Below, one piece after another: positions 1 through 64,000 of a DNA stretch of 64,000 bases (positions within the stretch are counted from its first letter, which is position 1; every line of letters begins with the position of its first letter). Under the pieces are notes generated by a model. The model was not told where the DNA came from, made no database searches, and saw only the letters and a program-made list of their open reading frames with translations. The translations under genes were made by a program, and so were the position numbers. The stretch is from NCBI RefSeq assembly GCF_001413925.1, contig NZ_LBMJ01000001.1, positions 1,259,001 to 1,323,000 of the forward strand, given 5' to 3'. Source of the stretch: Nonlabens sp. YIK11 (lineage in GTDB: Bacteria; Bacteroidota; Bacteroidia; Flavobacteriales; Flavobacteriaceae).

Positions 1-759
1 GCGGTTTATGAGAGAGACAAAGAGGAAAAAGTGGTGCCGCTGGAATTTAAGGGTTACGTTTTTAACGATAATGGCACGATCAAGCAGTATGTGGATCAAA
101 ACCAATTTATCCAGAAAGGCGTTGAGTACAACTATAAAAACGGCAAGCTGGTAGGCGAGATGTCCGGTTCCAATTATGGTGCTAATAAGATTGACTATAT
201 CGTCAACAATGATGGGCAGATCAAGTCAATTGGCACCGCTCATTTTATGTATGAAAACGGTAGGTTGAGCCAGACTTATTATCCACAACAAAGTGATAAA
301 AAGGATTATTATAGGTATTACGGTCCCGTGACTACGATTGAGTCGACGCCGTCTAGTGATTATTTTGTTTTTTACAAGGATCAGATCCTTTTTAAAAATA
401 AGGACGATAGCCCGTATGTAGAGGCCTACTTATATCCGTTTGATGGGACCAGTAAATTTTTCGACTTGGATAAAGCAGGTTCTAATGTTCGAAAACTTAA
501 AGACCTAGCGGTAAGTGATGTGGCGGCTTATAACAAGTTCATCAGTTCCCAACTTACTGAATCTGACAGGAAGGCACCGCTGTCTGTTTCAAAAACCAAC
601 AAAAAAGGCGACTGGACCGCAGCGATTTATAAACCTCAGCATGATCCATCGGTGCATAAATATTACTTCCGCAAGATTACTTATGCAGATGGAACCGTGA
701 GTGGTGATGTGGTGGTGGATGAAGCTTTTATCAAGCAAAACTCTAAACAGCGCCAGTAA
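1..759 (+). CDS. Secreted-type repeat protein, 5' end cut by window edge
   Basis: The reading frame is open from base 1, so the N-terminus lies outside the window. The visible 252 residues are rich in Tyr, Asn, Gly and Lys, with short tandem units of the type x-Y-x-N-G-x-L. Similar units occur in the next genes, and the C-terminus (YYFRKITYADGTVSG) resembles the tails of the proteins at 4938-5888 and 5984-6949. I infer a member of the same tandem family of exported proteins with weak MORN/YD-like repeats. No catalytic motif is visible and the function is unknown. Confidence 0.75.
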   Translation, partial: AVYERDKEEKVVPLEFKGYVFNDNGTIKQYVDQNQFIQKGVEYNYKNGKLVGEMSGSNYGANKIDYIVNNDGQIKSIGTAHFMYENGRLSQTYYPQQSDKKDYYRYYGPVTTIESTPSSDYFVFYKDQILFKNKDDSPYVEAYLYPFDGTSKFFDLDKAGSNVRKLKDLAVSDVAAYNKFISSQLTESDRKAPLSVSKTNKKGDWTAAIYKPQHDPSVHKYYFRKITYADGTVSGDVVVDEAFIKQNSKQRQ

Positions 760-790
760 TTTTTCAATCAACCTCTTAAATTTTCAATAT

Positions 791-1702
791 ATGAAAGTAG
801 CTCTAGCCAGTTTGTTCTTTCTTTTTATAGGATGGACCAGTATCGCTCAGGAAAAACTCCAACTAAGTGAGTATGATTTTCCAGAGAAAACCATAGGTGT
901 AAGTGAACGTCAGTACGATTTCCAGAACTACAATAAAAGCTGGAAGGCCGGCAGGACCGTTAACTATAAATTTAATAAAGGTAATTTGATCTACCAACGT
1001 ACGGCCTATGGATTAGGTGGTGGTACCGATTCCTATGAACTCTCATATAACGATAAAAACCAAATGGTACATAGAATTCACTTTCGTACCGGTTCAAAGA
1101 CAGATGGTAAATATGAGTATGACTATGTCTATACAGGTACCAATCCAGTCACGATAACTGAGGCGGCCACTCATAGCCGATCCTACGCGCCTAAAACGGT
1201 TATTTCCTATAATGCAAAAGGAGAGAAAAGCCAGGAAGATTCCTATAACGGCAATGATAAGTTGACGGCAAGAACTTCCTATTTTCCAGACCAGACCATT
1301 CAAGTCGTGTATGATGGTGACCGACTGTGGCAAAAAAGAGTCACTAAACTCAAAAAAGGCAAAACGGAAGAGTACACGGTTTTTGACAAAAATGATCAGG
1401 TCATCTCCCAAGAAACCTTCAAATACAAAAAGGGAAACTTGATAAGCAAAACCACCTTGAAAAAGGATGGTTCCACTAACACTAGACCCTATACCTATAA
1501 GATGATCAACGGCTTTGAAGTCGCCCGTATCGAGATCTATGAAGGATATGACAAAAAGCCTAGAATTGAAGGCTTTATCACTGAATATATCCTTGAAGAT
1601 GATCAAAAAATAGGCGTCACTACTGGTAAGGAAACAGCAACTCTAGACGAGTTACTCACTGACGCCAAAAAGCAATACGGCCTCAAGAATTTTGATGAAT
1701 AG
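791..1702 (+). CDS. Secreted repeat-rich hypothetical protein
   Basis: The protein has 303 residues. The start at 791 was chosen because it opens directly into a signal peptide (MKVALASLFFLFIGWTSIAQ, cleavage after the Ala-Gln region); an upstream in-frame ATG would bury that signal. The mature part has repeated Tyr/Asn/Lys/Gly segments such as YNDKNQMVHRIHF and YNAKGEKSQEDSY, spaced about 20-25 residues like YD or MORN-like repeats. It sits 31 bp after the previous gene and overlaps the next by 8 nt, so co-transcription is likely. There is no Rhs core or toxin domain, and the function is unknown. Confidence 0.8.
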   Translation: MKVALASLFFLFIGWTSIAQEKLQLSEYDFPEKTIGVSERQYDFQNYNKSWKAGRTVNYKFNKGNLIYQRTAYGLGGGTDSYELSYNDKNQMVHRIHFRTGSKTDGKYEYDYVYTGTNPVTITEAATHSRSYAPKTVISYNAKGEKSQEDSYNGNDKLTARTSYFPDQTIQVVYDGDRLWQKRVTKLKKGKTEEYTVFDKNDQVISQETFKYKKGNLISKTTLKKDGSTNTRPYTYKMINGFEVARIEIYEGYDKKPRIEGFITEYILEDDQKIGVTTGKETATLDELLTDAKKQYGLKNFDE

Positions 1703-2048
1703 CGCTTCTCAATTAGCGGTAACCACCTGCAGTATTGCCGGCGCTATTCTCGTGATCTCCATCATAGTATCTCAAGTTCTTTTTAAAAATAGAACCCATC
1801 AAAATAATGCACTCGCGATACCTTCACTTGTCCTGGCGGTGTTTGCCTTACTTACGGGATGGTACTGGTTCTATTATGCCAATTTATTTTTCACGTTACC
1901 CTTTTTTGTGGTCTCGGTAGCGCTCAACTTGATGTTGTGGAGACGTGAGCCGCGGCATCGCTGGATCAAGAGCATCGCCATTATTCAAATTTTGGCTCTG
2001 TTACTGGCGCTGGTGACGGCCATTTGGTTTTCGTTAGAGCGGTCTTGA
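1695..2048 (+). CDS. Small four-helix membrane protein
   Basis: The protein has about 117 residues and four predicted transmembrane helices (roughly residues 8-30, 42-58, 62-80 and 92-113) joined by short basic loops (FKNRTHQNN, RREPRHRW). The ATG at 1695 overlaps the end of the upstream gene by 8 nt, suggesting translational coupling. An in-frame TTG just before it is a possible alternative start. I do not recognise the family. Its position inside the secreted-protein cluster suggests a membrane partner, which is inference only. Confidence 0.7.
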   Translation: MNSASQLAVTTCSIAGAILVISIIVSQVLFKNRTHQNNALAIPSLVLAVFALLTGWYWFYYANLFFTLPFFVVSVALNLMLWRREPRHRWIKSIAIIQILALLLALVTAIWFSLERS

Positions 2049-2063
2049 AATTGACTTTACGTC

Positions 2064-2101
2064 AATTGCCCTATTTCAGCGATGGTTGATTTAGGGCAAT
2101 T
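2064..2101. repeat. Inverted repeat between genes, 10-bp arms
   Basis: AATTGCCCTA (2064-2073) and TAGGGCAATT (2092-2101) form a perfect 10-bp stem with an 18-nt loop. The arms lie after the stop at 2048 and about 20 bp before the ATG at 2122. A shorter dyad TTGAC...GTCAA precedes it. It could be a terminator for the upstream genes or an operator or RNA structure for the next gene. Confidence 0.6.
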
Positions 2102-2121
2102 TTGGTTCAAAGAACCAACTC

Positions 2122-4167
2122 ATGAAACATGTTTTACTGATTTTAATGGTATTCGCTTTCGCGAAAGCGGACTTTCTACAAGCGCAAGTGCATATCGACA
2201 TGGTCAACGCTCCCATGAATCCCGTGGGACAATATTACACTGAATTAGCGGCCAGAAACGTCAAGGGATCTGTTTATAGTGTGGAATACAGAAAATATTC
2301 TAGAGATGGAAAACAAGAATATAAACCTAGTGATTACAGCTTACAGGAAGCCATCGCTAACAAAAAGTCTTTTATAGAAATGAAAAACGGCTTGATCACC
2401 ATAGAGAAGCCTAGTTATTCAGACTCACCGACCTACTACGCCTATGATAGTCAAAAATGCCTGACTCGTGAAGAGAATCAATTCTGGATCCACAGCTATA
2501 AATATGATTCCCGCAAGAGGTTGATGGAAACCAGTAGTTACAGGAAAGAGGATAAAACCACAAAAACCACCCAGTATACCTATGAACAGAAAGGAGATAT
2601 GTTGTGGGTGACAAGCACGAACACTAATAGCGATGGCACAACGTATTATGGTACCACAAAGTTCAAGAATGGTCTTCAAATGGAACTATCCTGGGGTAGT
2701 GATCCACCTATAAAATATGAGTACACGTTTGACCACAAGGGTAATTGGATCACTCAAAAAGTCATCAATCCGCGATATACCACAACCATTACCGGTCGCA
2801 GCATTGTTTATTATGACGATGTGGACAAGATCGTTCAAGACCGCAAGCTCAACTGGGAAAAACTACCCTTTGTGGAAGGCAGCAAAGTAGTGATCCCTTA
2901 TGTCATGTTACATGGTCGCCCGGTAAGTAAACAGTGGATGGGCGGAAGATCCATCAGCAACGGCGCCCTGTTCTACATTGACGTAGGACAGCATTATTAT
3001 CTGGGTGACGGTGGTTATGTATCAAACGAAGATTTAGGAGTTAAAGGAATCGCGCCGGAAGTAGCAGCAGGAAGCCCATACGTTATGGAACATCACGATG
3101 GATATATTAAGCTTTATGATAGGGGCACACCCTTGAAAAACTTTAAAGGCCGCTATTATGGCAACAGCTATTACGTGGTAGATAGCACGCTGCAAAGACA
3201 TTACACAGTTCCCGATTATAAATCTGAAAACGGATTTTATAACGCAGAGTTAAAAATAGGTGACTACATGGCTTATGGTCAGGATCCTCAAAAAAATGAA
3301 TTCCAGATCATAGAGAATGGTGTCTTGATGGAGGATTATTCCAACACCAGCTGGAAGACTATTGAAAACGGAGATTTTGTTTTTATGAAAGCGGGCAAAC
3401 CGGTTTATGTCCTCACTGGCAGCTCCTCCAATACAGAGAAGAAACTCTACCTGGGTAGAAAATACAATGGCGAGAAGCTTTTTGATTTTAAACCTAAAAA
3501 ATCAGAATCTGCTGGTAGTGTAGAGACTGTACCCTTTAATAAAAATGCGACCATAGAGGTTAAGAAAACAGGAGAAACCACCTTTCAATTTTACCAAAAC
3601 GGGCTGCGTATTGAAAATCCCAAGTACTTCACAATAGCCCTAGGCGATATGGACCTGCTGTTTGGTTATGGCTTGGAAGATTTTGTAATCTCAGATTACA
3701 AGAACATTGAAATGGATGGTGTTGCAAATGCCAGACGTATAGCAAAGGAAAACGAGGTGATCGTAATGTATAAGGATGGAAAAGCCGCCTACTTTTATAA
3801 TAACGGCGCCACGATCCCGCCAGCAGATTATGCGGTGACCGTGGTACAACCAGGTCGCTGGCTGGTATATCTCAAAAAGCTCAACAAGACCATTTTTGTA
3901 GATGTAGAAAATAAAAACAACAGCCGTTTTGGTGCGAGTTATACGTACTCAGCAAACGACTGGATCCACAAAAACGAAAAAGGAGTGACCCTTTTTTCAA
4001 ACGGTGAATACATCAAATTGGGCACTTTCAAATATTATCTGGATAAAGCCGGCAACGCACATTTCTACATCAATGAAAAGCCGGCCTACTATCTGGCCAA
4101 CTATTCTTCAAAGACTCCTGGAAACTATGCATTGGCAAAACACACAGGTCAAACATTTGTGAAATAA
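2122..4167 (+). CDS. Large secreted repeat protein (MORN/WG-like)
   Basis: The protein has 681 residues with an N-terminal signal peptide MKHVLLILMVFAFAKADFLQAQ. Its FAFAKA stretch is encoded by the genome's 14-mer palindrome (2155-2168). The N-terminal third has YD-like units (YTYEQKGDMLW, YTFDHKGNWITQK). The remainder has repeated motifs of the form ENGVLMEDY, YKDGKAAYFYNNG and SNGEYIKLG, spaced 40-60 residues apart, as in WG/MORN-type beta-rich repeats. The segment APMNPV just after the signal peptide recurs in the next gene and is nearly identical in DNA (19 bp). It is probably periplasmic or surface-exposed; substrate and function are unknown. Confidence 0.8.
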   Translation: MKHVLLILMVFAFAKADFLQAQVHIDMVNAPMNPVGQYYTELAARNVKGSVYSVEYRKYSRDGKQEYKPSDYSLQEAIANKKSFIEMKNGLITIEKPSYSDSPTYYAYDSQKCLTREENQFWIHSYKYDSRKRLMETSSYRKEDKTTKTTQYTYEQKGDMLWVTSTNTNSDGTTYYGTTKFKNGLQMELSWGSDPPIKYEYTFDHKGNWITQKVINPRYTTTITGRSIVYYDDVDKIVQDRKLNWEKLPFVEGSKVVIPYVMLHGRPVSKQWMGGRSISNGALFYIDVGQHYYLGDGGYVSNEDLGVKGIAPEVAAGSPYVMEHHDGYIKLYDRGTPLKNFKGRYYGNSYYVVDSTLQRHYTVPDYKSENGFYNAELKIGDYMAYGQDPQKNEFQIIENGVLMEDYSNTSWKTIENGDFVFMKAGKPVYVLTGSSSNTEKKLYLGRKYNGEKLFDFKPKKSESAGSVETVPFNKNATIEVKKTGETTFQFYQNGLRIENPKYFTIALGDMDLLFGYGLEDFVISDYKNIEMDGVANARRIAKENEVIVMYKDGKAAYFYNNGATIPPADYAVTVVQPGRWLVYLKKLNKTIFVDVENKNNSRFGASYTYSANDWIHKNEKGVTLFSNGEYIKLGTFKYYLDKAGNAHFYINEKPAYYLANYSSKTPGNYALAKHTGQTFVK

Positions 4168-4175
4168 TCCAAGTC

Positions 4176-4907
4176 ATGAAACAGCTTATCATTCTCGCGA
4201 TCTTTCTTGCCTTCACACAAAAAGGTTTATTCCGCTCTTGTGGCGAAACTGTGGAATATTCTGCGGTAAGAGTTGCGCAAGTGCATGATGGTGCTCCCAT
4301 GAATCCCGTGGTGGCCTTTTTTCATAAATCAGACTTGGCATTGAAAGGAAACGTGAAACGAGCTGGCGATGACCATTTCAACAAGGAAGGATACCTCACC
4401 GAAAGCTCTCATGATACATACCTGCACACGGCTAACTACATCAAACTCACTACTGGCGATGTGGAATATACCTATTACAAAAATGAGCAGGGACAAATAG
4501 AAAAAATGACCTATAACGGCAGTGATGATGTGGAGTATTTCACCTATTATAAAAGCGGACTTCTAGCAGGCAGCCATGGAGTTGAAAACGGTATTCCTTA
4601 TCGCACTACCTACACTTATGACGATTTGGGACGCGTTACCACCTGGCACTACACCTATGGCGACGACCCCATTTCAAAGGATACTTACCACTACGAGACG
4701 TTGGAGGATAACACCCTTAAAATCACGATTGAAAGTACCAACAACCCGCAACCACAGGTTTACACTTACAAGGACGGTATCATGCGCTCTTCTAGTTTGT
4801 ACGGTGAGACCACCCATTACAGCTACATTTTTGATAAGCATGGCAACTGGACAAAGCAAAGCGTCGAGAATGGTGGTGTGACTAAAAGAGTTGTTACGTA
4901 TTACTAA
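4176..4907 (+). CDS. Paralogue of the preceding repeat protein, altered N-terminus
   Basis: The protein has 243 residues and starts 8 bp after the previous stop. It shares GAPMNPV, the sequence YSYIFDKHGNWTKQSV and YD-like units (YTYDDLGRVTTWHY) with the 681-residue protein upstream, but lacks its large C-terminal part. The N-terminus is odd. The hydrophobic stretch MKQLIILAIFLAF is followed by TQKGLFRSCGETVEY where the paralogue has FAKADFLQAQ, so the signal-peptide cleavage region is disrupted and the palindrome is absent. Export is less certain than for its neighbours. Confidence 0.75.
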   Translation: MKQLIILAIFLAFTQKGLFRSCGETVEYSAVRVAQVHDGAPMNPVVAFFHKSDLALKGNVKRAGDDHFNKEGYLTESSHDTYLHTANYIKLTTGDVEYTYYKNEQGQIEKMTYNGSDDVEYFTYYKSGLLAGSHGVENGIPYRTTYTYDDLGRVTTWHYTYGDDPISKDTYHYETLEDNTLKITIESTNNPQPQVYTYKDGIMRSSSLYGETTHYSYIFDKHGNWTKQSVENGGVTKRVVTYY

Positions 4908-4937
4908 CGTTGAAAAGCCGTTTTTAAATCATAGCAC

Positions 4938-5888
4938 ATGAAAAAAGTTATAGTGATATTCATGTTTCTCGCTTTCGCGAAAGCGAACTCACTACAGGCC
5001 CAAACCATCAAATCCTACTTACCTCAAAAAACGAGACTTTCGCAATTTGAGCTCTCAAAACCTGTGGATTCGGTTATAGAATTTGAGTGGAAAATCACTG
5101 CGGATGGATCCTTGGCCCAGCGCAGGCCAGCTCATAAGCTAGTGTTTGATAAAGCAGGTCAGATCAAGGAATTTCATCACGACGATCTGGTGCGCCATTA
5201 CACCTATAGCAAAGATGTATTACAAAACATCGTTACCGTCAATTCATCTTCTGGAAAAATAGACACGCTCTACCGTCGTGACGGTCTCGTGGGCCGCTAT
5301 CAGCAAGAGGTTTACTATTACGACCGTAAAAATCGGCTGGATTCCATAATAGAAGATGGATTTATGGGGAAATCCATCACCAGGTTCAAATACAATGACA
5401 GCGGGAAATTGCTGGAACAACGAGAAACCGTCACTGGAATCCTTTCAGGAAAAATCATCAAGGATTTTGTAGTGCTATTCCATGAGGACGATAAGCCTTA
5501 CGCAGCCTTTAATCTTGCCAATGGCGAGATGAGCTATTTGAGTACAGAAAAAGGGGTTATCGAACAGACCAATCCTGAGACCATACATGAAGAACTGAAA
5601 GAAGCCCGCAAGATGCTAAGAAGCGCAAGGTCGAGTCCTTCAGTCATAGAAAGTCCATTTGATCATTTTCAAAAATCCTACACGGGTTGGACCCTTGAAG
5701 AGCAGACTTTTTATAATGACACGTTACCATGGACGGCCAAGACCAAAATCTTCGGCGCTAGTTTACGCCAGCCGTTGCGCTGGATTGACACCGGGATCAT
5801 TTATCACAGCGATGGAACCGTTAAAGGAAGTAAGCTTCCAGATCCGGATTGGCTGGCTTCTTTGCCTACACAGTTGGAAAAACTTTAG
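4938..5888 (+). CDS. Secreted repeat-rich hypothetical protein
   Basis: The protein has 316 residues. The signal peptide MKKVIVIFMFLAFAKANSLQAQ again contains the palindrome-encoded AFAKA (14-mer at 4971-4984). The body has YD-like units (YYYDRKNRLDSIIED, FKYNDSGKLLEQRE) and a C-terminal module (YHSDGTVKGSKLPDPDW) resembling the tails of the genes at 1-759 and 5984-6949. It belongs to the tandem family. No enzymatic motif was seen and the function is unknown. Confidence 0.8.
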   Translation: MKKVIVIFMFLAFAKANSLQAQTIKSYLPQKTRLSQFELSKPVDSVIEFEWKITADGSLAQRRPAHKLVFDKAGQIKEFHHDDLVRHYTYSKDVLQNIVTVNSSSGKIDTLYRRDGLVGRYQQEVYYYDRKNRLDSIIEDGFMGKSITRFKYNDSGKLLEQRETVTGILSGKIIKDFVVLFHEDDKPYAAFNLANGEMSYLSTEKGVIEQTNPETIHEELKEARKMLRSARSSPSVIESPFDHFQKSYTGWTLEEQTFYNDTLPWTAKTKIFGASLRQPLRWIDTGIIYHSDGTVKGSKLPDPDWLASLPTQLEKL

Positions 5889-5920
5889 CGCACATATCGA
5901 TTTTGCCAATGCACAGTGAT

Positions 5921-5936
5921 TAAGGCAATTGCCTTA
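5921..5936. repeat. Perfect 16-bp palindrome TAAGGCAATTGCCTTA
   Basis: The palindrome lies between two paralogous secreted-protein genes, 32 bp after a stop codon. Its AAGGCAATTGCC core resembles the arms of the inverted repeat at 2064-2101, which also precedes a member of the same gene family. It is a possible operator or terminator stem. Confidence 0.5.
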
Positions 5937-5983
5937 TAGGTTCACGCATGATTTAATTTCAATTTTGATGAAAACAGTAAGGT

Positions 5984-6949
5984 ATGAAAAACGTATTCTT
6001 TCTATGGGTGTTCTTCGCTTTCGCGAAAGCATACTCCCAACCATCCTATGAAAAAGATGCCAACCTGCATCAAATGTTGCCGCTCATCCATCAAGCAGAT
6101 TATGGATTTGAGAAGAAAGTCACCAAAACTGAAGCCGTCTATTATCAAGCAGATAGTACTGGCTATCAACCTACATCGCTCAAGGTGCTCATTTTTAATG
6201 AGCAAGGTCTTCTAGATAAAGAATACCTACGCATCATGGGCGATTATGCCAGCGAGACCTTGATGGATTATAAATATAAAGGTCAGCAGTTGGACAGTCT
6301 GGTCAAAACGGCTAGTGCGGCCAACTTCAATACCAATGTCGTTTATGAACACGATGCCGCTGGTAGGCTTGTTAAAGAAACAGGCACAGGCGTGTATACC
6401 AATTATACCACGACCTATCGTTACGATTCACAAAATAGGATAAGTAACATCCACACGGTCAACAAGACCGGTTTTGAGATCAAGACTGATTTTGAATATA
6501 AAAACGGTGAATTGTACTGTGTCACTCAGGTAGAAGGTGATTTCACAACCGCTGAACTCCAGACCAAATATGTATTCTATGCAGGTGGCAAACCGCTTTT
6601 CTCTACCATGGAAGGCGAGAATAGAGCGGTCTATCACGAGTCTGACGTAAATCTAATGGGAATAGGTTTTGAAAGCGACAATTCCATTGCTGAGGTTCAA
6701 AAACTACTGCAACAACGCGCCAAAGATCCATCTGCCTTTGCTCGATGGATGCGTGAAACCTACCGCCAGCACGATAAACTCATGTACGCCTCAGAATCTC
6801 GCGACACGAGATTTCCCGACTGGACAAAGCGTTATGTGGTCACTAACGGCGACGGTAGGATGATTTTTAGAAGACTTTTTTATGCCGACGGTCAAGAAGT
6901 AGGTTCCACAGATTTTGACCTCATGTTCCAGATGCGCGTGGCGAGATAA
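5984..6949 (+). CDS. Secreted repeat-rich hypothetical protein
   Basis: The protein has 321 residues. Its signal peptide MKNVFFLWVFFAFAKAYSQ contains the palindrome-encoded AFAKA (6017-6030) for the third time in this cluster. Repeats include YEHDAAGRLVKETGTG and YRYDSQNRISNIHTV, which match the YD-like unit spacing of the neighbours. The C-terminus (YVVTNGDGRMIFRRLFYADGQEVG) matches the tails of its paralogues. Function is unknown. It lies 6 bp before the next small gene. Confidence 0.8.
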   Translation: MKNVFFLWVFFAFAKAYSQPSYEKDANLHQMLPLIHQADYGFEKKVTKTEAVYYQADSTGYQPTSLKVLIFNEQGLLDKEYLRIMGDYASETLMDYKYKGQQLDSLVKTASAANFNTNVVYEHDAAGRLVKETGTGVYTNYTTTYRYDSQNRISNIHTVNKTGFEIKTDFEYKNGELYCVTQVEGDFTTAELQTKYVFYAGGKPLFSTMEGENRAVYHESDVNLMGIGFESDNSIAEVQKLLQQRAKDPSAFARWMRETYRQHDKLMYASESRDTRFPDWTKRYVVTNGDGRMIFRRLFYADGQEVGSTDFDLMFQMRVAR

Positions 6950-6955
6950 TCAACG

Positions 6956-7330
6956 ATGATGGCTGCAACTCACATAGCGATGGCTGCTTTTGACCCGGCA
7001 CAACTGGAATATTTACTGATGTTGGTACTTTTTCTGGTAGGCTCTGGTATAGCAGTTGGTCTGGAAATAGATCGCTTTCGCGAAAGCGAACTCAACCAAA
7101 TTATAATCTCAAAGCTAGATACTGCCTATCTGGAAATACATCGTCTGCAACAACGTGATCATCTACAACAGCAACATCTCAAAGATTATGGCAGCTTGCT
7201 GCTACGATGGAATCAAGTAGTTTCTGAAGACTCCAAAAGCCTACCTAAAATGTATCGCGATAGCCTGAAAATCGTGATAGAAAATGTGCAGATGTTTATT
7301 CGATTATTTACATATCTTTCAAATAACTAA
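6956..7330 (+). CDS. Small single-pass membrane protein with coiled coil
   Basis: The protein has up to 124 residues; ATG codons at 6956, 6959 and 6980 are all possible starts. One membrane helix (about residues 18-38, LEYLLMLVLFLVGSGIAVGL) is followed by DRFRESEL, encoded by the palindrome (7074-7087). A Gln/Leu-rich amphipathic segment (YLEIHRLQQRDHLQQQHL) likely forms a coiled coil. It ends 12 bp before a response-regulator gene, so it may be part of that signalling unit. I do not recognise the family. Confidence 0.65.
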   Translation: MMAATHIAMAAFDPAQLEYLLMLVLFLVGSGIAVGLEIDRFRESELNQIIISKLDTAYLEIHRLQQRDHLQQQHLKDYGSLLLRWNQVVSEDSKSLPKMYRDSLKIVIENVQMFIRLFTYLSNN

Positions 7331-7342
7331 CCAGTTACCTTT

Positions 7343-7990
7343 ATGAAAATACGTTATGCCATTGTCGACGACAACTCGTTCCTGATTCATGCGACTAAAG
7401 AAAAGCTATCTTTTTTTGATGATTTTGATCTGCGTTTTACGGCGATTCACGGTAAGGACGTCCTAGAGAAATTGGAAAAGCACAGCCATATTGATTTGAT
7501 CCTTATGGATATTGAAATGCCGGTAATGAATGGTGTAGAGGCTACCGCGCTGGTAAAAAGTAGGTATCCACATATCAAGATCATCATGTTGACCGTTTTT
7601 GATAATGATGACCACATCTTCAACGCGATCCAGGCAGGTGCAGATGGTTACTTGTTAAAAGAGGTCGACCCAGAATCCCTCAAAAACGGAATACTGGAAA
7701 CGCTGGACGGCGGCGCGGCCATGACGCCATCCATCGCGATGAAGACCTTACGACTGCTGCGCAATCCCAAAAGCATAGAACATAAAGACGATAAGGAATA
7801 CGATCTATCAACCCGAGAAACCGAAGTGCTGGAGCAACTTGCACAAGGATTGAGTTATACAAAGATTGCAGACAATTTAATCTTGTCACCCAGCACTGTC
7901 CGCAAGCATATTGAGAACATCTATAAAAAGCTGCAAGTACACTCAAAAATGGAAGCAGTAGAAAAGGCACGCAACAACAATCTTATCTAG
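7343..7990 (+). CDS. NarL/LuxR-family DNA-binding response regulator
   Basis: The protein has 215 residues. A receiver domain covers about residues 1-120, with the acidic pair D9-D10, the phospho-acceptor D56 in LILMDIEMPVMNG and the conserved Lys in YLLKEVDPE. A LuxR-type helix-turn-helix covers about 150-210 (LSTRETEVLEQLAQGLSYTKIADNLILSPSTVRKHI, split by helices). It is a transcription factor activated by phosphorylation. The natural partner is the histidine kinase encoded convergently downstream, whose stop codon overlaps this one (CTAG at 7987-7990). Targets are unknown; the upstream secreted-protein genes are candidates. Confidence 0.93.
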   Translation: MKIRYAIVDDNSFLIHATKEKLSFFDDFDLRFTAIHGKDVLEKLEKHSHIDLILMDIEMPVMNGVEATALVKSRYPHIKIIMLTVFDNDDHIFNAIQAGADGYLLKEVDPESLKNGILETLDGGAAMTPSIAMKTLRLLRNPKSIEHKDDKEYDLSTRETEVLEQLAQGLSYTKIADNLILSPSTVRKHIENIYKKLQVHSKMEAVEKARNNNLI

Positions 7991-9948
7991 CAAGGCACCA
8001 CGGCAATTACCGAGGTTCCATTCTCAGGACTTGAAGTCAAGTTAAAATCTGCTTCAATAGCTTCTGCGCGTTCTTTCATGTAGCGCATGCCGTTTCCTGA
8101 CGGCACCTGATCAGGATCAAATCCTTTTCCATCATCCTTGATCGTGACTTTGAAGGCATTCTTACCATTGAGGTCTGCTTTTTCAAAATCAATGTGGATG
8201 GTATCGCTACCCGAATATTTGATGGAATTGTTGATTGCTTCCTGTATCAAACGGAAAATATGCATGCCTTTTACAGAGTCAAAAGAATGCGCTTTATTGA
8301 TCTCAGGATCAATATTGAGTAAAATTTGAGTCGTTGCAGATGCTTGATTTGCCGTGTTGATGTGAGACGTCAATCGCTCCTGAAGATCTTGGAATGAGAT
8401 CTCATCATGATTCATAGCCCAGATGGTATCTCGCAACTCGCCTATGGTCTTGCGGGTGAATTGACTTAAGTTTTCCAATTTATCATTGGCGGTCTCCGGT
8501 GCGACCTGTTTGGCATAGCGCAAACTGTCCATGCTGCTTATAAGAAAGGTTAGTTGGGATCCAATATTATCATGTAGGTCGCGCGAAATACTAAGACGCT
8601 GCTCTTGCAGGCTGTTTTGTTTCTCGATTTCGGCTTGGGCTGCTTTCAATTTGCTTTCTTGTCGCAGTTGGTTATTCTTTAGTGTTTTTTGACGTATGAT
8701 AAGCCAGCCTATGATCACGGCAAAGAACAGTCCCAATCCCAATAGAATGAGATAAAGATTGCGCTGCTTAGCTTCTAGTTCCTTCTGCAAAATAGCCGAT
8801 TTCTGTTCCGCTAGTTCTCGGTCTTTCTTTTCAGTTTGATATTTTTTGTCGAGCTCAAGGGTGATGCCTGCGATATCATCCTCGGCCATTTTTTGCCTTA
8901 GCGATGTGTATTTGTCCAGATAGACAAAGGCACTGTCTTTTTCATTGGCATAGATATAAGCTACGTTCAAAGATGGATAAGCAATGAGTAGTCGCTCTTC
9001 GTTTTTATTTTTTTCGAATATGGAAATTGCTTCTCTCAAATTCGTAATGGCAGCATCGTAATTTCCCAGTTCTGTTTGAATGGTGGCCAGACTAACTTGC
9101 GAAGTGGCAGCCTCATTCATATCACCCAATTGCTGTTTGATGGAAAGGGATTCTGTAAAGTACACCAAGGCGTCTTCAAATTTTTTCTCGTCTGTGGCAA
9201 TCAATCCCAGGTTTTGGTCTACCGCTGCCAGCGCTGTGTAGTTATTACCTGCGATGGCAAGTTCGCGAGCCTCTTCCAGGTACTCTTTAGCCAGATCCAT
9301 TTGCTTCTCATTGATGTACCAGCCGCCCATGTTCATTTTTAGATTGGCTTTCTGGATGACATCATTCCCTTGATCTATAATTCGCTCTGCCCGTTTAAAG
9401 TATTCCATGGCCTGTTTGCGATTTGCCATGGAATTGTGCAGGACGCCTATATTGGTAAGCGTGCTAGCCGTAATGGGGTCGAATTGAGGATCACTCTCAA
9501 AGAACTTTAACGCCATGATGTATTGCTTCATCGCTTCTTGAGGCCTCGATGAGGTTTGATAGACGGCACCTAGATTACTGTTGATTTTTGCAACGTTTAA
9601 GGAATCGCCCAGTTTTTGATATTGTGACCTGGCATTGATGTAAGACTGGATCGCCTTGTCATACTGTCCAGAGCGATATAGGTAACCTGCTTTTTCCTTA
9701 ATGTTGGTAAGGCCACCTAGAGTGTCTTTAATTCTATCAATAATGACTTGCGCACGATCATTATAATAGAATGACGAATCAATAAACATGGTTTGACTAT
9801 ACCAAGCCAGGTCTTGGTAGGCCTTAATACTATCTTGTGGTTCTTTGGATTGCTGGAGAGCGACACGAGCAGACTCCAGTGGCGTCATGGGGTTTTGTGC
9901 GTAAAGGCAACATCCCATTAAAAATAATAGAATGGGTAATGGTTTCAT
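7987..9948 (-). CDS. TPR-containing sensor histidine kinase (HisKA_3 type)
   Basis: The protein has 653 residues. An N-terminal signal sequence (MKPLPILLFLMGCCLYAQ) is followed by about seven TPR units over residues 40-340 (for example LNVAKINSNLGAVYQ, AAATSQ and YPSLNVAYIYANEK segments). Next come a coiled coil, one transmembrane helix near 397-420 (LILLGLGLFFAVIIGWLI), a HisKA_3 domain with phospho-acceptor H459 in DLHDNIGSQL, and an HATPase domain with EAINNSIKYSG, DDGKGFD and GNGMRYMKERA. This NarX-like architecture with periplasmic TPRs is common in Bacteroidota. It most likely phosphorylates the LuxR-type regulator encoded opposite it. Confidence 0.93.
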   Translation of the reverse strand: MKPLPILLFLMGCCLYAQNPMTPLESARVALQQSKEPQDSIKAYQDLAWYSQTMFIDSSFYYNDRAQVIIDRIKDTLGGLTNIKEKAGYLYRSGQYDKAIQSYINARSQYQKLGDSLNVAKINSNLGAVYQTSSRPQEAMKQYIMALKFFESDPQFDPITASTLTNIGVLHNSMANRKQAMEYFKRAERIIDQGNDVIQKANLKMNMGGWYINEKQMDLAKEYLEEARELAIAGNNYTALAAVDQNLGLIATDEKKFEDALVYFTESLSIKQQLGDMNEAATSQVSLATIQTELGNYDAAITNLREAISIFEKNKNEERLLIAYPSLNVAYIYANEKDSAFVYLDKYTSLRQKMAEDDIAGITLELDKKYQTEKKDRELAEQKSAILQKELEAKQRNLYLILLGLGLFFAVIIGWLIIRQKTLKNNQLRQESKLKAAQAEIEKQNSLQEQRLSISRDLHDNIGSQLTFLISSMDSLRYAKQVAPETANDKLENLSQFTRKTIGELRDTIWAMNHDEISFQDLQERLTSHINTANQASATTQILLNIDPEINKAHSFDSVKGMHIFRLIQEAINNSIKYSGSDTIHIDFEKADLNGKNAFKVTIKDDGKGFDPDQVPSGNGMRYMKERAEAIEADFNLTSSPENGTSVIAVVPC

Positions 9949-10030
9949 TTTCGGTAGGTTGGGTACACTAAATATAGTAAACCTACATAAATATCAAACT
10001 GAAAATATGTGATCAGGATGAAGATTATTC

Positions 10031-10046
10031 CGCTTTCGCGAAAGCG
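10031..10046. repeat. Intergenic copy of the 14-mer palindrome
   Basis: CGCTTTCGCGAAAGCG lies 15 bp beyond the stop of the aromatic amino acid hydroxylase gene (which ends at 10062, minus strand) and before the kinase gene. It can form an 8-bp stem in RNA, but no U-tract follows. Confidence 0.9.
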
Positions 10047-10061
10047 AATTAACTAACGACT

Positions 10062-11744
10062 TTACTGCAACAATTCATCAATCTCGTGGACAAGCAACCA
10101 CTGCTCTGGATAATGCTCCATGACCTGAAGTTTCATTTTTTCCAATACAGAAACATTGATTTTATCGTCCTCTCGATAGGTTCTCAACTTGTGATAGAGC
10201 TCATGGATCGCAAGTTCACGTTTGGAGTATTGAGGCTTGATAGTCTTAGTGTCGCTCTCCTGCCTGCCGGCAGGCACGGCGTGAAATATGAGATCAAAAC
10301 TGTGATGATCTGCCGGGCCAGCAAAGGCACTAACGATTTCCTTACCTACGGCGAGATTTAGCATGCCGTCGCTGGGCGCAAATAGAATCTCATCCTTGTA
10401 GGTCACGGTACAATCCGTAAACTGGATCAAGATCAATTTACCGTGAATATTACGCATACCGGTGACATTCAAGCCCTCTACACGTATGCCACTCTCAAAG
10501 GTAAATTCAATGCGCTCGTTGTCGTAAAAGTTGTATGCCTGTAGGTCACGCGGTCCCATATCTTCTATCGCAAGGTTGATTCCCTTGAGTTTCCCTATAG
10601 GCGACAAAAATCCGTTTTTGTGGGTGGCCGCACCGTGACCTATCAATTCCTTATCGCGATAGGCGAGCGCTGTTTTTCCTTGGGTTGCAAAAAAGATGAC
10701 CTCGTTATCTTCATTCTTGATCATCCTTTTAAAAACTCCTGAAACCTGCAAACCAGTGCTTAGTTCAATAGTTCCCAGTGACTTGGAGTCTATCAGTTTT
10801 TGCAGGCCTCGATAACCGCCTTTGCGCACTGCCATGGTATTGGCAAATTCTTCCAATACTTCGCTCAACTGAGCAAAGTCTGGTGTCACATAAAGATGTG
10901 GTTGTTTGCGCGTGATATCAAAATCCTGGTAGGCAGCATCGATGGTATAGGGACGTTTCTCGACTTCAGGATCCAGACAGCTTTTACTTTCTCCTATGCT
11001 GGAAAGCAGACCAGCGCCATAAAGCTTAGGATTGTCCAGTGTTCCCACAAGTCCGTATTCCACGGTCCACCAGTGCAGATTTCTAATCAACGCCATCTCG
11101 CTGGGTGCCACTTTTTTGTTTTGGAGTTCGACGATTCGAGCTTCGGCATTTTTTATTTTTTCCTGTAGCTCGTGGTTCTCTTGATCAGAGCGTAACTCTT
11201 TTAAAATTGACAATTCTCTTACAGCCTCATAAACATCATGATCATGTGCACTTGAAATAGCCTTGCTGCCTACCTCGCCAAAACGCCTTAAATATTCTGC
11301 ATAATCAGGACTGGCGATAATTGGTGCGTGTCCTGCGGCTTCATGAATAATATCTGGTGCTGGCGTGTATTCGATATTTTCAAACTGACGTATATCTGCT
11401 GCAATCACTAGAATTTTATACGCCTGGAATTCCATAAATGCCGCTGGCGGAATGAAACCATCCACAGCAACAGCTGCCCAACCTATATCCTTGAGGATGC
11501 GGTTCATGCCATACATAGAAGGAATTTCATCGATGGAGATTCCCGTTTTTTTCAAGCCATTGAGATAAGAACCATGTGCTACCTGCGATAAATATTCCAC
11601 ATTTTTATGCATCACGTGTCTCCATACCGCTTGATCTTGAGCAGTATACAATTCATAATTTTGCGGCTTGATAAATTGCTTGAGATGCGGCGGTAGCCTA
11701 TCTATCAAGGGATTTGAGACAATCTTCTCACTGGCGTTCTTCAT
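10062..11744 (-). CDS. phhA: Aromatic amino acid hydroxylase (phenylalanine 4-monooxygenase type), long form
   Basis: The protein has 560 residues. The iron ligands are H134 and H139 in HEAAGHAP plus the Glu in HWWTVEYGLVG (near residue 228), as in tetrahydropterin-dependent Phe/Trp hydroxylases. The catalytic domain fills about residues 30-330. A C-terminal extension of about 230 residues is typical of the Bacteroidota long form and has no assigned role that I know. Near residue 489 an in-frame stretch VPAGRQESDT is encoded by a palindromic repeat (10261-10276) and looks like an insertion. It is divergent from a TetR gene with only 47 bp between starts. The likely reaction is Phe to Tyr, but Trp hydroxylation cannot be excluded. 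Confidence 0.9.
   Translation of the reverse strand: MKNASEKIVSNPLIDRLPPHLKQFIKPQNYELYTAQDQAVWRHVMHKNVEYLSQVAHGSYLNGLKKTGISIDEIPSMYGMNRILKDIGWAAVAVDGFIPPAAFMEFQAYKILVIAADIRQFENIEYTPAPDIIHEAAGHAPIIASPDYAEYLRRFGEVGSKAISSAHDHDVYEAVRELSILKELRSDQENHELQEKIKNAEARIVELQNKKVAPSEMALIRNLHWWTVEYGLVGTLDNPKLYGAGLLSSIGESKSCLDPEVEKRPYTIDAAYQDFDITRKQPHLYVTPDFAQLSEVLEEFANTMAVRKGGYRGLQKLIDSKSLGTIELSTGLQVSGVFKRMIKNEDNEVIFFATQGKTALAYRDKELIGHGAATHKNGFLSPIGKLKGINLAIEDMGPRDLQAYNFYDNERIEFTFESGIRVEGLNVTGMRNIHGKLILIQFTDCTVTYKDEILFAPSDGMLNLAVGKEIVSAFAGPADHHSFDLIFHAVPAGRQESDTKTIKPQYSKRELAIHELYHKLRTYREDDKINVSVLEKMKLQVMEHYPEQWLLVHEIDELLQ
10261..10276. repeat. Palindromic repeat TGCCTGCCGGCAGGCA inside phhA
   Basis: This is a perfect 16-bp palindrome within the coding sequence, translated in frame as part of VPAGRQES. 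The 13-bp string CCTGCCTGCCGGC (10259-10271) is repeated exactly at 15106-15118 inside hisIE, where it encodes SPAGRRES. Both look like insertions of one small mobile repeat family. Confidence 0.8.
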
Positions 11745-11749
11745 AGGAT

Positions 11750-11757
11750 CAAAGCTA
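11750..11757 (-). promoter_or_regulatory. Putative -7 box of phhA (TAGCTTTG)
   Basis: This matches the Bacteroidota -7 consensus TAnnTTTG, read on the minus strand, and ends 5 nt before the phhA ATG. The mRNA would therefore be nearly leaderless. No clear TTTG -33 box was seen at 19-21 bp. Confidence 0.5.
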
Positions 11758-11778
11758 AATTAAAATCTGATTAAGCCA

Positions 11779-11786
11779 TACCTTTG
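11779..11786 (+). promoter_or_regulatory. Putative -7 box of the TetR gene (TACCTTTG)
   Basis: This matches TAnnTTTG and ends 5 nt before the ATG at 11792, again implying a nearly leaderless transcript. The two divergent -7 boxes are 21 bp apart, so a TetR dimer bound between them could affect both genes. Confidence 0.5.
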
Positions 11787-11791
11787 TGGCC

Positions 11792-12358
11792 ATGACTACT
11801 CGTAAAAAACAGATCGTGCGCACCGCGGCGCAACTTTTTAAGCAACGAGGTTATAGCGCTGTTACCATGCGGGATCTTGCGGCAGCCATGGATATCAAGG
11901 CGGCAAGTCTCTACAACCATATTTCGGGTAAGCAGGAAATCCTGGAGCAGTTGATTCTAGAGGTGGCTCGCAAATTCACGGCTGGAATGGATGCGGTGAA
12001 GAAGGATGATGGTACCGCTTTCGCGAAAGCGGAACAACTCATAGCTCTACACATCAAAATAGCAGTGGAAAACACCGATGCTCTCGCGGTCTTGAATACC
12101 GACTGGATGCACCTGGAAGGAGCTGCCTATGAAGAATACATCGCATCGCGTAAGAAATACGAACTGGACTTCAAGCAGATTCTCAAAGAAGGTATCGCCA
12201 GCGGCGAGTTCAAAAACCTGAGTGTGGAAACCATACTGTTCAATCTGTTGAGCACTTTACGATCCATCTATTTATGGATACCAAAAAAATCAGCTACCGA
12301 AGTAGCTGATCTTAAAAAGGAATTACCCAATATTTTGTTGACGGGACTTAGAGCTTAG
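11792..12358 (+). CDS. TetR/AcrR family transcriptional regulator
   Basis: The protein has 188 residues from the ATG at 11792; a GTG six bases upstream overlaps the presumed -7 box and is rejected. The N-terminal helix-turn-helix spans about residues 8-52 (TAAQLFKQRGYSAVTMRDLA and ASLYNHISGKQEIL). The C-terminal ligand/dimer domain is variable. The palindrome at 12017-12030 adds AFAKA in a helix near residue 76. It is divergent from phhA and convergent with the old yellow enzyme gene (stops overlap at 12355-12358). By analogy with NemR-nemA it may repress the reductase, but this is inference. Confidence 0.9.
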   Translation: MTTRKKQIVRTAAQLFKQRGYSAVTMRDLAAAMDIKAASLYNHISGKQEILEQLILEVARKFTAGMDAVKKDDGTAFAKAEQLIALHIKIAVENTDALAVLNTDWMHLEGAAYEEYIASRKKYELDFKQILKEGIASGEFKNLSVETILFNLLSTLRSIYLWIPKKSATEVADLKKELPNILLTGLRA

Positions 12359-13467
12359 CTGGCTTTTTGTTCTTCAAGCGTTGGATAATCTGTATATCCT
12401 TCACGGCCTTGGGAATAAAACGTGTTTTGATCCCATTCTGCAGTTTCTGCTTTCAATTCAAACCTGTGTGGCAGGTCTGGATTAGAGATAAACAATTTAC
12501 CATAAGCGACTAGGTCTGCATGACCGTCTGCAATGACCTTATTTCCCGACTCGCGATCAAATTCACTATTGATCATCAAATTGCCTTTGTAAATAGGTCT
12601 AAAATGTTTGGCAATGTCTGTTTCTAAAAAGTCGACGTCGCTCACATCTGTAAACGGTTCTGACAAGTGGACATAGGCAAGATCAAAGTTGTTCAAGCGG
12701 TCGATCAAATATTCAAAGAATGGAATCGTATCTGGTGTTCCTTCAATTCCAAATACACCATGTAAGGATGGATTCAAACGACAACCTATGCGGTTTTCTG
12801 GCCAGCTTTCTTTGACGGCCTCAAGCACTTCAAAGAAAAAACGTGCCCGATTTTCATTGGTACCGCCGTACTCATCTGTACGTACATTGGATTTGTTGTT
12901 GAAGAACTGGTGGATCAAGTAACCATTGGAACTGTGAATCTCTACACCATCAAAACCGGCTTTTTTAGCATTTGCTGCGGCGTGTCTAAACTCGCCTACG
13001 GTTTGTTGGATTTCTTCCTTGCTCATCGCATGTGGCGTCACGGTTTGTTTCTTCTCACCTTTGGCGTTGCGCAGTTCCGTATCTGGATTCACGGCACTAG
13101 GTGCCCATGGCAATTGTCCGTCATGGTAATCTGGCAATGAGGTACGGCCTACATGCCACAGCTGTAAAAAGATTTTCCCATCTGCATCGTGAACACTTTT
13201 GACTACTTTTTTCCAGCCTTCTACCTGGGCATCGTTAAAAATACCTGCGACAAAAGGATAACCTCTTGCTTTTTCTGATACCTCGCTGCCTTCTGTAATG
13301 ATCAATCCTGCACCGGCACGTTGTGTGTAGTAATCGACGTGTTTTTGTTCTGGAGCTTGATGCTCGTTAGTAGCACGACATCTGGTCATGGGTGCCATTA
13401 CCACACGGTTTTTCAATGCTACGGCTCCAATTTTTATAGGTTCTAATAATTCTTGTTTATCGCTCAT
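12355..13467 (-). CDS. Alkene reductase (old yellow enzyme family)
   Basis: The protein has about 370 residues. It is an FMN-dependent NAD(P)H oxidoreductase of the NemA/OYE class. Family landmarks are VVMAPMTRCRA near the N-terminus, LWHVGRTS, the substrate-binding pair in GVEIHSSNGYLIHQFF, the segment RTDEYGG and the C-terminal phosphate-binding LVAYGKLFISNPDL. The start MSDKQELLEP at 13467 is preferred because the upstream in-frame codons add a basic stretch not found in the family. A -7 box lies at 13493-13500. Substrates are likely alpha,beta-unsaturated carbonyls, nitro-esters or quinones. Its end overlaps the TetR gene. Confidence 0.92.
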   Translation of the reverse strand: MSDKQELLEPIKIGAVALKNRVVMAPMTRCRATNEHQAPEQKHVDYYTQRAGAGLIITEGSEVSEKARGYPFVAGIFNDAQVEGWKKVVKSVHDADGKIFLQLWHVGRTSLPDYHDGQLPWAPSAVNPDTELRNAKGEKKQTVTPHAMSKEEIQQTVGEFRHAAANAKKAGFDGVEIHSSNGYLIHQFFNNKSNVRTDEYGGTNENRARFFFEVLEAVKESWPENRIGCRLNPSLHGVFGIEGTPDTIPFFEYLIDRLNNFDLAYVHLSEPFTDVSDVDFLETDIAKHFRPIYKGNLMINSEFDRESGNKVIADGHADLVAYGKLFISNPDLPHRFELKAETAEWDQNTFYSQGREGYTDYPTLEEQKAS

Positions 13468-13492
13468 TTTTCTGATTTTTCTCAAAGTTATT

Positions 13493-13500
13493 GTATGTAC
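13493..13500 (-). promoter_or_regulatory. Putative -7 box of the alkene reductase gene (TAACTTTG)
   Basis: This matches TAnnTTTG on the minus strand, 25 nt before the ATG at 13467. The -33 element is unclear. Confidence 0.45.
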
Positions 13501-13571
13501 AATTAATTGCGGTTAAGTTCAAGTTAATTGATGAGCCCTAGTAGAATACGACAGTTGCCTTATTGATATTA

Positions 13572-13587
13572 CGCTTTCGCGAAAGCG
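13572..13587. repeat. Intergenic copy of the 14-mer palindrome
   Basis: CGCTTTCGCGAAAGCG lies 30 bp upstream of the ATG at 13617, in the position where a plus-strand promoter would lie. No flanking stem extension was seen. Confidence 0.9.
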
Positions 13588-13616
13588 ATATTTGAACAAC
13601 TTTAAAAATATAAATC

Positions 13617-14690
13617 ATGAAGAATATTTTATGGATTTGCTGTTTTGTCCTTTTGGGTTATGGCGTTAGTGCTCAAACGCTCTCCGACTTTAAGACCAAA
13701 GTGGACTATCTAGGTGTCAAGCCTAAGAAGAAGGCCTCAAAGGATGTCTACATCGCTAACTTCAACGTGCTGGTTGAGGTGTACCGGGAAGATATTGACT
13801 ACAAAGCAAAACGCGAGTTTAGAGGAAAAGGTAGGGCAGAAGCAACTTCTCAAGCGGCCCTAGGTCTTAAAGGAGTAAATGCTGACCTGCTCCAGCAAAA
13901 AGTGGATCAACTTTATGCGGACATGGTTTCAGACCTACAAGCAAAAGGTTTCAACATCATAGGAGTGGACAAGGCTGCTGCCACAGATTTTTACAAAAAA
14001 GCAGTACCACTGAAAGGACCTGTGTTGCGCGAAAGTGTAAACCCTGGAATGCTGGAAATTATTCCTACCCAATTTAACGGCTTGGCCAGTGAAAAGGTCG
14101 CCGAAAAAGGTGATTCCAAAAAGCAAGGTATGTTTTCAGGTTTGAAATCTCTTGGGAAATTGGCTTCTGGTGGGAACAACGCTTTATCCAAAGACCTGGA
14201 TGATGCCATCATTTTGGAAATCAATCTGGTTATGAGCTGGAGTGAAACCGGTGGTAGCTGGTTATCTGGTCTTGCTGGTGCCAATGCGGTGATCAAAACT
14301 AATTTGTCTTTAGGGAACAAGGCCATATCTGCACCATCTAGTGGTGGTTTTGGCTCCAGAGGAAAAGAAGATTATTATATGCTTGAAACCGACTTTAACG
14401 TGGCACAAGGTTCTGGACTCAAGAAGGTACTTTGGAAGGGTTATCTGGCAAAGTCTATCTACATAGGTGGCGTCATTGAAGATACTAAAGTAGAATCCTT
14501 CAACCGCGGTGCGGCAGCAACAAGCTATGAAAATGCTATCTACAAAGTAACCACGTGGACCAGTACTATTTCTGAAAATGCCAAAATGGTTGAGGTCGAC
14601 GGCCAAAAATTTGCCGATGCACTTTACCTATCTGGATCCAAATTTATTGATGACCAAATGAATCACCTGGTGTATCAATATCAAGATTGA
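13617..14690 (+). CDS. Secreted hypothetical protein
   Basis: The protein has 357 residues with a clear signal peptide (MKNILWICCFVLLGYGVSAQ). The mature protein is Lys/Ala/Gly-rich, with a central glycine-rich region (SGLKSLGKLASGGNN) and a hydrophobic stretch ending in SGLAGANAVIK. The N-terminal part (VYIANFNVLVEVY) and the repeated DYYMLETDF-type strands suggest a beta-rich outer-membrane or periplasmic protein. I do not recognise a family. It is monocistronic, with a bidirectional hairpin terminator downstream (14759-14785) facing the end of the his operon. Confidence 0.8.
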   Translation: MKNILWICCFVLLGYGVSAQTLSDFKTKVDYLGVKPKKKASKDVYIANFNVLVEVYREDIDYKAKREFRGKGRAEATSQAALGLKGVNADLLQQKVDQLYADMVSDLQAKGFNIIGVDKAAATDFYKKAVPLKGPVLRESVNPGMLEIIPTQFNGLASEKVAEKGDSKKQGMFSGLKSLGKLASGGNNALSKDLDDAIILEINLVMSWSETGGSWLSGLAGANAVIKTNLSLGNKAISAPSSGGFGSRGKEDYYMLETDFNVAQGSGLKKVLWKGYLAKSIYIGGVIEDTKVESFNRGAAATSYENAIYKVTTWTSTISENAKMVEVDGQKFADALYLSGSKFIDDQMNHLVYQYQD

Positions 14691-14758
14691 TTTGTTGACT
14701 AACTATTCTATATGCCTTTATGATCTAGGGGAACTTAAGAGGTCTTAGAATTGGAAAG

Positions 14759-14785
14759 AGCCGCAGCCTTAGGGAAGTTGCGGCT
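14759..14785. terminator. Bidirectional hairpin terminator between converging units
   Basis: AGCCGCA (14759-14765) and TGCGGCT (14779-14785) form a 7-bp GC-rich stem followed on the plus strand by TATTATTTTTT. On the minus strand the arm is followed by a short CTTT. It serves the gene ending at 14690 and probably also the his operon, whose last stop is at 14788. Confidence 0.7.
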
Positions 14786-14787
14786 TA

Positions 14788-15447
14788 TTATTTTTTATGG
14801 CGTTTGGCAAGCTCTGCTTCGATATCAGCCAGTGAGAAACCTTTGGCTTTAAGTAGTACTAGATAATGATACATCAAGTCACCAGCCTCATAAAGAAAAT
14901 CTTCCTCTTTACCGTTGATGGCATCAATCACCGTTTCAACGGCTTCTTCACCTACTTTTTGGGCTACTTTATTGATTCCTTTTTGAATCAAAGAGTACGT
15001 GTAGGATCCTTCTACTTGATCATCGATTCTTTGATGAATGGTTTTTTCCAGATCGTTGATGGTGAACTTGTCATCTTTAACTTTTTTCAGGATCTCGCTT
15101 TCGCGCCTGCCTGCCGGCGAGGAAGGAAAGTGAATTTCTTCACCAGCTTGAAAACAAGAAGTCTCACCCGTGTGGCATGTTGGCCCGTGAGCATTTGCCA
15201 TGATTAGAATAGCGTCTTGATCACAGTCGTTAGAAATGCTGACCACATCCAGATAATTTTCTGAAGACTCACCTTTGGTCCATAAGCGTTTTTTGCTGCG
15301 CGAGTAGAAGGTCACTCTCTTTTCTGCCTTGGTCTTTTCAAATGCTTCTTTGTTCATGTAGCCCAACATCAACACTTGCTTGCTGGTAGCATCTTGAACG
15401 ATGACCGGTAGCAATCCGTTTTCTCCTTTATTCCAATCTAATTTCAT
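14788..15447 (-). CDS. hisIE: Bifunctional phosphoribosyl-AMP cyclohydrolase / phosphoribosyl-ATP pyrophosphatase
   Basis: The protein has 219 residues and is the last gene of the his operon. The HisI domain (about 1-110) has LMLGYMNKEA, the zinc/active-site segments SNDCDQDAIL and GPTCHTGETSCF. The HisE domain (about 125-219) has the MazG-like Glu/Asp motif VGEEAVETVIDA and LYEAGDLMYHYLVLL. It catalyses steps 2 and 3 of histidine synthesis. The inter-domain linker contains SPAGRRESEI, encoded by a hybrid of two repeats: half of the 14-mer palindrome (CGCTTTCGCG, 15096-15105) fused to the CCTGCC repeat. The insertion lies outside both folds and is probably tolerated. Confidence 0.96.
   Translation of the reverse strand: MKLDWNKGENGLLPVIVQDATSKQVLMLGYMNKEAFEKTKAEKRVTFYSRSKKRLWTKGESSENYLDVVSISNDCDQDAILIMANAHGPTCHTGETSCFQAGEEIHFPSSPAGRRESEILKKVKDDKFTINDLEKTIHQRIDDQVEGSYTYSLIQKGINKVAQKVGEEAVETVIDAINGKEEDFLYEAGDLMYHYLVLLKAKGFSLADIEAELAKRHKK
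15096..15118. repeat. Hybrid repeat inside hisIE
   Basis: CGCTTTCGCG (left part of the 14-mer palindrome) abuts CCTGCCTGCCGGC, a 13-bp string also present in phhA at 10259-10271. The junction suggests that one repeat inserted into, or recombined with, the other. It encodes part of the HisI-HisE linker. Confidence 0.75.
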
Positions 15448-15551
15448 AATTATTCACTTGAAGGTGGAAACCTCTTGGATTTAACACCTTCTGTTTTTAT
15501 GCGCAGTCGGAAATCTTCTATTCCCGACTACAATGTTCTTAATTTATCCAG

Positions 15552-15565
15552 CCGTCGCAGGACGG
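15552..15565. repeat. Small dyad CCGTC-GCAG-GACGG in the hisF-hisIE gap
   Basis: This 5-bp perfect stem lies in the 141-bp non-coding gap between hisF and hisIE. The gap has no other obvious feature. The dyad resembles the small GC-rich repeats seen in the other his gaps. Confidence 0.5.
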
Positions 15566-15588
15566 TTAGGTATTACAACTACTCAAAT

Positions 15589-16407
15589 TCAGATTTTTGC
15601 TTTAGCAGGAATACGAATCGCGATTCCAGCTTCAGCCAATTGCTTTTTCAATACCGGCACGGGCAATTCTCCAAAATGGAAGATGCTTGCCGCAAGGCCA
15701 GCACTGGCATGCGTGTCTTTGAATAATTCTTCAAAGTGCTCTGCCGTGCCACCGCCACCAGAGGCGATGATGGGAATGTTTAGCTTTCGCGAAAGCGTAT
15801 CTGTGATCTCCAACGCAAATCCGTTTTTGGTTCCGTCGTGGTCCATGCTCGTCAGCAAGATTTCTCCTGCACCTCGCTGCTCACATTCAATGCACCAGGC
15901 TATAGTTTCTTTATCGGTTTCGGTTCTACCGCCAGAGACAAAGACTTTGTCAGTATAGTTGTCATTCCGGGCTTGACCCGGAATCTGTTGGTCATTTTTC
16001 GCAATCCTTTTCGTATCCACGGCCACCACCACACACTGATTTCCCAACTCTGCAGCCAGTTCATTGATCAATTCAGGTCTATGAACCGCTGCGCTATTCA
16101 CGGCGATTTTATCAGCTCCAGCTTTGATGATTTCTTTGGCGAGTTTCACGTCGTTGATGCCACCACCAACGGTAAACGGTATGTTCAATACCGCTGCGAT
16201 TTCTCTAACAAGCGGTACCAAAGTATCTCTTTTTTCTACGGTGGCCGTGATGTCCAGAAAGCACAACTCATCTGCACCTTGATCTGCATATTGCTGCGCC
16301 AGTTGGACTGGATCGCCAGCGTCTCGCAACCCCACAAAGTTGATTCCTTTAACGGTGCGACCGTCTTTGATATCCAGACACGGTATGATTCTTTTTTTCA
16401 GGCTCAT
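15589..16407 (-). CDS. hisF: Imidazole glycerol phosphate synthase, cyclase subunit
   Basis: The protein has 272 residues, about 20 more than usual. The (beta/alpha)8 barrel has [18 protein letters not shown] at the N-terminus, the catalytic Asp in CLDI, the second catalytic Asp in [13 protein letters not shown], and phosphate sites GGGI and ASGGGG. It works with HisH to form IGP and AICAR. Near residues 140-152 an in-frame segment ([10 protein letters not shown]) interrupts the barrel where relatives run directly from DTKR to the next strand. It is encoded by a palindromic repeat (15964-15984). The 14-mer palindrome (15783-15796) encodes LSRK. The start overlaps the hisA stop by 4 nt. Confidence 0.96.
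15964..15984. repeat. Palindromic repeat ATTCCGGG-CTTGA-CCCGGAAT inserted in hisF
   Basis: An 8-bp perfect stem with a 5-nt loop lies inside the coding sequence. Read on the minus strand it encodes IPGQARND. Repeats of this sequence type are scattered in many bacterial genomes and are known to be tolerated inside proteins in some lineages (Rickettsia palindromic elements are the best-known analogy). Confidence 0.85.
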
Positions 16408-17168
16408 ATAAACTCTCTCAACTCCTTAAAACTAATTCTACCTTCATAAAAGGCTTTGCCCACAATAGCTCCTTCACAACCCATTTCGCGTAAGCGATGT
16501 AAATCATCTGCCACCGCAACACCTCCAGAAGCTATCAGCTTGATACCATTCTCAAAATCATCTGCGGACGGAATAATAGCATCTGCTGGTTTTGTGGTTT
16601 CAATGGCTAGGATTTCTTTATACAATTCATAACTGGGTCCAGCGAGCATGCCGTCTTTGGCAATGTCGGTACAAATGACGTATTCAATGCCTTTTTTATT
16701 CCATTCCTTGATGAATTTCACCACTTCCAGCTCGCTGCTTTCCAGCCAGCCGTGTGTGGCGATCATGCCATCTTTAGCATCGGCGCCGAGTATAATCTTA
16801 TTCCTGCCGTATTTCTCGATCCATCCTTCAAAAGTATCGGAATTCTTCACGGCGATGCTACCACCAGTTACTTGTTTGGCTCCGCTTTCAAACACCATCT
16901 TGATGTCTTCATCGGTTTTTACGCCACCGCCAAAATCCACCTTCAAACCTGTCTGGCTCGCAATGCGTTCCAGCACTTTCCAGTTCACCACGTGGGCACT
17001 TTTGGCACCGTCAAGATCTACCAAGTGAAGGTATTGAATGCCATTGGCTTCAAATTCCTTGGCCACCTCAAGCGGGTCTTCATTATAAACGGTTTTTTGA
17101 TTATAATCTCCTTGAGAAAGCCTCACACATTTCCCGTCAATGATGTCTATTGCTGGTATTATTCTCAT
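16404..17168 (-). CDS. hisA: ProFAR isomerase
   Basis: The protein has 254 residues. The start [17 protein letters not shown] at 17168 is the family N-terminus; the longer in-frame extension upstream is encoded by a palindromic repeat and is not part of the enzyme. The TIM barrel carries the catalytic Asp in AIDI, the second Asp in [10 protein letters not shown], and phosphate motifs DFGGGVK and IASGGV. It isomerises ProFAR to PRFAR. Its stop overlaps the hisF start. Confidence 0.96.
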
Positions 17169-17175
17169 AAGCCAA

Positions 17176-17195
17176 ATTCCTGCGCAGGCAGGAAT
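17176..17195. repeat. Palindromic repeat ATTCCTGC-GCAG-GCAGGAAT upstream of hisA
   Basis: An 8-bp perfect stem ends 8 bp before the hisA ATG. It is one of three different but similar ATTCC...GGAAT dyads in the 145-bp hisH-hisA gap. It might fold over the hisA start in the mRNA. Confidence 0.75.
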
Positions 17196-17232
17196 CTCAT
17201 GGAATCCATCACCTACGATTAATTGTAATGTC

Positions 17233-17252
17233 ATTCCGCTGCATAGCGGAAT
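17233..17252. repeat. Palindromic repeat ATTCCGCT-GCAT-AGCGGAAT in the hisH-hisA gap
   Basis: An 8-bp perfect stem with a 4-nt loop. It has the same general form as the dyads at 17176-17195 and 17294-17315 and as the element inserted in hisF. Confidence 0.75.
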
Positions 17253-17293
17253 CGGTTAGTGTTTAATTCAGGTGCTAGTTAATCAACCAGCCG

Positions 17294-17315
17294 GATTCCT
17301 GCGTGTACAGGAATC
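17294..17315. repeat. Palindromic repeat GATTCCTG...CAGGAATC overlapping the hisH stop
   Basis: The 8-bp stem has a 6-nt loop. The plus-strand TCA at 17314-17316, overlapping the repeat end, is the complement of the hisH TGA stop. The repeat therefore lies exactly at the 3' end of hisH and probably supplied the present stop codon. Confidence 0.7.
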
Positions 17316-17958
17316 AGAGTTCTATAAAGTTCTTTAATAACTGCTCGCCAACTCCAGCGCTCTTTTCTGGATGAAATTGGGTTGCATAAAAATTATCTTT
17401 TTGCAAAACGCTGCTAAACGGTAATATGTAATCGCAAACCGCTGCTGTGTCCTCGCAAAGCTCGGCATAATAGGAGTGAACGTAGTACACATCTGCCTGC
17501 TGCGGTAAGCCTTGAAGGATTAACGATTGCTGATTAACGATTTTTGATTTTTGATTTGAATCTGTTTTTAATTCGTCATTCGTTGATCGATATTCCGTAT
17601 TCAAACTGTTCCATCCCATGTGCGGCACTTTAAACTCGGTTGATTTGAACAACTTCACGTTTGTATCAAAAATACCGAGACATGAAGTGTCACCTTCTTC
17701 ACTATGGTTGCACATCAATTGCATGCCTAGACAAATCCCAAGAAACGGCTGTTTTAGGTTAATTAATACTTGATCCAGTTCTCGTTCCCGCAAATACTTC
17801 ATCGCCGTTCCAGCCTCGCCCACGCCTGGAAAAATCACTTTGTCTGCCGCTTTCAATTCTGCAGGATCGTCAGTCACCTTATTTTCAATGCCTAATCTAT
17901 TGAGTGCGTTGGTGACGCTACCTATATTACCGGCGTTATATTTTACAATCGCAATCAT
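17314..17958 (-). CDS. hisH: Imidazole glycerol phosphate synthase, glutaminase subunit
   Basis: The protein has 214 residues, longer than the usual 195-205. The class I amidotransferase has the oxyanion/nucleophile motif [10 protein letters not shown] (catalytic Cys) and C-terminal ATQFHPEKS (His/Glu). The N-terminus is [14 protein letters not shown]. Between MGWNSL and the family's [10 protein letters not shown] there is an unusual polar segment of about 28 residues ([20 protein letters not shown] and on). Its DNA contains a 20-mer also found upstream of hisB, so I interpret it as an in-frame repeat insertion. The start overlaps the hisB stop by 4 nt. Confidence 0.95.
17531..17550. repeat. 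20-bp repeat copy inside hisH
   Basis: TGATTAACGATTTTTGATTT is exactly the reverse complement of 19107-19126 in the hisC-hisB gap. Inside hisH it lies within the unusual polar insertion, which points to spread of a small repeat into coding sequence. Confidence 0.8.
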
Positions 17959-19064
17959 AGCGTGCCTTTGGTGCTGGGCAACTTACCGTCGCCTGTTTGT
18001 TTGACTGCCATTTTTATCGCTTTCGCGAAAGCTTTAAACAGCGACTCGATTTTGTGGTGTTCATTGTCACCTTCTACCTTCATGTTCAGGTTGCACTTTG
18101 CCGCATCACTGAAGGATTTGAAGAAGTGGTAGAACAATTCTGTAGGCATGTCGCCCACATATTCTCTTTTGAATTCGGCTTCCCAAACGATCCATGGCCT
18201 TCCTCCAAAATCTACGGCCACTTGGGCCAAGGAATCATCCATGGGTAATAAAAATCCATATCTATTGATGCCTTTTTTAGTGGATAACGCTTTCGCGAAA
18301 GCGTCACCCAGCGCAATAGCGGTATCCTCGATGGTGTGGTGCTCGTCGATTTCCAGATCGCCATCCACCTTGATATCCAGATCCAGCGAACCATGACGTT
18401 GCAATTGCTCCAGCATGTGGTCGTAGAACTTCAATCCTGTATCGATGGTTCCATTCCCAGAACCGTCCAGATTGAGCGTGATGTTGATGTCGGTTTCATT
18501 GGTTTTTCTACTCACCGACACTTTGCGTGGTTGACCTCGCAAAAACTGAAAAATTTCTTTCCAAGAATCGGTTTTTAAGACCACCAATTCGTCTTCAAAA
18601 GTCGAAGCATCAGTTATAGATGGTAATTGAATCCCTTTACATCCTAAGTTTTTTGCCAGTTGCATATCGCTGTTGCGATCGCCTATGACAAAGCTGTTGG
18701 TCAGGTCATAATTGCCCTTGATGTAATGGGTCAACAAGCCAGTTTGAGGTTTGCGGGTAGGCGCGTTTTGTTCTGGAAAAGATCGATCAATCAAGACTTC
18801 GCTAAAAGTCACGCCTTCTTTTTCCAAAATATCCATCATCAAATTATGGACTGGCCAAAAGGTATTTTCTGGAAAACTATCGGTTCCCAAACCATCCTGA
18901 TTGGTCACCATCACCAGTTCATAATCCAATTCTCTCGCGATGCGATGCAACTGGGTAATCGCCATAGGCAAGAACTCCAGCTTTTCAAAACTATCCAGTT
19001 GATAGTCTGTAGGTGGTTCCTTGACGATGGTCCCGTCCCGATCTATAAATAGTACTTTTTTCAA
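17955..19064 (-). CDS. hisB: Bifunctional histidinol-phosphatase / imidazoleglycerol-phosphate dehydratase
   Basis: The protein has about 369 residues. The N-terminal HAD phosphatase domain (1-165) has [13 protein letters not shown] and [15 protein letters not shown]. The IGPD domain (180-369) has metal-binding [25 protein letters not shown] and [16 protein letters not shown]. It performs steps 7 and 9. No ATG is available: the family-like N-terminus [10 protein letters not shown] is preceded by TTG codons at 19064 and 19070, so a TTG start is inferred. Two copies of the 14-mer palindrome (18019-18032, 18289-18302) each encode AFAKA in IGPD helices where relatives already have similar residues. 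Confidence 0.94.
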
Positions 19065-19106
19065 AATCAATTCTGAATTTTGAATTTTGAATTCAGAATT
19101 AATCTG

Positions 19107-19126
19107 AAATCAAAAATCGTTAATCA
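19107..19126. repeat. 20-bp repeat copy in the hisC-hisB gap
   Basis: It is the reverse complement of 17531-17550. An adjacent AT-rich inverted repeat (ATTCTGAATT...AATTCAGAAT, about 19070-19100) runs right up to the hisB TTG start. Together they fill the 66-bp gap and may have replaced the original start region of hisB. Confidence 0.8.
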
Positions 19127-19130
19127 TTAT

Positions 19131-20315
19131 TCAATATTCTTTCAATGTCTTCATCAACACTTCACATTCCTGAGTCGTTCCCACGGTAAACCTTAATGTA
19201 TTCGGGATCTGGCTGCTGCGATTACGTATGATAATGCCTTGATCTTTCAAATAATTATACACAGCGCTGGCATCTTTGACTTTGGCCAAAATAAAATTGG
19301 CTTCGCTTGGATAAACCTCTTCTACGTATTCCAGATCTTCCAGCAAGGTGCTCAACATTTCTCTGTTGGACTTGATTTCGCTTATCTGTTGATCCGTTTG
19401 ATCTGTGAGTTGTAATGCTTTCAAGACTGCCGTTTGAGACAGCTCATTGACATTATATGGAGGTTTGGTCTTGTTGAACAAAGCGATGATCTCTGGTGAT
19501 GCAAAAGCAAAACCGGTACGCGCACCAGCCATACCATGTGCTTTGGACATGGTTTGCAGGACGACAAGATTAGGATAATCATCCAGTCTGCGTACGAAAC
19601 TTTGATTCTCGGTAAAATCTTGATAGGCTTCATCAACCACTACGATTCCATTAAAACCACCTATTAGACGATCCAGATTCTGTTTATTTTCCTTGAGTTC
19701 CCGTTCAAATTCTGGTGCATACGGCATGTCCATCATTCCACCTTTGGTATAATTTTCTGCTTGCCAATCGTGTTGTAAATCAGCTTTTAGGAGTGCATTT
19801 CCTGTTGGATTATTAGGAGAGCAGATCCATAGGAGTTTCGCTTTCGCGAAAGCGTCACTTTTTAAAATCTCTTCCATATCCAGAGAAAAGTCGCTGGTTA
19901 ATGGAAACTCAACCACGTCAACATCGTTGATCGCAGCGCTCACCTCGTACATCCCGTAAGTTGGCGGACACGTAATCACACTATCTTTTCCTGGCTCGCA
20001 AAAAATGCGGTACAATAAATCAATCGCTTCATCGCTGCCGTTACCCACAAAAATCTGATCTGTAGCAATTCCTTTTTGCTCGCTCAAGATTTCTTTGATA
20101 TCGCTTTGCAGTGGATCAGGATAACGATTCAGATTGCGAATCTTCAAATCCATGTCCAATATTGCTGGATCGTTCGGGTTCTCGTTGGCATCAAGTAAAG
20201 TCAAGTCAGCTCCATCGGTTTTACCGTAGAGTTGGAATTCACTGCGGGCGCTGGAGTAGGGTTTTAAGTTCCAGATGTTCTTGCGAACTATATTTTGTAA
20301 ATTGAATGTACTCAT
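19131..20315 (-). CDS. hisC: Histidinol-phosphate aminotransferase
   Basis: The protein has 394 residues; relatives usually have 345-365. The class I/II PLP enzyme has LDANENP near the N-terminus, the PLP region VVVDEAYQDF and the Lys in QTMSKAHGMAGARTGFAFA. The start MSTFNLQNIVRKN at 20315 is chosen because the upstream extension reads through a repeat dyad. An extra polar segment of about 40 residues (near 175-215: WQAENYTKGGMMDMPYAPEF and on) interrupts the normal run from NNPTGN to FNGIVVVDEAY. The palindrome at 19840-19853 encodes AFAKA. It is the third gene of the operon. Confidence 0.94.
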   Translation of the reverse strand: MSTFNLQNIVRKNIWNLKPYSSARSEFQLYGKTDGADLTLLDANENPNDPAILDMDLKIRNLNRYPDPLQSDIKEILSEQKGIATDQIFVGNGSDEAIDLLYRIFCEPGKDSVITCPPTYGMYEVSAAINDVDVVEFPLTSDFSLDMEEILKSDAFAKAKLLWICSPNNPTGNALLKADLQHDWQAENYTKGGMMDMPYAPEFERELKENKQNLDRLIGGFNGIVVVDEAYQDFTENQSFVRRLDDYPNLVVLQTMSKAHGMAGARTGFAFASPEIIALFNKTKPPYNVNELSQTAVLKALQLTDQTDQQISEIKSNREMLSTLLEDLEYVEEVYPSEANFILAKVKDASAVYNYLKDQGIIIRNRSSQIPNTLRFTVGTTQECEVLMKTLKEY

Positions 20316-20323
20316 GCTCCAAG

Positions 20324-20359
20324 CCCCTTTGTCCTGCGGACATTTCCCCAAAGGGGAAA
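20324..20359. repeat. Nested dyad repeat in the hisD-hisC gap
   Basis: CCCCTTT pairs with AAAGGGG around an inner hairpin TGTCC-TGC-GGACA, and TTTCCCC...GGGGAAA forms an alternative stem. It occupies most of the 60-bp gap. It is of the small intergenic-repeat type rather than a terminator, since downstream his genes must be transcribed through it. Confidence 0.65.
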
Positions 20360-20375
20360 ATCGTTCAGGTACGAT

Positions 20376-21668
20376 TTAATCATTATTTAAACTTTTTAAT
20401 CTCACACTCACTGCACTTTTGTGCGCATCCAGACCTTCGGCAGCGGCCATTTTTTCCACAGCTGGCCCTAAATTTTGAATGCCTTGAGCCGTTGCTTTTT
20501 GATAGGTCACCTTATTCACAAAACTATCTACCGATACGCCACTATAATTACGCGCATAGCCGTAGGTTGGCAACGTGTGATTGGTACCGCTGGCATAATC
20601 GCCGAGACTTTCACAAGTGAACGAACCTATAAAAATGGATCCTGCAACCGCGATTTGGTTAGCCACTTCATCAGCATTTTCTGTATTTATAATCAGGTGT
20701 TCTGGAGCATATACATCAGACCACTCCACACATTGATCCATACTTTCCAGCACGATGGTTTTGCTGTTTTCCAGAGCAGCTTCGGCAGTTTGCTTTCGCG
20801 AAAGCGAACTCAATTGAACTTCTAATTGCTCATTAACAGCATGGGCAAGATCTTCAGAATCCGTCAATAGAATCACTTGGGAATCGTGGCCATGTTCTGC
20901 CTGAGCCAATAAATCTGAAGCCACAAAAGCTGGGTTTGCGGCGGCATCTGCAATGATCAACACCTCTGATGGTCCAGCAGGCATGTCGATCGCGACGCCT
21001 TCTTGCTGAGCCAGTTCCTTAGCGCGAGTCACAAAGGCATTTCCAGGGCCGAAAATCTTGTAAACGTTGGGAACACTTTCAGTTCCATAAGTCATTGCGG
21101 CGATGGCTTGAGCGCCACCAACTTTATAGATTTCGGTTATGCCGCATAGGTTTGCCGTGTGTAACACGACTGAATTGATATTGCCGTTTGCATCTGTAGG
21201 ACTGCATAAAACGACCTGTTTATTGCCAGCAATTTTAGCAGGAATTCCCAGCATCAAAACGGTAGAAAAAAGCGGAGCAGAGCCACCCGGAATGTACAAT
21301 CCTACCTTTTGGATGGGCAGTGATTTTCTCCAACAGGTCATTCCAGGCATGGTTTCTACCACAGGATAATCTTGAGTGTAGCACGCCTTATGGAATTTAT
21401 AAATATTGTCGTAAGCCGTTTGAATCGCAGTTTTTAAACTTTCATCCACTTGTGTGGAGGCGTGAGAAATTTCTGTTGGACTTACTTTTAGGTCTTTTAA
21501 TTCTGCTTTATCAAATTGCTTTGCAAAAGCGATCAATGCCTCATCACCATTCTCGCGTACGAGTTGGATAATTTCTTTAACCGCGTGATCGACTTCAGAG
21601 CGTTGCTTGAGCGGTCGCTCTAAAAGTGATTGTTGGTGCGCTTGCGACGGATTTATGATAATTTCCAT
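20376..21668 (-). CDS. hisD: Histidinol dehydrogenase
   Basis: The protein has 430 residues. It is a zinc-dependent NAD enzyme for the last two oxidations. Motifs include YIPGGSAPLFSTVLM, the family signature region GPGNAFVTRAKELAQQ, DMPAGPSEVLIIAD, the zinc/catalytic segment QAEHGHDSQVILLT and the histidine pair region APEHL plus TNHTLPT. The palindrome at 20792-20805 gives LSRKQ in a surface helix. Its ATG overlaps the hisG TGA by 1 nt (TGATG), so translation is coupled. Confidence 0.97.
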   Translation of the reverse strand: MEIIINPSQAHQQSLLERPLKQRSEVDHAVKEIIQLVRENGDEALIAFAKQFDKAELKDLKVSPTEISHASTQVDESLKTAIQTAYDNIYKFHKACYTQDYPVVETMPGMTCWRKSLPIQKVGLYIPGGSAPLFSTVLMLGIPAKIAGNKQVVLCSPTDANGNINSVVLHTANLCGITEIYKVGGAQAIAAMTYGTESVPNVYKIFGPGNAFVTRAKELAQQEGVAIDMPAGPSEVLIIADAAANPAFVASDLLAQAEHGHDSQVILLTDSEDLAHAVNEQLEVQLSSLSRKQTAEAALENSKTIVLESMDQCVEWSDVYAPEHLIINTENADEVANQIAVAGSIFIGSFTCESLGDYASGTNHTLPTYGYARNYSGVSVDSFVNKVTYQKATAQGIQNLGPAVEKMAAAEGLDAHKSAVSVRLKSLNND

Positions 21669-22519
21669 CAGGCGATTAATTTTTCAATAGGACTCACGAG
21701 AATTCCCTGTGCGCCAGCATCCTTTAACTGGTCGATGACGTTCCAAAAGTCATTTTCTTCAATGACACTGTGTAGACTTGACCAACCTTCTTCGGCCAAT
21801 GGAAGCACAGTTGGGCTTTTCATTCCTGGCAACAATGCTGAGATTTCTTCAATCTTATCGTTGGGCGCGTTCAAGAGAATGTACTTGTTTTTAGCCGCAT
21901 TCATGACGGCTTCCATACGGAACATGAGCTTGTCCAGCAGTTCCTTTTTCTCGCTGTTCAATGATGGGTTGGATATGAGAACTGCCTCACTATACATGAC
22001 GGTTTCTACTTCTTTCAAGCCGTTCATGATAAGTGTAGAACCAGTAGAAACGATGTCGCAGATACCTTCGGCCAGGCCTATTCCTGGTGCGATTTCTACA
22101 GATCCGCCGATTTCCTCAGTCGTGGCGTTGATGCCTTTGTCGGCAAAAAACTTTTTGACAATGGTTGTGTAACTACTCGCTACGCGTTTACCATTGAACC
22201 ATTCCAAACCAGTGTAGTCCACATCTTTTTGAACGGCGAGACTCAAACGACAACCAGCAAAACCCAGTTGCTTGATCACATCGACTTTTTGGTCTTTTTC
22301 CTCAACCTCATTCAATCCTAGGATTCCAAGATCTGCAACTCCTTGCGCCACATATTGTGGGATGTCGTCATCACGTAGAAACAAAATCTCGATAGGGAAA
22401 TTCTTTGCTTTAGAACTCAATTTGCGCGTCCCGTTATCAAATTTGATCCCACAATCCTTCAAGAGTTGAAGGGATTTGTCTGATAATCTTCCTGATTTTT
22501 GTACTGCTATTCTAATCAT
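21668..22519 (-). CDS. hisG: ATP phosphoribosyltransferase, long form
   Basis: The protein has 283 residues and is the first structural gene of the operon. The N-terminus IRIAVQKSGRLSDKSLQLL and the PRPP-binding segment GICDIVSTGSTL identify the family. The C-terminal ACT-like domain (about 205-283, VLPLAEEGWSSLHSVIE) marks the long, histidine-feedback-regulated form. It is controlled by the attenuator immediately upstream (leader peptide 22640-22696, terminator 22583-22611). Confidence 0.97.
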   Translation of the reverse strand: MIRIAVQKSGRLSDKSLQLLKDCGIKFDNGTRKLSSKAKNFPIEILFLRDDDIPQYVAQGVADLGILGLNEVEEKDQKVDVIKQLGFAGCRLSLAVQKDVDYTGLEWFNGKRVASSYTTIVKKFFADKGINATTEEIGGSVEIAPGIGLAEGICDIVSTGSTLIMNGLKEVETVMYSEAVLISNPSLNSEKKELLDKLMFRMEAVMNAAKNKYILLNAPNDKIEEISALLPGMKSPTVLPLAEEGWSSLHSVIEENDFWNVIDQLKDAGAQGILVSPIEKLIA

Positions 22520-22582
22520 TTGTTGGTGCTTTTCAGCTTTTTGAGTCTCTTTTAGGCTGCTTTTTGTTCCTGATGGAAATGC

Positions 22583-22611
22583 AAAAACCCGCCTAGAAAA
22601 GACGGGTTTTT
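22583..22611 (-). terminator. Attenuator terminator of the his operon
   Basis: Read on the minus strand, AAAAACCCGTC and GGCGGGTTTTT form an 11-bp stem (one G-T pair) with a 7-nt loop and a built-in U-tract. It lies 28 bp after the leader peptide stop and 63 bp before the hisG ATG. This is the normal position of a transcription attenuator. Confidence 0.88.
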
Positions 22612-22639
22612 AAATATGTTGAGTTACATCAATACATTT

Positions 22640-22696
22640 TTAGCTCGCCTTGCGGGAAGTGTTTAAATGATGGTGATGTGTGTTGTTTGATTTCAT
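22640..22696 (-). CDS. hisL: His operon leader peptide
   Basis: The 18-residue ORF MKSNNTHHHHLNTSRKAS has four consecutive His codons (CAT CAC CAT CAT), followed by TAA. It sits directly between a -7 box (22704-22711) and the hairpin terminator. By the classical attenuation model, ribosome stalling at the His codons when histidyl-tRNA is scarce prevents formation of the terminator. Only 7 nt separate the -7 box from the ATG, so the mRNA is nearly leaderless. Confidence 0.92.
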   Translation of the reverse strand: MKSNNTHHHHLNTSRKAS

Positions 22697-22703
22697 TGCA
22701 GTG

Positions 22704-22711
22704 CAAATGTA
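22704..22711 (-). promoter_or_regulatory. -7 box of the his operon promoter (TACATTTG)
   Basis: This is a perfect TAnnTTTG match, 7 nt before the leader peptide ATG. The expected -33 region falls inside a copy of the 14-mer palindrome (22722-22737), where CTTTC rather than TTTG is found. Confidence 0.7.
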
Positions 22712-22721
22712 GGTGGTGTTT

Positions 22722-22737
22722 CGCTTTCGCGAAAGCG
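22722..22737. repeat. Palindrome copy over the -33 region of the his promoter
   Basis: CGCTTTCGCGAAAGCG starts 10 bp upstream of the his -7 box, so it overlaps the -33 region. It could be a binding site or only supply a weak -33 element. Confidence 0.9.
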
Positions 22738-22802
22738 AACTCATGAATAATTACTTTTTTTTAACCTTTACACTGGTTTTCGATCTACTTCAAATCTAAA
22801 TC

Positions 22803-25760
22803 TTAGGTTTTGGAACGATTTAAGAGTCCTCTCAAAATGAAGAATATACCTAGCATCAAGAATATTCCCAAGGCATAATGCCACCAGTGAAATGGTGATG
22901 TTATAGGACTTACGTCGCCAGTAATAATAAATCCTGCCCAGTAATACGGATGTTTCAACTCTTCTTCTACCTGAGCGTTTAAGTAGTCCTGTTTTGCCTT
23001 TTTAAGGGCTACATCTTTGTGGTCTCCATTCTTGAGATGTGTATAAAAAGATTTCATGATTATGGAAGTCTCACGATCTGGAACGCGCCATAAACTAGTC
23101 AATGTGGCTCTGGCACCAGCATATTGAAAGGCACGCGACAAACTCATCACACCTTCAATAGGGTCGACTTTTCCATAAGCTGTGTTGCATGCACTCAATG
23201 TGACTAGATTTGAATTTAGGTCAAGGTTATAGATCTCGTCCAGGTTCATATAATCGTCTTCTTTATCACCATAAAAAAGAAGTTTTGCGTCCCGGCTATT
23301 CCCTTCATCCACCACAGCATGCATCGCTAGGTGGTGTAGGTTGTAGTGTTTTGCAGTGTCTTTAAAATTTTTCTTGGTAGCATCAGTTCTAGTCATCAAT
23401 TCACCATCAAAAAGATTTGAGATGAATTTTGATTCTTCAATGGCATACGGCAACATGTAATTTCCAGAACGCTCTATATCTCGAGATACGGGATTATCTG
23501 GGACTGAATTGTAGGAAGGTGAATAAGCCACAAAGCTGTTAGTCGTCGTTTCATGGCTTAGATATGATGTTTGATAGGCATTTATAGATGGTGCGTGAAC
23601 AATGTTGGTTTCTCTATCAAGGATCAACTCCATTGGGATGGATGTCATTGCACCTTCTGTAATCACTACCAAATCATTTTCAAAAGATTTTAAATTATAA
23701 AGGTCTTTAAGTTGCGTCACGGTTTCCTCTAACGGTTCTTTGCTACGTATTTGATTTCTTAGACTTTTTGACAAGCTTAATAGTTGATCTTTTTTGATGG
23801 GCGTTTGAAAGTCTAATGAATTGGAACTAATAAGTACTGGATAAAATAAGCTATCTGTTTGGTAGACTCTAAAGAGGTCTCTTTTCTTTAATTTCTGCTG
23901 AAATTCTGATAGTTTGAAATCCCTAGAGTAGATGCTGGCATAAACTGGATTGATGGAAGTCATCGCGTTGACCACACTGTCAATTGTTGTCAACGAGGCA
24001 TTATATTTTTTCAATTTTGAGTTGTTAGATACGCTATCCAGTTCCAGTTTCAATTTTTGAACCTCTGTCATTAAGGATTTTCTCAATTTATTCAAGCTGG
24101 ACATTTGTGGACTAGGTACTATTTCGCGCGACAGGTTTTCTATTACCAGTTCCAATGAATAGCTATCTTCAAGTAATTCAATCATTGAAGTTTTGGAATT
24201 TGTCAAATTATAATTCTTCAAATCTTGAAAGGTGAGCAGCACACCTTCTCTTGTTTTTAATAGAATCTCTTTTTGCCCAATGGAATAGCGACCATTTTTT
24301 CTGAAAGAATTCAGCATTTTCAAATTGAACATCCACAGATTGTGCGCTATTTTCAAACTTTCCAAATTGTTTTTCTTTTTGAAAATGTTGTATGAGTTTT
24401 CAGCCAAATGGGAATGAATCAAAAGGTTTGACGAGTTGAATTGCGCAGTTTCCTCTTTATTCAGCTTATCGATAGATTCAATGCCTTTATCTTTTAAATA
24501 ATTAAGGATTGATTTATTGTGACTGTCTGCATCCTGAATAAGAATGTAATAGTCAGATTTGTTTTGTAGATGCTTTAATAACTCATAATTATGATTTAAT
24601 TCAGTAGCAAGTTTGAAATGCTTATCAATGTAAAAGAGCATACTGTCGGCCTGTTTCTTAAAATCGAAGTAGTGGACCTTTGAATTATATACAGAAAGTG
24701 GATTCGTATAAATATTTACTGCATTTTGATTTGTTTTTTGGATGATGATATTTCCAATGCTATCCAGTTTTTTGTAAGGATTAGTTTCTACAAAGTTCTC
24801 CTGTAATAGAATGTCGTTAAGAGCTTTTACATAATAATGATCGTGATAATAGAATTTTTCATCCACTTGTGCGTAATATTCAAAAACTTGATCTCTTGAT
24901 TTTTTTGCTAGGGTAGGGTCTTTTTTTGCGTTTGCCAGACGGAGATATTTATCCTCAAGTATCATTTGTTCTATGATAGGCTTTCCTATATTGATTTCTT
25001 TCCACTGTAACAAAAGCGCTTCAGCCCTTTTATAAGCACCTGTATCTATGTAATACTCAAATAAAGGGTCGTATATCATGAATAGACGATCTTCTAGAAT
25101 TGGGGTTTTCTCGGTATTACTGAGAGTTTTTTCAAGAAGTGAGGCGACTTTTTTTTCTTCTTCACTATCACTCAATTCAGTGATGGCCATTAAGTGATTG
25201 CGCATATTTGTCAATCTCAACGTTTCCCAAACTGCTTTTAGTTCTGGGTCATTAACTACAGACAGATTCTGATCTATAAGATTAGCATTAGGCAGTATGG
25301 CGTTGTCTATAGCTTGCTGGTACTTTCCAGCTCTTTGAAGAATACCACTTAAATTAGCGAACATTGAAGATATGGAAGTGGGATCAATGTGTTTAATTCC
25401 ATTGATGTTGTTCAAAAAATCTTTGACCAGTTCTTCTCGTTCCTGAATCCTTTCACTAGCTGTGTAGAGCTCATCAAGGTAAAATGTTGTTTGAGCATAT
25501 AAAGAGGTGGATGTCGAATCACGCAAATCACGATTTTCATATGCCTTTTCAAAGTTCCATAATGAGGAATCTAAGTGTTGTTCATTATAAAAACTTAAGC
25601 CAGAATCGTAATACTTTTTCTGTAATTCGATGCTGGCAGAGTCAATTTCCTGTTGCTTTTTTATTCTTGTTGCAATTGTTTTTTCTTTTTTTGCTTCCTG
25701 ACCATTGTTGCAACCTGCCAATAAAAACAAAAATGGCACAATGAGGTATAATTGCTTCAT
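22803..25760 (-). CDS. TPR-CHAT domain lipoprotein
   Basis: The protein has 985 residues. The N-terminal lipoprotein signal MKQLYLIVPFLFLLAGCNN (lipobox LAGC) predicts membrane anchoring outside the cytoplasm. About 600 residues of helical TPR-like repeats follow. The C-terminal caspase-like CHAT domain (about 680-950) has the catalytic dyad H814 (LAMHAVVDE) and C858 (LSACNTAYG), plus GVMSLSRAFQYAGARATLTSLW. A final transmembrane helix lies at about 955-978 (ALGIFLMLGIFFILRGLL). It is the last gene of a unit with a T9SS-type secreted protein, a TPR membrane protein and an ECF sigma factor. It is an active protease by residues, with unknown target. Confidence 0.93.
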   Translation of the reverse strand: MKQLYLIVPFLFLLAGCNNGQEAKKEKTIATRIKKQQEIDSASIELQKKYYDSGLSFYNEQHLDSSLWNFEKAYENRDLRDSTSTSLYAQTTFYLDELYTASERIQEREELVKDFLNNINGIKHIDPTSISSMFANLSGILQRAGKYQQAIDNAILPNANLIDQNLSVVNDPELKAVWETLRLTNMRNHLMAITELSDSEEEKKVASLLEKTLSNTEKTPILEDRLFMIYDPLFEYYIDTGAYKRAEALLLQWKEINIGKPIIEQMILEDKYLRLANAKKDPTLAKKSRDQVFEYYAQVDEKFYYHDHYYVKALNDILLQENFVETNPYKKLDSIGNIIIQKTNQNAVNIYTNPLSVYNSKVHYFDFKKQADSMLFYIDKHFKLATELNHNYELLKHLQNKSDYYILIQDADSHNKSILNYLKDKGIESIDKLNKEETAQFNSSNLLIHSHLAENSYNIFKKKNNLESLKIAHNLWMFNLKMLNSFRKNGRYSIGQKEILLKTREGVLLTFQDLKNYNLTNSKTSMIELLEDSYSLELVIENLSREIVPSPQMSSLNKLRKSLMTEVQKLKLELDSVSNNSKLKKYNASLTTIDSVVNAMTSINPVYASIYSRDFKLSEFQQKLKKRDLFRVYQTDSLFYPVLISSNSLDFQTPIKKDQLLSLSKSLRNQIRSKEPLEETVTQLKDLYNLKSFENDLVVITEGAMTSIPMELILDRETNIVHAPSINAYQTSYLSHETTTNSFVAYSPSYNSVPDNPVSRDIERSGNYMLPYAIEESKFISNLFDGELMTRTDATKKNFKDTAKHYNLHHLAMHAVVDEGNSRDAKLLFYGDKEDDYMNLDEIYNLDLNSNLVTLSACNTAYGKVDPIEGVMSLSRAFQYAGARATLTSLWRVPDRETSIIMKSFYTHLKNGDHKDVALKKAKQDYLNAQVEEELKHPYYWAGFIITGDVSPITSPFHWWHYALGIFLMLGIFFILRGLLNRSKT

Positions 25761-25767
25761 ATTAAGT

Positions 25768-27408
25768 CTATTGTATTTTTATAAATTTAATAACTTCTTT
25801 GTAATCAAGAAATTCAACATTTATAAAATACAATCCACTGGCTAGGTCGTCAAGAGGTATAGCTTCCATCGACCTATGATTTTTACCTTGCAAAACTTCT
25901 TTGCCAGTCAGATCCTGAATCGAGTATGAAAAGAAATCTGTTTCTGCATTTACGTTTAGAGTTGATTTAGCAGGATTAGGATAAATGGAAATTGCAGGTG
26001 TAACAGACTCTCTGGATCCAGCTGTTTGATCCAATTTATAGACGAACGCAGCTCCAGATTCTTCGTTAGTGAAATCATCATTTAGGTCATACTCATTATC
26101 TGGGGCACCTACCACCACAATGTTTCCCGAGATGGCACAACTGTAACCAAATTCACTAACAAAGCTAGAAGGATTTTGATCTAAAGCACTTACCTGTGAA
26201 CTATTTACCACTGTACCATCAGTTGACAGCTCGTGTAACCAGAATGCACCAGCTGGTGTTAGAAAGCCGCTAGGTCCCATAAATCTATCTTGATAGGAAC
26301 TTACGACCAGTCGATTACCTTCCAGGTCCATGTCGTGACCATACCACATGTTCCCGCCTAGACTTGTGGTAGTTATCTGCTCAATCTCGCTCCAGCTATT
26401 CGTTACCGTATCGTACTTATAAAGATAAACTAGACCTTGTTTGAACCATGTACCAGATGAATTGGTTATGTTTTTGAAAGGTGCGCTCACCGCCATTAGG
26501 TCGGCTGAGATGGTCGTGGTTAATCCGTAAAAATCACCAGACGCAACATTGTCTGGCACTATTTTCTGGACAAAATTAAATATTCCAGACGCATCCTTTT
26601 GATAGTAGTAGGACGAACCTCCTAGATTAATGGCCTGGCCATTAATCTCGTGCCTTTCTCTAGCGGCACCTATTATTAGTTTATCACCGTCAAAATCCAC
26701 GCTATACCCAAAAGCTGCTTGAGGCGACCGATCTGGAGCAACTAATGATTGAACCAGTTCAAATTTACCAGAGCCGCTATTTAAATTGTAGACATGAACA
26801 ACTCCAGCGGCGTTCACCGCTGCGCCAGGATTGTTAGGGTCTCTGGTTTGCCAGGATTCACCTACAATTAAAGTACCGTTTTGATATGAAAAATCCATCC
26901 CATAGTAAGCTCGAGTTTCCCTTACAGGTGCCTCAAGACTTTGCCATAAGTCCCAGGTAGTGGTCTGATCATTAAATTTATAGATGAATAGATTTCCAGG
27001 ATCGAGGAGCTGTTCCTCTGATGTACTAAAGTCTCCAAAAATGGCGCTCACAAAAGCATAATCACCATCAATCTCTACCTCATAGCCATAGTCAACTTGA
27101 CGTGGACGATTAGGGAATACTAGCTTTTGCTCAAAATTCCAAATACCATCAGTGTCCCGGCGATAGATGTAGGCCGCACCAGAGGTGAACGTCGTGAAAG
27201 AACCAGCCAGGTCATTATAATCACTAGGATCGCCTATAATCATTAGATCACCGGTGACGTCAATAGAATTTCCATAATTGTCGCCGGCAAATGGATCTGG
27301 CTGTATTAGTTTTTGCTGTAAAATAAAAGATTGCGATTGTAGCTGTGTGAGATTACCTAAGAGCAATGCCACAAAAAAGTAAAGAGTTTTCATGAGGTAC
27401 GTTTTCAT
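25768..27408 (-). CDS. T9SS-secreted beta-propeller (FG-GAP-like) protein
   Basis: The protein has about 546 residues; starts at 27408 or 27393 (MKTLYFFVALLLGNLTQLQS) both give a signal peptide. About seven repeats of roughly 55 residues carry YGYSVDFDGDKLIIGA / YGHDMDLEGNRLVVSS type motifs, as in FG-GAP/integrin-like propellers. The C-terminal 75 residues form a type A sorting domain (SIYPNPAKSTLNV ... SGLYFINV ... KFIKIQ), so it should cross the outer membrane by type IX secretion and be surface-anchored. It ends 8 bp before the CHAT gene and is probably co-transcribed with it. Confidence 0.9.
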   Translation of the reverse strand: MKTYLMKTLYFFVALLLGNLTQLQSQSFILQQKLIQPDPFAGDNYGNSIDVTGDLMIIGDPSDYNDLAGSFTTFTSGAAYIYRRDTDGIWNFEQKLVFPNRPRQVDYGYEVEIDGDYAFVSAIFGDFSTSEEQLLDPGNLFIYKFNDQTTTWDLWQSLEAPVRETRAYYGMDFSYQNGTLIVGESWQTRDPNNPGAAVNAAGVVHVYNLNSGSGKFELVQSLVAPDRSPQAAFGYSVDFDGDKLIIGAARERHEINGQAINLGGSSYYYQKDASGIFNFVQKIVPDNVASGDFYGLTTTISADLMAVSAPFKNITNSSGTWFKQGLVYLYKYDTVTNSWSEIEQITTTSLGGNMWYGHDMDLEGNRLVVSSYQDRFMGPSGFLTPAGAFWLHELSTDGTVVNSSQVSALDQNPSSFVSEFGYSCAISGNIVVVGAPDNEYDLNDDFTNEESGAAFVYKLDQTAGSRESVTPAISIYPNPAKSTLNVNAETDFFSYSIQDLTGKEVLQGKNHRSMEAIPLDDLASGLYFINVEFLDYKEVIKFIKIQ

Positions 27409-27457
27409 TTTATGCACTTAGTAATCTAAAGGTTAACACAAATTACTTTGAAAATTT

Positions 27458-27473
27458 CGCTTTCGCGAAAGCG
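27458..27473. repeat. Intergenic copy of the 14-mer palindrome
   Basis: It lies in the 82-bp gap between the TPR membrane protein gene and the propeller gene, just past the stop at 27491. Its hairpin has no adjacent U-tract, so termination there is doubtful. Confidence 0.9.
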
Positions 27474-27490
27474 ATACCACCAACGAGTTC

Positions 27491-28237
27491 TTACAAATGT
27501 TCTAGATCTTCCAGCAGTTCACGTGCTTTGATATAATTGAAGGACTCGGCTTTAGAAATTGCTTGTAGTACTTTCTTGCTTTCCTGTACGTTGCCATTGC
27601 GTAGATATGCTAAAGCTAGATACCAGCGGGAACGCGCATAAAAATCATCGTTAACTTTTTGATGCCGTTGGTATAATGAAATCGCATTTTCTGTGTGACC
27701 TAGCCCTAATTGAGAATTTGCCAGATAGAACAGATATATGGTCTGTGGATCTGCCTGATATAGGCTATCTAGGAGCTTTGAAGAAAGCTCGTAATCCTTG
27801 ATCTCATAGGCGTAAAATGCTCTACTAACCATATCGTCACTGATCTCTGTGCCGCGCTCAATGCTACCCATAACGTTTCTATAGGGCTCGTAATTATTTT
27901 CAAAAAGCTCAAATGCGCTAGGCTCATTCCCAAATATATTCAGGAATAACAAGATAACCGCTGCTGCTCCTACCAGCGGTAGAATGATTTTAAGAAGCAC
28001 TTGATCTTTTGTTTTTTTGGAAGCAAGATCTAGGTTTTCATGTTTTAGCTCTTGCTTTTTAAAAATTTCTCTCAATACAGATTTTCTATGGTCTGTTGCA
28101 ACAGCCTTTATATCCAGAGCCTCATTGTACAATTCTTTAAATTGAGTATTGTTATTAATAAGGTCTTCAAATAATTCCAACTCTTCTTTTGAAGCTCTTT
28201 GATGAATGATTTTTTGTATGAGAGTGGAGAATTCCAT
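27491..28237 (-). CDS. Membrane-anchored TPR protein next to ECF sigma factor (putative anti-sigma)
   Basis: The protein has 248 residues. A cytoplasmic N-terminal segment of about 90 residues (FSTLIQKIIHQRASKEELELF) has the helical character of Bacteroidota anti-sigma factors. One transmembrane helix lies at about 88-108 (ILPLVGAAAVILLFLNIFG). A periplasmic TPR domain (about 140-248) includes YLANSQLGLGHTENAISLY and WYLALAYLRNGNVQESKK. It lies 1 bp after the sigma gene. I infer that it holds the sigma factor and senses a periplasmic signal through the TPRs. No canonical zinc motif was seen. Confidence 0.8.
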   Translation of the reverse strand: MEFSTLIQKIIHQRASKEELELFEDLINNNTQFKELYNEALDIKAVATDHRKSVLREIFKKQELKHENLDLASKKTKDQVLLKIILPLVGAAAVILLFLNIFGNEPSAFELFENNYEPYRNVMGSIERGTEISDDMVSRAFYAYEIKDYELSSKLLDSLYQADPQTIYLFYLANSQLGLGHTENAISLYQRHQKVNDDFYARSRWYLALAYLRNGNVQESKKVLQAISKAESFNYIKARELLEDLEHL

Positions 28238-28238
28238 A

Positions 28239-28778
28239 TTACCTCTTTATGTTGTCTTTGAGTTGTTTCATGCAGCGACTTTTTTGAGCTTTTACGGTGT
28301 TTTCACTGGTATAATGCTCTATTTTCATAATTTCTTTTATTGTAAGTCCCTCCAGATAAAATAAGCTGATGATGTTTTTACAACGAGTCCCCAGTTTGTC
28401 AAAAGCATCACGTAACAATTGTTGTTTCTCACTTAAAACCTGTTCATCCAGGTCCAGCTGTTCTATTCCTCCTTTAATGTCTAGTGGCTCTTTGAGGTTA
28501 ACAGTTTTCTTTTGCTTTCTTAGGACTTCATGAATCTTATTGTTCCCTATTCCAAAAATATAGGTCTTCAAACTACTGGTTAGCGATGTCAATTTTCCAG
28601 ATGCTGCATTCTCAAAGAGTATAATGAAAGAATCCTGATAAATGTCCGTAGCCGTTTCTTGATTCACCCCTTTTTTTAGGGCATGGCCTACAAATTCCCT
28701 TTGATAGAGGTTGTACTGCTCTTTAAAAAAGGCAGGATCTCCTGATCGCAATAGGTCCAGAATAGCTCGATTATTCAT
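28239..28778 (-). CDS. ECF-type RNA polymerase sigma factor
   Basis: The protein has 179 residues. Sigma region 2 (about 20-85) has TATDIYQDSFIILFE and SLKTYIFGIGNNKIHEVLRK. Region 4 (about 118-170) has GTRCKNIISLFYLEGLTIKEIM and ENTVKAQKSRCMKQLK. It is a short extracytoplasmic-function sigma of the sigma-24/RpoE type. It is the first gene of the sigma / TPR / propeller / CHAT unit and divergent from an OmpA-like gene. It probably drives this unit and perhaps the divergent gene. Confidence 0.94.
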   Translation of the reverse strand: MNNRAILDLLRSGDPAFFKEQYNLYQREFVGHALKKGVNQETATDIYQDSFIILFENAASGKLTSLTSSLKTYIFGIGNNKIHEVLRKQKKTVNLKEPLDIKGGIEQLDLDEQVLSEKQQLLRDAFDKLGTRCKNIISLFYLEGLTIKEIMKIEHYTSENTVKAQKSRCMKQLKDNIKR

Positions 28779-28886
28779 TGAGGATTCTCTAAGCGTATGA
28801 TGGTAAAATTACAAATTAGATGTTAAGGATGTTAACCTTTTGCAAAAAGGGTTCATAAAGAGGTGACTAACAAACCCACTAAGATT

Positions 28887-30200
28887 ATGAAAACATCAAT
28901 CAAATGGCTGTGTCTTCTGGCACTCCTTTCCACCTCAACAGGAAACGCTCAATTTTTCAAAAAGCTCAAGACAAAAATTGACAAGAAGCTTAAGCAAACG
29001 GAACAAAAAATTGAAAAAAAAGTAGATAAAGGTATCGATGACTTGCTTTTTTCTACCGACTCGAGCGCTATAGATAGCGAGGCGATGGTCGAGGACGACG
29101 TCCTATCAAATTCAACACCGGATTCTATGGATATGAATCAAGAGAACCCTTCAAATCTTGCAGTTGTAGAGGCCTACAGCGCTTATGATTTTGTGCCAGG
29201 TTCAACGATTAAGGCCGTAGAAGATTTTTCAGGTACCGATCTTGGAGATTTTCCCTCTAATTGGAATTCCAACGCTGGCGCCGAGGTCGTGGAGCTTAAT
29301 TCACAACCTGGCAGATGGCTAAAAATCGGAAATGGATCAAAAACTCTCGTGATGAATGATATTGTTAATAATTGGGAAGAAGACTTCACGCTTGAATTTG
29401 ATATTGCTCACGACTTTCCCCAGCAATCTGCTTTTAAGAGACATTTTGATATCATTTTATCTGACTTAAAAGACGCTAATTCCTATCTGACAGATGCCTA
29501 TGAAGGTAAGGCTTACACATATTTAAGGATTGGCGCTGGTGGTGGCAGCGGCTATGGTGCGCAGATTTACAAGAAAGCCACCACAAAGAGTTTAAACGCC
29601 TCGTCAAAAACTAGCTATGACAACTTCTATGCGCAAACTGCAATAGATAGAGTACATCACGTGTCTATCGTGAAAAAGGGATTAAGACTAAAGATGTATA
29701 TCAACGGAGATAAAGTTATAGATATGGTTAGAGCCCTTGACCCAGCAGTAAACTACACAACCTTACGATTTGGCACCAATATTTCTCCCAATGATCAACA
29801 TTTCTACGTTTCTAACTTTAAGTATGCGGGCGATGTTGAAATCCCAGAATCTCTATTTGAGAATGGCAGCTTTCAAGCTCATGGAATCACTTTTGAAAGT
29901 GGTACCACGATGATAAAACCAGAATCTGCTGGTGTTCTCAAGCGTCTAGCGCAAGAGATGCAGCAATCTGCAGCCTCCTACCAGATCATAGGTCATACCG
30001 ATAGTGATGGCGATCAGGCCATGAATCAAGTGTTGTCTGAGCAACGAGCTCAGGTAGTTAAGGATATACTGGTTCAAAACTACTCTATAAAGCCATCGAG
30101 ACTTAGCACTGCTGGAATGGGAGAAATGAACCCTATTTCTAATGGAACAACTCTAATGGACAAAGCAAAAAACCGTAGGGTAGAAATCAAAAAAATATAA
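28887..30200 (+). CDS. OmpA-family outer membrane protein
   Basis: The protein has 437 residues from the ATG at 28887, which opens a signal peptide (MKTSIKWLCLLALLSTSTGNAQ). A Lys-rich coiled coil (KKLKTKIDKKLKQTEQKIEK) comes next. A central LamG-like beta-sandwich is suggested by WLKIGNGSKTLVMND and LKMYINGDKVIDM. The C-terminal OmpA domain (about 330-437) has peptidoglycan-binding IIGHTDSDGD, SEQRAQVVKDIL and RRVEIKKI. It is divergent from the ECF sigma factor, with a GTTAACCTTT motif in its upstream region that recurs before the propeller gene. Confidence 0.9.
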   Translation: MKTSIKWLCLLALLSTSTGNAQFFKKLKTKIDKKLKQTEQKIEKKVDKGIDDLLFSTDSSAIDSEAMVEDDVLSNSTPDSMDMNQENPSNLAVVEAYSAYDFVPGSTIKAVEDFSGTDLGDFPSNWNSNAGAEVVELNSQPGRWLKIGNGSKTLVMNDIVNNWEEDFTLEFDIAHDFPQQSAFKRHFDIILSDLKDANSYLTDAYEGKAYTYLRIGAGGGSGYGAQIYKKATTKSLNASSKTSYDNFYAQTAIDRVHHVSIVKKGLRLKMYINGDKVIDMVRALDPAVNYTTLRFGTNISPNDQHFYVSNFKYAGDVEIPESLFENGSFQAHGITFESGTTMIKPESAGVLKRLAQEMQQSAASYQIIGHTDSDGDQAMNQVLSEQRAQVVKDILVQNYSIKPSRLSTAGMGEMNPISNGTTLMDKAKNRRVEIKKI

Positions 30201-30206
30201 CTTATC

Positions 30207-31106
30207 ATGAAAACATTAATGTCAATCTTATTTACAGTTTTAACATTTAATCTAACACTGGCAGCAGACAAGTTAAAAGATGGAATGTACACCTCTGACC
30301 ATGGAAATATTCATGTTCTCAATAGTAAGTCTAATAAAAAGGCCGTTGGCTTGTACAATTCTAGGGGCTTCTTGCTATTGTCTCCTTTCTCCATAAGCGG
30401 TAGAGGTACTGTTTATACAGGAGCATTCTCAAACAATTGTAAAAACGGCTTGGTTTCATTTATGGTAACCTCAACAAATCAATGGAGTGGCGAGTGGCGA
30501 TGGAAGACAACTACAGGAGCAAACAATTGGGATGGTAAATGGAACGGTAGTTTCAAAACGGATAACAGGCTGCAGCGTAATGATTTGAACAAAACTTTTC
30601 AAACTGATCTAGGAACGTTGGACCTGATACAAAATGAAGAAGGAAAGGTAGCTGGGTTTCTATATGCTCACGACAGGGAATATTACGTCTATGGTAATTT
30701 TCAAAACAACAAATTTAAGGGATACATCACAACAGATGAAAGCAGTATAGAGTGCAACACAGGCCAAAATATAGAATTTGAGTGGAACACTGGAATTTAT
30801 GGCGCCGCTACCATTCCTGGTTATAACAAAAAAACGTTTAGAGGAGATTCTTTTAAAAATAAGCTTGAAGTGGTTCTACAGACCATCAAGAACTATGAAA
30901 ATCGAGGTCTCATGCACGGTGAAGAAAAGGGAAAAATCACCATTTCTACTGGTTTGTTTGATGATAAAGGCATGCTATTTACAAAAGATCTGTATAAAGA
31001 CACCAGGCACAAAACCTATAAAGAAGGAAAGGCGTATGAGGTAAATGCACTCGCCTCTAGAGATATATTTTACAGCTTCAATAATGATGGACTACAGCAA
31101 TCCTAG
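30207..31106 (+). CDS. Secreted hypothetical protein
   Basis: The protein has 299 residues with signal peptide MKTLMSILFTVLTFNLTLAA, 6 bp after the OmpA-like gene. The mature part is beta-rich, with Trp/Gly/Asn motifs (WSGEWRWKTTTGANNWDGKW) and TDLGTLDLIQNEEGKVAGFLY. No family is recognised. The frame ends at 31106 with NDGLQQS, while coding-like sequence continues in the +1 frame (31045-31392). A single-base frameshift near 31086-31092 (GATGGAC) is therefore possible. Confidence 0.75.
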   Translation: MKTLMSILFTVLTFNLTLAADKLKDGMYTSDHGNIHVLNSKSNKKAVGLYNSRGFLLLSPFSISGRGTVYTGAFSNNCKNGLVSFMVTSTNQWSGEWRWKTTTGANNWDGKWNGSFKTDNRLQRNDLNKTFQTDLGTLDLIQNEEGKVAGFLYAHDREYYVYGNFQNNKFKGYITTDESSIECNTGQNIEFEWNTGIYGAATIPGYNKKTFRGDSFKNKLEVVLQTIKNYENRGLMHGEEKGKITISTGLFDDKGMLFTKDLYKDTRHKTYKEGKAYEVNALASRDIFYSFNNDGLQQS

Positions 31107-31392
31107 CTTGAAGATGTCCTTTATTCACGATAGACAACGTACGATCAGTAATTTTCAGGATAGACTTGTGTCCACATCCATCCCTCTTAAACCATTATTG
31201 GAATATCTCAATTTTAAAAGAAACCCAACCAGTTTTATAGATGGTCCCGATGGTCGCAAAAAAGTACCTGGAACAGACCACACCTTCTGGCTTACAGAGT
31301 CAAACGGTAAACGCAAGGTTCGTGGCTATGCATTTATCAAGTATGGAGACAATGATAAATGGGGTTACTTCTACACGCTAGAATTGCGATAA
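31045..31392 (+). CDS. Overlapping ORF, possible frameshifted C-terminus of the previous gene
   Basis: The ORF has up to 115 residues; the ATGs at 31087 and 31117 are alternative starts. The segment from MSFIHDRQRT to WGYFYTLELR has protein-like composition (FIDGPDGRKKVPGTDHTFWL) and no signal peptide. It overlaps the end of the gene at 30207-31106 by 62 nt in another frame. Joining the frames near 31088 would give a single secreted protein of about 395 residues. It could be a real short gene, a natural frameshift or a sequencing error. Confidence 0.5.
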   Translation: MHSPLEIYFTASIMMDYSNPSLKMSFIHDRQRTISNFQDRLVSTSIPLKPLLEYLNFKRNPTSFIDGPDGRKKVPGTDHTFWLTESNGKRKVRGYAFIKYGDNDKWGYFYTLELR

Positions 31393-31447
31393 AATCCCAC
31401 TACGACATTCAGTAACCTCATTTTGTGAATGGTAAAGATTGGTATGA

Positions 31448-31469
31448 ATTCGCTTTCGCGAAAGCGAAT
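31448..31469. repeat. Intergenic palindrome copy with extended arms
   Basis: The core CGCTTTCGCGAAAGCG (31451-31466) is extended to ATTCGC...GCGAAT, giving an 11-bp stem. It lies in the 263-bp gap between 31392 and 31656, 56 bp after the upstream stop. No other clear feature is seen in this gap apart from AT-rich sequence before 31656. Confidence 0.85.
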
Positions 31470-31655
31470 CTTAAAAACCTTTCAATCAATTTTTCTAGTT
31501 GTAGAAATCCTAGAGAACCTTAGCGCACAATGATTGGATAGCTCTCAGCTTGAAAACTGAGTCCAGCGTTTGAACTGATGGTTGCTGTAAAAGACAAATG
31601 ACCTATAGATCCATAACGGAAACTTTACAAATCAAAAATCAAAAAAACTAAAACA

Positions 31656-32150
31656 ATGAAATCATTAATGTACCTCACCATATTCTTTATCGTCACGAGC
31701 TTATCCCATGCCCAGCAGGTAGATGGAAAATTACTCATCAATAACTCTTCAAAAATCGAGATCAAACTTAAGGATGGCAATGCGGTGGATCTATTCAAGC
31801 AATTTAAAATGGGAACCCACCAGATTAAATTTATTTTTGAGGGTAAAGGTCTACCTAGAGATGAGCAAAAAAGACAGATTGCGCTGGTAGAATTTCAAAC
31901 AACCCTTTTTAAAAACGGAAAGCAAATTGGAGCGGTAAAACGTCAACCCATGCCATTTTTTCCTGGAGAAATGTTAGAGCCGGTTGAGGCTTTTGACATC
32001 ATCAACTTACTATCTACAACAGCCAGCAAGTTTTCTAGCTCCAGCTATCCTGGCAAAGTCGCTCCAGGCACCTATGAGGTGAGGTTAACCGCAAAAATGA
32101 TAGGAGTTAAAGGTGAAATTGCACCAGTATCGTTAGTCATATTTATCTAA
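31656..32150 (+). CDS. Secreted hypothetical protein
   Basis: The protein has 164 residues with signal peptide MKSLMYLTIFFIVTSLSHAQ. The mature domain of about 140 residues alternates beta strands (KLLINNSSKIEIKL, HQIKFIFEG, FQTTLFKNGKQIG, YEVRLTAKMIG), which suggests an immunoglobulin-like or beta-sandwich fold. It lies 5 bp before a lipoprotein gene, so it is likely co-transcribed. Function unknown. Confidence 0.75.
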   Translation: MKSLMYLTIFFIVTSLSHAQQVDGKLLINNSSKIEIKLKDGNAVDLFKQFKMGTHQIKFIFEGKGLPRDEQKRQIALVEFQTTLFKNGKQIGAVKRQPMPFFPGEMLEPVEAFDIINLLSTTASKFSSSSYPGKVAPGTYEVRLTAKMIGVKGEIAPVSLVIFI

Positions 32151-32155
32151 AAAAA

Positions 32156-32713
32156 ATGAACATGAAATATTACCTAATCACAAGCATGCTACTTTTTTTA
32201 ATCGCATGCCAAAACAATAGTCATACTGACCCCAACGAGCATATTTCTTCAGACCAACCCATACAGAGATACAATGGTGAATTGTTGAGGGTAAGTGACA
32301 TTACCTATGCCTGCGACCATTTAACGGAAGATAATATCAAAAAATGGTACGGTCTAGAAAAGATAGTATGGCTTTCAAAGCCTAGCAATCAAGGTCTTGA
32401 AAACTCTTGCAGTGCGGCATTCTATGCTGGGACGACAGACACAGATGTAGGGATACAAGTGTACGACTATCCGTCTTTGGAAAAATTAAACACAGATCTG
32501 GAAGTATTGCAAGAAATGCAAATGGAACGTGTTCAAGGCTTAGGCTATCCAGCTTTCTGGTATGGTGGGAACGTATATCAAAAGTCACTTACCCTTTTCT
32601 ATAAGGGATTGAAGATAGTAGTTACACAACCTGCCCGTGATTTCTATGATGAGGCTACTCACAAAAAAAGATCCATCCAGATCGCAAGGGAATATTTAGC
32701 AACTTTTAATTAA
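32156..32713 (+). CDS. Hypothetical lipoprotein
   Basis: The protein has 185 residues. The lipoprotein signal MKYYLITSMLLFLIACQNN (lipobox LIAC) begins at the second ATG (32162); the first adds two residues. The mature domain has paired Cys (ITYACDH, ENSCSAAFY) that may form a disulphide, and a ferredoxin-like pattern (VGIQVYDYPSLEKLNTDLE, GLGYPAFWYGG). It sits between a secreted protein and another lipoprotein on the same strand. No specific function can be assigned. Confidence 0.75.
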   Translation: MNMKYYLITSMLLFLIACQNNSHTDPNEHISSDQPIQRYNGELLRVSDITYACDHLTEDNIKKWYGLEKIVWLSKPSNQGLENSCSAAFYAGTTDTDVGIQVYDYPSLEKLNTDLEVLQEMQMERVQGLGYPAFWYGGNVYQKSLTLFYKGLKIVVTQPARDFYDEATHKKRSIQIAREYLATFN

Positions 32714-32721
32714 ATACAATC

Positions 32722-33798
32722 ATGAAATCAATAGACCTAAAATTCAAAAATCAATTTTTATACTCATACCTCTTCATACTTGGTATGGTAACATTCTCCT
32801 GCAGTAATGACGACGATGCTGCTGCGGTAGATCCATCACCAGAGCTTGTTATTTTGGCAGCAAAAGATGTAAATGGAACTGAAATAGTGAGCATCAAAAG
32901 TGAATCAGAGACAATACCTTTAGAAATGCTACCAGATAATAACGTGAGTGCCATGACAGTTGACAATGGCATTGTTTATACCTCTGGTTACTATAAAAAC
33001 AATAATGAATGGAATGGAGTGTTTTGGCAAGGTACAGCCGCACAACGTTTGACTGACACTGGAAACCGAGTATACACCGTAGACATTGCCATAGATAAGG
33101 GCGATATTTATATTGCTGGTCGAGAAATTGTTCCTGGAACAAGTAACCTTGCTAAGGTCTGGAAAAATGGTGTTTTAAAGGATTTGGAAACTCCATCATT
33201 TGCACTGTCTATACCGAATGCCATCGCGATTAAAGGTGGAGAGTCATATACTTGTGGATACATCAGGCCTACTTTGGGAGGTTCTTCCAGAGCTGTCATC
33301 TGGAAGGACCAGATGCTTATGGAACTTCCTGGTAACCCAAATGCTGTTTCGGCCGATGCTAGGGCTATCGTAGTTGCCGGCGAAGATCACTATGTGGCTG
33401 GATACGAATCAGACCAATCATCCTCAATAGGAAAGATATGGAGGAATGATCAATTGCTATATAGTATTAGAATTCCTGAAGCGAGCTTGGTTTTGGAATC
33501 GATAGATGTTTACGAAGGAGATGTTTACACCATAGGTAGGACTTTGTCTACGGATGGTTCAGGAGTTAGAACCCTGCAATATTTTAAAAACAACGTATCT
33601 GTCGCAGTATTGGCCCAAAGTGCTACAAGCGCTAACGCGATAAAGATAAAAGTGATCGATGGTGATGTATATTGCTTGGGCATTTATAGAGATGCGCAAG
33701 ACAATCTAGTTTCTACGATCTGGAAAAATGGAGTAGAACAAGAGTTTCCTTATTTGGATTCTCAAGAGTTGATATATGGCTTTGATTTCTACAGATAA
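32722..33798 (+). CDS. Lipoprotein with propeller-like repeats
   Basis: The protein has 358 residues. The signal sequence ends in lipobox VTFSC (near residue 27), followed by SNDDDAAA, a typical surface-export Asp-rich tail. Six or so repeats of about 50 residues contain (V/I)WKNG-type turns (VWKNGVLKDLE, IWKDQMLMELPG, IWRNDQLLYS, IWKNGVEQEFP) alternating with GDIYIAG or GDVYCLG strands. They suggest a beta-propeller. Function unknown. It is followed by an extended palindromic hairpin at 33821-33854. Confidence 0.8.
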   Translation: MKSIDLKFKNQFLYSYLFILGMVTFSCSNDDDAAAVDPSPELVILAAKDVNGTEIVSIKSESETIPLEMLPDNNVSAMTVDNGIVYTSGYYKNNNEWNGVFWQGTAAQRLTDTGNRVYTVDIAIDKGDIYIAGREIVPGTSNLAKVWKNGVLKDLETPSFALSIPNAIAIKGGESYTCGYIRPTLGGSSRAVIWKDQMLMELPGNPNAVSADARAIVVAGEDHYVAGYESDQSSSIGKIWRNDQLLYSIRIPEASLVLESIDVYEGDVYTIGRTLSTDGSGVRTLQYFKNNVSVAVLAQSATSANAIKIKVIDGDVYCLGIYRDAQDNLVSTIWKNGVEQEFPYLDSQELIYGFDFYR

Positions 33799-33820
33799 CT
33801 ATTAAAATAGACGGTGATTT

Positions 33821-33854
33821 TTGGGATTGCGCTTTCGCGAAAGCGTAATCCCAA
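33821..33854. terminator. Extended palindrome, probable bidirectional terminator
   Basis: The 14-mer palindrome core (33831-33844) is flanked by TTGGGATT and AATCCCAA, so 34 bp form an almost perfect inverted repeat (17-bp arms with one mismatch). It lies between a plus-strand gene ending at 33798 and the minus-strand trp cluster ending at 33963. It could end transcription from both sides. The U-tracts are weak (TGATTTTT on one side, TGTCATTTTT on the other). Confidence 0.6.
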
Positions 33855-33962
33855 CTGTCATTTTTACAAGTATTCATAACTTTTGGAGGTCTAAGCAAAT
33901 GGAGCTATGTAGTTAGATTTCTACCGAAAAGGAAACTATCTACCTTTTAAAAGGCTTTAGGT

Positions 33963-34226
33963 TCATTTACTTTTCAATTGCTCTAGATAGTCTCTCCAGA
34001 CTTTCTCAGCAGCTTTCATGTCATCATTGCGATGCGGGTGATGCTTGGATCGCTGCTCCATAGTGACACAAATTTGCTTGGCATGGTTTTGATCGATCTC
34101 ACCGTTTTCTAGTAAAGCCTTGACTTTTTCAACGCTTTCTTCAGCTTTCTCTTTGCTTGCAAAACCCAATCCCTCAACGGTGGTTTCTGGATTATCGTCG
34201 GTGTATAGGTTTTCTGAATCAGCCAT
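33963..34226 (-). CDS. Small charged protein downstream of trpA
   Basis: The protein has 87 residues: acidic at the N-terminus (ADSENLYTDDNPETTVEGLGFA), then helical and Lys/Glu/His-rich (KEKAEESVEKVKALL, KQICVTMEQRSKHHPHR). It starts 4 bp after the trpA stop, so it is the last gene of the trp transcript. No transmembrane segment or known domain was recognised. It may be a helical bundle protein unrelated to tryptophan synthesis. Confidence 0.8.
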   Translation of the reverse strand: MADSENLYTDDNPETTVEGLGFASKEKAEESVEKVKALLENGEIDQNHAKQICVTMEQRSKHHPHRNDDMKAAEKVWRDYLEQLKSK

Positions 34227-34230
34227 AAAA

Positions 34231-35013
34231 CTAACCCTTTACAGATTTTACAAACTGCTGTACGGTGCTGGAAATGTCAGTAGCGTTACTTATCTGGCGA
34301 ATAAACTCACTCCCGATGATTGCTCCATCCACGTATTTGCAAGCATCCTTAAAATTTTGGGCATTTTTTATGTTGAACCCAGTCAGTACCGGCGTGTTCA
34401 AATCCATATCTCTCAATTTACCTAGATAATCTGCAGCTGCTGAAAAGTCTGCCTTGGAACCTGTTGTGCTCGCGCTGCTCACCGCATAGATAAAGCCTGT
34501 AGAGTTTTCATCAATCTCACGTATGCGCTTTTCTGAAGTCTGTGGTGTTACCAAGAAAACATTGGAAATGTTATGCTTTTCAAAAGTGTCCTTAAATTCC
34601 ATTTGATAGGAATACATAGGTAGATCTGGAATGATCAATCCATCCACACCTACCGCAGCACAGCGTGCGCAGAATCTATCCAATCCATATTGCATAACAG
34701 GATTCAAATATCCCATGAGCAATACCGGTGTGCTGAAATCTGGATTTTCTGATTTAAACTGATCCAGTTGTGTGAACAGTTTCTCGATGGACATCCCATT
34801 TTCCAGCGCCTTCTTGCTGCTCTCTTGAATAGTTGGGCCATCTGCTAGCGGATCACTAAAAGGTATGCCTATTTCTACAAGATCCACTTTAGAATCTTCC
34901 AAGGCCTTTAAAATAACAGTGGTGTCTTCTAGCTTAGGATAACCAGCGGTGAAAAATATATTGAGCAAGTCCTTAGGTTTGCTAGCAAATAGCTGGGTGA
35001 GTTTGTTCTGCAT
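34231..35013 (-). CDS. trpA: Tryptophan synthase alpha subunit
   Basis: The protein has 260 residues and the TIM-barrel fold. Catalytic Glu is in DLVEIGIPFSDPLADGP and catalytic Asp in DGLIIPDLP. FIYAVSSASTTGSKADFS is the loop 6 region, and TGFNIKNAQNFKDAC follows. It cleaves indole-3-glycerol phosphate to indole for TrpB. It lies 3 bp after trpB. Confidence 0.97.
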   Translation of the reverse strand: MQNKLTQLFASKPKDLLNIFFTAGYPKLEDTTVILKALEDSKVDLVEIGIPFSDPLADGPTIQESSKKALENGMSIEKLFTQLDQFKSENPDFSTPVLLMGYLNPVMQYGLDRFCARCAAVGVDGLIIPDLPMYSYQMEFKDTFEKHNISNVFLVTPQTSEKRIREIDENSTGFIYAVSSASTTGSKADFSAAADYLGKLRDMDLNTPVLTGFNIKNAQNFKDACKYVDGAIIGSEFIRQISNATDISSTVQQFVKSVKG

Positions 35014-35016
35014 GGC

Positions 35017-36192
35017 TTAAAGTTCGTTGAGTTTGAGTTCGCGCATATACGTATCCATATCCTTATCGCCACGACCAGAGAGATTAATCACCACACGATC
35101 GGTTGGCTTTAAATCCAGATCTTTTAGCACAGAAAATGCGTGAGCAGTTTCCAGCGCGGGAATGATTCCTTCCAGTCGACTGCATTCGACGGCTGCTTTG
35201 AGAGCATCTGCATCTGTTACCGCCATGTATTGAGCACGATCAGATACTTTTAACCAAGCGTGTGCTGGGCCTATACCAGGATAATCCAATCCAGCACTAA
35301 TGCTGTGCGGCTCAACTACCTGTCCATCTTTGTCCTGCATCATGATGGATCTACTGGCGTGTAATACACCAGGCGTTCCTAGTGTCAATGTTGCTGCAGT
35401 TTTATCAGTATCCACGCCTAGTCCAGCAGCTTCTACACCTATGAGTTTGACTGATGGATCATCCAAGAAATGATAAAAAGCACCCATGGCATTAGAACCA
35501 CCACCTACACAAGCGATCACATAATCAGGCAAGCCTTGCATTTGTTCTTTGATTTCCTTGGAGATAACACTTTGATAACGCGCTACCATATCTGGATATG
35601 GATGTGGTCCAACGACGGATCCAATAATGTAATGCGTATCTTCAGGATTATTGATCCAGTCGCGCATCGCTTCGTTTGTTGCGTCCTTCAAGGTTTTGGA
35701 ACCGCTCATGGCTGGTCGTACTTCGGCACCCAGCATTTTCATACGGGCAACGTTAGGCGCCTGGCGCTCGATGTCCTTCTCGCCCATGTAGACGATACAC
35801 TTCAAACCTTTGAGAGCACAAACGGTTGCCGTGGCAACGCCATGCTGACCAGCACCAGTTTCTGCAATGATTCTTTTCTTGCCTAGTTTTTCGGCAAGTA
35901 GGATCTGGCCTATGGTATTGTTGACTTTATGAGCGCCCGTATGGCAAAGGTCTTCACGTTTTAACCAGATTTCGGCACCGTATTTTGCTGATAGCCTTTT
36001 GGCTAGGAACAATGGCGTAGGTCTGCCTACATAGTCCTTGAGCAGCTGGTGAAATTCGGTCTGGAACTCCTCACTTTTCTCGATTTTCAGGTAGTTTTCC
36101 TGAAGTTCCTCAATGTTGGGATAGAGCAATTCTGGTATGAATGCACCACCAAATTCTCCATAAAATCCTTTCTCGTCTACTTGATAGCTCAT
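35017..36192 (-). CDS. trpB: Tryptophan synthase beta subunit
   Basis: The protein has 391 residues. The PLP Lys lies in the motif [15 protein letters not shown], the indole/serine site in [14 protein letters not shown], and the phosphate-binding loop in [10 protein letters not shown]. The length and N-terminus ([15 protein letters not shown]) match the TrpB1 class that pairs with TrpA. Its start overlaps the trpF stop by 4 nt. Confidence 0.98.
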
Positions 36193-36827
36193 TTTCTCAA
36201 TTTTTCTATGAAACTTTTAATCATCTCGATATTCTTCAATCCAGGTTCATCCTCAAATTGTGAGTTGAGGTCCACACCTAGAAGCATATCGTGCTTTATA
36301 TTTTTGACGACTGTCGCATCGTCTTCAGAAATGCCGCCACTTAACAAAAAGGGAACACTGCCGTTATAAGAGTCGAGTATTTGCCAGTTAAATTTCTTGC
36401 CGCTGCCACCATAATTCTTGGTAGCTGTATCAAAAAGGAAAAATAATTTTCCAGGATACTGTTTTCCCAATTCCAGCCAGTCTTCCAGAGCTTTGAAATC
36501 GAAGTCTTCGTGCATTTGAAATGCCTTGAAAACCTTGATGTCTAATTCCAGTAACGCTTTCGCGAAAGCGGAATCCTCATCACCATGTAGCTGTACCACA
36601 TCTAACTGTAAAGGAATGATATCCTGCAAAATATCTTGAAGCGTAGCATTGACGTAGACTCCAACCGTTCCTTTGTTCATGGTGAGTTGCTCGATATGAG
36701 ACTTTTGAGCATCATCCACGTATCGCTTGCTCTTAGGATATCTTATGATGCCCATAAAGTCAATGTCCAACTGCTGCAGTGCATTGATGTTTTCAGTTTC
36801 TCGCATGCCGCATACCTTGATCATCAT
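36189..36827 (-). CDS. trpF: Phosphoribosylanthranilate isomerase
   Basis: The protein has 212 residues. The catalytic Cys is in KVCGMRE, the QLHGDE motif is present, the catalytic Asp is in [15 protein letters not shown], and LSGGI and [11 protein letters not shown](L)K follow. It is a stand-alone TrpF, not fused to TrpC. The palindrome at 36556-36569 encodes AFAKA in [12 protein letters not shown]. It overlaps trpC by 4 nt and trpB by 4 nt. Confidence 0.97.
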
Positions 36828-37627
36828 GACTGTATCGCTATTATAAATTCGCTACAACTATGACCTGGATCGTTGGTTTTCATGAAGTTTTCACCTATCA
36901 AAAATCCTTTATATCCCAATCCAGCCAATTCCTTTACTATCGCCGGATCTGAAATTCCGCTTTCAGAAATGGCCAAAACGTCTTCAGGAAAATGGGGTAG
37001 CAGGTCTTTGCTGTTTTGGATATCAGTTTTGAAGCGTTTTAAGTCGCGATTGTTGACACCTATCATGAATTTACCGATCAATAAGGACTCTGTTAGGTGC
37101 TTCACGCGATTTAATTCTTCCAAATCATGTACTTCAAACAATATGTCAAGCTGCAGATTAAGTGCTTCTGCGGCCATGGTCTTCAATTCCTCATCATTGA
37201 GGCAGGCAGCGATAAGCAAGATAGCATCTGCGCCATAGGCTCTGGCCTCATGAATTTGATATAGATCGATCATAAAATCCTTGCGCAGGATAGGGATATC
37301 AACGCTTTCCCTGGCGTCTATAAGATCTTGTAGCGTACCACCAAAGAAGGGTTCATCAGTCAAACAACTGATCGCGCTTACACCTGCGGCCTCATATCCT
37401 TTTACCACCTCTTTAATAGTTGCTGGGCAATTAAAAGAACCTTTTGATGGGCTTTGTCGCTTATGCTCTGCTATGATCCCACTACCGTTGGCGATCGCAT
37501 TGCGCATTGAGATGGTCCTTCGAAGGTAATGTGGCATTTGTCGTAGATCATCTAAAGAAACTTTTGCCTTGCGTTTTACGAGGTCTTCTCGTGTTTGATC
37601 GGTTATTTTTTTAAGTATGTCTTCCAA
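36824..37627 (-). CDS. trpC: Indole-3-glycerol phosphate synthase
   Basis: The protein has 267 residues. Motifs include IIAEHKRQSPSKG, ISCLTDEPFFGGTLQDL, ILRKDFMIDLYQI, GVNNRDLKRFKTD, and the C-terminal SESGI and FLIGENFMK. No ATG is available near the family N-terminus; the start is a TTG at 37627 (first residues read MEDILKKITDQT). It lies 55 bp after trpD. Confidence 0.96.
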   Translation of the reverse strand: MEDILKKITDQTREDLVKRKAKVSLDDLRQMPHYLRRTISMRNAIANGSGIIAEHKRQSPSKGSFNCPATIKEVVKGYEAAGVSAISCLTDEPFFGGTLQDLIDARESVDIPILRKDFMIDLYQIHEARAYGADAILLIAACLNDEELKTMAAEALNLQLDILFEVHDLEELNRVKHLTESLLIGKFMIGVNNRDLKRFKTDIQNSKDLLPHFPEDVLAISESGISDPAIVKELAGLGYKGFLIGENFMKTNDPGHSCSEFIIAIQS

Positions 37628-37682
37628 GGTGGTCGTTGGTATAAAGTTTTAAAGTATTCTTCCGTAATGGTGGAAACCTGCG

Positions 37683-38675
37683 CTATTGAAGGCTTAGCAA
37701 TTTTTCAAAACACTCGAGTGCTTTCCCAGATTCCAGTGACTCACGCGCCTTACCAACAGCTTCTATCAAAGAAACTTGCTGAGCAACAGCAATGGCTGTG
37801 GCCGCGTTTGCCAGTACCACTGACTTTTGAGCATCAGTAGCATTATTTTCCAAAACGTTTTTAAATATCGTAGCTGCTTCTTCCAGCGACTCACCGCCAG
37901 ATATTTGCTCTAAAGTTAGTTGAGGCAAGTCAAAATCTGCTGGCTTGACATCAGTGACACCATTGTTGCCCGCGATTCTTGTTTTTCCCGTCAAGCTCAC
38001 CTCATCATAACCATCGTGTGCATGGAGTATGGCGTATCGTTTTCCTTCTTCGTTTTGGAAAAGATATTCGTAATTTCTGGCCAGCTGTAAATTGAAGACA
38101 CCAACACTTTGTAATTTAGGTCTCGCAGGATTCACCAACGGCCCTAACATATTGAAAAACGTTTTGATTCCTAGTGCTCTTCTTATAGGCGCTACCGCTT
38201 TCATCGCTGGGTGAAACAATGGTGCATGAAGAAAACAGATGTTTGACTCGTCAATTTGCTTCTCTAGGGTGCCAAAATCATTAGTGAATTTAAAGCCCAT
38301 GGATTCCATTACGTTACTGGAACCGCTCACTGAGCTTACTCCATAATTACCATGCTTAGCCACCTTAACTCCAGCGCCAGCCGTTACGAAACTTGCGAGT
38401 GTGCTTATATTGAAGGTATTCTTACCATCGCCACCGGTACCACACAAATCTATAGGATTGTACTTCTCTAGATCTATCAGTAAGGCCTGCTCCAACATGG
38501 CGTCACGAAATCCGGCCAGCTCATCCACGGTGACGCTGCGCATTCCATAAACCGTAAGGAAAGCAGCAATTTGGGAATCGTTGACCTCACCTGCGGTGAT
38601 GGCAGTAAGGATGTCGTGAGCACGCTTTCGCGAAAGCGTTTTGTGTTCAAATAATTCGTTGAGTATTTCCTTCAT
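37683..38675 (-). CDS. trpD: Anthranilate phosphoribosyltransferase
   Basis: The protein has 330 residues. The PRPP site is in DLCGTGGDGKNTFNIST, with KHGNYGVSS and SVSGSSNVMESMG following, then the Mg-site ALGIKTFFNMLGPLVNPA. The palindrome at 38624-38637 encodes LSRKRA near residue 15 in the N-terminal helical domain. It begins 1 bp after the trpG stop codon. It is not fused to trpG. Confidence 0.97.
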   Translation of the reverse strand: MKEILNELFEHKTLSRKRAHDILTAITAGEVNDSQIAAFLTVYGMRSVTVDELAGFRDAMLEQALLIDLEKYNPIDLCGTGGDGKNTFNISTLASFVTAGAGVKVAKHGNYGVSSVSGSSNVMESMGFKFTNDFGTLEKQIDESNICFLHAPLFHPAMKAVAPIRRALGIKTFFNMLGPLVNPARPKLQSVGVFNLQLARNYEYLFQNEEGKRYAILHAHDGYDEVSLTGKTRIAGNNGVTDVKPADFDLPQLTLEQISGGESLEEAATIFKNVLENNATDAQKSVVLANAATAIAVAQQVSLIEAVGKARESLESGKALECFEKLLSLQ

Positions 38676-38676
38676 C

Positions 38677-39252
38677 CTAGAGTGTTGCTAAAAAGTTTTT
38701 GAGCATGGTTTTTCCCTGTGGCGTCATCACGCTTTCTGGGTGAAATTGTACTCCGTAAATGGGTAGATCCTTATGCTTCAAGGCCATGATCTGCCCGTTT
38801 TCATCTCGGGCGGTGATTTGAAGTACGTCTGGGAAATCAGATTCCTGGGCGTTCCAGGAGTGATAGCGACCTGCTTCAAATTGTTGGTCCACATCATTAA
38901 AGAATGCACTATTGTCGTGCTCCATAATAGTGGCGATACCATGGTAGACTTTTTCTAGATTGATAATCGTACCGCCGAAGGCTTCTGTAATGGCCTGGTG
39001 TCCCAGACAAATCCCCAAAATGGGAACCGTGTCTTTTACCGTGTCGATAATCTCCATCAATTTCCCAGCTTCTCTGGGAATGCCGGGACCAGGTGAAAGG
39101 ATGATGGCGTCGTAGGCTAAACATTCTTTTGGTGCAATCTTATCATTCCTCATCACGGTGACATTTGCCTCAAGATCTTCCAGATAGTGGACGAGATTGT
39201 AGGTAAATGAATCGTAATTGTCGATGACTAATATGTTGGGTTTATTATTCAT
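38677..39252 (-). CDS. trpG: Anthranilate synthase component II (glutamine amidotransferase)
   Basis: The protein has 191 residues. The N-terminus is ILVIDNYDSFTYNLVHYL, with ILSPGPGIP, the nucleophile Cys in GICLGHQAI, and the catalytic His-Glu in GVQFHPESVMT. It supplies ammonia to TrpE. Unusually it is separated from trpE by a lipoprotein gene, whose end overlaps the trpG start by 8 nt. Confidence 0.97.
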   Translation of the reverse strand: MNNKPNILVIDNYDSFTYNLVHYLEDLEANVTVMRNDKIAPKECLAYDAIILSPGPGIPREAGKLMEIIDTVKDTVPILGICLGHQAITEAFGGTIINLEKVYHGIATIMEHDNSAFFNDVDQQFEAGRYHSWNAQESDFPDVLQITARDENGQIMALKHKDLPIYGVQFHPESVMTPQGKTMLKNFLATL

Positions 39253-39730
39253 TGATAATAAATTTCCCGTATTCGTCTACTGTGGCCGTAGTAACGGTAC
39301 CATCGGCACAAGTGGTAGTTATGTTGAGCTTGCCATCAATGACACCATTACAATTCAAATCTTTCACGGAACTTGCCATCACATAGGAATCAATAATCTT
39401 AAAATCTTTACTGAATGAGCGTAATACAAATTCAAAGGAAGTGCCCTTAGCATTCATATATTTTCTAAGAATCACTCTTATCTCAAATTTATCGGACTTG
39501 TAGATCTGTTTTCCTTTAGAAATCTCTGCACCCAACACCTTGTAGTAATCTTCTTTAGAAAAGTAGAAGTAGCTACTATCTCTTATGATTTCAAAAGGCA
39601 TATTGGGAACAAACTCAACTTTATCTCCAGCTTCTTGTTCAATAATGTCCACTTTAAATATGGGTTTATCATTTGAGCAGGACGCCAATATTCCAATTAT
39701 ACCTATCAGAGTTAATAATCTCATTTTCAT
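39245..39730 (-). CDS. Lipoprotein encoded between trpE and trpG
   Basis: The protein has 161 residues. The lipoprotein signal MKMRLLTLIGIIGILASCSNDK has lipobox LASC. The mature part is beta-rich, with no recognised domain (IEQEAGDKVEFVPNMPFEII, YDLNCNGVIDG-like Asp/Asn loop VKDLNCNGVIDGKL, TTTCADGTVTTATVDEYGKF). It overlaps trpE by 4 nt and trpG by 8 nt, so it is translationally embedded in the operon. It has no known role in tryptophan synthesis. It may be a recent insertion that kept operon reading, or an envelope protein tied to tryptophan status. Confidence 0.85.
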   Translation of the reverse strand: MKMRLLTLIGIIGILASCSNDKPIFKVDIIEQEAGDKVEFVPNMPFEIIRDSSYFYFSKEDYYKVLGAEISKGKQIYKSDKFEIRVILRKYMNAKGTSFEFVLRSFSKDFKIIDSYVMASSVKDLNCNGVIDGKLNITTTCADGTVTTATVDEYGKFIINE

Positions 39731-41133
39731 TTCAAATTTGCTTGTTGGATTGCCTTTCTCAAGGCATTTGTTTTATTGTAAACTTCTTGGGTCTCGTTTT
39801 CTAGATTGCTTTCCACAACTACTCCAGCACCAGCTCTAAATTGCATCTTATTATTACTGGATAGAATGGTTCTTATGACGATGGCATGGTTGAAACTACC
39901 ATCAAAACCTAGGTATCCTATAGCGCCACCGTAAAATTGTCTAGCAGATTTTTCATACTTATCAATAAGCTCCATGGCTCTAAATTTAGGAGCGCCACTT
40001 AACGTTCCTGCTGGAAAAGTATCGCCTATAAGCGGTATACGGTCTTCTTCCTCAATCACACCAGTGACTGTGCTAACCATGTGAATCACATGAGAGTAGA
40101 AATGAATATTTTGATAGTCAGTCACTTGTACTTCACGAGCGTGGCGACTTAAATCATTTCGTGCAAGATCCACCAGCATGATATGTTCTGCCGTTTCTTT
40201 AGGGTCGTTTTTTAATTCTTTGGCGGCAGCTAGATCTGCTGCATCATTGCCAGTTCTTTTGTACGTACCTGCTATAGGCTGGATGCTCGCTTTATCATTT
40301 TTTATGAGTAATTGAGCCTCTGGCGAAGAGCCGAAAATTCTAAAATTTCCATAATCAAAATAGAACAAATATGGGCTAGGATTGATCGCTCGCAATTGAC
40401 GATATACATTGAAGTCATCGCCTTTGTACGCTTGGGTGAACTTTCTGGAAAGTACCATCTGGAAAACGTCACCTCGCTTGCAGTGGTCCTTGCCTTTTTC
40501 TACAAGATGTTTGAAATCGGCATCTGTCATTTCAGATTCTTCTGCGCCATCAGTGAAGAAATCATATTTTGCGATGTCTCTATGCTGTATGATGTTGATG
40601 AGGTTCTCCATTTTTGAAGTACCTTTTTCATAAACGTGATCAAAAACATATAGTTGATTGTGATAATGATCAAAGACCAGCACATTTTGGAATACCTGAT
40701 AATGCACTAATGGGATCGCTTCCTCATCAACGATTTTTTCTTTTGAGAATTCGATATTTTCAAACAGCTGTACCGCATCATAACTAAGATACCCAAAAAG
40801 CCCATTCGTGGGAAAAGGAAACTCTGTCGCTCCAGGATCAAATAGGTTTTTGAAATTCTCAAGCCCTTTTACGAGATTATAATCTGTAGAAAAATTCTGC
40901 TCATCTATCTTACCATCTGGTGTTGCGATGGAGACTTTATCATAGTCAATCTCAAAAGTCGCTACAGGATTACAGCAAATAAAAGAATAGCTGTTACTGC
41001 GTTGCCCATATTCATTACTCTCCAGCAAAATACTGCCAGGATATTTGTCCCGCAGTCGCATGTAAATGCCCACAGGCGTCATCGTATCTGCCAGGACTGT
41101 TTGGTGCGAAGTAGTAGGTTTAAAAACTTTCAT
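39727..41133 (-). CDS. trpE: Anthranilate synthase component I
   Basis: The protein has 468 residues. A chorismate-binding domain occupies the C-terminal 260 residues, with GDVFQMVLSRKFTQ, SPEAQLLIKND, PIAGTYKRTGNDAADLA, EHIMLVDLARNDLSRHA, TFPAGTLSGAPKFRAMELI and AGAGVVVESNLENETQE. The N-terminal part carries the Trp feedback site LLESNEYGQRSNSYSFI. It is the first structural gene, preceded by the trp leader and attenuator. Confidence 0.97.
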   Translation of the reverse strand: MKVFKPTTSHQTVLADTMTPVGIYMRLRDKYPGSILLESNEYGQRSNSYSFICCNPVATFEIDYDKVSIATPDGKIDEQNFSTDYNLVKGLENFKNLFDPGATEFPFPTNGLFGYLSYDAVQLFENIEFSKEKIVDEEAIPLVHYQVFQNVLVFDHYHNQLYVFDHVYEKGTSKMENLINIIQHRDIAKYDFFTDGAEESEMTDADFKHLVEKGKDHCKRGDVFQMVLSRKFTQAYKGDDFNVYRQLRAINPSPYLFYFDYGNFRIFGSSPEAQLLIKNDKASIQPIAGTYKRTGNDAADLAAAKELKNDPKETAEHIMLVDLARNDLSRHAREVQVTDYQNIHFYSHVIHMVSTVTGVIEEEDRIPLIGDTFPAGTLSGAPKFRAMELIDKYEKSARQFYGGAIGYLGFDGSFNHAIVIRTILSSNNKMQFRAGAGVVVESNLENETQEVYNKTNALRKAIQQANLK

Positions 41134-41162
41134 TATATCTTTTTAAATGGAAATAGGCTAAT

Positions 41163-41190
41163 AAAAAAGGCCTGCCGTAAAGCAGACCTT
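41163..41190 (-). terminator. Attenuator terminator of the trp operon
   Basis: On the minus strand AAGGTCTGC (41190-41182) and GCAGGCCTT (41176-41168) form a 9-bp stem (one G-T pair) with a 5-nt loop, followed by TTTTTAT. It lies 24 bp after the leader peptide stop and about 30 bp before trpE. Confidence 0.9.
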
Positions 41191-41214
41191 GTATATTCAT
41201 TCATACGGGTGACT

Positions 41215-41268
41215 TCACGGCTGTTGAGCTATGTTATTCCACCACCAAGTATGATTTGTTCTTTCCAT
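41215..41268 (-). CDS. trpL: Trp operon leader peptide
   Basis: The 17-residue ORF MERTNHTWWWNNIAQQP has three consecutive TGG codons, ending in TGA. It is placed between a strong promoter and a terminator hairpin, as in classical Trp attenuation. The ATG is 7 nt from the -7 box, the same as in the his and asn leaders. Confidence 0.93.
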   Translation of the reverse strand: MERTNHTWWWNNIAQQP

Positions 41269-41275
41269 TGAAGTG

Positions 41276-41307
41276 TAAAGATAATTACGCTTTCGCGAAA
41301 GCGCAAA
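41276..41307 (-). promoter_or_regulatory. Promoter of the trp operon with palindromic spacer
   Basis: On the minus strand TTTG (41307-41304) is followed by a 20-nt spacer and TATCTTTA (41283-41276), close to TAnnTTTG. The spacer contains a complete copy of the 14-mer palindrome (41288-41303). Transcription should begin at or within a few bases of the leader ATG. Confidence 0.72.
41288..41303. repeat. Palindrome copy inside the trp promoter spacer
   Basis: CGCTTTCGCGAAAGCG fills most of the spacer between the -33 and -7 elements of the trp promoter, directly after TTTG. A protein bound here would block the promoter. Confidence 0.9.
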
Positions 41308-41324
41308 CATTTTAAGCCCACATT

Positions 41325-42986
41325 TTAATATCCATCATCGTGAACTCCAGCAACCGCTCTACCAGATGGATCATTCATATTCTTGAATGCGGCATCCCAT
41401 TCTAAAGCAATAGGAGTAGAGCAGGCCACAGATTTTACTGATGGCACACAACTAGCTGCGGCATCACTAGGGAAGTGATCGCTAAAGATGCTGCGATAAT
41501 AGTACTCTTCCTTGCTTTGTGGTGGGTTGATTTTGAACTTGTATTTAGCAGATTCCATCATTTCATCAGTAACCTGTTCGTTTACAGTTTCCTTTAGAGT
41601 ATCGATCCAGCTGTATCCTACACCGTCGCTAAATTGTTCTTTCTGTCTCCAGGCCACACTTTTTGGCAAGTAGTCTTCAAAGGCTTCACGTAATATGTGT
41701 TTTTCCATCTTGCCTTTACCGCACATCTTATCCTTAGGGTTCAAGCGCATGGCAACATCCATGAATTCTTTATCAAGGAAAGGCACGCGACCTTCAATTC
41801 CCCAAGCAGCCAAGGATTTGTTGGCTCTCAAGTTATCATATAGGTGTAGCGTGTCCAATTTGCGAACGGTTTCTTTGTGAAATTCTTCTGGACTAGGTGC
41901 TTTGTGAAAGTATAGGTAACCTCCAAAAATCTCGTCACTACCTTCTCCAGATAGAACCATTTTAATACCCATGGATTTGATTACTCGAGCCAATAAATAC
42001 ATAGGTGTGGAAGCTCTTACCGTGGTCACATCATAGGTTTCCAAATAATAAATGACATCTTTTATGGCATCAAGACCTTCCTGAATCGTAAAGTTGACAC
42101 TGTGGTGCACGGTACCTATATGTTCCGCAACCGTTTCTGCAGCTGCAAGATCTGGACTGCCTTCAAGACCTATCGCAAAGGAGTGTAATTGTGGCCACCA
42201 AGCGTCTGCATAATCGCCAGACTCAACACGCCTTGCGGCATATTTTTTTGCTACGGCACTGACAATAGAACTGTCCAGTCCACCAGAAAGCAACACGCCA
42301 TAAGGTACGTCACTCATCAGGTGTCTGTGAACGCTATCTTCCATCGCTTTGCGCAACTCTTTTACTGAACTTGTGTTGTCCTTTACGGCATCATAGTCTT
42401 TCCAATCGCGATCGTACCACTTTGTAAATTCTTTGTCCTCACTATAATAGTAGTGCCCTGGTGGGAACGGTGCGATTTCATTGCAGGTTCCTTCTAAGGC
42501 TTTCAATTCACTTGCTACATAAAACTGTCCCATTTCATCTGTCCCATAATACAATGGTATAATTCCTTGATGGTCGCGAGCACATAAGAATACATCCTTA
42601 TCGCTGTCATAAAGCGCAAAACTGTACATGCCAACTAAATCATCCATAAAATTGACGCCTTTATCTTGATATAAGGCAAGGATAACTTCGCAATCTGATT
42701 TTGTCTTGAATTTATAATCAGTGTATTGTTCACGTATTTTCTGGTGATTATAGATTTCCCCATTTACCGCCAAAACGATTTTGCCATCTGGACTATATAA
42801 CGGTTGTCCACCAGATTGTGGATCCACAATGGTCAGGCGCTCGTGAGCGAGGATGGCCTTTTCACCACAGTAGATTCCTGACCAGTCTGGACCACGATGT
42901 CTTAGTTTTTTTGAAAGTTCAAGTACATCCTGTCGTTGGTCTGCACTGCTTTTTTTTAGATCGAATACTCCTACGATTCCGCACAT
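41325..42986 (-). CDS. asnB: Asparagine synthase (glutamine-hydrolysing), AsnB type
   Basis: The protein has 553 residues. The N-terminal class II amidotransferase has catalytic Cys2 (MCGIVGVFDL), LRHRGPDWSG, AVNGEIYNH and RDHQGIIPLYYG. The C-terminal synthetase has PP-loop GVLLSGGLDSSIVSA, the aspartate site VLSGEGSDEIFGGYLYF and GRVPFLDKEFMDVAMRL. It converts Asp to Asn using Gln and ATP. It is preceded by an Asn-rich leader peptide and a terminator, so its expression should fall when charged Asn-tRNA is plentiful. Confidence 0.97.
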   Translation of the reverse strand: MCGIVGVFDLKKSSADQRQDVLELSKKLRHRGPDWSGIYCGEKAILAHERLTIVDPQSGGQPLYSPDGKIVLAVNGEIYNHQKIREQYTDYKFKTKSDCEVILALYQDKGVNFMDDLVGMYSFALYDSDKDVFLCARDHQGIIPLYYGTDEMGQFYVASELKALEGTCNEIAPFPPGHYYYSEDKEFTKWYDRDWKDYDAVKDNTSSVKELRKAMEDSVHRHLMSDVPYGVLLSGGLDSSIVSAVAKKYAARRVESGDYADAWWPQLHSFAIGLEGSPDLAAAETVAEHIGTVHHSVNFTIQEGLDAIKDVIYYLETYDVTTVRASTPMYLLARVIKSMGIKMVLSGEGSDEIFGGYLYFHKAPSPEEFHKETVRKLDTLHLYDNLRANKSLAAWGIEGRVPFLDKEFMDVAMRLNPKDKMCGKGKMEKHILREAFEDYLPKSVAWRQKEQFSDGVGYSWIDTLKETVNEQVTDEMMESAKYKFKINPPQSKEEYYYRSIFSDHFPSDAAASCVPSVKSVACSTPIALEWDAAFKNMNDPSGRAVAGVHDDGY

Positions 42987-43005
42987 AATGATTGGTTTTT
43001 AAATG

Positions 43006-43034
43006 AAAAAAGGTCTACTTTGAAGTAGACCTTT
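43006..43034 (-). terminator. Attenuator terminator of asnB
   Basis: On the minus strand AAAGGTCTAC (43034-43025) and GTAGACCTTT (43017-43008) form a perfect 10-bp stem around TTCAAA, followed by TTTTC. It starts about 28 bp after the leader stop and ends about 20 bp before the asnB ATG. Confidence 0.9.
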
Positions 43035-43062
43035 AGAATATTATTAAATATCAGAGACTACC

Positions 43063-43113
43063 CTACGTTTGTGAAGGATTATTATTAGTTCTGAAATTAT
43101 TATTTTGTGACAT
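43063..43113 (-). CDS. Asparagine leader peptide of asnB
   Basis: The 16-residue ORF MSQNNNFRTNNNPSQT has six Asn codons (all AAT) in two triplets, ending in TAG. It is flanked by a -33/-7 promoter 7 nt upstream and a strong hairpin terminator downstream, matching the his and trp leaders in every dimension. I infer attenuation of asnB in response to charged tRNA-Asn. Confidence 0.9.
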   Translation of the reverse strand: MSQNNNFRTNNNPSQT

Positions 43114-43120
43114 AACGAGA

Positions 43121-43151
43121 CAAACATAATTAAAAATTCTTAGTAAACAAA
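43121..43151 (-). promoter_or_regulatory. Promoter of asnB leader transcript
   Basis: On the minus strand TTTG (43151-43148), a 19-nt spacer and TATGTTTG (43128-43121) give a perfect Bacteroidota housekeeping promoter, 7 nt before the leader ATG. Confidence 0.8.
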
Positions 43152-43171
43152 TTTAATGCTATGAATCAGCG

Positions 43172-44434
43172 ATGAGTAAATTTCTTAAGATACTGGGTCC
43201 AGGTTTAATATTTGCCAGCACCGCCATTGGAGTAAGCCACTTGGTTCAAAGCACCAGAGCTGGAATGATTTATGGATTTGGATTTTTGATGGCAATAGTG
43301 GTGATCAACATATTGAAGTATCCCTTTTTTGAATACGGAACCAGATACGCTGCAGGTACTGGAGAAAGTCTTATCGACGGCTATGGACGTATGGGGAAAT
43401 GGGCTATAGGGTCCTATTTTTTTGTAATGATCGTGAGTTTATTCTTTGTTAGTGCCGCCGTTTTTAATGTAACCGCCGTCTTTATGAAGGAGCTGTTCCA
43501 AATACAGACACCAACTAGCGCTTTTGTCCCATTGTTATTGGTGATCGTGTCCTGTTTTGGGATTTTGGCTTTTGGGAAGTTTACATTGTTGGATCATCTC
43601 ATCAAGATTGTAGGCTTTTTGATGATCGTTTGCACCTTGGTATCCCTTGTTTTGGTCTTGATTAAAGGTCCTGCCATACCATCCTCAAATTTTGTAGCGC
43701 CAGAGTTATGGTCTCTTACCACCATACCATTTGCTATTGCTTTAATGGGTTGGATGCCTACCGCTGTAGATTTAAGTACCTGGAATAGTTTATGGACTCT
43801 TGAAAAACAAAAATCTAGCGGATATAAATCTACGGTAAAGCAAGCTACTGGGGAATTTGCCTTAGGTTATTGGATCAGTGCAGTTCTAGCTGTGATGTTT
43901 TTGACGTTAGGTTCTTATTTGGTGTATGGTACAGATACTTTAGTGGCATCCAGTAGTGCAGATTTTTTTAATCAGGTCATAGGTCTGTTCACTGGTGCGA
44001 TAGGTGAGTGGTCCTATTATGTAATTGCAGTTGCGGCTTTTTGTATCATGTACGGCACGAGTATAGGCGTGCTGGATGGTTATTCTCGAGCGCTTAAAAG
44101 ATCTTGCGAGGTTCTATTCCTAAAAGGAACTGAAGTAAATTCAAAATGGTACTTGGTCGCTTTGATTATAACGGCTACAGGAGGTTTTGTGATCAATTAT
44201 GTTTTGAGTGATAACCCAAAAGGATTTTTATTGCTCGTAGATATAGCCACTATATTATCCTTTCTATTTGCACCTATTGTAGCGGTTCTCAATTATAAAT
44301 TGGTCACCAATAGAAAATTCCCAAAAGAACACCAACCTAACTTTTTGATGAGGTCGATTTCTCTTTTGGGAATTACTGTGCTGATTTTATTCTCAGTTGT
44401 ATATATCTTCTACTACTTTGGAGGTTTTGACTAG
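43172..44434 (+). CDS. Nramp-like membrane transporter lacking the canonical metal-site motifs
   Basis: The protein has 420 residues with 11 predicted transmembrane helices, starting KILGPGLIFASTAIGVSHLVQ. Overall it aligns in pattern with Nramp/MntH (GPG start, long hydrophobic helices, conserved YG motifs). Helix 1 has TAIGVSH instead of the metal-binding DPGN, and helix 6 has LMGWMPTAVDL instead of the canonical MPH. It is therefore an Nramp-like subgroup whose substrate may differ from Mn/Fe. It is convergent with msrA, with stop codons overlapping at 44431-44434. Confidence 0.85.
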   Translation: MSKFLKILGPGLIFASTAIGVSHLVQSTRAGMIYGFGFLMAIVVINILKYPFFEYGTRYAAGTGESLIDGYGRMGKWAIGSYFFVMIVSLFFVSAAVFNVTAVFMKELFQIQTPTSAFVPLLLVIVSCFGILAFGKFTLLDHLIKIVGFLMIVCTLVSLVLVLIKGPAIPSSNFVAPELWSLTTIPFAIALMGWMPTAVDLSTWNSLWTLEKQKSSGYKSTVKQATGEFALGYWISAVLAVMFLTLGSYLVYGTDTLVASSSADFFNQVIGLFTGAIGEWSYYVIAVAAFCIMYGTSIGVLDGYSRALKRSCEVLFLKGTEVNSKWYLVALIITATGGFVINYVLSDNPKGFLLLVDIATILSFLFAPIVAVLNYKLVTNRKFPKEHQPNFLMRSISLLGITVLILFSVVYIFYYFGGFD

Positions 44435-45081
44435 TGGCTTACACCTTCCTTAATAACGTTAGGCATTGCTGCGGCAAAACGTCTCCATCGAGGAACTGAT
44501 ACATTTTCTATGTATCCATTTGTTGGATGATTTTCTGCATAGTCTTGGTGGTAATCTTCTGCGACATAAAATTTCTGAAAAGCTTTCACCTCTGCAGCTA
44601 CATCATATCCAGCATCTTCCAGCTCTTTGATCTTAGCATCAATGATCTGTTTTTGCTCATCGTTTTGGTAGAAAATAATACTGCGGTAAGATTCTCCGCG
44701 ATCGGGTCCTTGACCATTTACCTGTTCAATGTTCTGTGAGGCAAAATATACATCTACCAGTGTTTCAAACGAAACAACCTTTGGATCGTAAATAATCTCG
44801 TTAGCCTCTGCGTGGTCTGCATGGTTTTCATAGGTTGGGTTGGTAGAAGTTCCACCGCTATAGCCAGAGATAGCTTCTTCTACACCTTTGACACTCTCAT
44901 AGATTTCTTCCACACACCAGAAACATCCACTAGCGAAATATGCTTTTTCCATTCCTTCTTGCGTTGCGGCTACTTCAATAGGTTCTGAATTCATGGCAGC
45001 CTCTGTTTGCTCCATGTCCTTATCTTGTTGGTTACAGCTGTTTGCTGCAAACATCAACAGTATTATGCTTATTAGTTTCAT
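44431..45081 (-). CDS. msrA: Peptide methionine sulfoxide reductase A, lipoprotein form
   Basis: The protein has 216 residues. The start at 45081 opens a lipoprotein signal (MKLISIILLMFAANSCNQQ); a longer in-frame start would overlap the -7 box at 45100-45107. The catalytic GCFWCVEEIYESVKGV motif, YSGGTSTNPTYE, ADHAEANEIIYDP and the C-terminal EDYHQDYAENHP define MsrA. It reduces Met-S-sulfoxide in envelope proteins. Only the two N-terminal-motif cysteines are present besides the lipid Cys, so recycling probably uses Cys within GCFWC. Confidence 0.95.
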   Translation of the reverse strand: MKLISIILLMFAANSCNQQDKDMEQTEAAMNSEPIEVAATQEGMEKAYFASGCFWCVEEIYESVKGVEEAISGYSGGTSTNPTYENHADHAEANEIIYDPKVVSFETLVDVYFASQNIEQVNGQGPDRGESYRSIIFYQNDEQKQIIDAKIKELEDAGYDVAAEVKAFQKFYVAEDYHQDYAENHPTNGYIENVSVPRWRRFAAAMPNVIKEGVSH

Positions 45082-45099
45082 AATATTATTTATTTTCTT

Positions 45100-45107
45100 C
45101 AAAAGTA
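45100..45107 (-). promoter_or_regulatory. Putative -7 box of msrA (TACTTTTG)
   Basis: This TAnnTTTG match on the minus strand lies 18 nt before the ATG at 45081. It supports the shorter start. No clear -33 element was seen. Confidence 0.5.
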
Positions 45108-45147
45108 GAGTCGGTAGGGTGTTCATCCCTTAAATCCTAGTTAAAAG

Positions 45148-45183
45148 AAAAACCCGTCTAGGATTGACCTAGACGGGCTTTTT
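45148..45183. terminator. Bidirectional rho-independent terminator
   Basis: CCCGTCTAGG (45153-45162) and CCTAGACGGG (45168-45177) form a perfect 10-bp stem with a 5-nt loop. A T-run flanks it on both strands. It ends the minus-strand Nif3/zinc-ribbon-type operon (last stop at 45203). Confidence 0.9.
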
Positions 45184-45202
45184 ATAAAAGAAAAGATCGG
45201 TT

Positions 45203-45982
45203 TTAGATCTTTTCAAATGTGGCGCTCATTTTTTCTGCCTGCTCATGGGCAAGTGCAGCGTCAACAAGAATTCTTCCAGAGTGCTCATCAGTGATGATCT
45301 TCTTGCGAGATGCTATTTCAACTTGAACCTGTGGTGGAATGGTAAAGTAAGAACCACCAGAGGCACCTCTTTCAATAGGCACAACAGCAAGGCCGTTCTT
45401 TACATTCTTTCTGATACGAGCATAGGCTTTCATAAGTCTTGGCTCAATGCTTTCTGCATGCTCGTTAGACATTTTGATAAGAGCTTGCTCTTCTTTTTCA
45501 GTCTCTTTAAGGATTTCCTTAAGTTCTGCTTGCTTGTGCTTTAAGTGATCTGCACGAGTTTCAAGACGCTCTTTGCTTTCTGCAATGACTTCGTTTTGTT
45601 GCTCAATCTGTGCTTTGAATTCACGTATGTGCTTTTCAGCCAGTTCCATTTCCAATTCTTGGAATTCAATTTCTTTGGATAAAGAGTTGAACTCACGATT
45701 GTTACGAACGTTTTTTTGTTGCTCAGAATATTTTTTGATCAAGGTCTTTGCCTCTTCAATCAAATTTTTCTTGCCCTTGATCTGCTCATTAAGCTCTTCT
45801 AGATGCGTGTCTAGTTTTGCAAGACGTGTCTTCAATCCTTCCACTTCATCTTCAAGATCTTCAACTTCTAGAGGTAATTCCCCACGAACGTTGCGTATCT
45901 CATCAATTCTAGAATCGATTAATTGTAGGTCGTAAAGTTCTCTTAACTTGTCTTCTACAGTTGCCTCGGTCTTTTTTGCCAT
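45203..45982 (-). CDS. Coiled-coil protein of the C4 zinc-ribbon family, cysteines lost
   Basis: The protein has 259 residues. A long coiled coil (about 10-180, rich in E/K/L) is followed by the family C-terminal domain (LMKAYARIRKNVKNGLAVVPI ... FTIPPQVQVEIASRKKIITDEHSGRILV). Relatives have Cys-Gly-Gly-Cys and Cys-Glu-His-Cys at the two knuckles; here they read SGGS and DEHS. None of the four zinc ligands is present, although the surrounding fold residues are kept. It forms an operon with the Nif3 gene 4 bp upstream, a common Bacteroidota pair. The role is likely nucleic-acid related but unproven. Confidence 0.88.
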   Translation of the reverse strand: MAKKTEATVEDKLRELYDLQLIDSRIDEIRNVRGELPLEVEDLEDEVEGLKTRLAKLDTHLEELNEQIKGKKNLIEEAKTLIKKYSEQQKNVRNNREFNSLSKEIEFQELEMELAEKHIREFKAQIEQQNEVIAESKERLETRADHLKHKQAELKEILKETEKEEQALIKMSNEHAESIEPRLMKAYARIRKNVKNGLAVVPIERGASGGSYFTIPPQVQVEIASRKKIITDEHSGRILVDAALAHEQAEKMSATFEKI

Positions 45983-45986
45983 CTGT

Positions 45987-47078
45987 CTATGTGTAATTTA
46001 CAGGGTTTGTTTGCGTCTGTGCGCAAAGGATTGCAAAACTACTAAATTTCTCGCTAATATATTCCTGCAATAGGTTTTTTGTGAACTGCTCACTTTCATA
46101 GTGTCCCACGTCGCAAAGTAAGATGTTTTCGCCTTGGAAAAAGTCGTGATATTTCAGGTCTGCGGTGATATACGCATCTGCACCTTTATTGATGGCATCT
46201 TTAATGGCAAAGGAGCCAGAACCGCCTAATAAAGCTACTTTATGGATGTTTCGCTTTCGCGAAAGCGAACTTCTCACCACACCAGCGTTAAACGTTGTCT
46301 TTACGAGTTTTAAAAATTCATCGCTGGCTAGTGGTTGTTCCAATTCTCCAACGGTTCCCATACCGATTCTAGCGTACTCGTTTTCTAGCGTCTGGATGGA
46401 GTAGGAGACCTCTTCATAAGGATGGTGCTCCTTCATTGCGCTCAAGACCGATCGTTCCAGATGCGGCAGATATGTCATTTCCAGAAGGACCTCGCTGGCC
46501 TCTTCTCTAACACCTGGAGAGCCCAACGCTGGGTTACTGTGCTCGTTTCCCTTGAAGGTTCCGGTTCCTGTAATGCTAAAGCTACACTCGCTATAATTTC
46601 CCAATTGCCCAGCGCCAGCCATAAATAAGGCTTCTTGAAGGTTGTTTTTATGAGTTTCTGGAACATGAATCTGCAGTTTTTTGATCACTGATCTTTCTGG
46701 GACTAGGGTCTCAACGTTTTGAAGTTTCAACTCTTGCGCCATGCGATAGCTCACGCCACCATAGGCCATGTCTAATGCTGTGTGTGTCGCATATATGGCA
46801 ATGTCGTGTTTGATGGCTTTAAGAACCGCTCGCCTCACATAATCGGTAGGTTTGAGATGCTTTAAGCCAGAAAAGATGATGGGATGAAAGGTGACGATCA
46901 AGTTGCATTTTTTTTCTACCGCTTCCTGCACCACACTCTCTAGGCAGTCCAAGGTGATCAAAACACCGGTAACCTGAGTTGTGTATTCTCCAACCAGCAA
47001 TCCAACATTATCAAAATCCTGCGCATAGTGTAGCGGTGCCAATTGTTCAATATGGTCTGTAATATCCTTGATTTTCAT
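45987..47078 (-). CDS. Nif3-like dinuclear metal centre hexameric protein
   Basis: The protein has 363 residues. Metal-binding motifs are QDFDNVGLLVG, NLIVTFHPIIFSG, IAIYATHTALDMAYGGV and the C-terminal ITADLKYHDFF / DVGHYESE. A central PII-like insertion domain (about 130-250) is typical of the YqfO type. The family is also named GTP cyclohydrolase I type 2 in databases, but its activity is uncertain. The palindrome at 46253-46266 encodes LSRKR in SSLSRKRNIHKV. It is divergent from lpxK. Confidence 0.93.
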   Translation of the reverse strand: MKIKDITDHIEQLAPLHYAQDFDNVGLLVGEYTTQVTGVLITLDCLESVVQEAVEKKCNLIVTFHPIIFSGLKHLKPTDYVRRAVLKAIKHDIAIYATHTALDMAYGGVSYRMAQELKLQNVETLVPERSVIKKLQIHVPETHKNNLQEALFMAGAGQLGNYSECSFSITGTGTFKGNEHSNPALGSPGVREEASEVLLEMTYLPHLERSVLSAMKEHHPYEEVSYSIQTLENEYARIGMGTVGELEQPLASDEFLKLVKTTFNAGVVRSSLSRKRNIHKVALLGGSGSFAIKDAINKGADAYITADLKYHDFFQGENILLCDVGHYESEQFTKNLLQEYISEKFSSFAILCAQTQTNPVNYT

Positions 47079-47112
47079 AGATGTCGTAAAATAGTAAAGA
47101 TAAAATTTAAGC

Positions 47113-47120
47113 TACTTTTG
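47113..47120 (+). promoter_or_regulatory. Putative -7 box of lpxK (TACTTTTG)
   Basis: This TAnnTTTG match ends 5 nt before the lpxK ATG at 47126, implying an almost leaderless transcript. The -33 element is not clear. Confidence 0.5.
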
Positions 47121-47125
47121 AAGTC

Positions 47126-48112
47126 ATGACAGGCCTGCGATTTTTGTTGTATCCGTTTTCGATTCTTTATGATGGTGTTACCGGCTTGCGCAACTACGGT
47201 TTTGATAAAGGCTGGATCAACGCTACATCATTTGAAATTCCCATCATCGCCGTAGGTAATCTAAGTACTGGTGGCACTGGCAAGTCTCCTATGGTGGAAT
47301 ACCTCGTAAGGCAGCATGCTGGCCATAAAACCGCTGTCCTAAGTCGTGGTTATGGTCGTAGTTCTAAAGGTTATTTAGAAGTTTTTGAATCTAGTAAGGC
47401 GACAGAGGTAGGTGATGAACCTTTGCAGTTCAAACTGAAATTTAGGGATCAATTGATAGTTTCGGTTTGTGAAAAACGCGTGGATGGTATCAAACGACTT
47501 TTAGAAGATTATCATTTAGATCTCATTATACTGGATGATGCTTTCCAACATCGATATGTCAAGGCGTCCCATTATGTGCTATTGACAGATTACAGCCAGC
47601 CATACTTCAATGATGCACTGTTGCCTGCTGGTAATCTAAGGGAATCCAAAGCTGGAGCCGATCGTGCGCAAAGCATCATTGTTACAAAATGTCTAGATGG
47701 ACTCACTGAAGCTGAAATGAATTCCATTAAGGAACGAATCAAGCCAAAAGACTATCAGAAAGTTTATTTTTCAAAAATCTCTTATAGTGATCAAGCTATC
47801 GGGAAGCATCATGAACTAGCCTTGTCTAGTCTAAAGGGAAAAGATGTCAAGGTGATTACAGGAATAGCAAAACCAGAATACTTCATTCGATTTCTAGAAA
47901 ACTTTGCGAATATTCAGCATTTGAAATTCCCAGATCATTATAATTTCAAAGCTTCAGATCTGGATGGTCTTCAAAAAGATGACATTATTCTCACCACCGA
48001 AAAGGATTACGTGAGACTCAAAGAATTTAATCTGGAAAATTTATACTACGTGGGAATCACTACCGTCTTCATAGGTGAAGAGCCTCGGATTAATATATCT
48101 GGTAGTTGGTAA
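47126..48112 (+). CDS. lpxK: Tetraacyldisaccharide 4'-kinase
   Basis: The protein has 328 residues. The N-terminal membrane-associated helix is RFLLYPFSILYDGVTGLRN. The P-loop is VGNLSTGGTGKSPMVEYL, with SRGYGRSSKGY, VGDEPLQFK and LDDAFQHRYVK (Walker B/DDAFQHR). It phosphorylates lipid A disaccharide. Its end overlaps the convergent hybrid kinase gene by 23 nt. Confidence 0.96.
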   Translation: MTGLRFLLYPFSILYDGVTGLRNYGFDKGWINATSFEIPIIAVGNLSTGGTGKSPMVEYLVRQHAGHKTAVLSRGYGRSSKGYLEVFESSKATEVGDEPLQFKLKFRDQLIVSVCEKRVDGIKRLLEDYHLDLIILDDAFQHRYVKASHYVLLTDYSQPYFNDALLPAGNLRESKAGADRAQSIIVTKCLDGLTEAEMNSIKERIKPKDYQKVYFSKISYSDQAIGKHHELALSSLKGKDVKVITGIAKPEYFIRFLENFANIQHLKFPDHYNFKASDLDGLQKDDIILTTEKDYVRLKEFNLENLYYVGITTVFIGEEPRINISGSW

Positions 48113-50507
48113 AAGCCTTTTGGATCTTTTCAAAGAATTCATCCATTTTAAATGGTTTAGGAATGATATCGTCAAACCCTATCTCATAGAATTCTTTCTC
48201 TGATTCATCCAGCGTCACAGCGGTAAGGGCGATAATTGGGAGCTCACGATCAAACTTGCGTACTTCACGAGTACACTGCTTACCATCCATGCCTGGCATG
48301 TGTATGTCCATCAAAACTAGATCATATGTATTCTCCTTGATCTTACCTAATGCCTCAATCCCGTTATTTGCAATGTCACAGTCAAAATTCTTTCCTTCAA
48401 GAATCTTGCGAGTGATCATTTGGTTGATCTTGTTGTCCTCAACGATCAGAATTTTCTTAGAGATAAGTTCAATAGGAGTGGCTTTTTTGAGGCCTATAAC
48501 ATCGTTGTTTTTACCTTCTGATGATTCTTGGGTTTCTTTTTTGGCAGCGTCTTCTTGATTCTGTGGTGCTTTATTTTCTTCGGCAGTAACTGGTTCTATT
48601 TTTTCCGTCTTCTCGATGGAAGCGGTTTTATCTTCTTTTGGAGTCTTAGGAGATCTTACTGGTTTCTTGTACTCTGGATAATCTTCTTCTGTTTCAGTTT
48701 CGTAGATCTTTAAGTTTTTATCTTCATAAAACTTATTGGTATCTGGTAGCTCAAACCAAAGATCAAAAGAGAAAATACTACCTCTTCCTATTTTACTATC
48801 CAACACGATCTGACTACCCATTAGGCTCACAAGGTTTTTAACAATGGCTAATCCTAGACCGGTACCACCATATTCTCTTGTGGTACTGGAACCCTCCTGA
48901 GTAAAGTTATTAAAGATGTCTTGTTGTTTCTCTTCAGATATTCCTTTACCATTATCCTCTACTTCAAAGTGAATAAGGCATCTATCCTCAACTTGTTTTA
49001 CCTGATCCACTCTAATCCAAACATTACCGTTTTTGGTGAACTTGATGGCGTTGCCCACAAGGTTGATAAGAATTTGAGACATCTTAACAGGATCACCTTT
49101 AATACGACTTGGGATTCTACTGTCAAATTCTAGGCTTAGGCTGTTTCCTTGATCCTTAGCTTGATTAGTTAGAGACGTCGTAATGTCTTCCACTCGCTTT
49201 TTAAGGTCAAACGGAATCTGCTCCAGCTCGACTTTATTGGCTTCTAGTTTATTGAAGTCCAGAATATTGTCGATCAATGATAATAGATATTCACCTGAAG
49301 ATTGAAGCGTTTCTAGATGCTCTCTTTGATCATGTCTAGGTTCAGTCTCTAATAATAAGTGCGTCAAACCGGTAACGGCATACATAGGTGTACGCAGTTC
49401 GTGAGTAATAGTAGATAAGAAATCTGCTTTTATTTTGGCAGCATCTTGCGCTCTATCACGTTCATCCATAAGCGCAGAGTTCTTGCCTTCTAGAGTTTGA
49501 TTACTTTTTGCTCTTAGCTTATTGTTCTTAAATAAGGACATGGTCAATAAAGACATGAGCGTTAGCAATACAAAAAACAGGATGTTCTGCATCCCACGAC
49601 CCTTCAATTTAGTATCTTGATCTGCTATAAGTTGGTCTTTTGCTAAAAGCTCTTTTTTAAGCTCACCTACTTTATCAATGGATGCTGCGCTGGTTGCTAG
49701 TGAATTGGTATCGTTGGATTGACTTTCTTTAAGTTGCTGATATTTCTCTAGGAATATCACCGCTTGTTCAAAGTTGCCCAATCCTTTTTCAATGGACGCT
49801 TTTAAATAATAGCAGCTAAGTAATATACCTGTAAATCCATAACTACTTGCTTTAGAAATAGCTTGCTCCACAACCTCGTTGGCACTATCATAGTCACCTT
49901 TTTCAAAATTCGTTTCCGCAAGGTTAAAGGTGGCTTTAGACTCAAAGTAGAATAAACTTTGCTCACGTAGTTTGGGAATGATATCCTTGTAGATTTCTAG
50001 TGCTTCCGTATAGTTGGCAGTACTTAAATTCAAATTAGCCGATAAGTATCGAGCCTTAAGTGCATTCGTGCTGTCCTGGGATTTTGTCAACGCAATATTG
50101 ATCGTCTTCAAAATCTCATCAGCTAGGAGATATTCTTTTTTTCTAATGTGAATATCCGCTTGGATAAGAAGTAGATCTATATAAAAATCTGACGTTAGCG
50201 GTATCTGACTTTTAAGACGATCCACATTTTTTTGAGCCTCGTCTAATTGTCCCGTATATATAAAGAAGTTCGCCTCAACGACCTGTGTCCTTAGATGGAT
50301 GGCAGAGTCACTTGCAATTTCCATGGCGGCCTGCAGTGTTTTCTGGGCTTCGGCAAAACGGTTGCTTTGTAGTTCAAGATTTGCGCGCTCCAGCATGGCA
50401 TCAACAGCGATTTGCTGGCCTTCCTGAGATAGCCTGCTGTCTGTATCCTGCGCCATTCCATAAAAATTTAATAGAATGGTGATTGCTAAAAAAATTACTC
50501 TTTTCAC
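48090..50507 (-). CDS. TPR hybrid sensor histidine kinase with C-terminal receiver
   Basis: The protein has about 805 residues from a GTG at 50507 (MKRVIFLAITILLNFYGMAQ signal peptide). A longer start is ruled out because the -7 box at 50524-50531 lies inside it. Periplasmic TPRs span about 35-275, and a transmembrane helix about 295-320. The HisKA domain has H369 in ITHELRTPMYAV, and the HATPase domain has NLVGNAIKFT, DNGKGIS and GGTGLGLAIV. A low-complexity Lys/Glu/Pro linker of about 90 residues precedes a receiver domain (LIVEDNKINQM, LVLMDIHMPGMDG, PIIALTA). It has no DNA-binding output domain, so it probably signals to another protein. Confidence 0.93.
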   Translation of the reverse strand: MKRVIFLAITILLNFYGMAQDTDSRLSQEGQQIAVDAMLERANLELQSNRFAEAQKTLQAAMEIASDSAIHLRTQVVEANFFIYTGQLDEAQKNVDRLKSQIPLTSDFYIDLLLIQADIHIRKKEYLLADEILKTINIALTKSQDSTNALKARYLSANLNLSTANYTEALEIYKDIIPKLREQSLFYFESKATFNLAETNFEKGDYDSANEVVEQAISKASSYGFTGILLSCYYLKASIEKGLGNFEQAVIFLEKYQQLKESQSNDTNSLATSAASIDKVGELKKELLAKDQLIADQDTKLKGRGMQNILFFVLLTLMSLLTMSLFKNNKLRAKSNQTLEGKNSALMDERDRAQDAAKIKADFLSTITHELRTPMYAVTGLTHLLLETEPRHDQREHLETLQSSGEYLLSLIDNILDFNKLEANKVELEQIPFDLKKRVEDITTSLTNQAKDQGNSLSLEFDSRIPSRIKGDPVKMSQILINLVGNAIKFTKNGNVWIRVDQVKQVEDRCLIHFEVEDNGKGISEEKQQDIFNNFTQEGSSTTREYGGTGLGLAIVKNLVSLMGSQIVLDSKIGRGSIFSFDLWFELPDTNKFYEDKNLKIYETETEEDYPEYKKPVRSPKTPKEDKTASIEKTEKIEPVTAEENKAPQNQEDAAKKETQESSEGKNNDVIGLKKATPIELISKKILIVEDNKINQMITRKILEGKNFDCDIANNGIEALGKIKENTYDLVLMDIHMPGMDGKQCTREVRKFDRELPIIALTAVTLDESEKEFYEIGFDDIIPKPFKMDEFFEKIQKAFTNYQIY

Positions 50508-50523
50508 ACAAAAACTTGAATAA

Positions 50524-50531
50524 CAAATATA
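50524..50531 (-). promoter_or_regulatory. Putative -7 box of the hybrid kinase gene (TATATTTG)
   Basis: This perfect TAnnTTTG on the minus strand lies 16 nt upstream of the GTG start at 50507, which supports that start. Confidence 0.5.
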
Positions 50532-50610
50532 AACGGTTAGAATCAAGATGCGGAATCTACCCTTGTTTTAGGCGAGAGATCATCCGTTTATCGATAAAGA
50601 TGTGCAGTTA

Positions 50611-51606
50611 TTAACTTTTGTTCAAGCTATCTAATCTCACCACAAGATCTAGAAGTCGGTTGGAATATCCACTTTCATTATCGTACCAGCCTATAATCTT
50701 TACTAATTTCCCGATGACCGAAGTCATCTGACTATCATAAATACATGAAAAAGGAGATCCCGATATATCGATAGAAACTAACGGTACATCGGTATAACTA
50801 AAGGTGGATGGGTTCGCTTTCGCGAAAGCGATAAAAGCATCATTCACTTGATCAATGGTAACTTCCTGCTTTACATTGATGGTCATGTCTGTCAGGCTGC
50901 CATTGGGAACCGGTACACGTATACCGCAACCACCTATGACATCACTCAAATGAGGAAAGATTTTGGTAAGCGCCTTTGCGGCACCGGTAGTGGTAGGCAC
51001 TATGGATTGTCCAGCTGCGCGGGCACGCCTTAAATCTCTATGAGGTTGATCGTGTAGACTTTGGTCAGTCGTGTAGCTGTGCACCGTTGTGATATATGCC
51101 TGCTCGACGCCACAAAGTTCATCGAGAACCTTGATCATAGGCGCGGCATTATTAGTCGTACAACTGGCATTGGAAACAATGCGGTCTGATTTTTCAAGGA
51201 TGTGGTCATTCACTCCTAAAACCACCGTTTTAATAGCATCGTCTACGGCTGGTGCACTCAAAATAACTTTTCCTGCACCTGCAGTAAGATGTTTGTTAAG
51301 GTCTGCAACAGATTTGAACTTGCCTGTCGATTCTATGACCACATCAACGCCGTTCCATTGGAGTTGGTCTAAAGAGGAATGATGCGTGAACCTGATCTTG
51401 TTGCCATCGATAATCAAATGATCCTGATCATGGGTCACTTCATTAGGTAGGACTCCATGAATAGAATCATACTTAAAAAGGTGCGCCATGACTTCAATAG
51501 AGGCAAGATCATTGATTGCCACAACGTTGACTTGTGGATTCAATAGTGTGGTGCGTAAAAACGTACGGCCTATGCGTCCAAAGCCATTTATGGCAACCTG
51601 TATCAT
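50611..51606 (-). CDS. gap: Glyceraldehyde-3-phosphate dehydrogenase, type I
   Basis: The protein has 331 residues. The NAD-binding N-terminus is QVAINGFGRIGRTFLR, the catalytic segment is SNASCTTNNAAP (Cys near 149), and TVHSYTTDQSLHD, RRARAAGQSIVPTTTGAAKA and WYDNESGYSNRL follow. The active-site asparagine pattern CTTNNAAP, with Asn-Asn rather than Asn-Cys/Ser, is a variant also found in other GAPDH isoforms. The palindrome at 50816-50829 encodes AFAKA in AFIAFAKANPS. This may be one of several gap copies in the genome. Confidence 0.95.
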   Translation of the reverse strand: MIQVAINGFGRIGRTFLRTTLLNPQVNVVAINDLASIEVMAHLFKYDSIHGVLPNEVTHDQDHLIIDGNKIRFTHHSSLDQLQWNGVDVVIESTGKFKSVADLNKHLTAGAGKVILSAPAVDDAIKTVVLGVNDHILEKSDRIVSNASCTTNNAAPMIKVLDELCGVEQAYITTVHSYTTDQSLHDQPHRDLRRARAAGQSIVPTTTGAAKALTKIFPHLSDVIGGCGIRVPVPNGSLTDMTINVKQEVTIDQVNDAFIAFAKANPSTFSYTDVPLVSIDISGSPFSCIYDSQMTSVIGKLVKIIGWYDNESGYSNRLLDLVVRLDSLNKS

Positions 51607-51634
51607 AACTGTGCTAATTTACCTTTAAGGAAAT

Positions 51635-52507
51635 CTATAGAATATGTTTGTGCGCCTTGTAAGAACTGCGAACCAGCGCGCCACTTTCCACGTGTCTAAA
51701 GCCCATTTCCAGGCCTAGAGTCTCGTATTTCTTGAATTGATCTGGTGTTATAAATTCCTTGACAGGAAGATGCTTTTTAGAAGGTTGCAGGTATTGTCCT
51801 ATAGTGACAACATCCACGTTATTGTCTCGCAAATCTTCCATGGTCTGAATGACTTCGCTTTCTTGCTCGCCCAGTCCCAGCATGATACCTGATTTAGTTC
51901 GGTTGATGCCTTCTTGCTTCAAATATCTCAACACCTCGAGACTACGTTCATATTTTGCCTGTATGCGCACCTCACGAGTCAGTCGTTTCACGGTCTCCAT
52001 ATTGTGGGATACCACCTCTGGATTTGCGGCCACGATGCGGTCAATATTTCTAGTCACTCCTTGGAAATCTGGGATCAAAGTTTCTAGAGTAGTTGTAGGA
52101 TTCATGCGTCGCACTGCGGCAACGGTTTCTTTCCAGATGATGCTACCCATATCCTTGAGATCATCACGATCCACACTTGTAAGAACGGCATGCTTGATAT
52201 TCATGAGCTTGATGCTGCGGGCAACTTTTTCAGGCTCTGCCCAGTCGACATCTTCTGGTCTGCCGGTTTTCACACCACAAAAACCACAAGAGCGTGTGCA
52301 GGTGTTCCCTAAAATCATGAATGTCGCGGTACCTTCAGTCCAGCATTCGCCCATATTGGGGCAACTTCCAGAGGTACATATCGTGTGTAGATCGTACTTA
52401 TCGACCACACCGCGCAACTCTTTATATTTCTGACCTACCGGCAATTTGACGCGCAACCATTTTGGTTTTCCCTTAGGTGGCGCAACGCTTGTTTCTGCTG
52501 TATTCAT
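51635..52507 (-). CDS. lipA: Lipoyl synthase
   Basis: The protein has 290 residues. The auxiliary cluster motif is [12 protein letters not shown], the radical-SAM cluster CTRSCGFC (CX3CX2C), followed by [17 protein letters not shown] and the C-terminal RSSY (Ser ligand of the auxiliary cluster). It inserts two sulfurs into protein-bound octanoyl groups. A -7 box 4 nt upstream suggests a leaderless mRNA. Confidence 0.97.
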
Positions 52508-52511
52508 AGAA

Positions 52512-52519
52512 CAAAGTTA
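52512..52519 (-). promoter_or_regulatory. Putative -7 box of lipA (TAACTTTG)
   Basis: This TAnnTTTG match on the minus strand is only 4 nt from the lipA ATG. A TTTG (52540-52537) lies 17 nt upstream, shorter than the usual 19-21. Confidence 0.5.
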
Positions 52520-52554
52520 AGGATAATGTAGTCGTTCAAAGAGTTAAAACCTGA

Positions 52555-53661
52555 CTACTTCCAGCGACTAGGTTTGTGGGTAATGTTTGAGATAAATAGA
52601 CCGGCCTGAAGAAATACCAGTAATAGTTCCAATAATGGGAAGAATGGAATGAGTTCGCTTTCGCGAAAGCGAGATAATCCTTTCCCCATCACGATCCACA
52701 CGATCACGTATCTTATTAGAACCAGCGATAGGATAGCTTCCCACTGAAGGCCAAAAAAGAACCCCAAGATGGTGGCTATAAAAAAGAATATCTGAGAAGT
52801 GAAAAACAGCCCAAGACTCAGCTTGTGTCTGGTTTTATAGAGTTTTGACGTCTGGACGTGTCTTTTTTTCTGGGTCCACCATTTATTCCATTCTTGTTTT
52901 GGCTTGCTCATGGTAAAGGCCTCTGAATCAATGACCACTGCAGTATTGTTTCCAGTAGCAGCTTCATTCACAAAAAGATCGTCATCGCCACCCATTACTT
53001 TCATATGGCTCATGAAACCACTCACATCATAAAACTGTTTTGAAGTATAAGCCAGATTGCGGCCCACGCCCATATAAGGGTTGCCTCTCATGGCATAGCC
53101 CAAATACTGAACCGCTGCAAGAACAGTTTCAAACCGGATCAATGCGTTGAGTAAGGAATTTTTGGCCTTGTGATAGCCGCTGTAACCCAAAACTATGGTA
53201 GTATCGTTCTTCAATGGACTGCTTATTAGAGACAGCCACTGGTTACTTGCTGGCTCACAGTCTGCATCAATAAAGACTAAATGGTCATTGACTGCTTTTT
53301 TTATACCTAGGGTTAAAGCATATTTTTTATTGCCCCAAAAGGTCTCGTTGTTGACTACATCTACCATTTTAATTTGTGGATGTTGCGCCATAAAATCTTC
53401 TATCACAAACCGAGTATCATCGCTACTGGCGTCATTGATCAAGATGATTTCAAAATTGGGATGATCCTGAGAAAGAAGTTGAGGAACAAGTCTCCTTAAA
53501 TTTTCCTCTTCATTCTTTGCACAAACGATCACCGATACTGGTGTGACGTTCTTATCGTAAGTCGCTGGATTAGAAAAGCAAACCTTGGAAAAATAAAAGT
53601 AAAAGCAAACGTTGAGTAGGACACAACCCAAAAGGATTACATAGAATAAACCTATTGCCAT
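52555..53661 (-). CDS. Family 2 glycosyltransferase, membrane-associated
   Basis: The protein has 368 residues. An N-terminal helix (LFYVILLGCVLLNVCFYFYF) anchors the cytosolic GT-A domain, which has VSVIVCAKNEEENLRRLV, ILINDASSDDT, LVFIDADCEPAS (metal-binding DAD), GGDDDLFVNEA and QEWNKWWTQKKRH (the QxxRW-like W). Two or three helices follow at 270-360. The palindrome at 52657-52670 encodes RFRESE between them. The acceptor is unknown; a lipid or polysaccharide is likely. Confidence 0.92.
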   Translation of the reverse strand: MAIGLFYVILLGCVLLNVCFYFYFSKVCFSNPATYDKNVTPVSVIVCAKNEEENLRRLVPQLLSQDHPNFEIILINDASSDDTRFVIEDFMAQHPQIKMVDVVNNETFWGNKKYALTLGIKKAVNDHLVFIDADCEPASNQWLSLISSPLKNDTTIVLGYSGYHKAKNSLLNALIRFETVLAAVQYLGYAMRGNPYMGVGRNLAYTSKQFYDVSGFMSHMKVMGGDDDLFVNEAATGNNTAVVIDSEAFTMSKPKQEWNKWWTQKKRHVQTSKLYKTRHKLSLGLFFTSQIFFFIATILGFFFGLQWEAILSLVLIRYVIVWIVMGKGLSRFRESELIPFFPLLELLLVFLQAGLFISNITHKPSRWK

Positions 53662-53868
53662 CTATGCTTTTTTATCGCTGGTATCGCAATTACCTTGTTC
53701 TTCTGGCAGTTTACCGCACATACTACAGGCTTGTCCATCCTTATTTAAATATGGGTTTTGGCTGGCGCATGTTCCAGCGAACTTACCATCCTTTTTACCC
53801 CAAATTTTAATGGCAATCCCAGCAAACGCTAGAGCTAACAAACCGAATGTGATCAATAGTAATTCCAT
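53662..53868 (-). CDS. Small membrane-anchored cysteine-containing protein
   Basis: The protein has 68 residues. One N-terminal transmembrane helix (LLLITFGLLALAFAGIAIKI) is followed by a short soluble domain with four Cys (GTCASQNPY, QACSMCGKLP, GNCD). The spacing CxxC suggests a metal or Fe-S site or a disulphide. It starts 45 bp after murB and its stop abuts the glycosyltransferase start. Similar small proteins are common in flavobacteria and uncharacterised. Confidence 0.85.
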   Translation of the reverse strand: MELLLITFGLLALAFAGIAIKIWGKKDGKFAGTCASQNPYLNKDGQACSMCGKLPEEQGNCDTSDKKA

Positions 53869-53913
53869 GATGCAAATTTAATAATTTGGCGATGATTAAA
53901 CCTTGTGATTATA

Positions 53914-54945
53914 CTAATTCTCTATAAGGTTGACCTCAGTCTCAATGACGATTCCATAAGTTTCCTTCACGTTTTTTTGAATGTCTCTTGCCACACTCAA
54001 GATTTCCATTCCCGTAGCGTTGCCGTGATTGACTAATACTAAGGCTTGTCTATCATGAACTCCTGCATCACCATATCGTTTGCCTTTAAAACCAGATTTA
54101 TCGATCAGCCATCCAGCAGGTACTTTAACCTGTTGATCATTTACTTGATAGCTAGGCATGTCTGGAAAGGATTCGACAAGTTTATGATAGGTTTCTTTAT
54201 CGATGACAGGGTTTTTGAAAAAACTGCCGCTATTGCCTATCACTTTAGGGTCTGGTAGTTTACTGGTCCTAATATTAATGACCGCCTGAGCGACTTTGCC
54301 TATAGTGTCTTCACCTGGCAATTGCTGCATTTCTTCCTTGATGGCACCATAATCGACCTTGAGTTGATAACCATTGGTTTTTGCAAGATCAGTTAGCTCT
54401 AGTGTGACTGAGGTAATCACAAATTTGCCTAAGGCTTCGTTCTTAAAAATCGAATCGCGATAGCCAAAATTACAGTCTGCTTTAGTCAAGGTCTTCACGG
54501 CTCTGGTTTCCAGATCCATCACCTCACAAGAAACAAAAACGTCTTTTAGCTCCACACCATAGGCGCCTATATTCTGGATAGGAGCAGTGCCTGTATTTCC
54601 TGGAATGAGAGCGAGATTTTCAATTCCTGCAAAGTTATTGTTGACACAATAGAGTACCAGTTCATGCCAGTTTTCACCAGCCATCACCTTTAAATGAACT
54701 TTATTGCCATCCTCTTTTACTATTTCAATCCCATTTAAATTGATCTGTAGGACCGGCTTTTCAATGTCATTCAGGATAAGCATATTACTGCCGCCACCTA
54801 ACAAGAATTTTTCCGTACCAACAAAATAGGCGAGTGCTTCTTCTAATTGTTGTATGGTGGTTATTGAGGTGTACGCTTTCGCGAAAGCGGAAATACCAAA
54901 AGTATTGTGCTTTTTTAAAGAGTATCCATGTGAAATCTCAATCAC
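53914..54945 (-). CDS. murB: UDP-N-acetylenolpyruvoylglucosamine reductase
   Basis: The protein has 343 residues, type I MurB. The FAD site is LGGGSNMLI, with IPGNTGTAPIQNIGAYG, YRDSIFK, the catalytic Ser in GNSGSFFKNP and the C-terminal Glu near IETEVNLIE. The palindrome at 54875-54888 encodes AFAKA in FGISAFAKAYTS, where relatives have a similar helix start. It overlaps the aminotransferase gene by 4 nt. Confidence 0.97.
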   Translation of the reverse strand: MIEISHGYSLKKHNTFGISAFAKAYTSITTIQQLEEALAYFVGTEKFLLGGGSNMLILNDIEKPVLQINLNGIEIVKEDGNKVHLKVMAGENWHELVLYCVNNNFAGIENLALIPGNTGTAPIQNIGAYGVELKDVFVSCEVMDLETRAVKTLTKADCNFGYRDSIFKNEALGKFVITSVTLELTDLAKTNGYQLKVDYGAIKEEMQQLPGEDTIGKVAQAVINIRTSKLPDPKVIGNSGSFFKNPVIDKETYHKLVESFPDMPSYQVNDQQVKVPAGWLIDKSGFKGKRYGDAGVHDRQALVLVNHGNATGMEILSVARDIQKNVKETYGIVIETEVNLIEN

Positions 54946-56132
54946 GATAAATAGGCCTTGAGTCCTTTCTCCAAGATGTTTACTGCTTTTACCAAAGAAT
55001 CTTTCTCGAGTACATATGCGATCCTGATCTGGTTTTTACCCATGCCTGGTGTGCTATAGAAACCGGCTGCTGGTGCCACCATTATCGTTTCGCCTTCAAA
55101 ATCAAAAGATTCCAGTAGCCATTGAGCAAATTTATCAGTATCATCTACTGGTAACTGAGCGACACAATAGAAGGCGCCACCTGGATTTGCTACTTCTACA
55201 CCGTCGATTTTTTTAAGGCTGGATATAAGAATGTCCCGACGCTCAATATATTCCTGTATCACGTCGTCAAAATAGGATTGTGGGGTGTCAAGAGCGGCTT
55301 CTGCTGCTATTTGGGCAAATGTTGGTGGGCTTAATCTGGCCTGAGCAAATTTCATTGCTGCAGCTACCACTTCCTTATTTTTGGAAACCATGCAGCCTAT
55401 TCGTGCACCGCACATACTGTAGCGTTTGCTCACACTGTCAATCATAATCGCGTGGTTTTCTAGACCTGCTTGATTCAAGACTGAGAAATGCTCACGTCCA
55501 TCATAGGCAAATTCTCTATAGACTTCATCTGCCACAAGGAATAAATCATGTTTTTTGACCAGCGCAGCCAGTTGATCCATTTCTTTCTGAGTATAAAGAT
55601 ACCCAGTAGGATTTCCTGGATTACAGATGAGAATGGCTTTGGTTTTATCTGTGATTAACTTTTCAAATTCTGCTATGGATGGTAATGCAAAATTATTCTC
55701 AATACTGGTTGTGATAGGCTTTACGGTAACGCCGCTAGCTGTGGCAAACCCGTTATAGTTGGCATAGAATGGCTCTGGAATGATGACTTCATCGCCGTAA
55801 TCGCAAATGCTTCCCATGGCAAACAACAACGCTTCGCTACCACCGGTGGAAACGATGATGTCATCGATGGAAAGGTCCATGCCTAATTTATTGTAATGAG
55901 ATATCAACTTTTCTCTGTAAGTTAAGTTCCCTGCACTATGACTATATTCAAGGATGGTCATATCATTTTGTCTAACCGCATCAATGGCTTGCTTAGGCGT
56001 TTTAATATCTGGCTGGCCTATGTTAAGCTGGTAGATGTGTGTTCCTCGCTGTTTTGCAGCTTCTGCAAATGGGACAAGTTTACGAACTGGAGATGAAGGC
56101 ATTGACCTTCCTTTTTCTGATATCTGTGGCAT
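54942..56132 (-). CDS. PLP-dependent aminotransferase (aspartate aminotransferase family)
   Basis: The protein has 396 residues. Motifs include SPVRKLVPFAEAAKQRG, LNIGQPDIKTP, the PLP region LICNPGNPTGYLYT, VADEVYREFAYDG, SVSKRYSMCGARIGCM (PLP Lys) and RIAYVLEKD (Arg for carboxylate). The start MPQISEKGRS at 56132 is downstream of the promoter; the longer start would lie within the -7 box. Substrate could be Asp, an aromatic or another amino acid. It overlaps murB by 4 nt. Confidence 0.93.
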   Translation of the reverse strand: MPQISEKGRSMPSSPVRKLVPFAEAAKQRGTHIYQLNIGQPDIKTPKQAIDAVRQNDMTILEYSHSAGNLTYREKLISHYNKLGMDLSIDDIIVSTGGSEALLFAMGSICDYGDEVIIPEPFYANYNGFATASGVTVKPITTSIENNFALPSIAEFEKLITDKTKAILICNPGNPTGYLYTQKEMDQLAALVKKHDLFLVADEVYREFAYDGREHFSVLNQAGLENHAIMIDSVSKRYSMCGARIGCMVSKNKEVVAAAMKFAQARLSPPTFAQIAAEAALDTPQSYFDDVIQEYIERRDILISSLKKIDGVEVANPGGAFYCVAQLPVDDTDKFAQWLLESFDFEGETIMVAPAAGFYSTPGMGKNQIRIAYVLEKDSLVKAVNILEKGLKAYLS

Positions 56133-56150
56133 GGAATTATTTTTGCAGTG

Positions 56151-56182
56151 CAAAGGTATGAATAGGGCATGTCTCGCTCAAA
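56151..56182 (-). promoter_or_regulatory. Promoter of the aminotransferase-murB unit
   Basis: On the minus strand TTTG (56182-56179), a 20-nt spacer and TACCTTTG (56158-56151) give a full-match Bacteroidota promoter, 18 nt before the ATG at 56132. Confidence 0.75.
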
Positions 56183-56205
56183 TGCGATGGCGTATATTTA
56201 GTACT

Positions 56206-57546
56206 ATGAGTCGACTTTTAGTTTGTGTTTTCTTTTTCTTGAACTGTTTTTCTGCTCTAGGGCAGCAGGGTTTTTCTTTACCTGACGGTGTTGATGAGGT
56301 GACTATTCCATTTACTCGTTCCCAAAATCTCATTGTGATTCCCGTAAAAGTCAATGGGACAGCTTTGAACTTTATACTAGATACTGGTGCCTCTAGGTCC
56401 ATCATTTTTAATCTGCAAGAAATTGATTCTCTTGAATTACGGACTGGTCAACCTCTTAAAATTTCAGGTTATGGTGAACGAGAACCGTTTGATGTTTACT
56501 ATAGCGATAAAAACGTTTTGGACACTTATGGTTACGCTAATAAGAATGCGGGCTTGTTTGTGATGGCTAACGATAATATCAATTTATCGGGTTTTCTGGG
56601 CGTTACCATTCATGGATTGATGGGATATGATTTCTTCGCTGATTTTCTAGTAGTCATAGATTATGAGAACGAAGTCTTGAAACTTTATCGCGATCCATCT
56701 TTCATAAAAAGGAAGTTACGCCGATCTACCCGTATACCCATAACGATTAAAAACCGAAAGCCTTATCTGCAATCTGTAGTGCAAAATAACGGTAGTAAGA
56801 TAGAGTTGAATACCTTAATCGATACTGGAAATGGTGATGCGCTCTGGTTGTTACCTCCATTAAAACAAGCCGTAATTCCTAATAAAAGTTTTGAGGATTT
56901 TCTGGGGATGGGATTGAGCGGTAAGGTAAAAGGACAAAGATCTAAAGTAGACCGAGTTTATCTTGGTAAGCACAAATTAAATAAGGTTACTGTATCCTTA
57001 CCAGAAATGGAAAGCCTTACCAACCGAAATGTTGATGTCAATCAACAAGAGGATTATAAGGGCTCGATAGGTGGCGAGGTTCTGAGCAGATTTAAAGTTG
57101 TTTTAGATTACAAAAATGAGTCCATGTACATAAGACCTGAATCAAATCTAGAAGAAGGTTTTTTCTACAACATGGCTGGACTTGAATTGATTGAAGGTGA
57201 TTTAGAAGTATTTACCACCATTGAAAATGCTAAGACAGACTTTTCAAAAGGTAATTACAGTAACGTCAGCAGCAACAATGGTTTTCAGCCCAATTCAAGA
57301 AGAAGGGTCATTAAAATTACACCTAAACTTTTGATAAGCTACGTCAGGCCAGAATCTCCAGCTGATAAAGCTGGTCTCAAAGTAGGAGATGAGATTATTA
57401 AAGTCAACAGCGTTTCCCAATCGAGTTTGAGCTTGACAAATGTTTCAAAAAAATTTTTCAGAAAACCTTATTCTACCATCAGATTTACCGTCAAGAGAGA
57501 TGAGGCCATTTTCAAAGTTAAATTTGAATTGGTTCCAGTCATCTAG
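56206..57546 (+). CDS. Secreted retropepsin-like aspartyl protease with PDZ domain
   Basis: The protein has 446 residues with signal peptide MSRLLVCVFFFLNCFSALGQ from the ATG at 56206. Two aspartyl-protease halves follow: FILDTGASRSIIF (about 50) and TLIDTGNGDALWLLP (about 205). A C-terminal PDZ domain (about 365-446) carries SPADKAGLKVGDEIIKVNS. Such proteases are common in Bacteroidota and likely act in the periplasm. Its stop touches the convergent DUF1573 gene end. Confidence 0.92.
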   Translation: MSRLLVCVFFFLNCFSALGQQGFSLPDGVDEVTIPFTRSQNLIVIPVKVNGTALNFILDTGASRSIIFNLQEIDSLELRTGQPLKISGYGEREPFDVYYSDKNVLDTYGYANKNAGLFVMANDNINLSGFLGVTIHGLMGYDFFADFLVVIDYENEVLKLYRDPSFIKRKLRRSTRIPITIKNRKPYLQSVVQNNGSKIELNTLIDTGNGDALWLLPPLKQAVIPNKSFEDFLGMGLSGKVKGQRSKVDRVYLGKHKLNKVTVSLPEMESLTNRNVDVNQQEDYKGSIGGEVLSRFKVVLDYKNESMYIRPESNLEEGFFYNMAGLELIEGDLEVFTTIENAKTDFSKGNYSNVSSNNGFQPNSRRRVIKITPKLLISYVRPESPADKAGLKVGDEIIKVNSVSQSSLSLTNVSKKFFRKPYSTIRFTVKRDEAIFKVKFELVPVI

Positions 57547-57924
57547 CTACTCCACCACAACACCTTTCAATTTTAACGGGATGATTCCTTGCGGGATGTT
57601 TCCTTTGACGGTCAAAGTTTTTACGATAGGCCCCAATTTTTTAGTGTCGTAGGTCACAACAATTTTACCTTTCTCACCTGGAGCTATAGGCATTTCTGGT
57701 TTAGAGATAACATCACAGGTGCAGGAAGAGAAAATATCTGATACCACAAAAGGAGCATTACCAGTGTTGGTAAACACAAAAGTGCGTTTTCCATCTTCAC
57801 CTTTTTTAATCGAGCCGTAATCAATGACTTTGTTCTCAAATTCTATAGATGTCATTTCAGCAGTTTGTGCCAGAGAACTGTATCCAATAAATAGTGTCGA
57901 AATCAGAATTAAAATAGGTTTCAT
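57547..57924 (-). CDS. DUF1573 domain protein, secreted
   Basis: The protein has 125 residues with signal peptide MKPILILISTLFIGYSSLAQ. One DUF1573 Ig-like domain shows IDYGSIKKGEDGKRTFVFTN, VSDIFSSCTCDV and APGEKGKIVVTYD. The conserved CTC motif is present. It is small and periplasmic, of unknown function, common in Bacteroidota. Confidence 0.92.
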   Translation of the reverse strand: MKPILILISTLFIGYSSLAQTAEMTSIEFENKVIDYGSIKKGEDGKRTFVFTNTGNAPFVVSDIFSSCTCDVISKPEMPIAPGEKGKIVVTYDTKKLGPIVKTLTVKGNIPQGIIPLKLKGVVVE

Positions 57925-57972
57925 AACCAGTTGTTTTTATAAAAATACTCAAAGTTCATAATTGCCTGCTTA

Positions 57973-58004
57973 TTGGCTTATGATTTAAGTTATAATTACT
58001 TTTG
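57973..58004 (+). promoter_or_regulatory. Promoter of valS
   Basis: TTG (57973-57975), a 21-nt spacer and TACTTTTG (57997-58004) match the Bacteroidota consensus. The ATG at 58033 follows 28 nt later, which supports that start over a longer frame. Confidence 0.65.
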
Positions 58005-58032
58005 CCATTCAATTCCAATAATTAAGCCAAAC

Positions 58033-60666
58033 ATGACTCAAGCATCCAAATACGACTCTAAAACCGCCGAAGAAAAGTGGTACAAATACTGGATGGAGAA
58101 CGACTTTTTCACATCAGTTCCAGATGATAGAGAGAGTTATACCATAGTCATACCGCCACCTAATGTCACTGGCGTGTTGCATATGGGTCATATGTTGAAC
58201 AATACCATTCAGGATGTACTCATACGTCGTGCTCGTTTAAAGGGATATAACGCTTGTTGGGTTCCTGGAACAGATCACGCATCCATTGCGACAGAGGCTA
58301 AAGTCGTTAAAAAGCTGCAGGAACAAGGAATTGATAAGAATGACCTGACTCGCGAGGAATTTTTGGAGCATGCCTGGCAGTGGACACATGAGTATGGCGG
58401 GATCATTCTCGAGCAACTTAAAAAATTAGGTGCCAGTTGTGACTGGTCCAGAACAAAATTCACACTGGATGATGGTATGTCTGCCAGCGTGATAAAGGTC
58501 TTCATAGATCTTTACAACAAAGGCTTGATCTATCGTGGGTACCGCATGGTCAATTGGGATCCTGTGGCGCAAACAACCTTGAGTGATGAAGAAGTCATCT
58601 ATGAAGAGCGCAATGGGAATTTATACTACCTAGAATACCCCATTAAAGGAAGTAGCGATAAGGTCACCATTGCCACAACAAGACCCGAAACCATATTGGG
58701 AGACACCGCGGTCTGTGTCAATCCAGCCGATGAGCGTTATACGCATTTAATCGGTAAGACGGTCATTGTTCCTATCGTAAATAGGGAAATCCCAGTAATA
58801 GCAGACGATTATGTGGATGTGGAGTTTGGTACTGGTTGTTTGAAAATCACGCCAGCCCATGACGAAAATGACAAAAAGATAGGAGAAACGCACCATCTTG
58901 AAGTCATCGATATTTTCAATGCAGATGCAACACTCAACAGTTTTGGTTTGCACTATGAAGGAATGGATCGGTTTGAGGTGCGCAAGCAAATTTCAATAGA
59001 GCTTGAAGAGAAAGGTTTCTTGGTCAAAAAAGAAAGCCATGTTCATAAAGTGGGTACTAGTGAACGTACCAAAGCAGTCATTGAGCCCAGACTTTCAGAC
59101 CAGTGGTTCCTAAAGATGGAAGAACTGGCACAGCCTGCTATCAAAGCGGTTAAGGAAGATATTGTTGAGCTTTTGCCTTCAAAATTCAAGAGTACCTACT
59201 TCCATTGGATGGAAAATGTGCGCGATTGGAACATCTCACGCCAGCTGGTTTGGGGACAACGCATTCCTGCTTATTACTACGGTGATGGTACAGATGATTT
59301 TGTGGTGGCAAGTAGTATGGAAGAGGCTGTTTCGCTTTCGCGAAAGCGAACTAACAACAACACCATAACAGAAAAGGATCTACGTCAAGAGAGTGATGTT
59401 CTCGACACCTGGTTCTCAAGTTGGTTATGGCCCATAAGCGTTTTTAATGGAGTTTTGGAACCCGAGAACGAAGAGATCAATTATTACTATCCCACAAGGG
59501 ATTTGGTAACCGGTCCAGATATTTTGTTTTTCTGGGTAGCGCGCATGATCGTTGCTGGATATGAATTGCGGGATGAAAAGCCCTTTGATAAGGTGTATCT
59601 CACGGGACTGGTACGTGATAAACAACGTCGCAAAATGTCCAAATCGCTGGGTAATTCACCAGACGCCTTGAAGTTATTGGAAGAATACAGCGCAGATGGC
59701 GTGCGTGTAGGATTGCTGTTGAGTAGTGCCGCCGGTAATGACCTCATGTTTGATGAGGATCTTTGCCAACAGGGAAAAAACTTTGTCAACAAGATGTGGA
59801 ACGCCTTTAGGCTCACACAAGGTTGGGAAGTGGACAAACAACTACCGCAGCCAGATTACGCCGCGCAAGGCATTGCCTGGTACCGTAGTAGGTTTGCACA
59901 GGCGATGGAAGAGATCGAGGATCACTATTCTAAATACCGCATCAGCGATGTGCTCATGACCAGTTATAAATTGATCTGGGACGACTTTTGTGGATGGTTG
60001 CTGGAAATTATAAAACCAGCCTACCAGCAGCCCATTGATGCACAAACTTTGGCTGAAGTAATTGATCTATTTGAGGATAACCTGAGGTTGATGCATCCGT
60101 TCACGCCATTTATTACAGAAGAAATATGGCAAAGCATTCATGATCGCCAGCCTAGTGAGGCCTTGTGTATCAATACCTGGCCAGAAACTGGAACGATTTA
60201 TCAAGATTTACTTACCGATTTAGAGTTGGTTAAGGAAGCTATTTCAGGAGTGCGCAAAGTGCGTAAGGAAAAGCAGATAAGCTTTAAGAATGAAATTGAT
60301 CTTTTGGTCATCAATAATGAGAATCTTTCCAGCGCTTATGATGAACTCATCAAAAAGATGGGTAATATAACGTCTATAAAGATCGTTGAGGATCAGGTAG
60401 CTGGTGCTGCCAGTTACCGCGTACGATCTAATGAATATTTTGTGCCGCTGGAAGGAAATATCGATACGGCTGTCGAGATTGAGAAGCTTAAAGCAGAACT
60501 TCAACATGCTCAGGGCTTTTTGATGAGCGTAAAGAAAAAGTTATCCAACGAGCGATTTATGGCCGGTGCTCCAGAACAGGTCGTAGCCATGGAACGCAAA
60601 AAGGAGGCTGACGCGCTTGCCAAAATCGAAACCATTCAATCCAGCCTTACCGCCCTAGAATCATAA
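58033..60666 (+). CDS. valS: Valyl-tRNA synthetase
   Basis: The protein has 877 residues. The class I signature PPPNVTGVLHMGHML (HIGH-like HMGH) and KMSKSLGNSPD are present, with the editing-domain segments TTRPETILGDTAV and GTGCLKITPAHDEND, and WFSSWLWP. The C-terminal coiled-coil arm (about 805-877) is normal for ValRS. The palindrome at 59334-59347 encodes LSRKRT in EAVSLSRKRTNNN, just before the conserved QESDVLDTWFSS. No T-box or other leader was seen. Confidence 0.97.
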   Translation: MTQASKYDSKTAEEKWYKYWMENDFFTSVPDDRESYTIVIPPPNVTGVLHMGHMLNNTIQDVLIRRARLKGYNACWVPGTDHASIATEAKVVKKLQEQGIDKNDLTREEFLEHAWQWTHEYGGIILEQLKKLGASCDWSRTKFTLDDGMSASVIKVFIDLYNKGLIYRGYRMVNWDPVAQTTLSDEEVIYEERNGNLYYLEYPIKGSSDKVTIATTRPETILGDTAVCVNPADERYTHLIGKTVIVPIVNREIPVIADDYVDVEFGTGCLKITPAHDENDKKIGETHHLEVIDIFNADATLNSFGLHYEGMDRFEVRKQISIELEEKGFLVKKESHVHKVGTSERTKAVIEPRLSDQWFLKMEELAQPAIKAVKEDIVELLPSKFKSTYFHWMENVRDWNISRQLVWGQRIPAYYYGDGTDDFVVASSMEEAVSLSRKRTNNNTITEKDLRQESDVLDTWFSSWLWPISVFNGVLEPENEEINYYYPTRDLVTGPDILFFWVARMIVAGYELRDEKPFDKVYLTGLVRDKQRRKMSKSLGNSPDALKLLEEYSADGVRVGLLLSSAAGNDLMFDEDLCQQGKNFVNKMWNAFRLTQGWEVDKQLPQPDYAAQGIAWYRSRFAQAMEEIEDHYSKYRISDVLMTSYKLIWDDFCGWLLEIIKPAYQQPIDAQTLAEVIDLFEDNLRLMHPFTPFITEEIWQSIHDRQPSEALCINTWPETGTIYQDLLTDLELVKEAISGVRKVRKEKQISFKNEIDLLVINNENLSSAYDELIKKMGNITSIKIVEDQVAGAASYRVRSNEYFVPLEGNIDTAVEIEKLKAELQHAQGFLMSVKKKLSNERFMAGAPEQVVAMERKKEADALAKIETIQSSLTALES

Positions 60667-60669
60667 ATC

Positions 60670-60759
60670 ATGAATCCATTTAATTTTATCATTATATTTT
60701 TTGGGGCGATGATGATTTGTTTGATCGCACTCGCGATCTACATCATGAGAAAAAAGTAA
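60670..60759 (+). CDS. Tiny single-span membrane protein
   Basis: The 29-residue ORF is MNPFNFIIIFFGAMMICLIA followed by LAIYIMRKK. It is almost entirely one transmembrane helix with a basic C-terminal tail. It starts 3 nt after the valS stop on the same strand, so it is probably co-transcribed. The form is that of typical small bacterial membrane proteins. It was not tested against homologues. Confidence 0.6.
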   Translation: MNPFNFIIIFFGAMMICLIALAIYIMRKK

Positions 60760-60772
60760 ATAGCGCTGCTAC

Positions 60773-61051
60773 TTACCAGGGCTTTGGGTAAAGCTTTTTG
60801 ATGATTTCAATGTAGCGTTCCTTCGCTTCATTTTTGGAGAGCTGCTGGACTTGAATGAGAGCATTCATTTTAAATCCAGACCTCAAGTCGTTCGTCTCAA
60901 AACTACGATTGCTCACATAGGGCTCGTCAATGACTCTTTTGTAATAGGCATAAAGATGTAACTGCAGTTCAAGAGGTACCTCAGACTGCTCTTGAGAGCT
61001 CGCTTTCGCGAAAGCGGCTTCAAATTCTTTATCTAGTTCTTCTTCGGTCAT
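60773..61051 (-). CDS. Acyl-CoA-binding protein family
   Basis: The protein has 92 residues and four helices. Family landmarks are LDKEFEAAFAKAS, PLELQLHLYAYYKRVIDEP, SGFKMNALIQVQQLSKNEAKERYIEIIKKLYP (split helices). The palindrome at 61002-61015 encodes AFAKA in helix 1. It follows psd with a 1-nt overlap (TAATG), which fits a role in acyl-CoA supply to phospholipid synthesis. Confidence 0.85.
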   Translation of the reverse strand: MTEEELDKEFEAAFAKASSQEQSEVPLELQLHLYAYYKRVIDEPYVSNRSFETNDLRSGFKMNALIQVQQLSKNEAKERYIEIIKKLYPKPW

Positions 61052-61701
61052 TAAAAATTTGCAAGGATCGACTCGCCACCACGTACTTTTTGGTTCAATT
61101 CTACCTTGATATTGGCATCAAGTGGCAAGTAAACATCAACTCTGGAACCAAATTTAATGAATCCGCTGTCAGATCCTTGGACAACTTCCTCATTTTCTAC
61201 AGCATAGTTCACGATCCGCTTAGCCAAAGCACCTGCAATTTGTCGGTACATGATCTGTATGGTGTTTTTATGTTCTACTACTACCGTGGTGCGCTCATTT
61301 TCTTCACTAGCCTTAGGGTGCCATGCTACCAGGTATTTTCCAGGATGGTATTTTGAGAACGCCACTTTACCACCTATAGGATATCTGGTCACATGTACAT
61401 TAATAGGCGACATGAATACAGAAATCATGATACGTTCATCCTTGAAATATTCGTTTTCTGTAACCTTTTCAATCACGACCACCTTACCATCTACTGGTGA
61501 CACGATGGTGGCATCATCTAGAATGGTTTTTCTCTTTGGGTTCCTAAAAAATTGAAGGATGATGACAATGACAAAAATGGCAAGCCCAACCAGCAAAAAA
61601 TGCAACCATATAGGCATGGGAACGCTAAATGCGACGCCCACCAATATTGCAGATACAATGATGGCGATAATTATGGATGGTGTACCTTCTTTATGAAACA
61701 T
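61051..61701 (-). CDS. psd: Phosphatidylserine decarboxylase proenzyme
   Basis: The protein has 216 residues, the short class II-type Psd. Two N-terminal membrane helices (about 8-50) are followed by VSPVDGKVVVIE, MSPINVHVTRYPIGG and the self-cleavage site region GFIKFGSRVDV, where the Ser becomes the pyruvoyl group. It makes phosphatidylethanolamine. It overlaps cdsA by 11 nt. Confidence 0.95.
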   Translation of the reverse strand: MFHKEGTPSIIIAIIVSAILVGVAFSVPMPIWLHFLLVGLAIFVIVIILQFFRNPKRKTILDDATIVSPVDGKVVVIEKVTENEYFKDERIMISVFMSPINVHVTRYPIGGKVAFSKYHPGKYLVAWHPKASEENERTTVVVEHKNTIQIMYRQIAGALAKRIVNYAVENEEVVQGSDSGFIKFGSRVDVYLPLDANIKVELNQKVRGGESILANF

Positions 61702-62512
61702 GATTGATGATTAAAAAAGTGAGATATGCAAAAGGTGCTGCAAAGATAATGCTGTCCATACGATCAAATATACCACCATGCCCTGGCATGATGCTACCGC
61801 TATCCTTGACTGCAGCCTGTCTTTTGATTTTTGATTGTATCAAATCGCCTATGGTGCCAAAAAACGCAACCACAAAAGCAATAATGGCCCAATCATAAAC
61901 AGAATAGTCGTCGATACCGGTAGAAACTAAATAGTAGTGCAGTGCAATTCCCGCAACAATGGCCATGACTAAACCACCTATAAAGCCTTCAATCGTTTTT
62001 TTGGGAGATATACGTTTCATCAATTTGTGCTTTCCCAACAATCTACCTGAGATATAGGCAAAGCTGTCATTCGTCCAGATAATGGCAAAAATTCCAATGA
62101 GTAATTCTGGGCGATAGGTTTCCACAATGTTGGGAAGCAAGGCTAGGAACAAACTAGATCCTATGAGATACAAAAGAGCTATAATGTGCTTTTTGGTATT
62201 GAAAAGTGCGATACGGTCTACTAATACTAAATCCCTTATCAAGTAGATGTTTACTAATAGGGTAGCGATAAGCAGTAGGTAAATGAAATTGATGGGGACA
62301 CCTTTCCATACAATAAAGTAATAGGCTAATGGTAGCATAGGATAAATGACCCATTGCCTTAAACGTATCATGGGCATCAATTCTACCAAACATATAAAGG
62401 CAAAAATGCAAAACAGTAACGTAAAAACCCATTCTGGTGCGTATAGCGCACTAATGACCACCAACGAGACATAAATGATTCCCGACATGGATCTAACTAA
62501 CAATTCTCTCAT
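61691..62512 (-). CDS. cdsA: Phosphatidate cytidylyltransferase
   Basis: The protein has 273 residues with about seven transmembrane helices. The C-terminal signature is LIQSKIKRQAAVKDSGSIMPGHGGIFDRMDSI, read in two parts, preceded by DSFAYISGRLLGKHKLM and SPKKTIEGFIGG. It forms CDP-diacylglycerol, the precursor for the downstream Psd pathway. It lies 1 bp after the LUD gene. Confidence 0.97.
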   Translation of the reverse strand: MRELLVRSMSGIIYVSLVVISALYAPEWVFTLLFCIFAFICLVELMPMIRLRQWVIYPMLPLAYYFIVWKGVPINFIYLLLIATLLVNIYLIRDLVLVDRIALFNTKKHIIALLYLIGSSLFLALLPNIVETYRPELLIGIFAIIWTNDSFAYISGRLLGKHKLMKRISPKKTIEGFIGGLVMAIVAGIALHYYLVSTGIDDYSVYDWAIIAFVVAFFGTIGDLIQSKIKRQAAVKDSGSIMPGHGGIFDRMDSIIFAAPFAYLTFLIINHVS

Positions 62513-62513
62513 G

Positions 62514-63140
62514 CTACAAGTCTTCTAATAGGATGAGATAAAGACGTTTGTTAGGTACTCCATAATTCATGAGATCTTTTTCTTTCTCTTTGGTCAGGCT
62601 TTGATCTTGGAAGTTTTTTAGAGTGGTAATATTTGTTGGAATAGAACCTCTGCTATTGTGGTGTTTGATGCCTCTCAATCCTTCACCTATAGATTCTACA
62701 ATTTGACTTGTACTTGCTAAGACTACAAAAGTATCTGGCAGTTGTTTGGGTTTATTCTCTTTGATCTGGTTTGAAGAAAATAATATCGCACCATTGTCAG
62801 CAATGATGTATTCGCAAGTGCTTAGAAAAAAACTACTTTCTCGCAAATGCTGATTAAAATCTAGATTAAAACCGTTGAAACGTTCCTTCAATTGCTCGTC
62901 ATAGCAAAAAACAGGTGTTTCAAAAAAGTCGTGTTCTACAAGGATATCCTCAAAATGTTGCTGTACTTCATTCTCATCAACGGCATATAAAAAACGACCG
63001 CCTTGTCTAGAGAAATTATGTATAAACTGCTCATCTAGAGGTAGTTTTTCCTCTGGCATATATTTCGATCGTTCAGCGGTTGACCGCCCAGATTCACTGG
63101 TAACGGAAACCTTCCTGAAGATTTTTTTGAATATGCCCAT
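62514..63140 (-). CDS. LUD domain protein (lactate utilisation C-like)
   Basis: The protein has 208 residues. The LUD domain has CEYIIADNGAILFSSNQ, LPDTFVVLASTSQIVESI and SRGSIPTNITTLKNF. It is found as a stand-alone gene here, away from lutAB. It sits between ftsH and cdsA in a minus-strand run, an arrangement frequent in flavobacteria. Enzymatic activity is unknown. Confidence 0.85.
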   Translation of the reverse strand: MGIFKKIFRKVSVTSESGRSTAERSKYMPEEKLPLDEQFIHNFSRQGGRFLYAVDENEVQQHFEDILVEHDFFETPVFCYDEQLKERFNGFNLDFNQHLRESSFFLSTCEYIIADNGAILFSSNQIKENKPKQLPDTFVVLASTSQIVESIGEGLRGIKHHNSRGSIPTNITTLKNFQDQSLTKEKEKDLMNYGVPNKRLYLILLEDL

Positions 63141-63202
63141 TGTTGATCTTACCTATAATAGCAGATTAATGTAAATATAGCTACTTATTTATGGAAGACA
63201 AA

Positions 63203-64000
63203 CTATTCTTCCTCGCTTACGTCAGTTACTTCAGTAGTTTCTGGTGCAGCGATAGAACGACTTGAGGACTTTAAGGCTATGGGCTCTTCTTTTACAAAAG
63301 CACGTTTACCGAAAATCTTTTCAAGATCATCTTTGAAAATCACCTCTTTCTCAAGAAGTAACTCTGCAAGCTCCGTCAATTTATCCTTATTATCTGTCAA
63401 TAATTTGATCGCTCGTTGATATTGCGCTTCAATGATCTTTGATATTTCCTCGTCAATAGTGACCGCAGTAGCCTCGCTATAAGGTTTGGTCATATTGTAT
63501 TCTTGTTGACCGCTAGAATCGTAATAGGTAATATTACCTACTTTTTCATTTAGACCATAGATGGTTACCATGGCACGAGCTTGTTTAGTTACCTTTTCAA
63601 GGTCACTCAACGCACCAGTAGAAATATTGTCAAAAATGACTTTTTCAGCTGCGCGACCACCCATTGTAGCACACATTTCATCAAGCATTTGCTCTGGTCT
63701 CACGATCTGACGTTCTTCAGGTAGATACCAAGCAGCTCCCAATGATTGACCTCTAGGTACGATGGTTACTTTTACTAACGGTGCCGCATGCTCTGTCATC
63801 CAGCTTACTGTAGCATGTCCAGCCTCGTGATAGGCGATCGTTTTCTTCTCACTAGGTGTGATCAGTTTGTTCTTTTTCTCAAGTCCACCTACAATACGGT
63901 CTACCGCATCTAGGAAGTCTTGCTTGTCAACTGCTTTCTTTCCTTTACGTGCTGCGATAAGTGCCGCTTCATTACAAACGTTTGCAATGTCTGCACCACT
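63203..64000 (-). CDS. ftsH: ATP-dependent zinc metalloprotease FtsH, N-terminal part beyond window
   Basis: The 3' 266 codons are visible. They include the end of the AAA domain (SGADIANVCNEAALIAAR), the zinc site HEAGH near base 63815, MLDEMCATMGGRAAEKVIF and the distal helices. The C-terminal tail is acidic (VTDVSEEE). It is a membrane-anchored AAA protease. The frame remains open to the right edge of the window. Confidence 0.96.
   Translation of the reverse strand, partial: SGADIANVCNEAALIAARKGKKAVDKQDFLDAVDRIVGGLEKKNKLITPSEKKTIAYHEAGHATVSWMTEHAAPLVKVTIVPRGQSLGAAWYLPEERQIVRPEQMLDEMCATMGGRAAEKVIFDNISTGALSDLEKVTKQARAMVTIYGLNEKVGNITYYDSSGQQEYNMTKPYSEATAVTIDEEISKIIEAQYQRAIKLLTDNKDKLTELAELLLEKEVIFKDDLEKIFGKRAFVKEEPIALKSSSRSIAAPETTEVTDVSEEE

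Follow-up and report, generated by a model that had tools for sequence, protein, structure and literature searches.

A probable asparagine-codon attenuator before asnB in Nonlabens and similar leaders before gatC-like/gatA genes in other Flavobacteriaceae

In a stretch of 64,000 nucleotides of DNA from Nonlabens sp. YIK11 (the window; host assembly of 3.26 Mb in two contigs), a short open reading frame with runs of asparagine codons and a terminator-like hairpin precede the asparagine synthase gene asnB. This raises the question whether translation of asparagine codons controls the synthesis of asparagine. In enterobacteria, leader-peptide attenuators are known for the trp, his, leu, ilv, thr and phe operons. 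Judging from the sequence, asnB is very probably under the control of a leader-peptide transcription attenuator with charged tRNA-Asn as its signal and would be switched on only when asparagine runs low.

The first-pass annotation had described a promoter TTTG-N19-TATGTTTG and, after a gap of 7 nt, a 16-codon ORF with six AAT codons in two triplets, followed by a hairpin and asnB. All of these elements were seen on the minus strand (Table 1). The 7 nt lie between the end of the -7 element and the leader ATG at 43113, the AAT triplets occupy 43104-43096 and 43086-43078, and the stop codon TAG is located at 43065-43063. The hairpin with its T-run was present as well and only its length had to be corrected, from 10 to 11 pairs (10 without the outer A-U pair). 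The run consists of six T, the first three of which lie inside the stem, and 22 nt separate the hairpin from asnB with its ATG at 42986. The asnB product matched NCBIfam NF006949, asparagine synthase B, over the full length with 926 bits and also Pfam Asn_synthase. Because the gene upstream of the leader (43172-44434) is divergent, the terminator does not belong to the 3' end of an adjacent gene.

Table 1. Features of the asnB leader region and of the neighbouring trp leader; positions are those of the window.
Feature	Positions	Strand	Basis
Promoter, Bacteroidota-type, TTTG-N19-TATGTTTG	43121-43151	-	sequence scan
Leader ORF MSQNNNFRTNNNPSQT with stop, six AAT codons in two triplets	43063-43113	-	ORF reading
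Outer 1:2 stem: leader codons 43094-43090 with UCUGA 43055-43051, extended by 43098-43096 with 43049-43047	43047-43098	-	MFE fold and pair counts
Inner hairpin over the leader stop codon, CCUUCAC/GUAGGG	43061-43077	-	MFE fold
Antiterminator 2:3, GGUAG 43062-43058 with CUACU(U) 43028-43023	43023-43062	-	pair counts, masked-ribosome folding
Intrinsic terminator 3:4, 11 pairs	43009-43034	-	hairpin scan, fold
asnB, glutamine-hydrolysing asparagine synthase B, controlled gene	41325-42986	-	profile matches
trp leader MERTNHTWWWNNIAQQP and terminator 41190-41167, before trpE	41167-41268	-	ORF/hairpin reading

Asparagine accounts for 5.3% of the codons in window ORFs of more than 200 codons, and the probability of at least six Asn among 15 codons is 7.5e-5. 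Among 1117 ATG ORFs of 8-40 codons in the window, the asnB leader was the only one with at least six Asn codons. The promoter pattern TTTG-N18-20-TANNTTTG occurred twice in the window. A scan with the sigma-70 consensus, which is unsuited to this phylum, stayed at chance level with 12 found and 11.3 expected. The leader RNA of 127 nt folds with -22.7 kcal/mol (z = -4.8 compared to shuffles).

An intact Asn-codon leader with terminator was found before asnB in 21 of 23 Nonlabens genomes, and this conservation supports the attenuator interpretation put forward in the first pass. The 21 leaders of 15-18 codons contain 6-8 Asn codons each, mostly in two runs, and near-invariant T columns follow the hairpin. 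A -7-like element, TANNTTTG or TANNTTTA, ends 4-8 nt 5' of the leader ATG in 19 of the 21 aligned leaders as located by script; in the remaining two, L089 and L093, it was found by reading the letters. The gene farther upstream varies among Nonlabens species, being msrA or a transporter. Among the loci listed, Nonlabens ulvanivorans is the nearest named relative with an AsnB that is 88% identical. Two genomes deviate: G012 (locus L106; 78% completeness) carries asnB in pieces with internal stops and a decayed leader, which still reached 86.6 bits with the leader covariance model, and G017 has asnB without a leader.

Pairing was counted for three helices (outer 1:2 stem, antiterminator and terminator) in an alignment of the 21 Nonlabens leaders (A1). 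For outer stem and terminator, 94.9% of the cells were paired compared to 93.1% in shuffled and at most 57% in slid alignments; four pairs showed two-sided changes, with 0.8 expected from shuffles. The terminator alone was paired in 99.6% of the cells. The five-pair antiterminator core GGUAG/CUACU, which competes with the terminator and excludes it, is possible by sequence in 21 of 21 leaders. Including a sixth pair, 99.2% of its cells were paired (at most 58% when slid), a percentage equalled by 362 of 500 shuffles. Since these columns hardly vary, the antiterminator shows neither an excess over shuffles nor a two-sided compensatory change, and its one-sided changes give four further pair types. 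Compensatory changes, which had been suggested as a check, are thus present in the outer stem and the terminator and missing from the antiterminator helix. The inner hairpin shares bases with the antiterminator strand and, as read by eye, is re-formed by other letters in other leaders.

The influence of a translating ribosome was modelled by masking the RNA from 12 nt before to 15 nt after the first P-site base; region 4 was taken as not yet transcribed. In the absence of a ribosome, the antiterminator probability ranged between 0.00 and 0.45 in the 21 leaders. Its median was 0.04 as opposed to 0.32 with shuffled flanks, with single leaders mostly not extreme, as only one of 21 was lower than every one of its 60 shuffles. 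Placing the A-site 5 to 12 codons ahead of the stop raised the antiterminator to at least 0.88 in all 21 leaders, and it amounted to at least 0.85 at 129 of 135 Asn codons. The remaining six codons, all near the start, gave values between 0.00 and 0.73. A ribosome at the stop codon reduced the antiterminator to 0.00 in 21 of 21 leaders, an outcome that follows from the mask chosen. Within the masked-folding model, the ribosome position seems to select the structure, but partly through the mask itself, and for single leaders the shuffled flanks provide a weak control.

Stalling, termination and the response to asparagine are what we infer from the anatomy, its conservation and the alternative pairings, and the switch would work as follows. 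Given the promoter spacing, transcription would start at the leader AUG or only a few bases away, and a ribosome would load on the leader immediately. With ample Asn-tRNA, it would arrive at the stop codon, which adjoins the antiterminator strand, and mask that strand, which after release of the ribosome would be captured by the inner hairpin. As long as the strand is occupied, the terminator would form and asnB would be off. With scarce Asn-tRNA, the ribosome would stall at the Asn codons and open the 1:2 structures, and region 2 (GGUAG) could pair with region 3 (CUACU) while region 4 is still to be transcribed. With 2:3 paired, no terminator would form and asnB would be transcribed.

The element could alternatively be an sRNA gene, or a constitutive terminator or insulator, with an Asn-rich ORF that is incidental or encodes a small protein; an sRNA would have no use for Asn codons or for a stop codon adjoining the antiterminator strand. 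The distance of about 75-110 nt between promoter and terminator does resemble an sRNA gene, and the Rfam sRNA GibS gave a weak sub-threshold match of 26.4 bits (gathering 115). However, the distance of the Asn-codon runs to stop and terminator is similar in the 21 of 23 genomes that retain them, and a second set of Asn leaders, described below, precedes gatC-like/gatA genes, so that this reading appears extremely improbable. Attenuation could alternatively act on translation or via Rho, or the leader could be a sensor of general starvation instead of asparagine, which we regard as very improbable. The hairpin enters the six-T run, and the near-invariant T columns of the 21 leaders are typical of intrinsic termination. 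This speaks against translational or Rho-dependent control, although merely 22 nt lie between hairpin and asnB and translation initiation in Bacteroidota works without a strong Shine-Dalgarno sequence. A sensor of general starvation is at odds with conserved runs that consist specifically of Asn codons, the Trp leader next to the trp operon carrying Trp codons instead.

Transcription attenuation by Asn codons, as preferred here, resembles the enterobacterial attenuators in its short ORF rich in codons for the product, its stop beside region 2, its competing antiterminator and terminator and the biosynthetic gene downstream. It differs from them in that asparagine would be sensed, in the two runs of Asn codons on either side of the 5' arm of the 1:2 stem, and in the start codon 4-8 nt behind the -7 element, which leaves scant room for a Shine-Dalgarno sequence. 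The neighbouring Trp leader has a common layout with the Asn leader and matched Rfam RF01692 Bacteroid-trp, which senses Trp, below the threshold (32.4 bits, gathering 49). For the Asn leader, no Rfam match at gathering was obtained when the whole window was searched, nor any match to RF01692, and at E up to 1 in 40900-43300 no amino-acid leader family fell on it. That search returned six sub-threshold rows. Bacteroid-trp and Trp_leader were placed on the Trp leader, and the four remaining rows look like chance. A T-box was detected neither at gathering in the window nor at E up to 1 in 40900-43300. Asn-specific T-boxes stand before asnA, asnB and asnS, and a two-codon Glu/Asn T-box precedes gatCAB in Clostridium. 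They share the logic that charging of Asn-tRNA controls an asparagine synthase or GatCAB. Nevertheless, T-boxes bind the tRNA directly without a translated ORF, whereas the Asn leader would sense it through the Asn codons of the leader ORF.

Outside the genus, 105 upstream regions of asnB were inspected, namely 78 of the best 80 loci (two being Nonlabens) and 27 further loci (L119-L145); both sets are the best matches listed and not a random draw. Terminator-like hairpins within 300 nt upstream of asnB occurred in six of the 105 regions. An Asn-rich short ORF together with a terminator was found in one, L030, a Flavobacteriaceae MAG with the peptide MTFNNLNNNNFT. Asn-rich ORFs alone were as frequent as in shuffled regions (7 vs 6.3 with any start, 4 vs 3.5 with ATG). 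The leader was therefore rejected as a general flavobacterial feature of asnB and is regarded as a lineage-specific device. The expectation that relatives would conserve the Asn codons was borne out within Nonlabens (21 of 23) and not beyond it (1 of 105). In the RNA of L030, the stop is followed by a hairpin, with which a pairing of 7 bp can compete. Folded without a ribosome in the model, this RNA favours the antiterminator (0.99), which is prevented once a ribosome sits at the stop. In a Bacteroidales MAG (L003), a terminator lies 80 nt before asnB and a short ORF contains three scattered Asn codons, possibly a further Asn leader.

A quick AsnB tree was calculated from 91 rows, i.e. the 80 best-match loci and 11 Nonlabens sequences, a twelfth being dropped by length. 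Nonlabens AsnB formed a clade (support 100) outside the clade of the other Flavobacteriaceae rows (99), and L030 was placed inside this main flavobacterial clade, beside Zunongwangia and Rufibacter (98). The deepest forks were weak (46). Given this placement, asnB of Nonlabens may be foreign to the family, and the asnB leaders of Nonlabens and L030 probably have separate origins.

A covariance model of the 21 Nonlabens leaders (R1) was run on 397 genomes of the family. Among the matches listed were Asn leaders of four Nonlabens genomes and ten leaders of other genera with 52-69 bits and E values of 1.8e-9 to 4.7e-6 per genome, e.g. MKNNNNNNNFNNPKF. All ten precede an ORF of about 88 codons, and an amidase gene comes next in the four loci that were read further. 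At L149, the small ORF is GatC-like (Pfam E 6.5e-4, NCBIfam E 1.2e-4, both below the cut-offs), and the best match of the amidase is gatA. From the weaker R1 rows (about 46), the 26 loci L149-L174 were read: they include the ten gat leaders and at least six trp leaders (L159, L163, L168, L169, L172 and L173). The rest look like ordinary terminators, as do the weak R1 matches in the window's own genome (L113-L118). The 1:2 stem of the ten aligned gat leaders has the Asn codons themselves as its 5' arm, and an antiterminator of 8 bp is formed by GGAAGGUU/AGCCUUCC. The free RNA favours this antiterminator in the folding model, and a ribosome at the stop removes it. As the free RNA prefers the antiterminator, the gat leaders and L030, which differ in this respect from the Nonlabens leaders, are not off by default in the folding model alone.

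A second covariance model built from the ten gat leaders (R2) was run on 299 Flavobacteriaceae genomes and gave matches with E of at most 1e-15 in 28 genomes from 24 genera; eight of these genomes had been used in building R2. The next match (G135, E 1.5e-7) showed no Asn leader by script. An Asn-rich leader peptide was present in 28 of 28 genomes: 26 were located by script, one more at L190, and one, with a GTG start, by eye at L201. In 26 genomes, the leader was followed on its contig by a gatA match at a distance of a few hundred bases; gatA lies on another contig in G191 and was not found in G145, so that 27 of 28 gat-leader genomes have gatA. In the gat case, the sensed Asn-tRNA would be the direct product of the regulated enzyme. 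A gat leader in every gatA genome was rejected, since none was seen in the ten, out of 17 gatA genomes without a strong R2 match, that were read upstream. The best R2 match in the window's own genome, L205 (G000:C1:134900-136100), has a leader MKPSGSINVISIIIQT with Ile codons, and the downstream ORF resembles dihydroxyacid dehydratase, both judged by eye; it is a probable ilv attenuator.

The same 299 genomes, which are related so that the counts are not independent events, were searched for both asparagine-making enzymes. AsnB of the window's type (E of at most 1e-100) was detected in 224 genomes and gatA (E of at most 1e-80) in 45, with 403-443 bits in 44 of them and 273 bits in G221, all under the curated cut-off of 481 bits. 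The 44 genomes with strong gatA and the 224 with asnB did not overlap when the lists were compared by eye; G221 is among the 224. All 28 gat-leader genomes belong to the 75 without asnB of the window's type. As these genomes lack this asnB, and it never co-occurs with strong gatA in the sample, predicted Asn-codon switches are found on either asparagine-making enzyme, asnB or gatC-like/gatA. No asparagine-synthase match over the TIGR01536 cut-off was obtained in 19 of the 28. The other nine encode another protein of this family in an open frame of 575-640 codons and, consequently, GatCAB is perhaps not their sole Asn route. AsnRS was present in 290 of 299 genomes, 27 of the 28 with a gat leader included. 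GatCAB is therefore not required just to charge tRNA-Asn, and its role in these genomes is likely asparagine synthesis. In Deinococcus and Thermus, asparagine is made by GatCAB. The exclusion of asnB and gatA in the 299 genomes suggests, by sequence alone, which flavobacteria make asparagine on tRNA. Three 99%-complete genomes with gatA (G201, G249 and G258) had neither asnB nor AsnRS at the thresholds used, and perhaps all of their Asn-tRNA is made by GatCAB. In 31 of the 299 genomes, neither asnB (E 1e-100) nor gatA (>400 bits) was found, for which other synthases, assembly gaps or auxotrophy are possible readings.

Attenuation was reportedly surveyed by Lopatovskaya and others in 2010. An Asn-codon leader of asnB or gatCA was found neither in Rfam 15 nor in the titles and abstract starts of the freely accessible literature searched. 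The transcriptome of Flavobacterium psychrophilum gave clues for leader-peptide attenuation before amino-acid operons (PMC9723704), and the main text of that study contains no occurrence of asparagine. No Asn leader appeared in passages of PMC7366714, PMC2965389, PMC4833913 and PMC1262725, and PMC5009743 was a false lead. The mechanism is of a known kind; asparagine as the sensed residue, the version on gatC-gatA and the mutual exclusion of both Asn routes look new. Asparagine would be added to the amino acids sensed via leader-peptide attenuation, and within one family the putative switches stand on AsnB as well as on its alternative, the tRNA-dependent GatCAB route to asparagine.

The Nonlabens Asn leader is next to a canonical Trp leader before trpE, which was found in the 21 Nonlabens loci read (MKRTNHTWWWNNTAQQP and alike). 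Of the genome-wide matches to the Asn-leader model, this trp leader ranked second in 20 of 23 Nonlabens genomes and was the sole one in G017; for G005 and G012, the match ranked second was located elsewhere. The scores of the trp leader reached 66.3 bits in G009 (next match 34.9) but were 42.9 in the window's genome (next 37.7) and 40.6 in G014 (next 40.1). A profile of the 3' part without the Asn codons was searched against 1.05 Mb of loci and matched trp leaders with E down to 8e-11, the best unrelated terminator with 4e-5 and gat leaders with at least 0.03. The resemblance of the 3' half to the Trp leader suggests re-use. Copying of the adjacent trp leader and a change of its codons is the simplest reading, and the trp leader is a possible source of this half; similar palindromes may also arise alone. 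The likeness of both leaders makes it possible to test whether an attenuator has switched from one amino acid to another.

In a joint reading, Asn-codon attenuation would have arisen repeatedly among Flavobacteriaceae, each time on the enzyme that provides asparagine: on asnB in Nonlabens and in the distant lineage L030, and on gatC-gatA in two dozen genera without this asnB. The asnB of Nonlabens would be foreign to the family and directly upstream of the trp operon, and its leader would have been copied from the trp leader with Trp codons changed to Asn codons. We hold this reading tentatively and rate it somewhat short of probable. It is unlikely that the Asn leaders of asnB in Nonlabens, of asnB in L030 and of gatC-gatA are one ancient element that was moved between genes. 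The detection of the ten gat leaders by R1 at 1.8e-9 to 4.7e-6 per genome speaks for it, but the similarity resides largely in the Asn-coding half, and the 3' part matches gat leaders at E of 0.03 or more, as opposed to values down to 8e-11 for the Nonlabens trp leaders. Moreover, the quick tree has the AsnB of L030 inside the main flavobacterial clade and that of Nonlabens outside. A palindrome of 14 bp, GCTTTCGCGAAAGC, is an abundant repeat with 25 copies in the 64 kb, where none is expected, e.g. at 41289-41302, and is also located in several trp leader regions.
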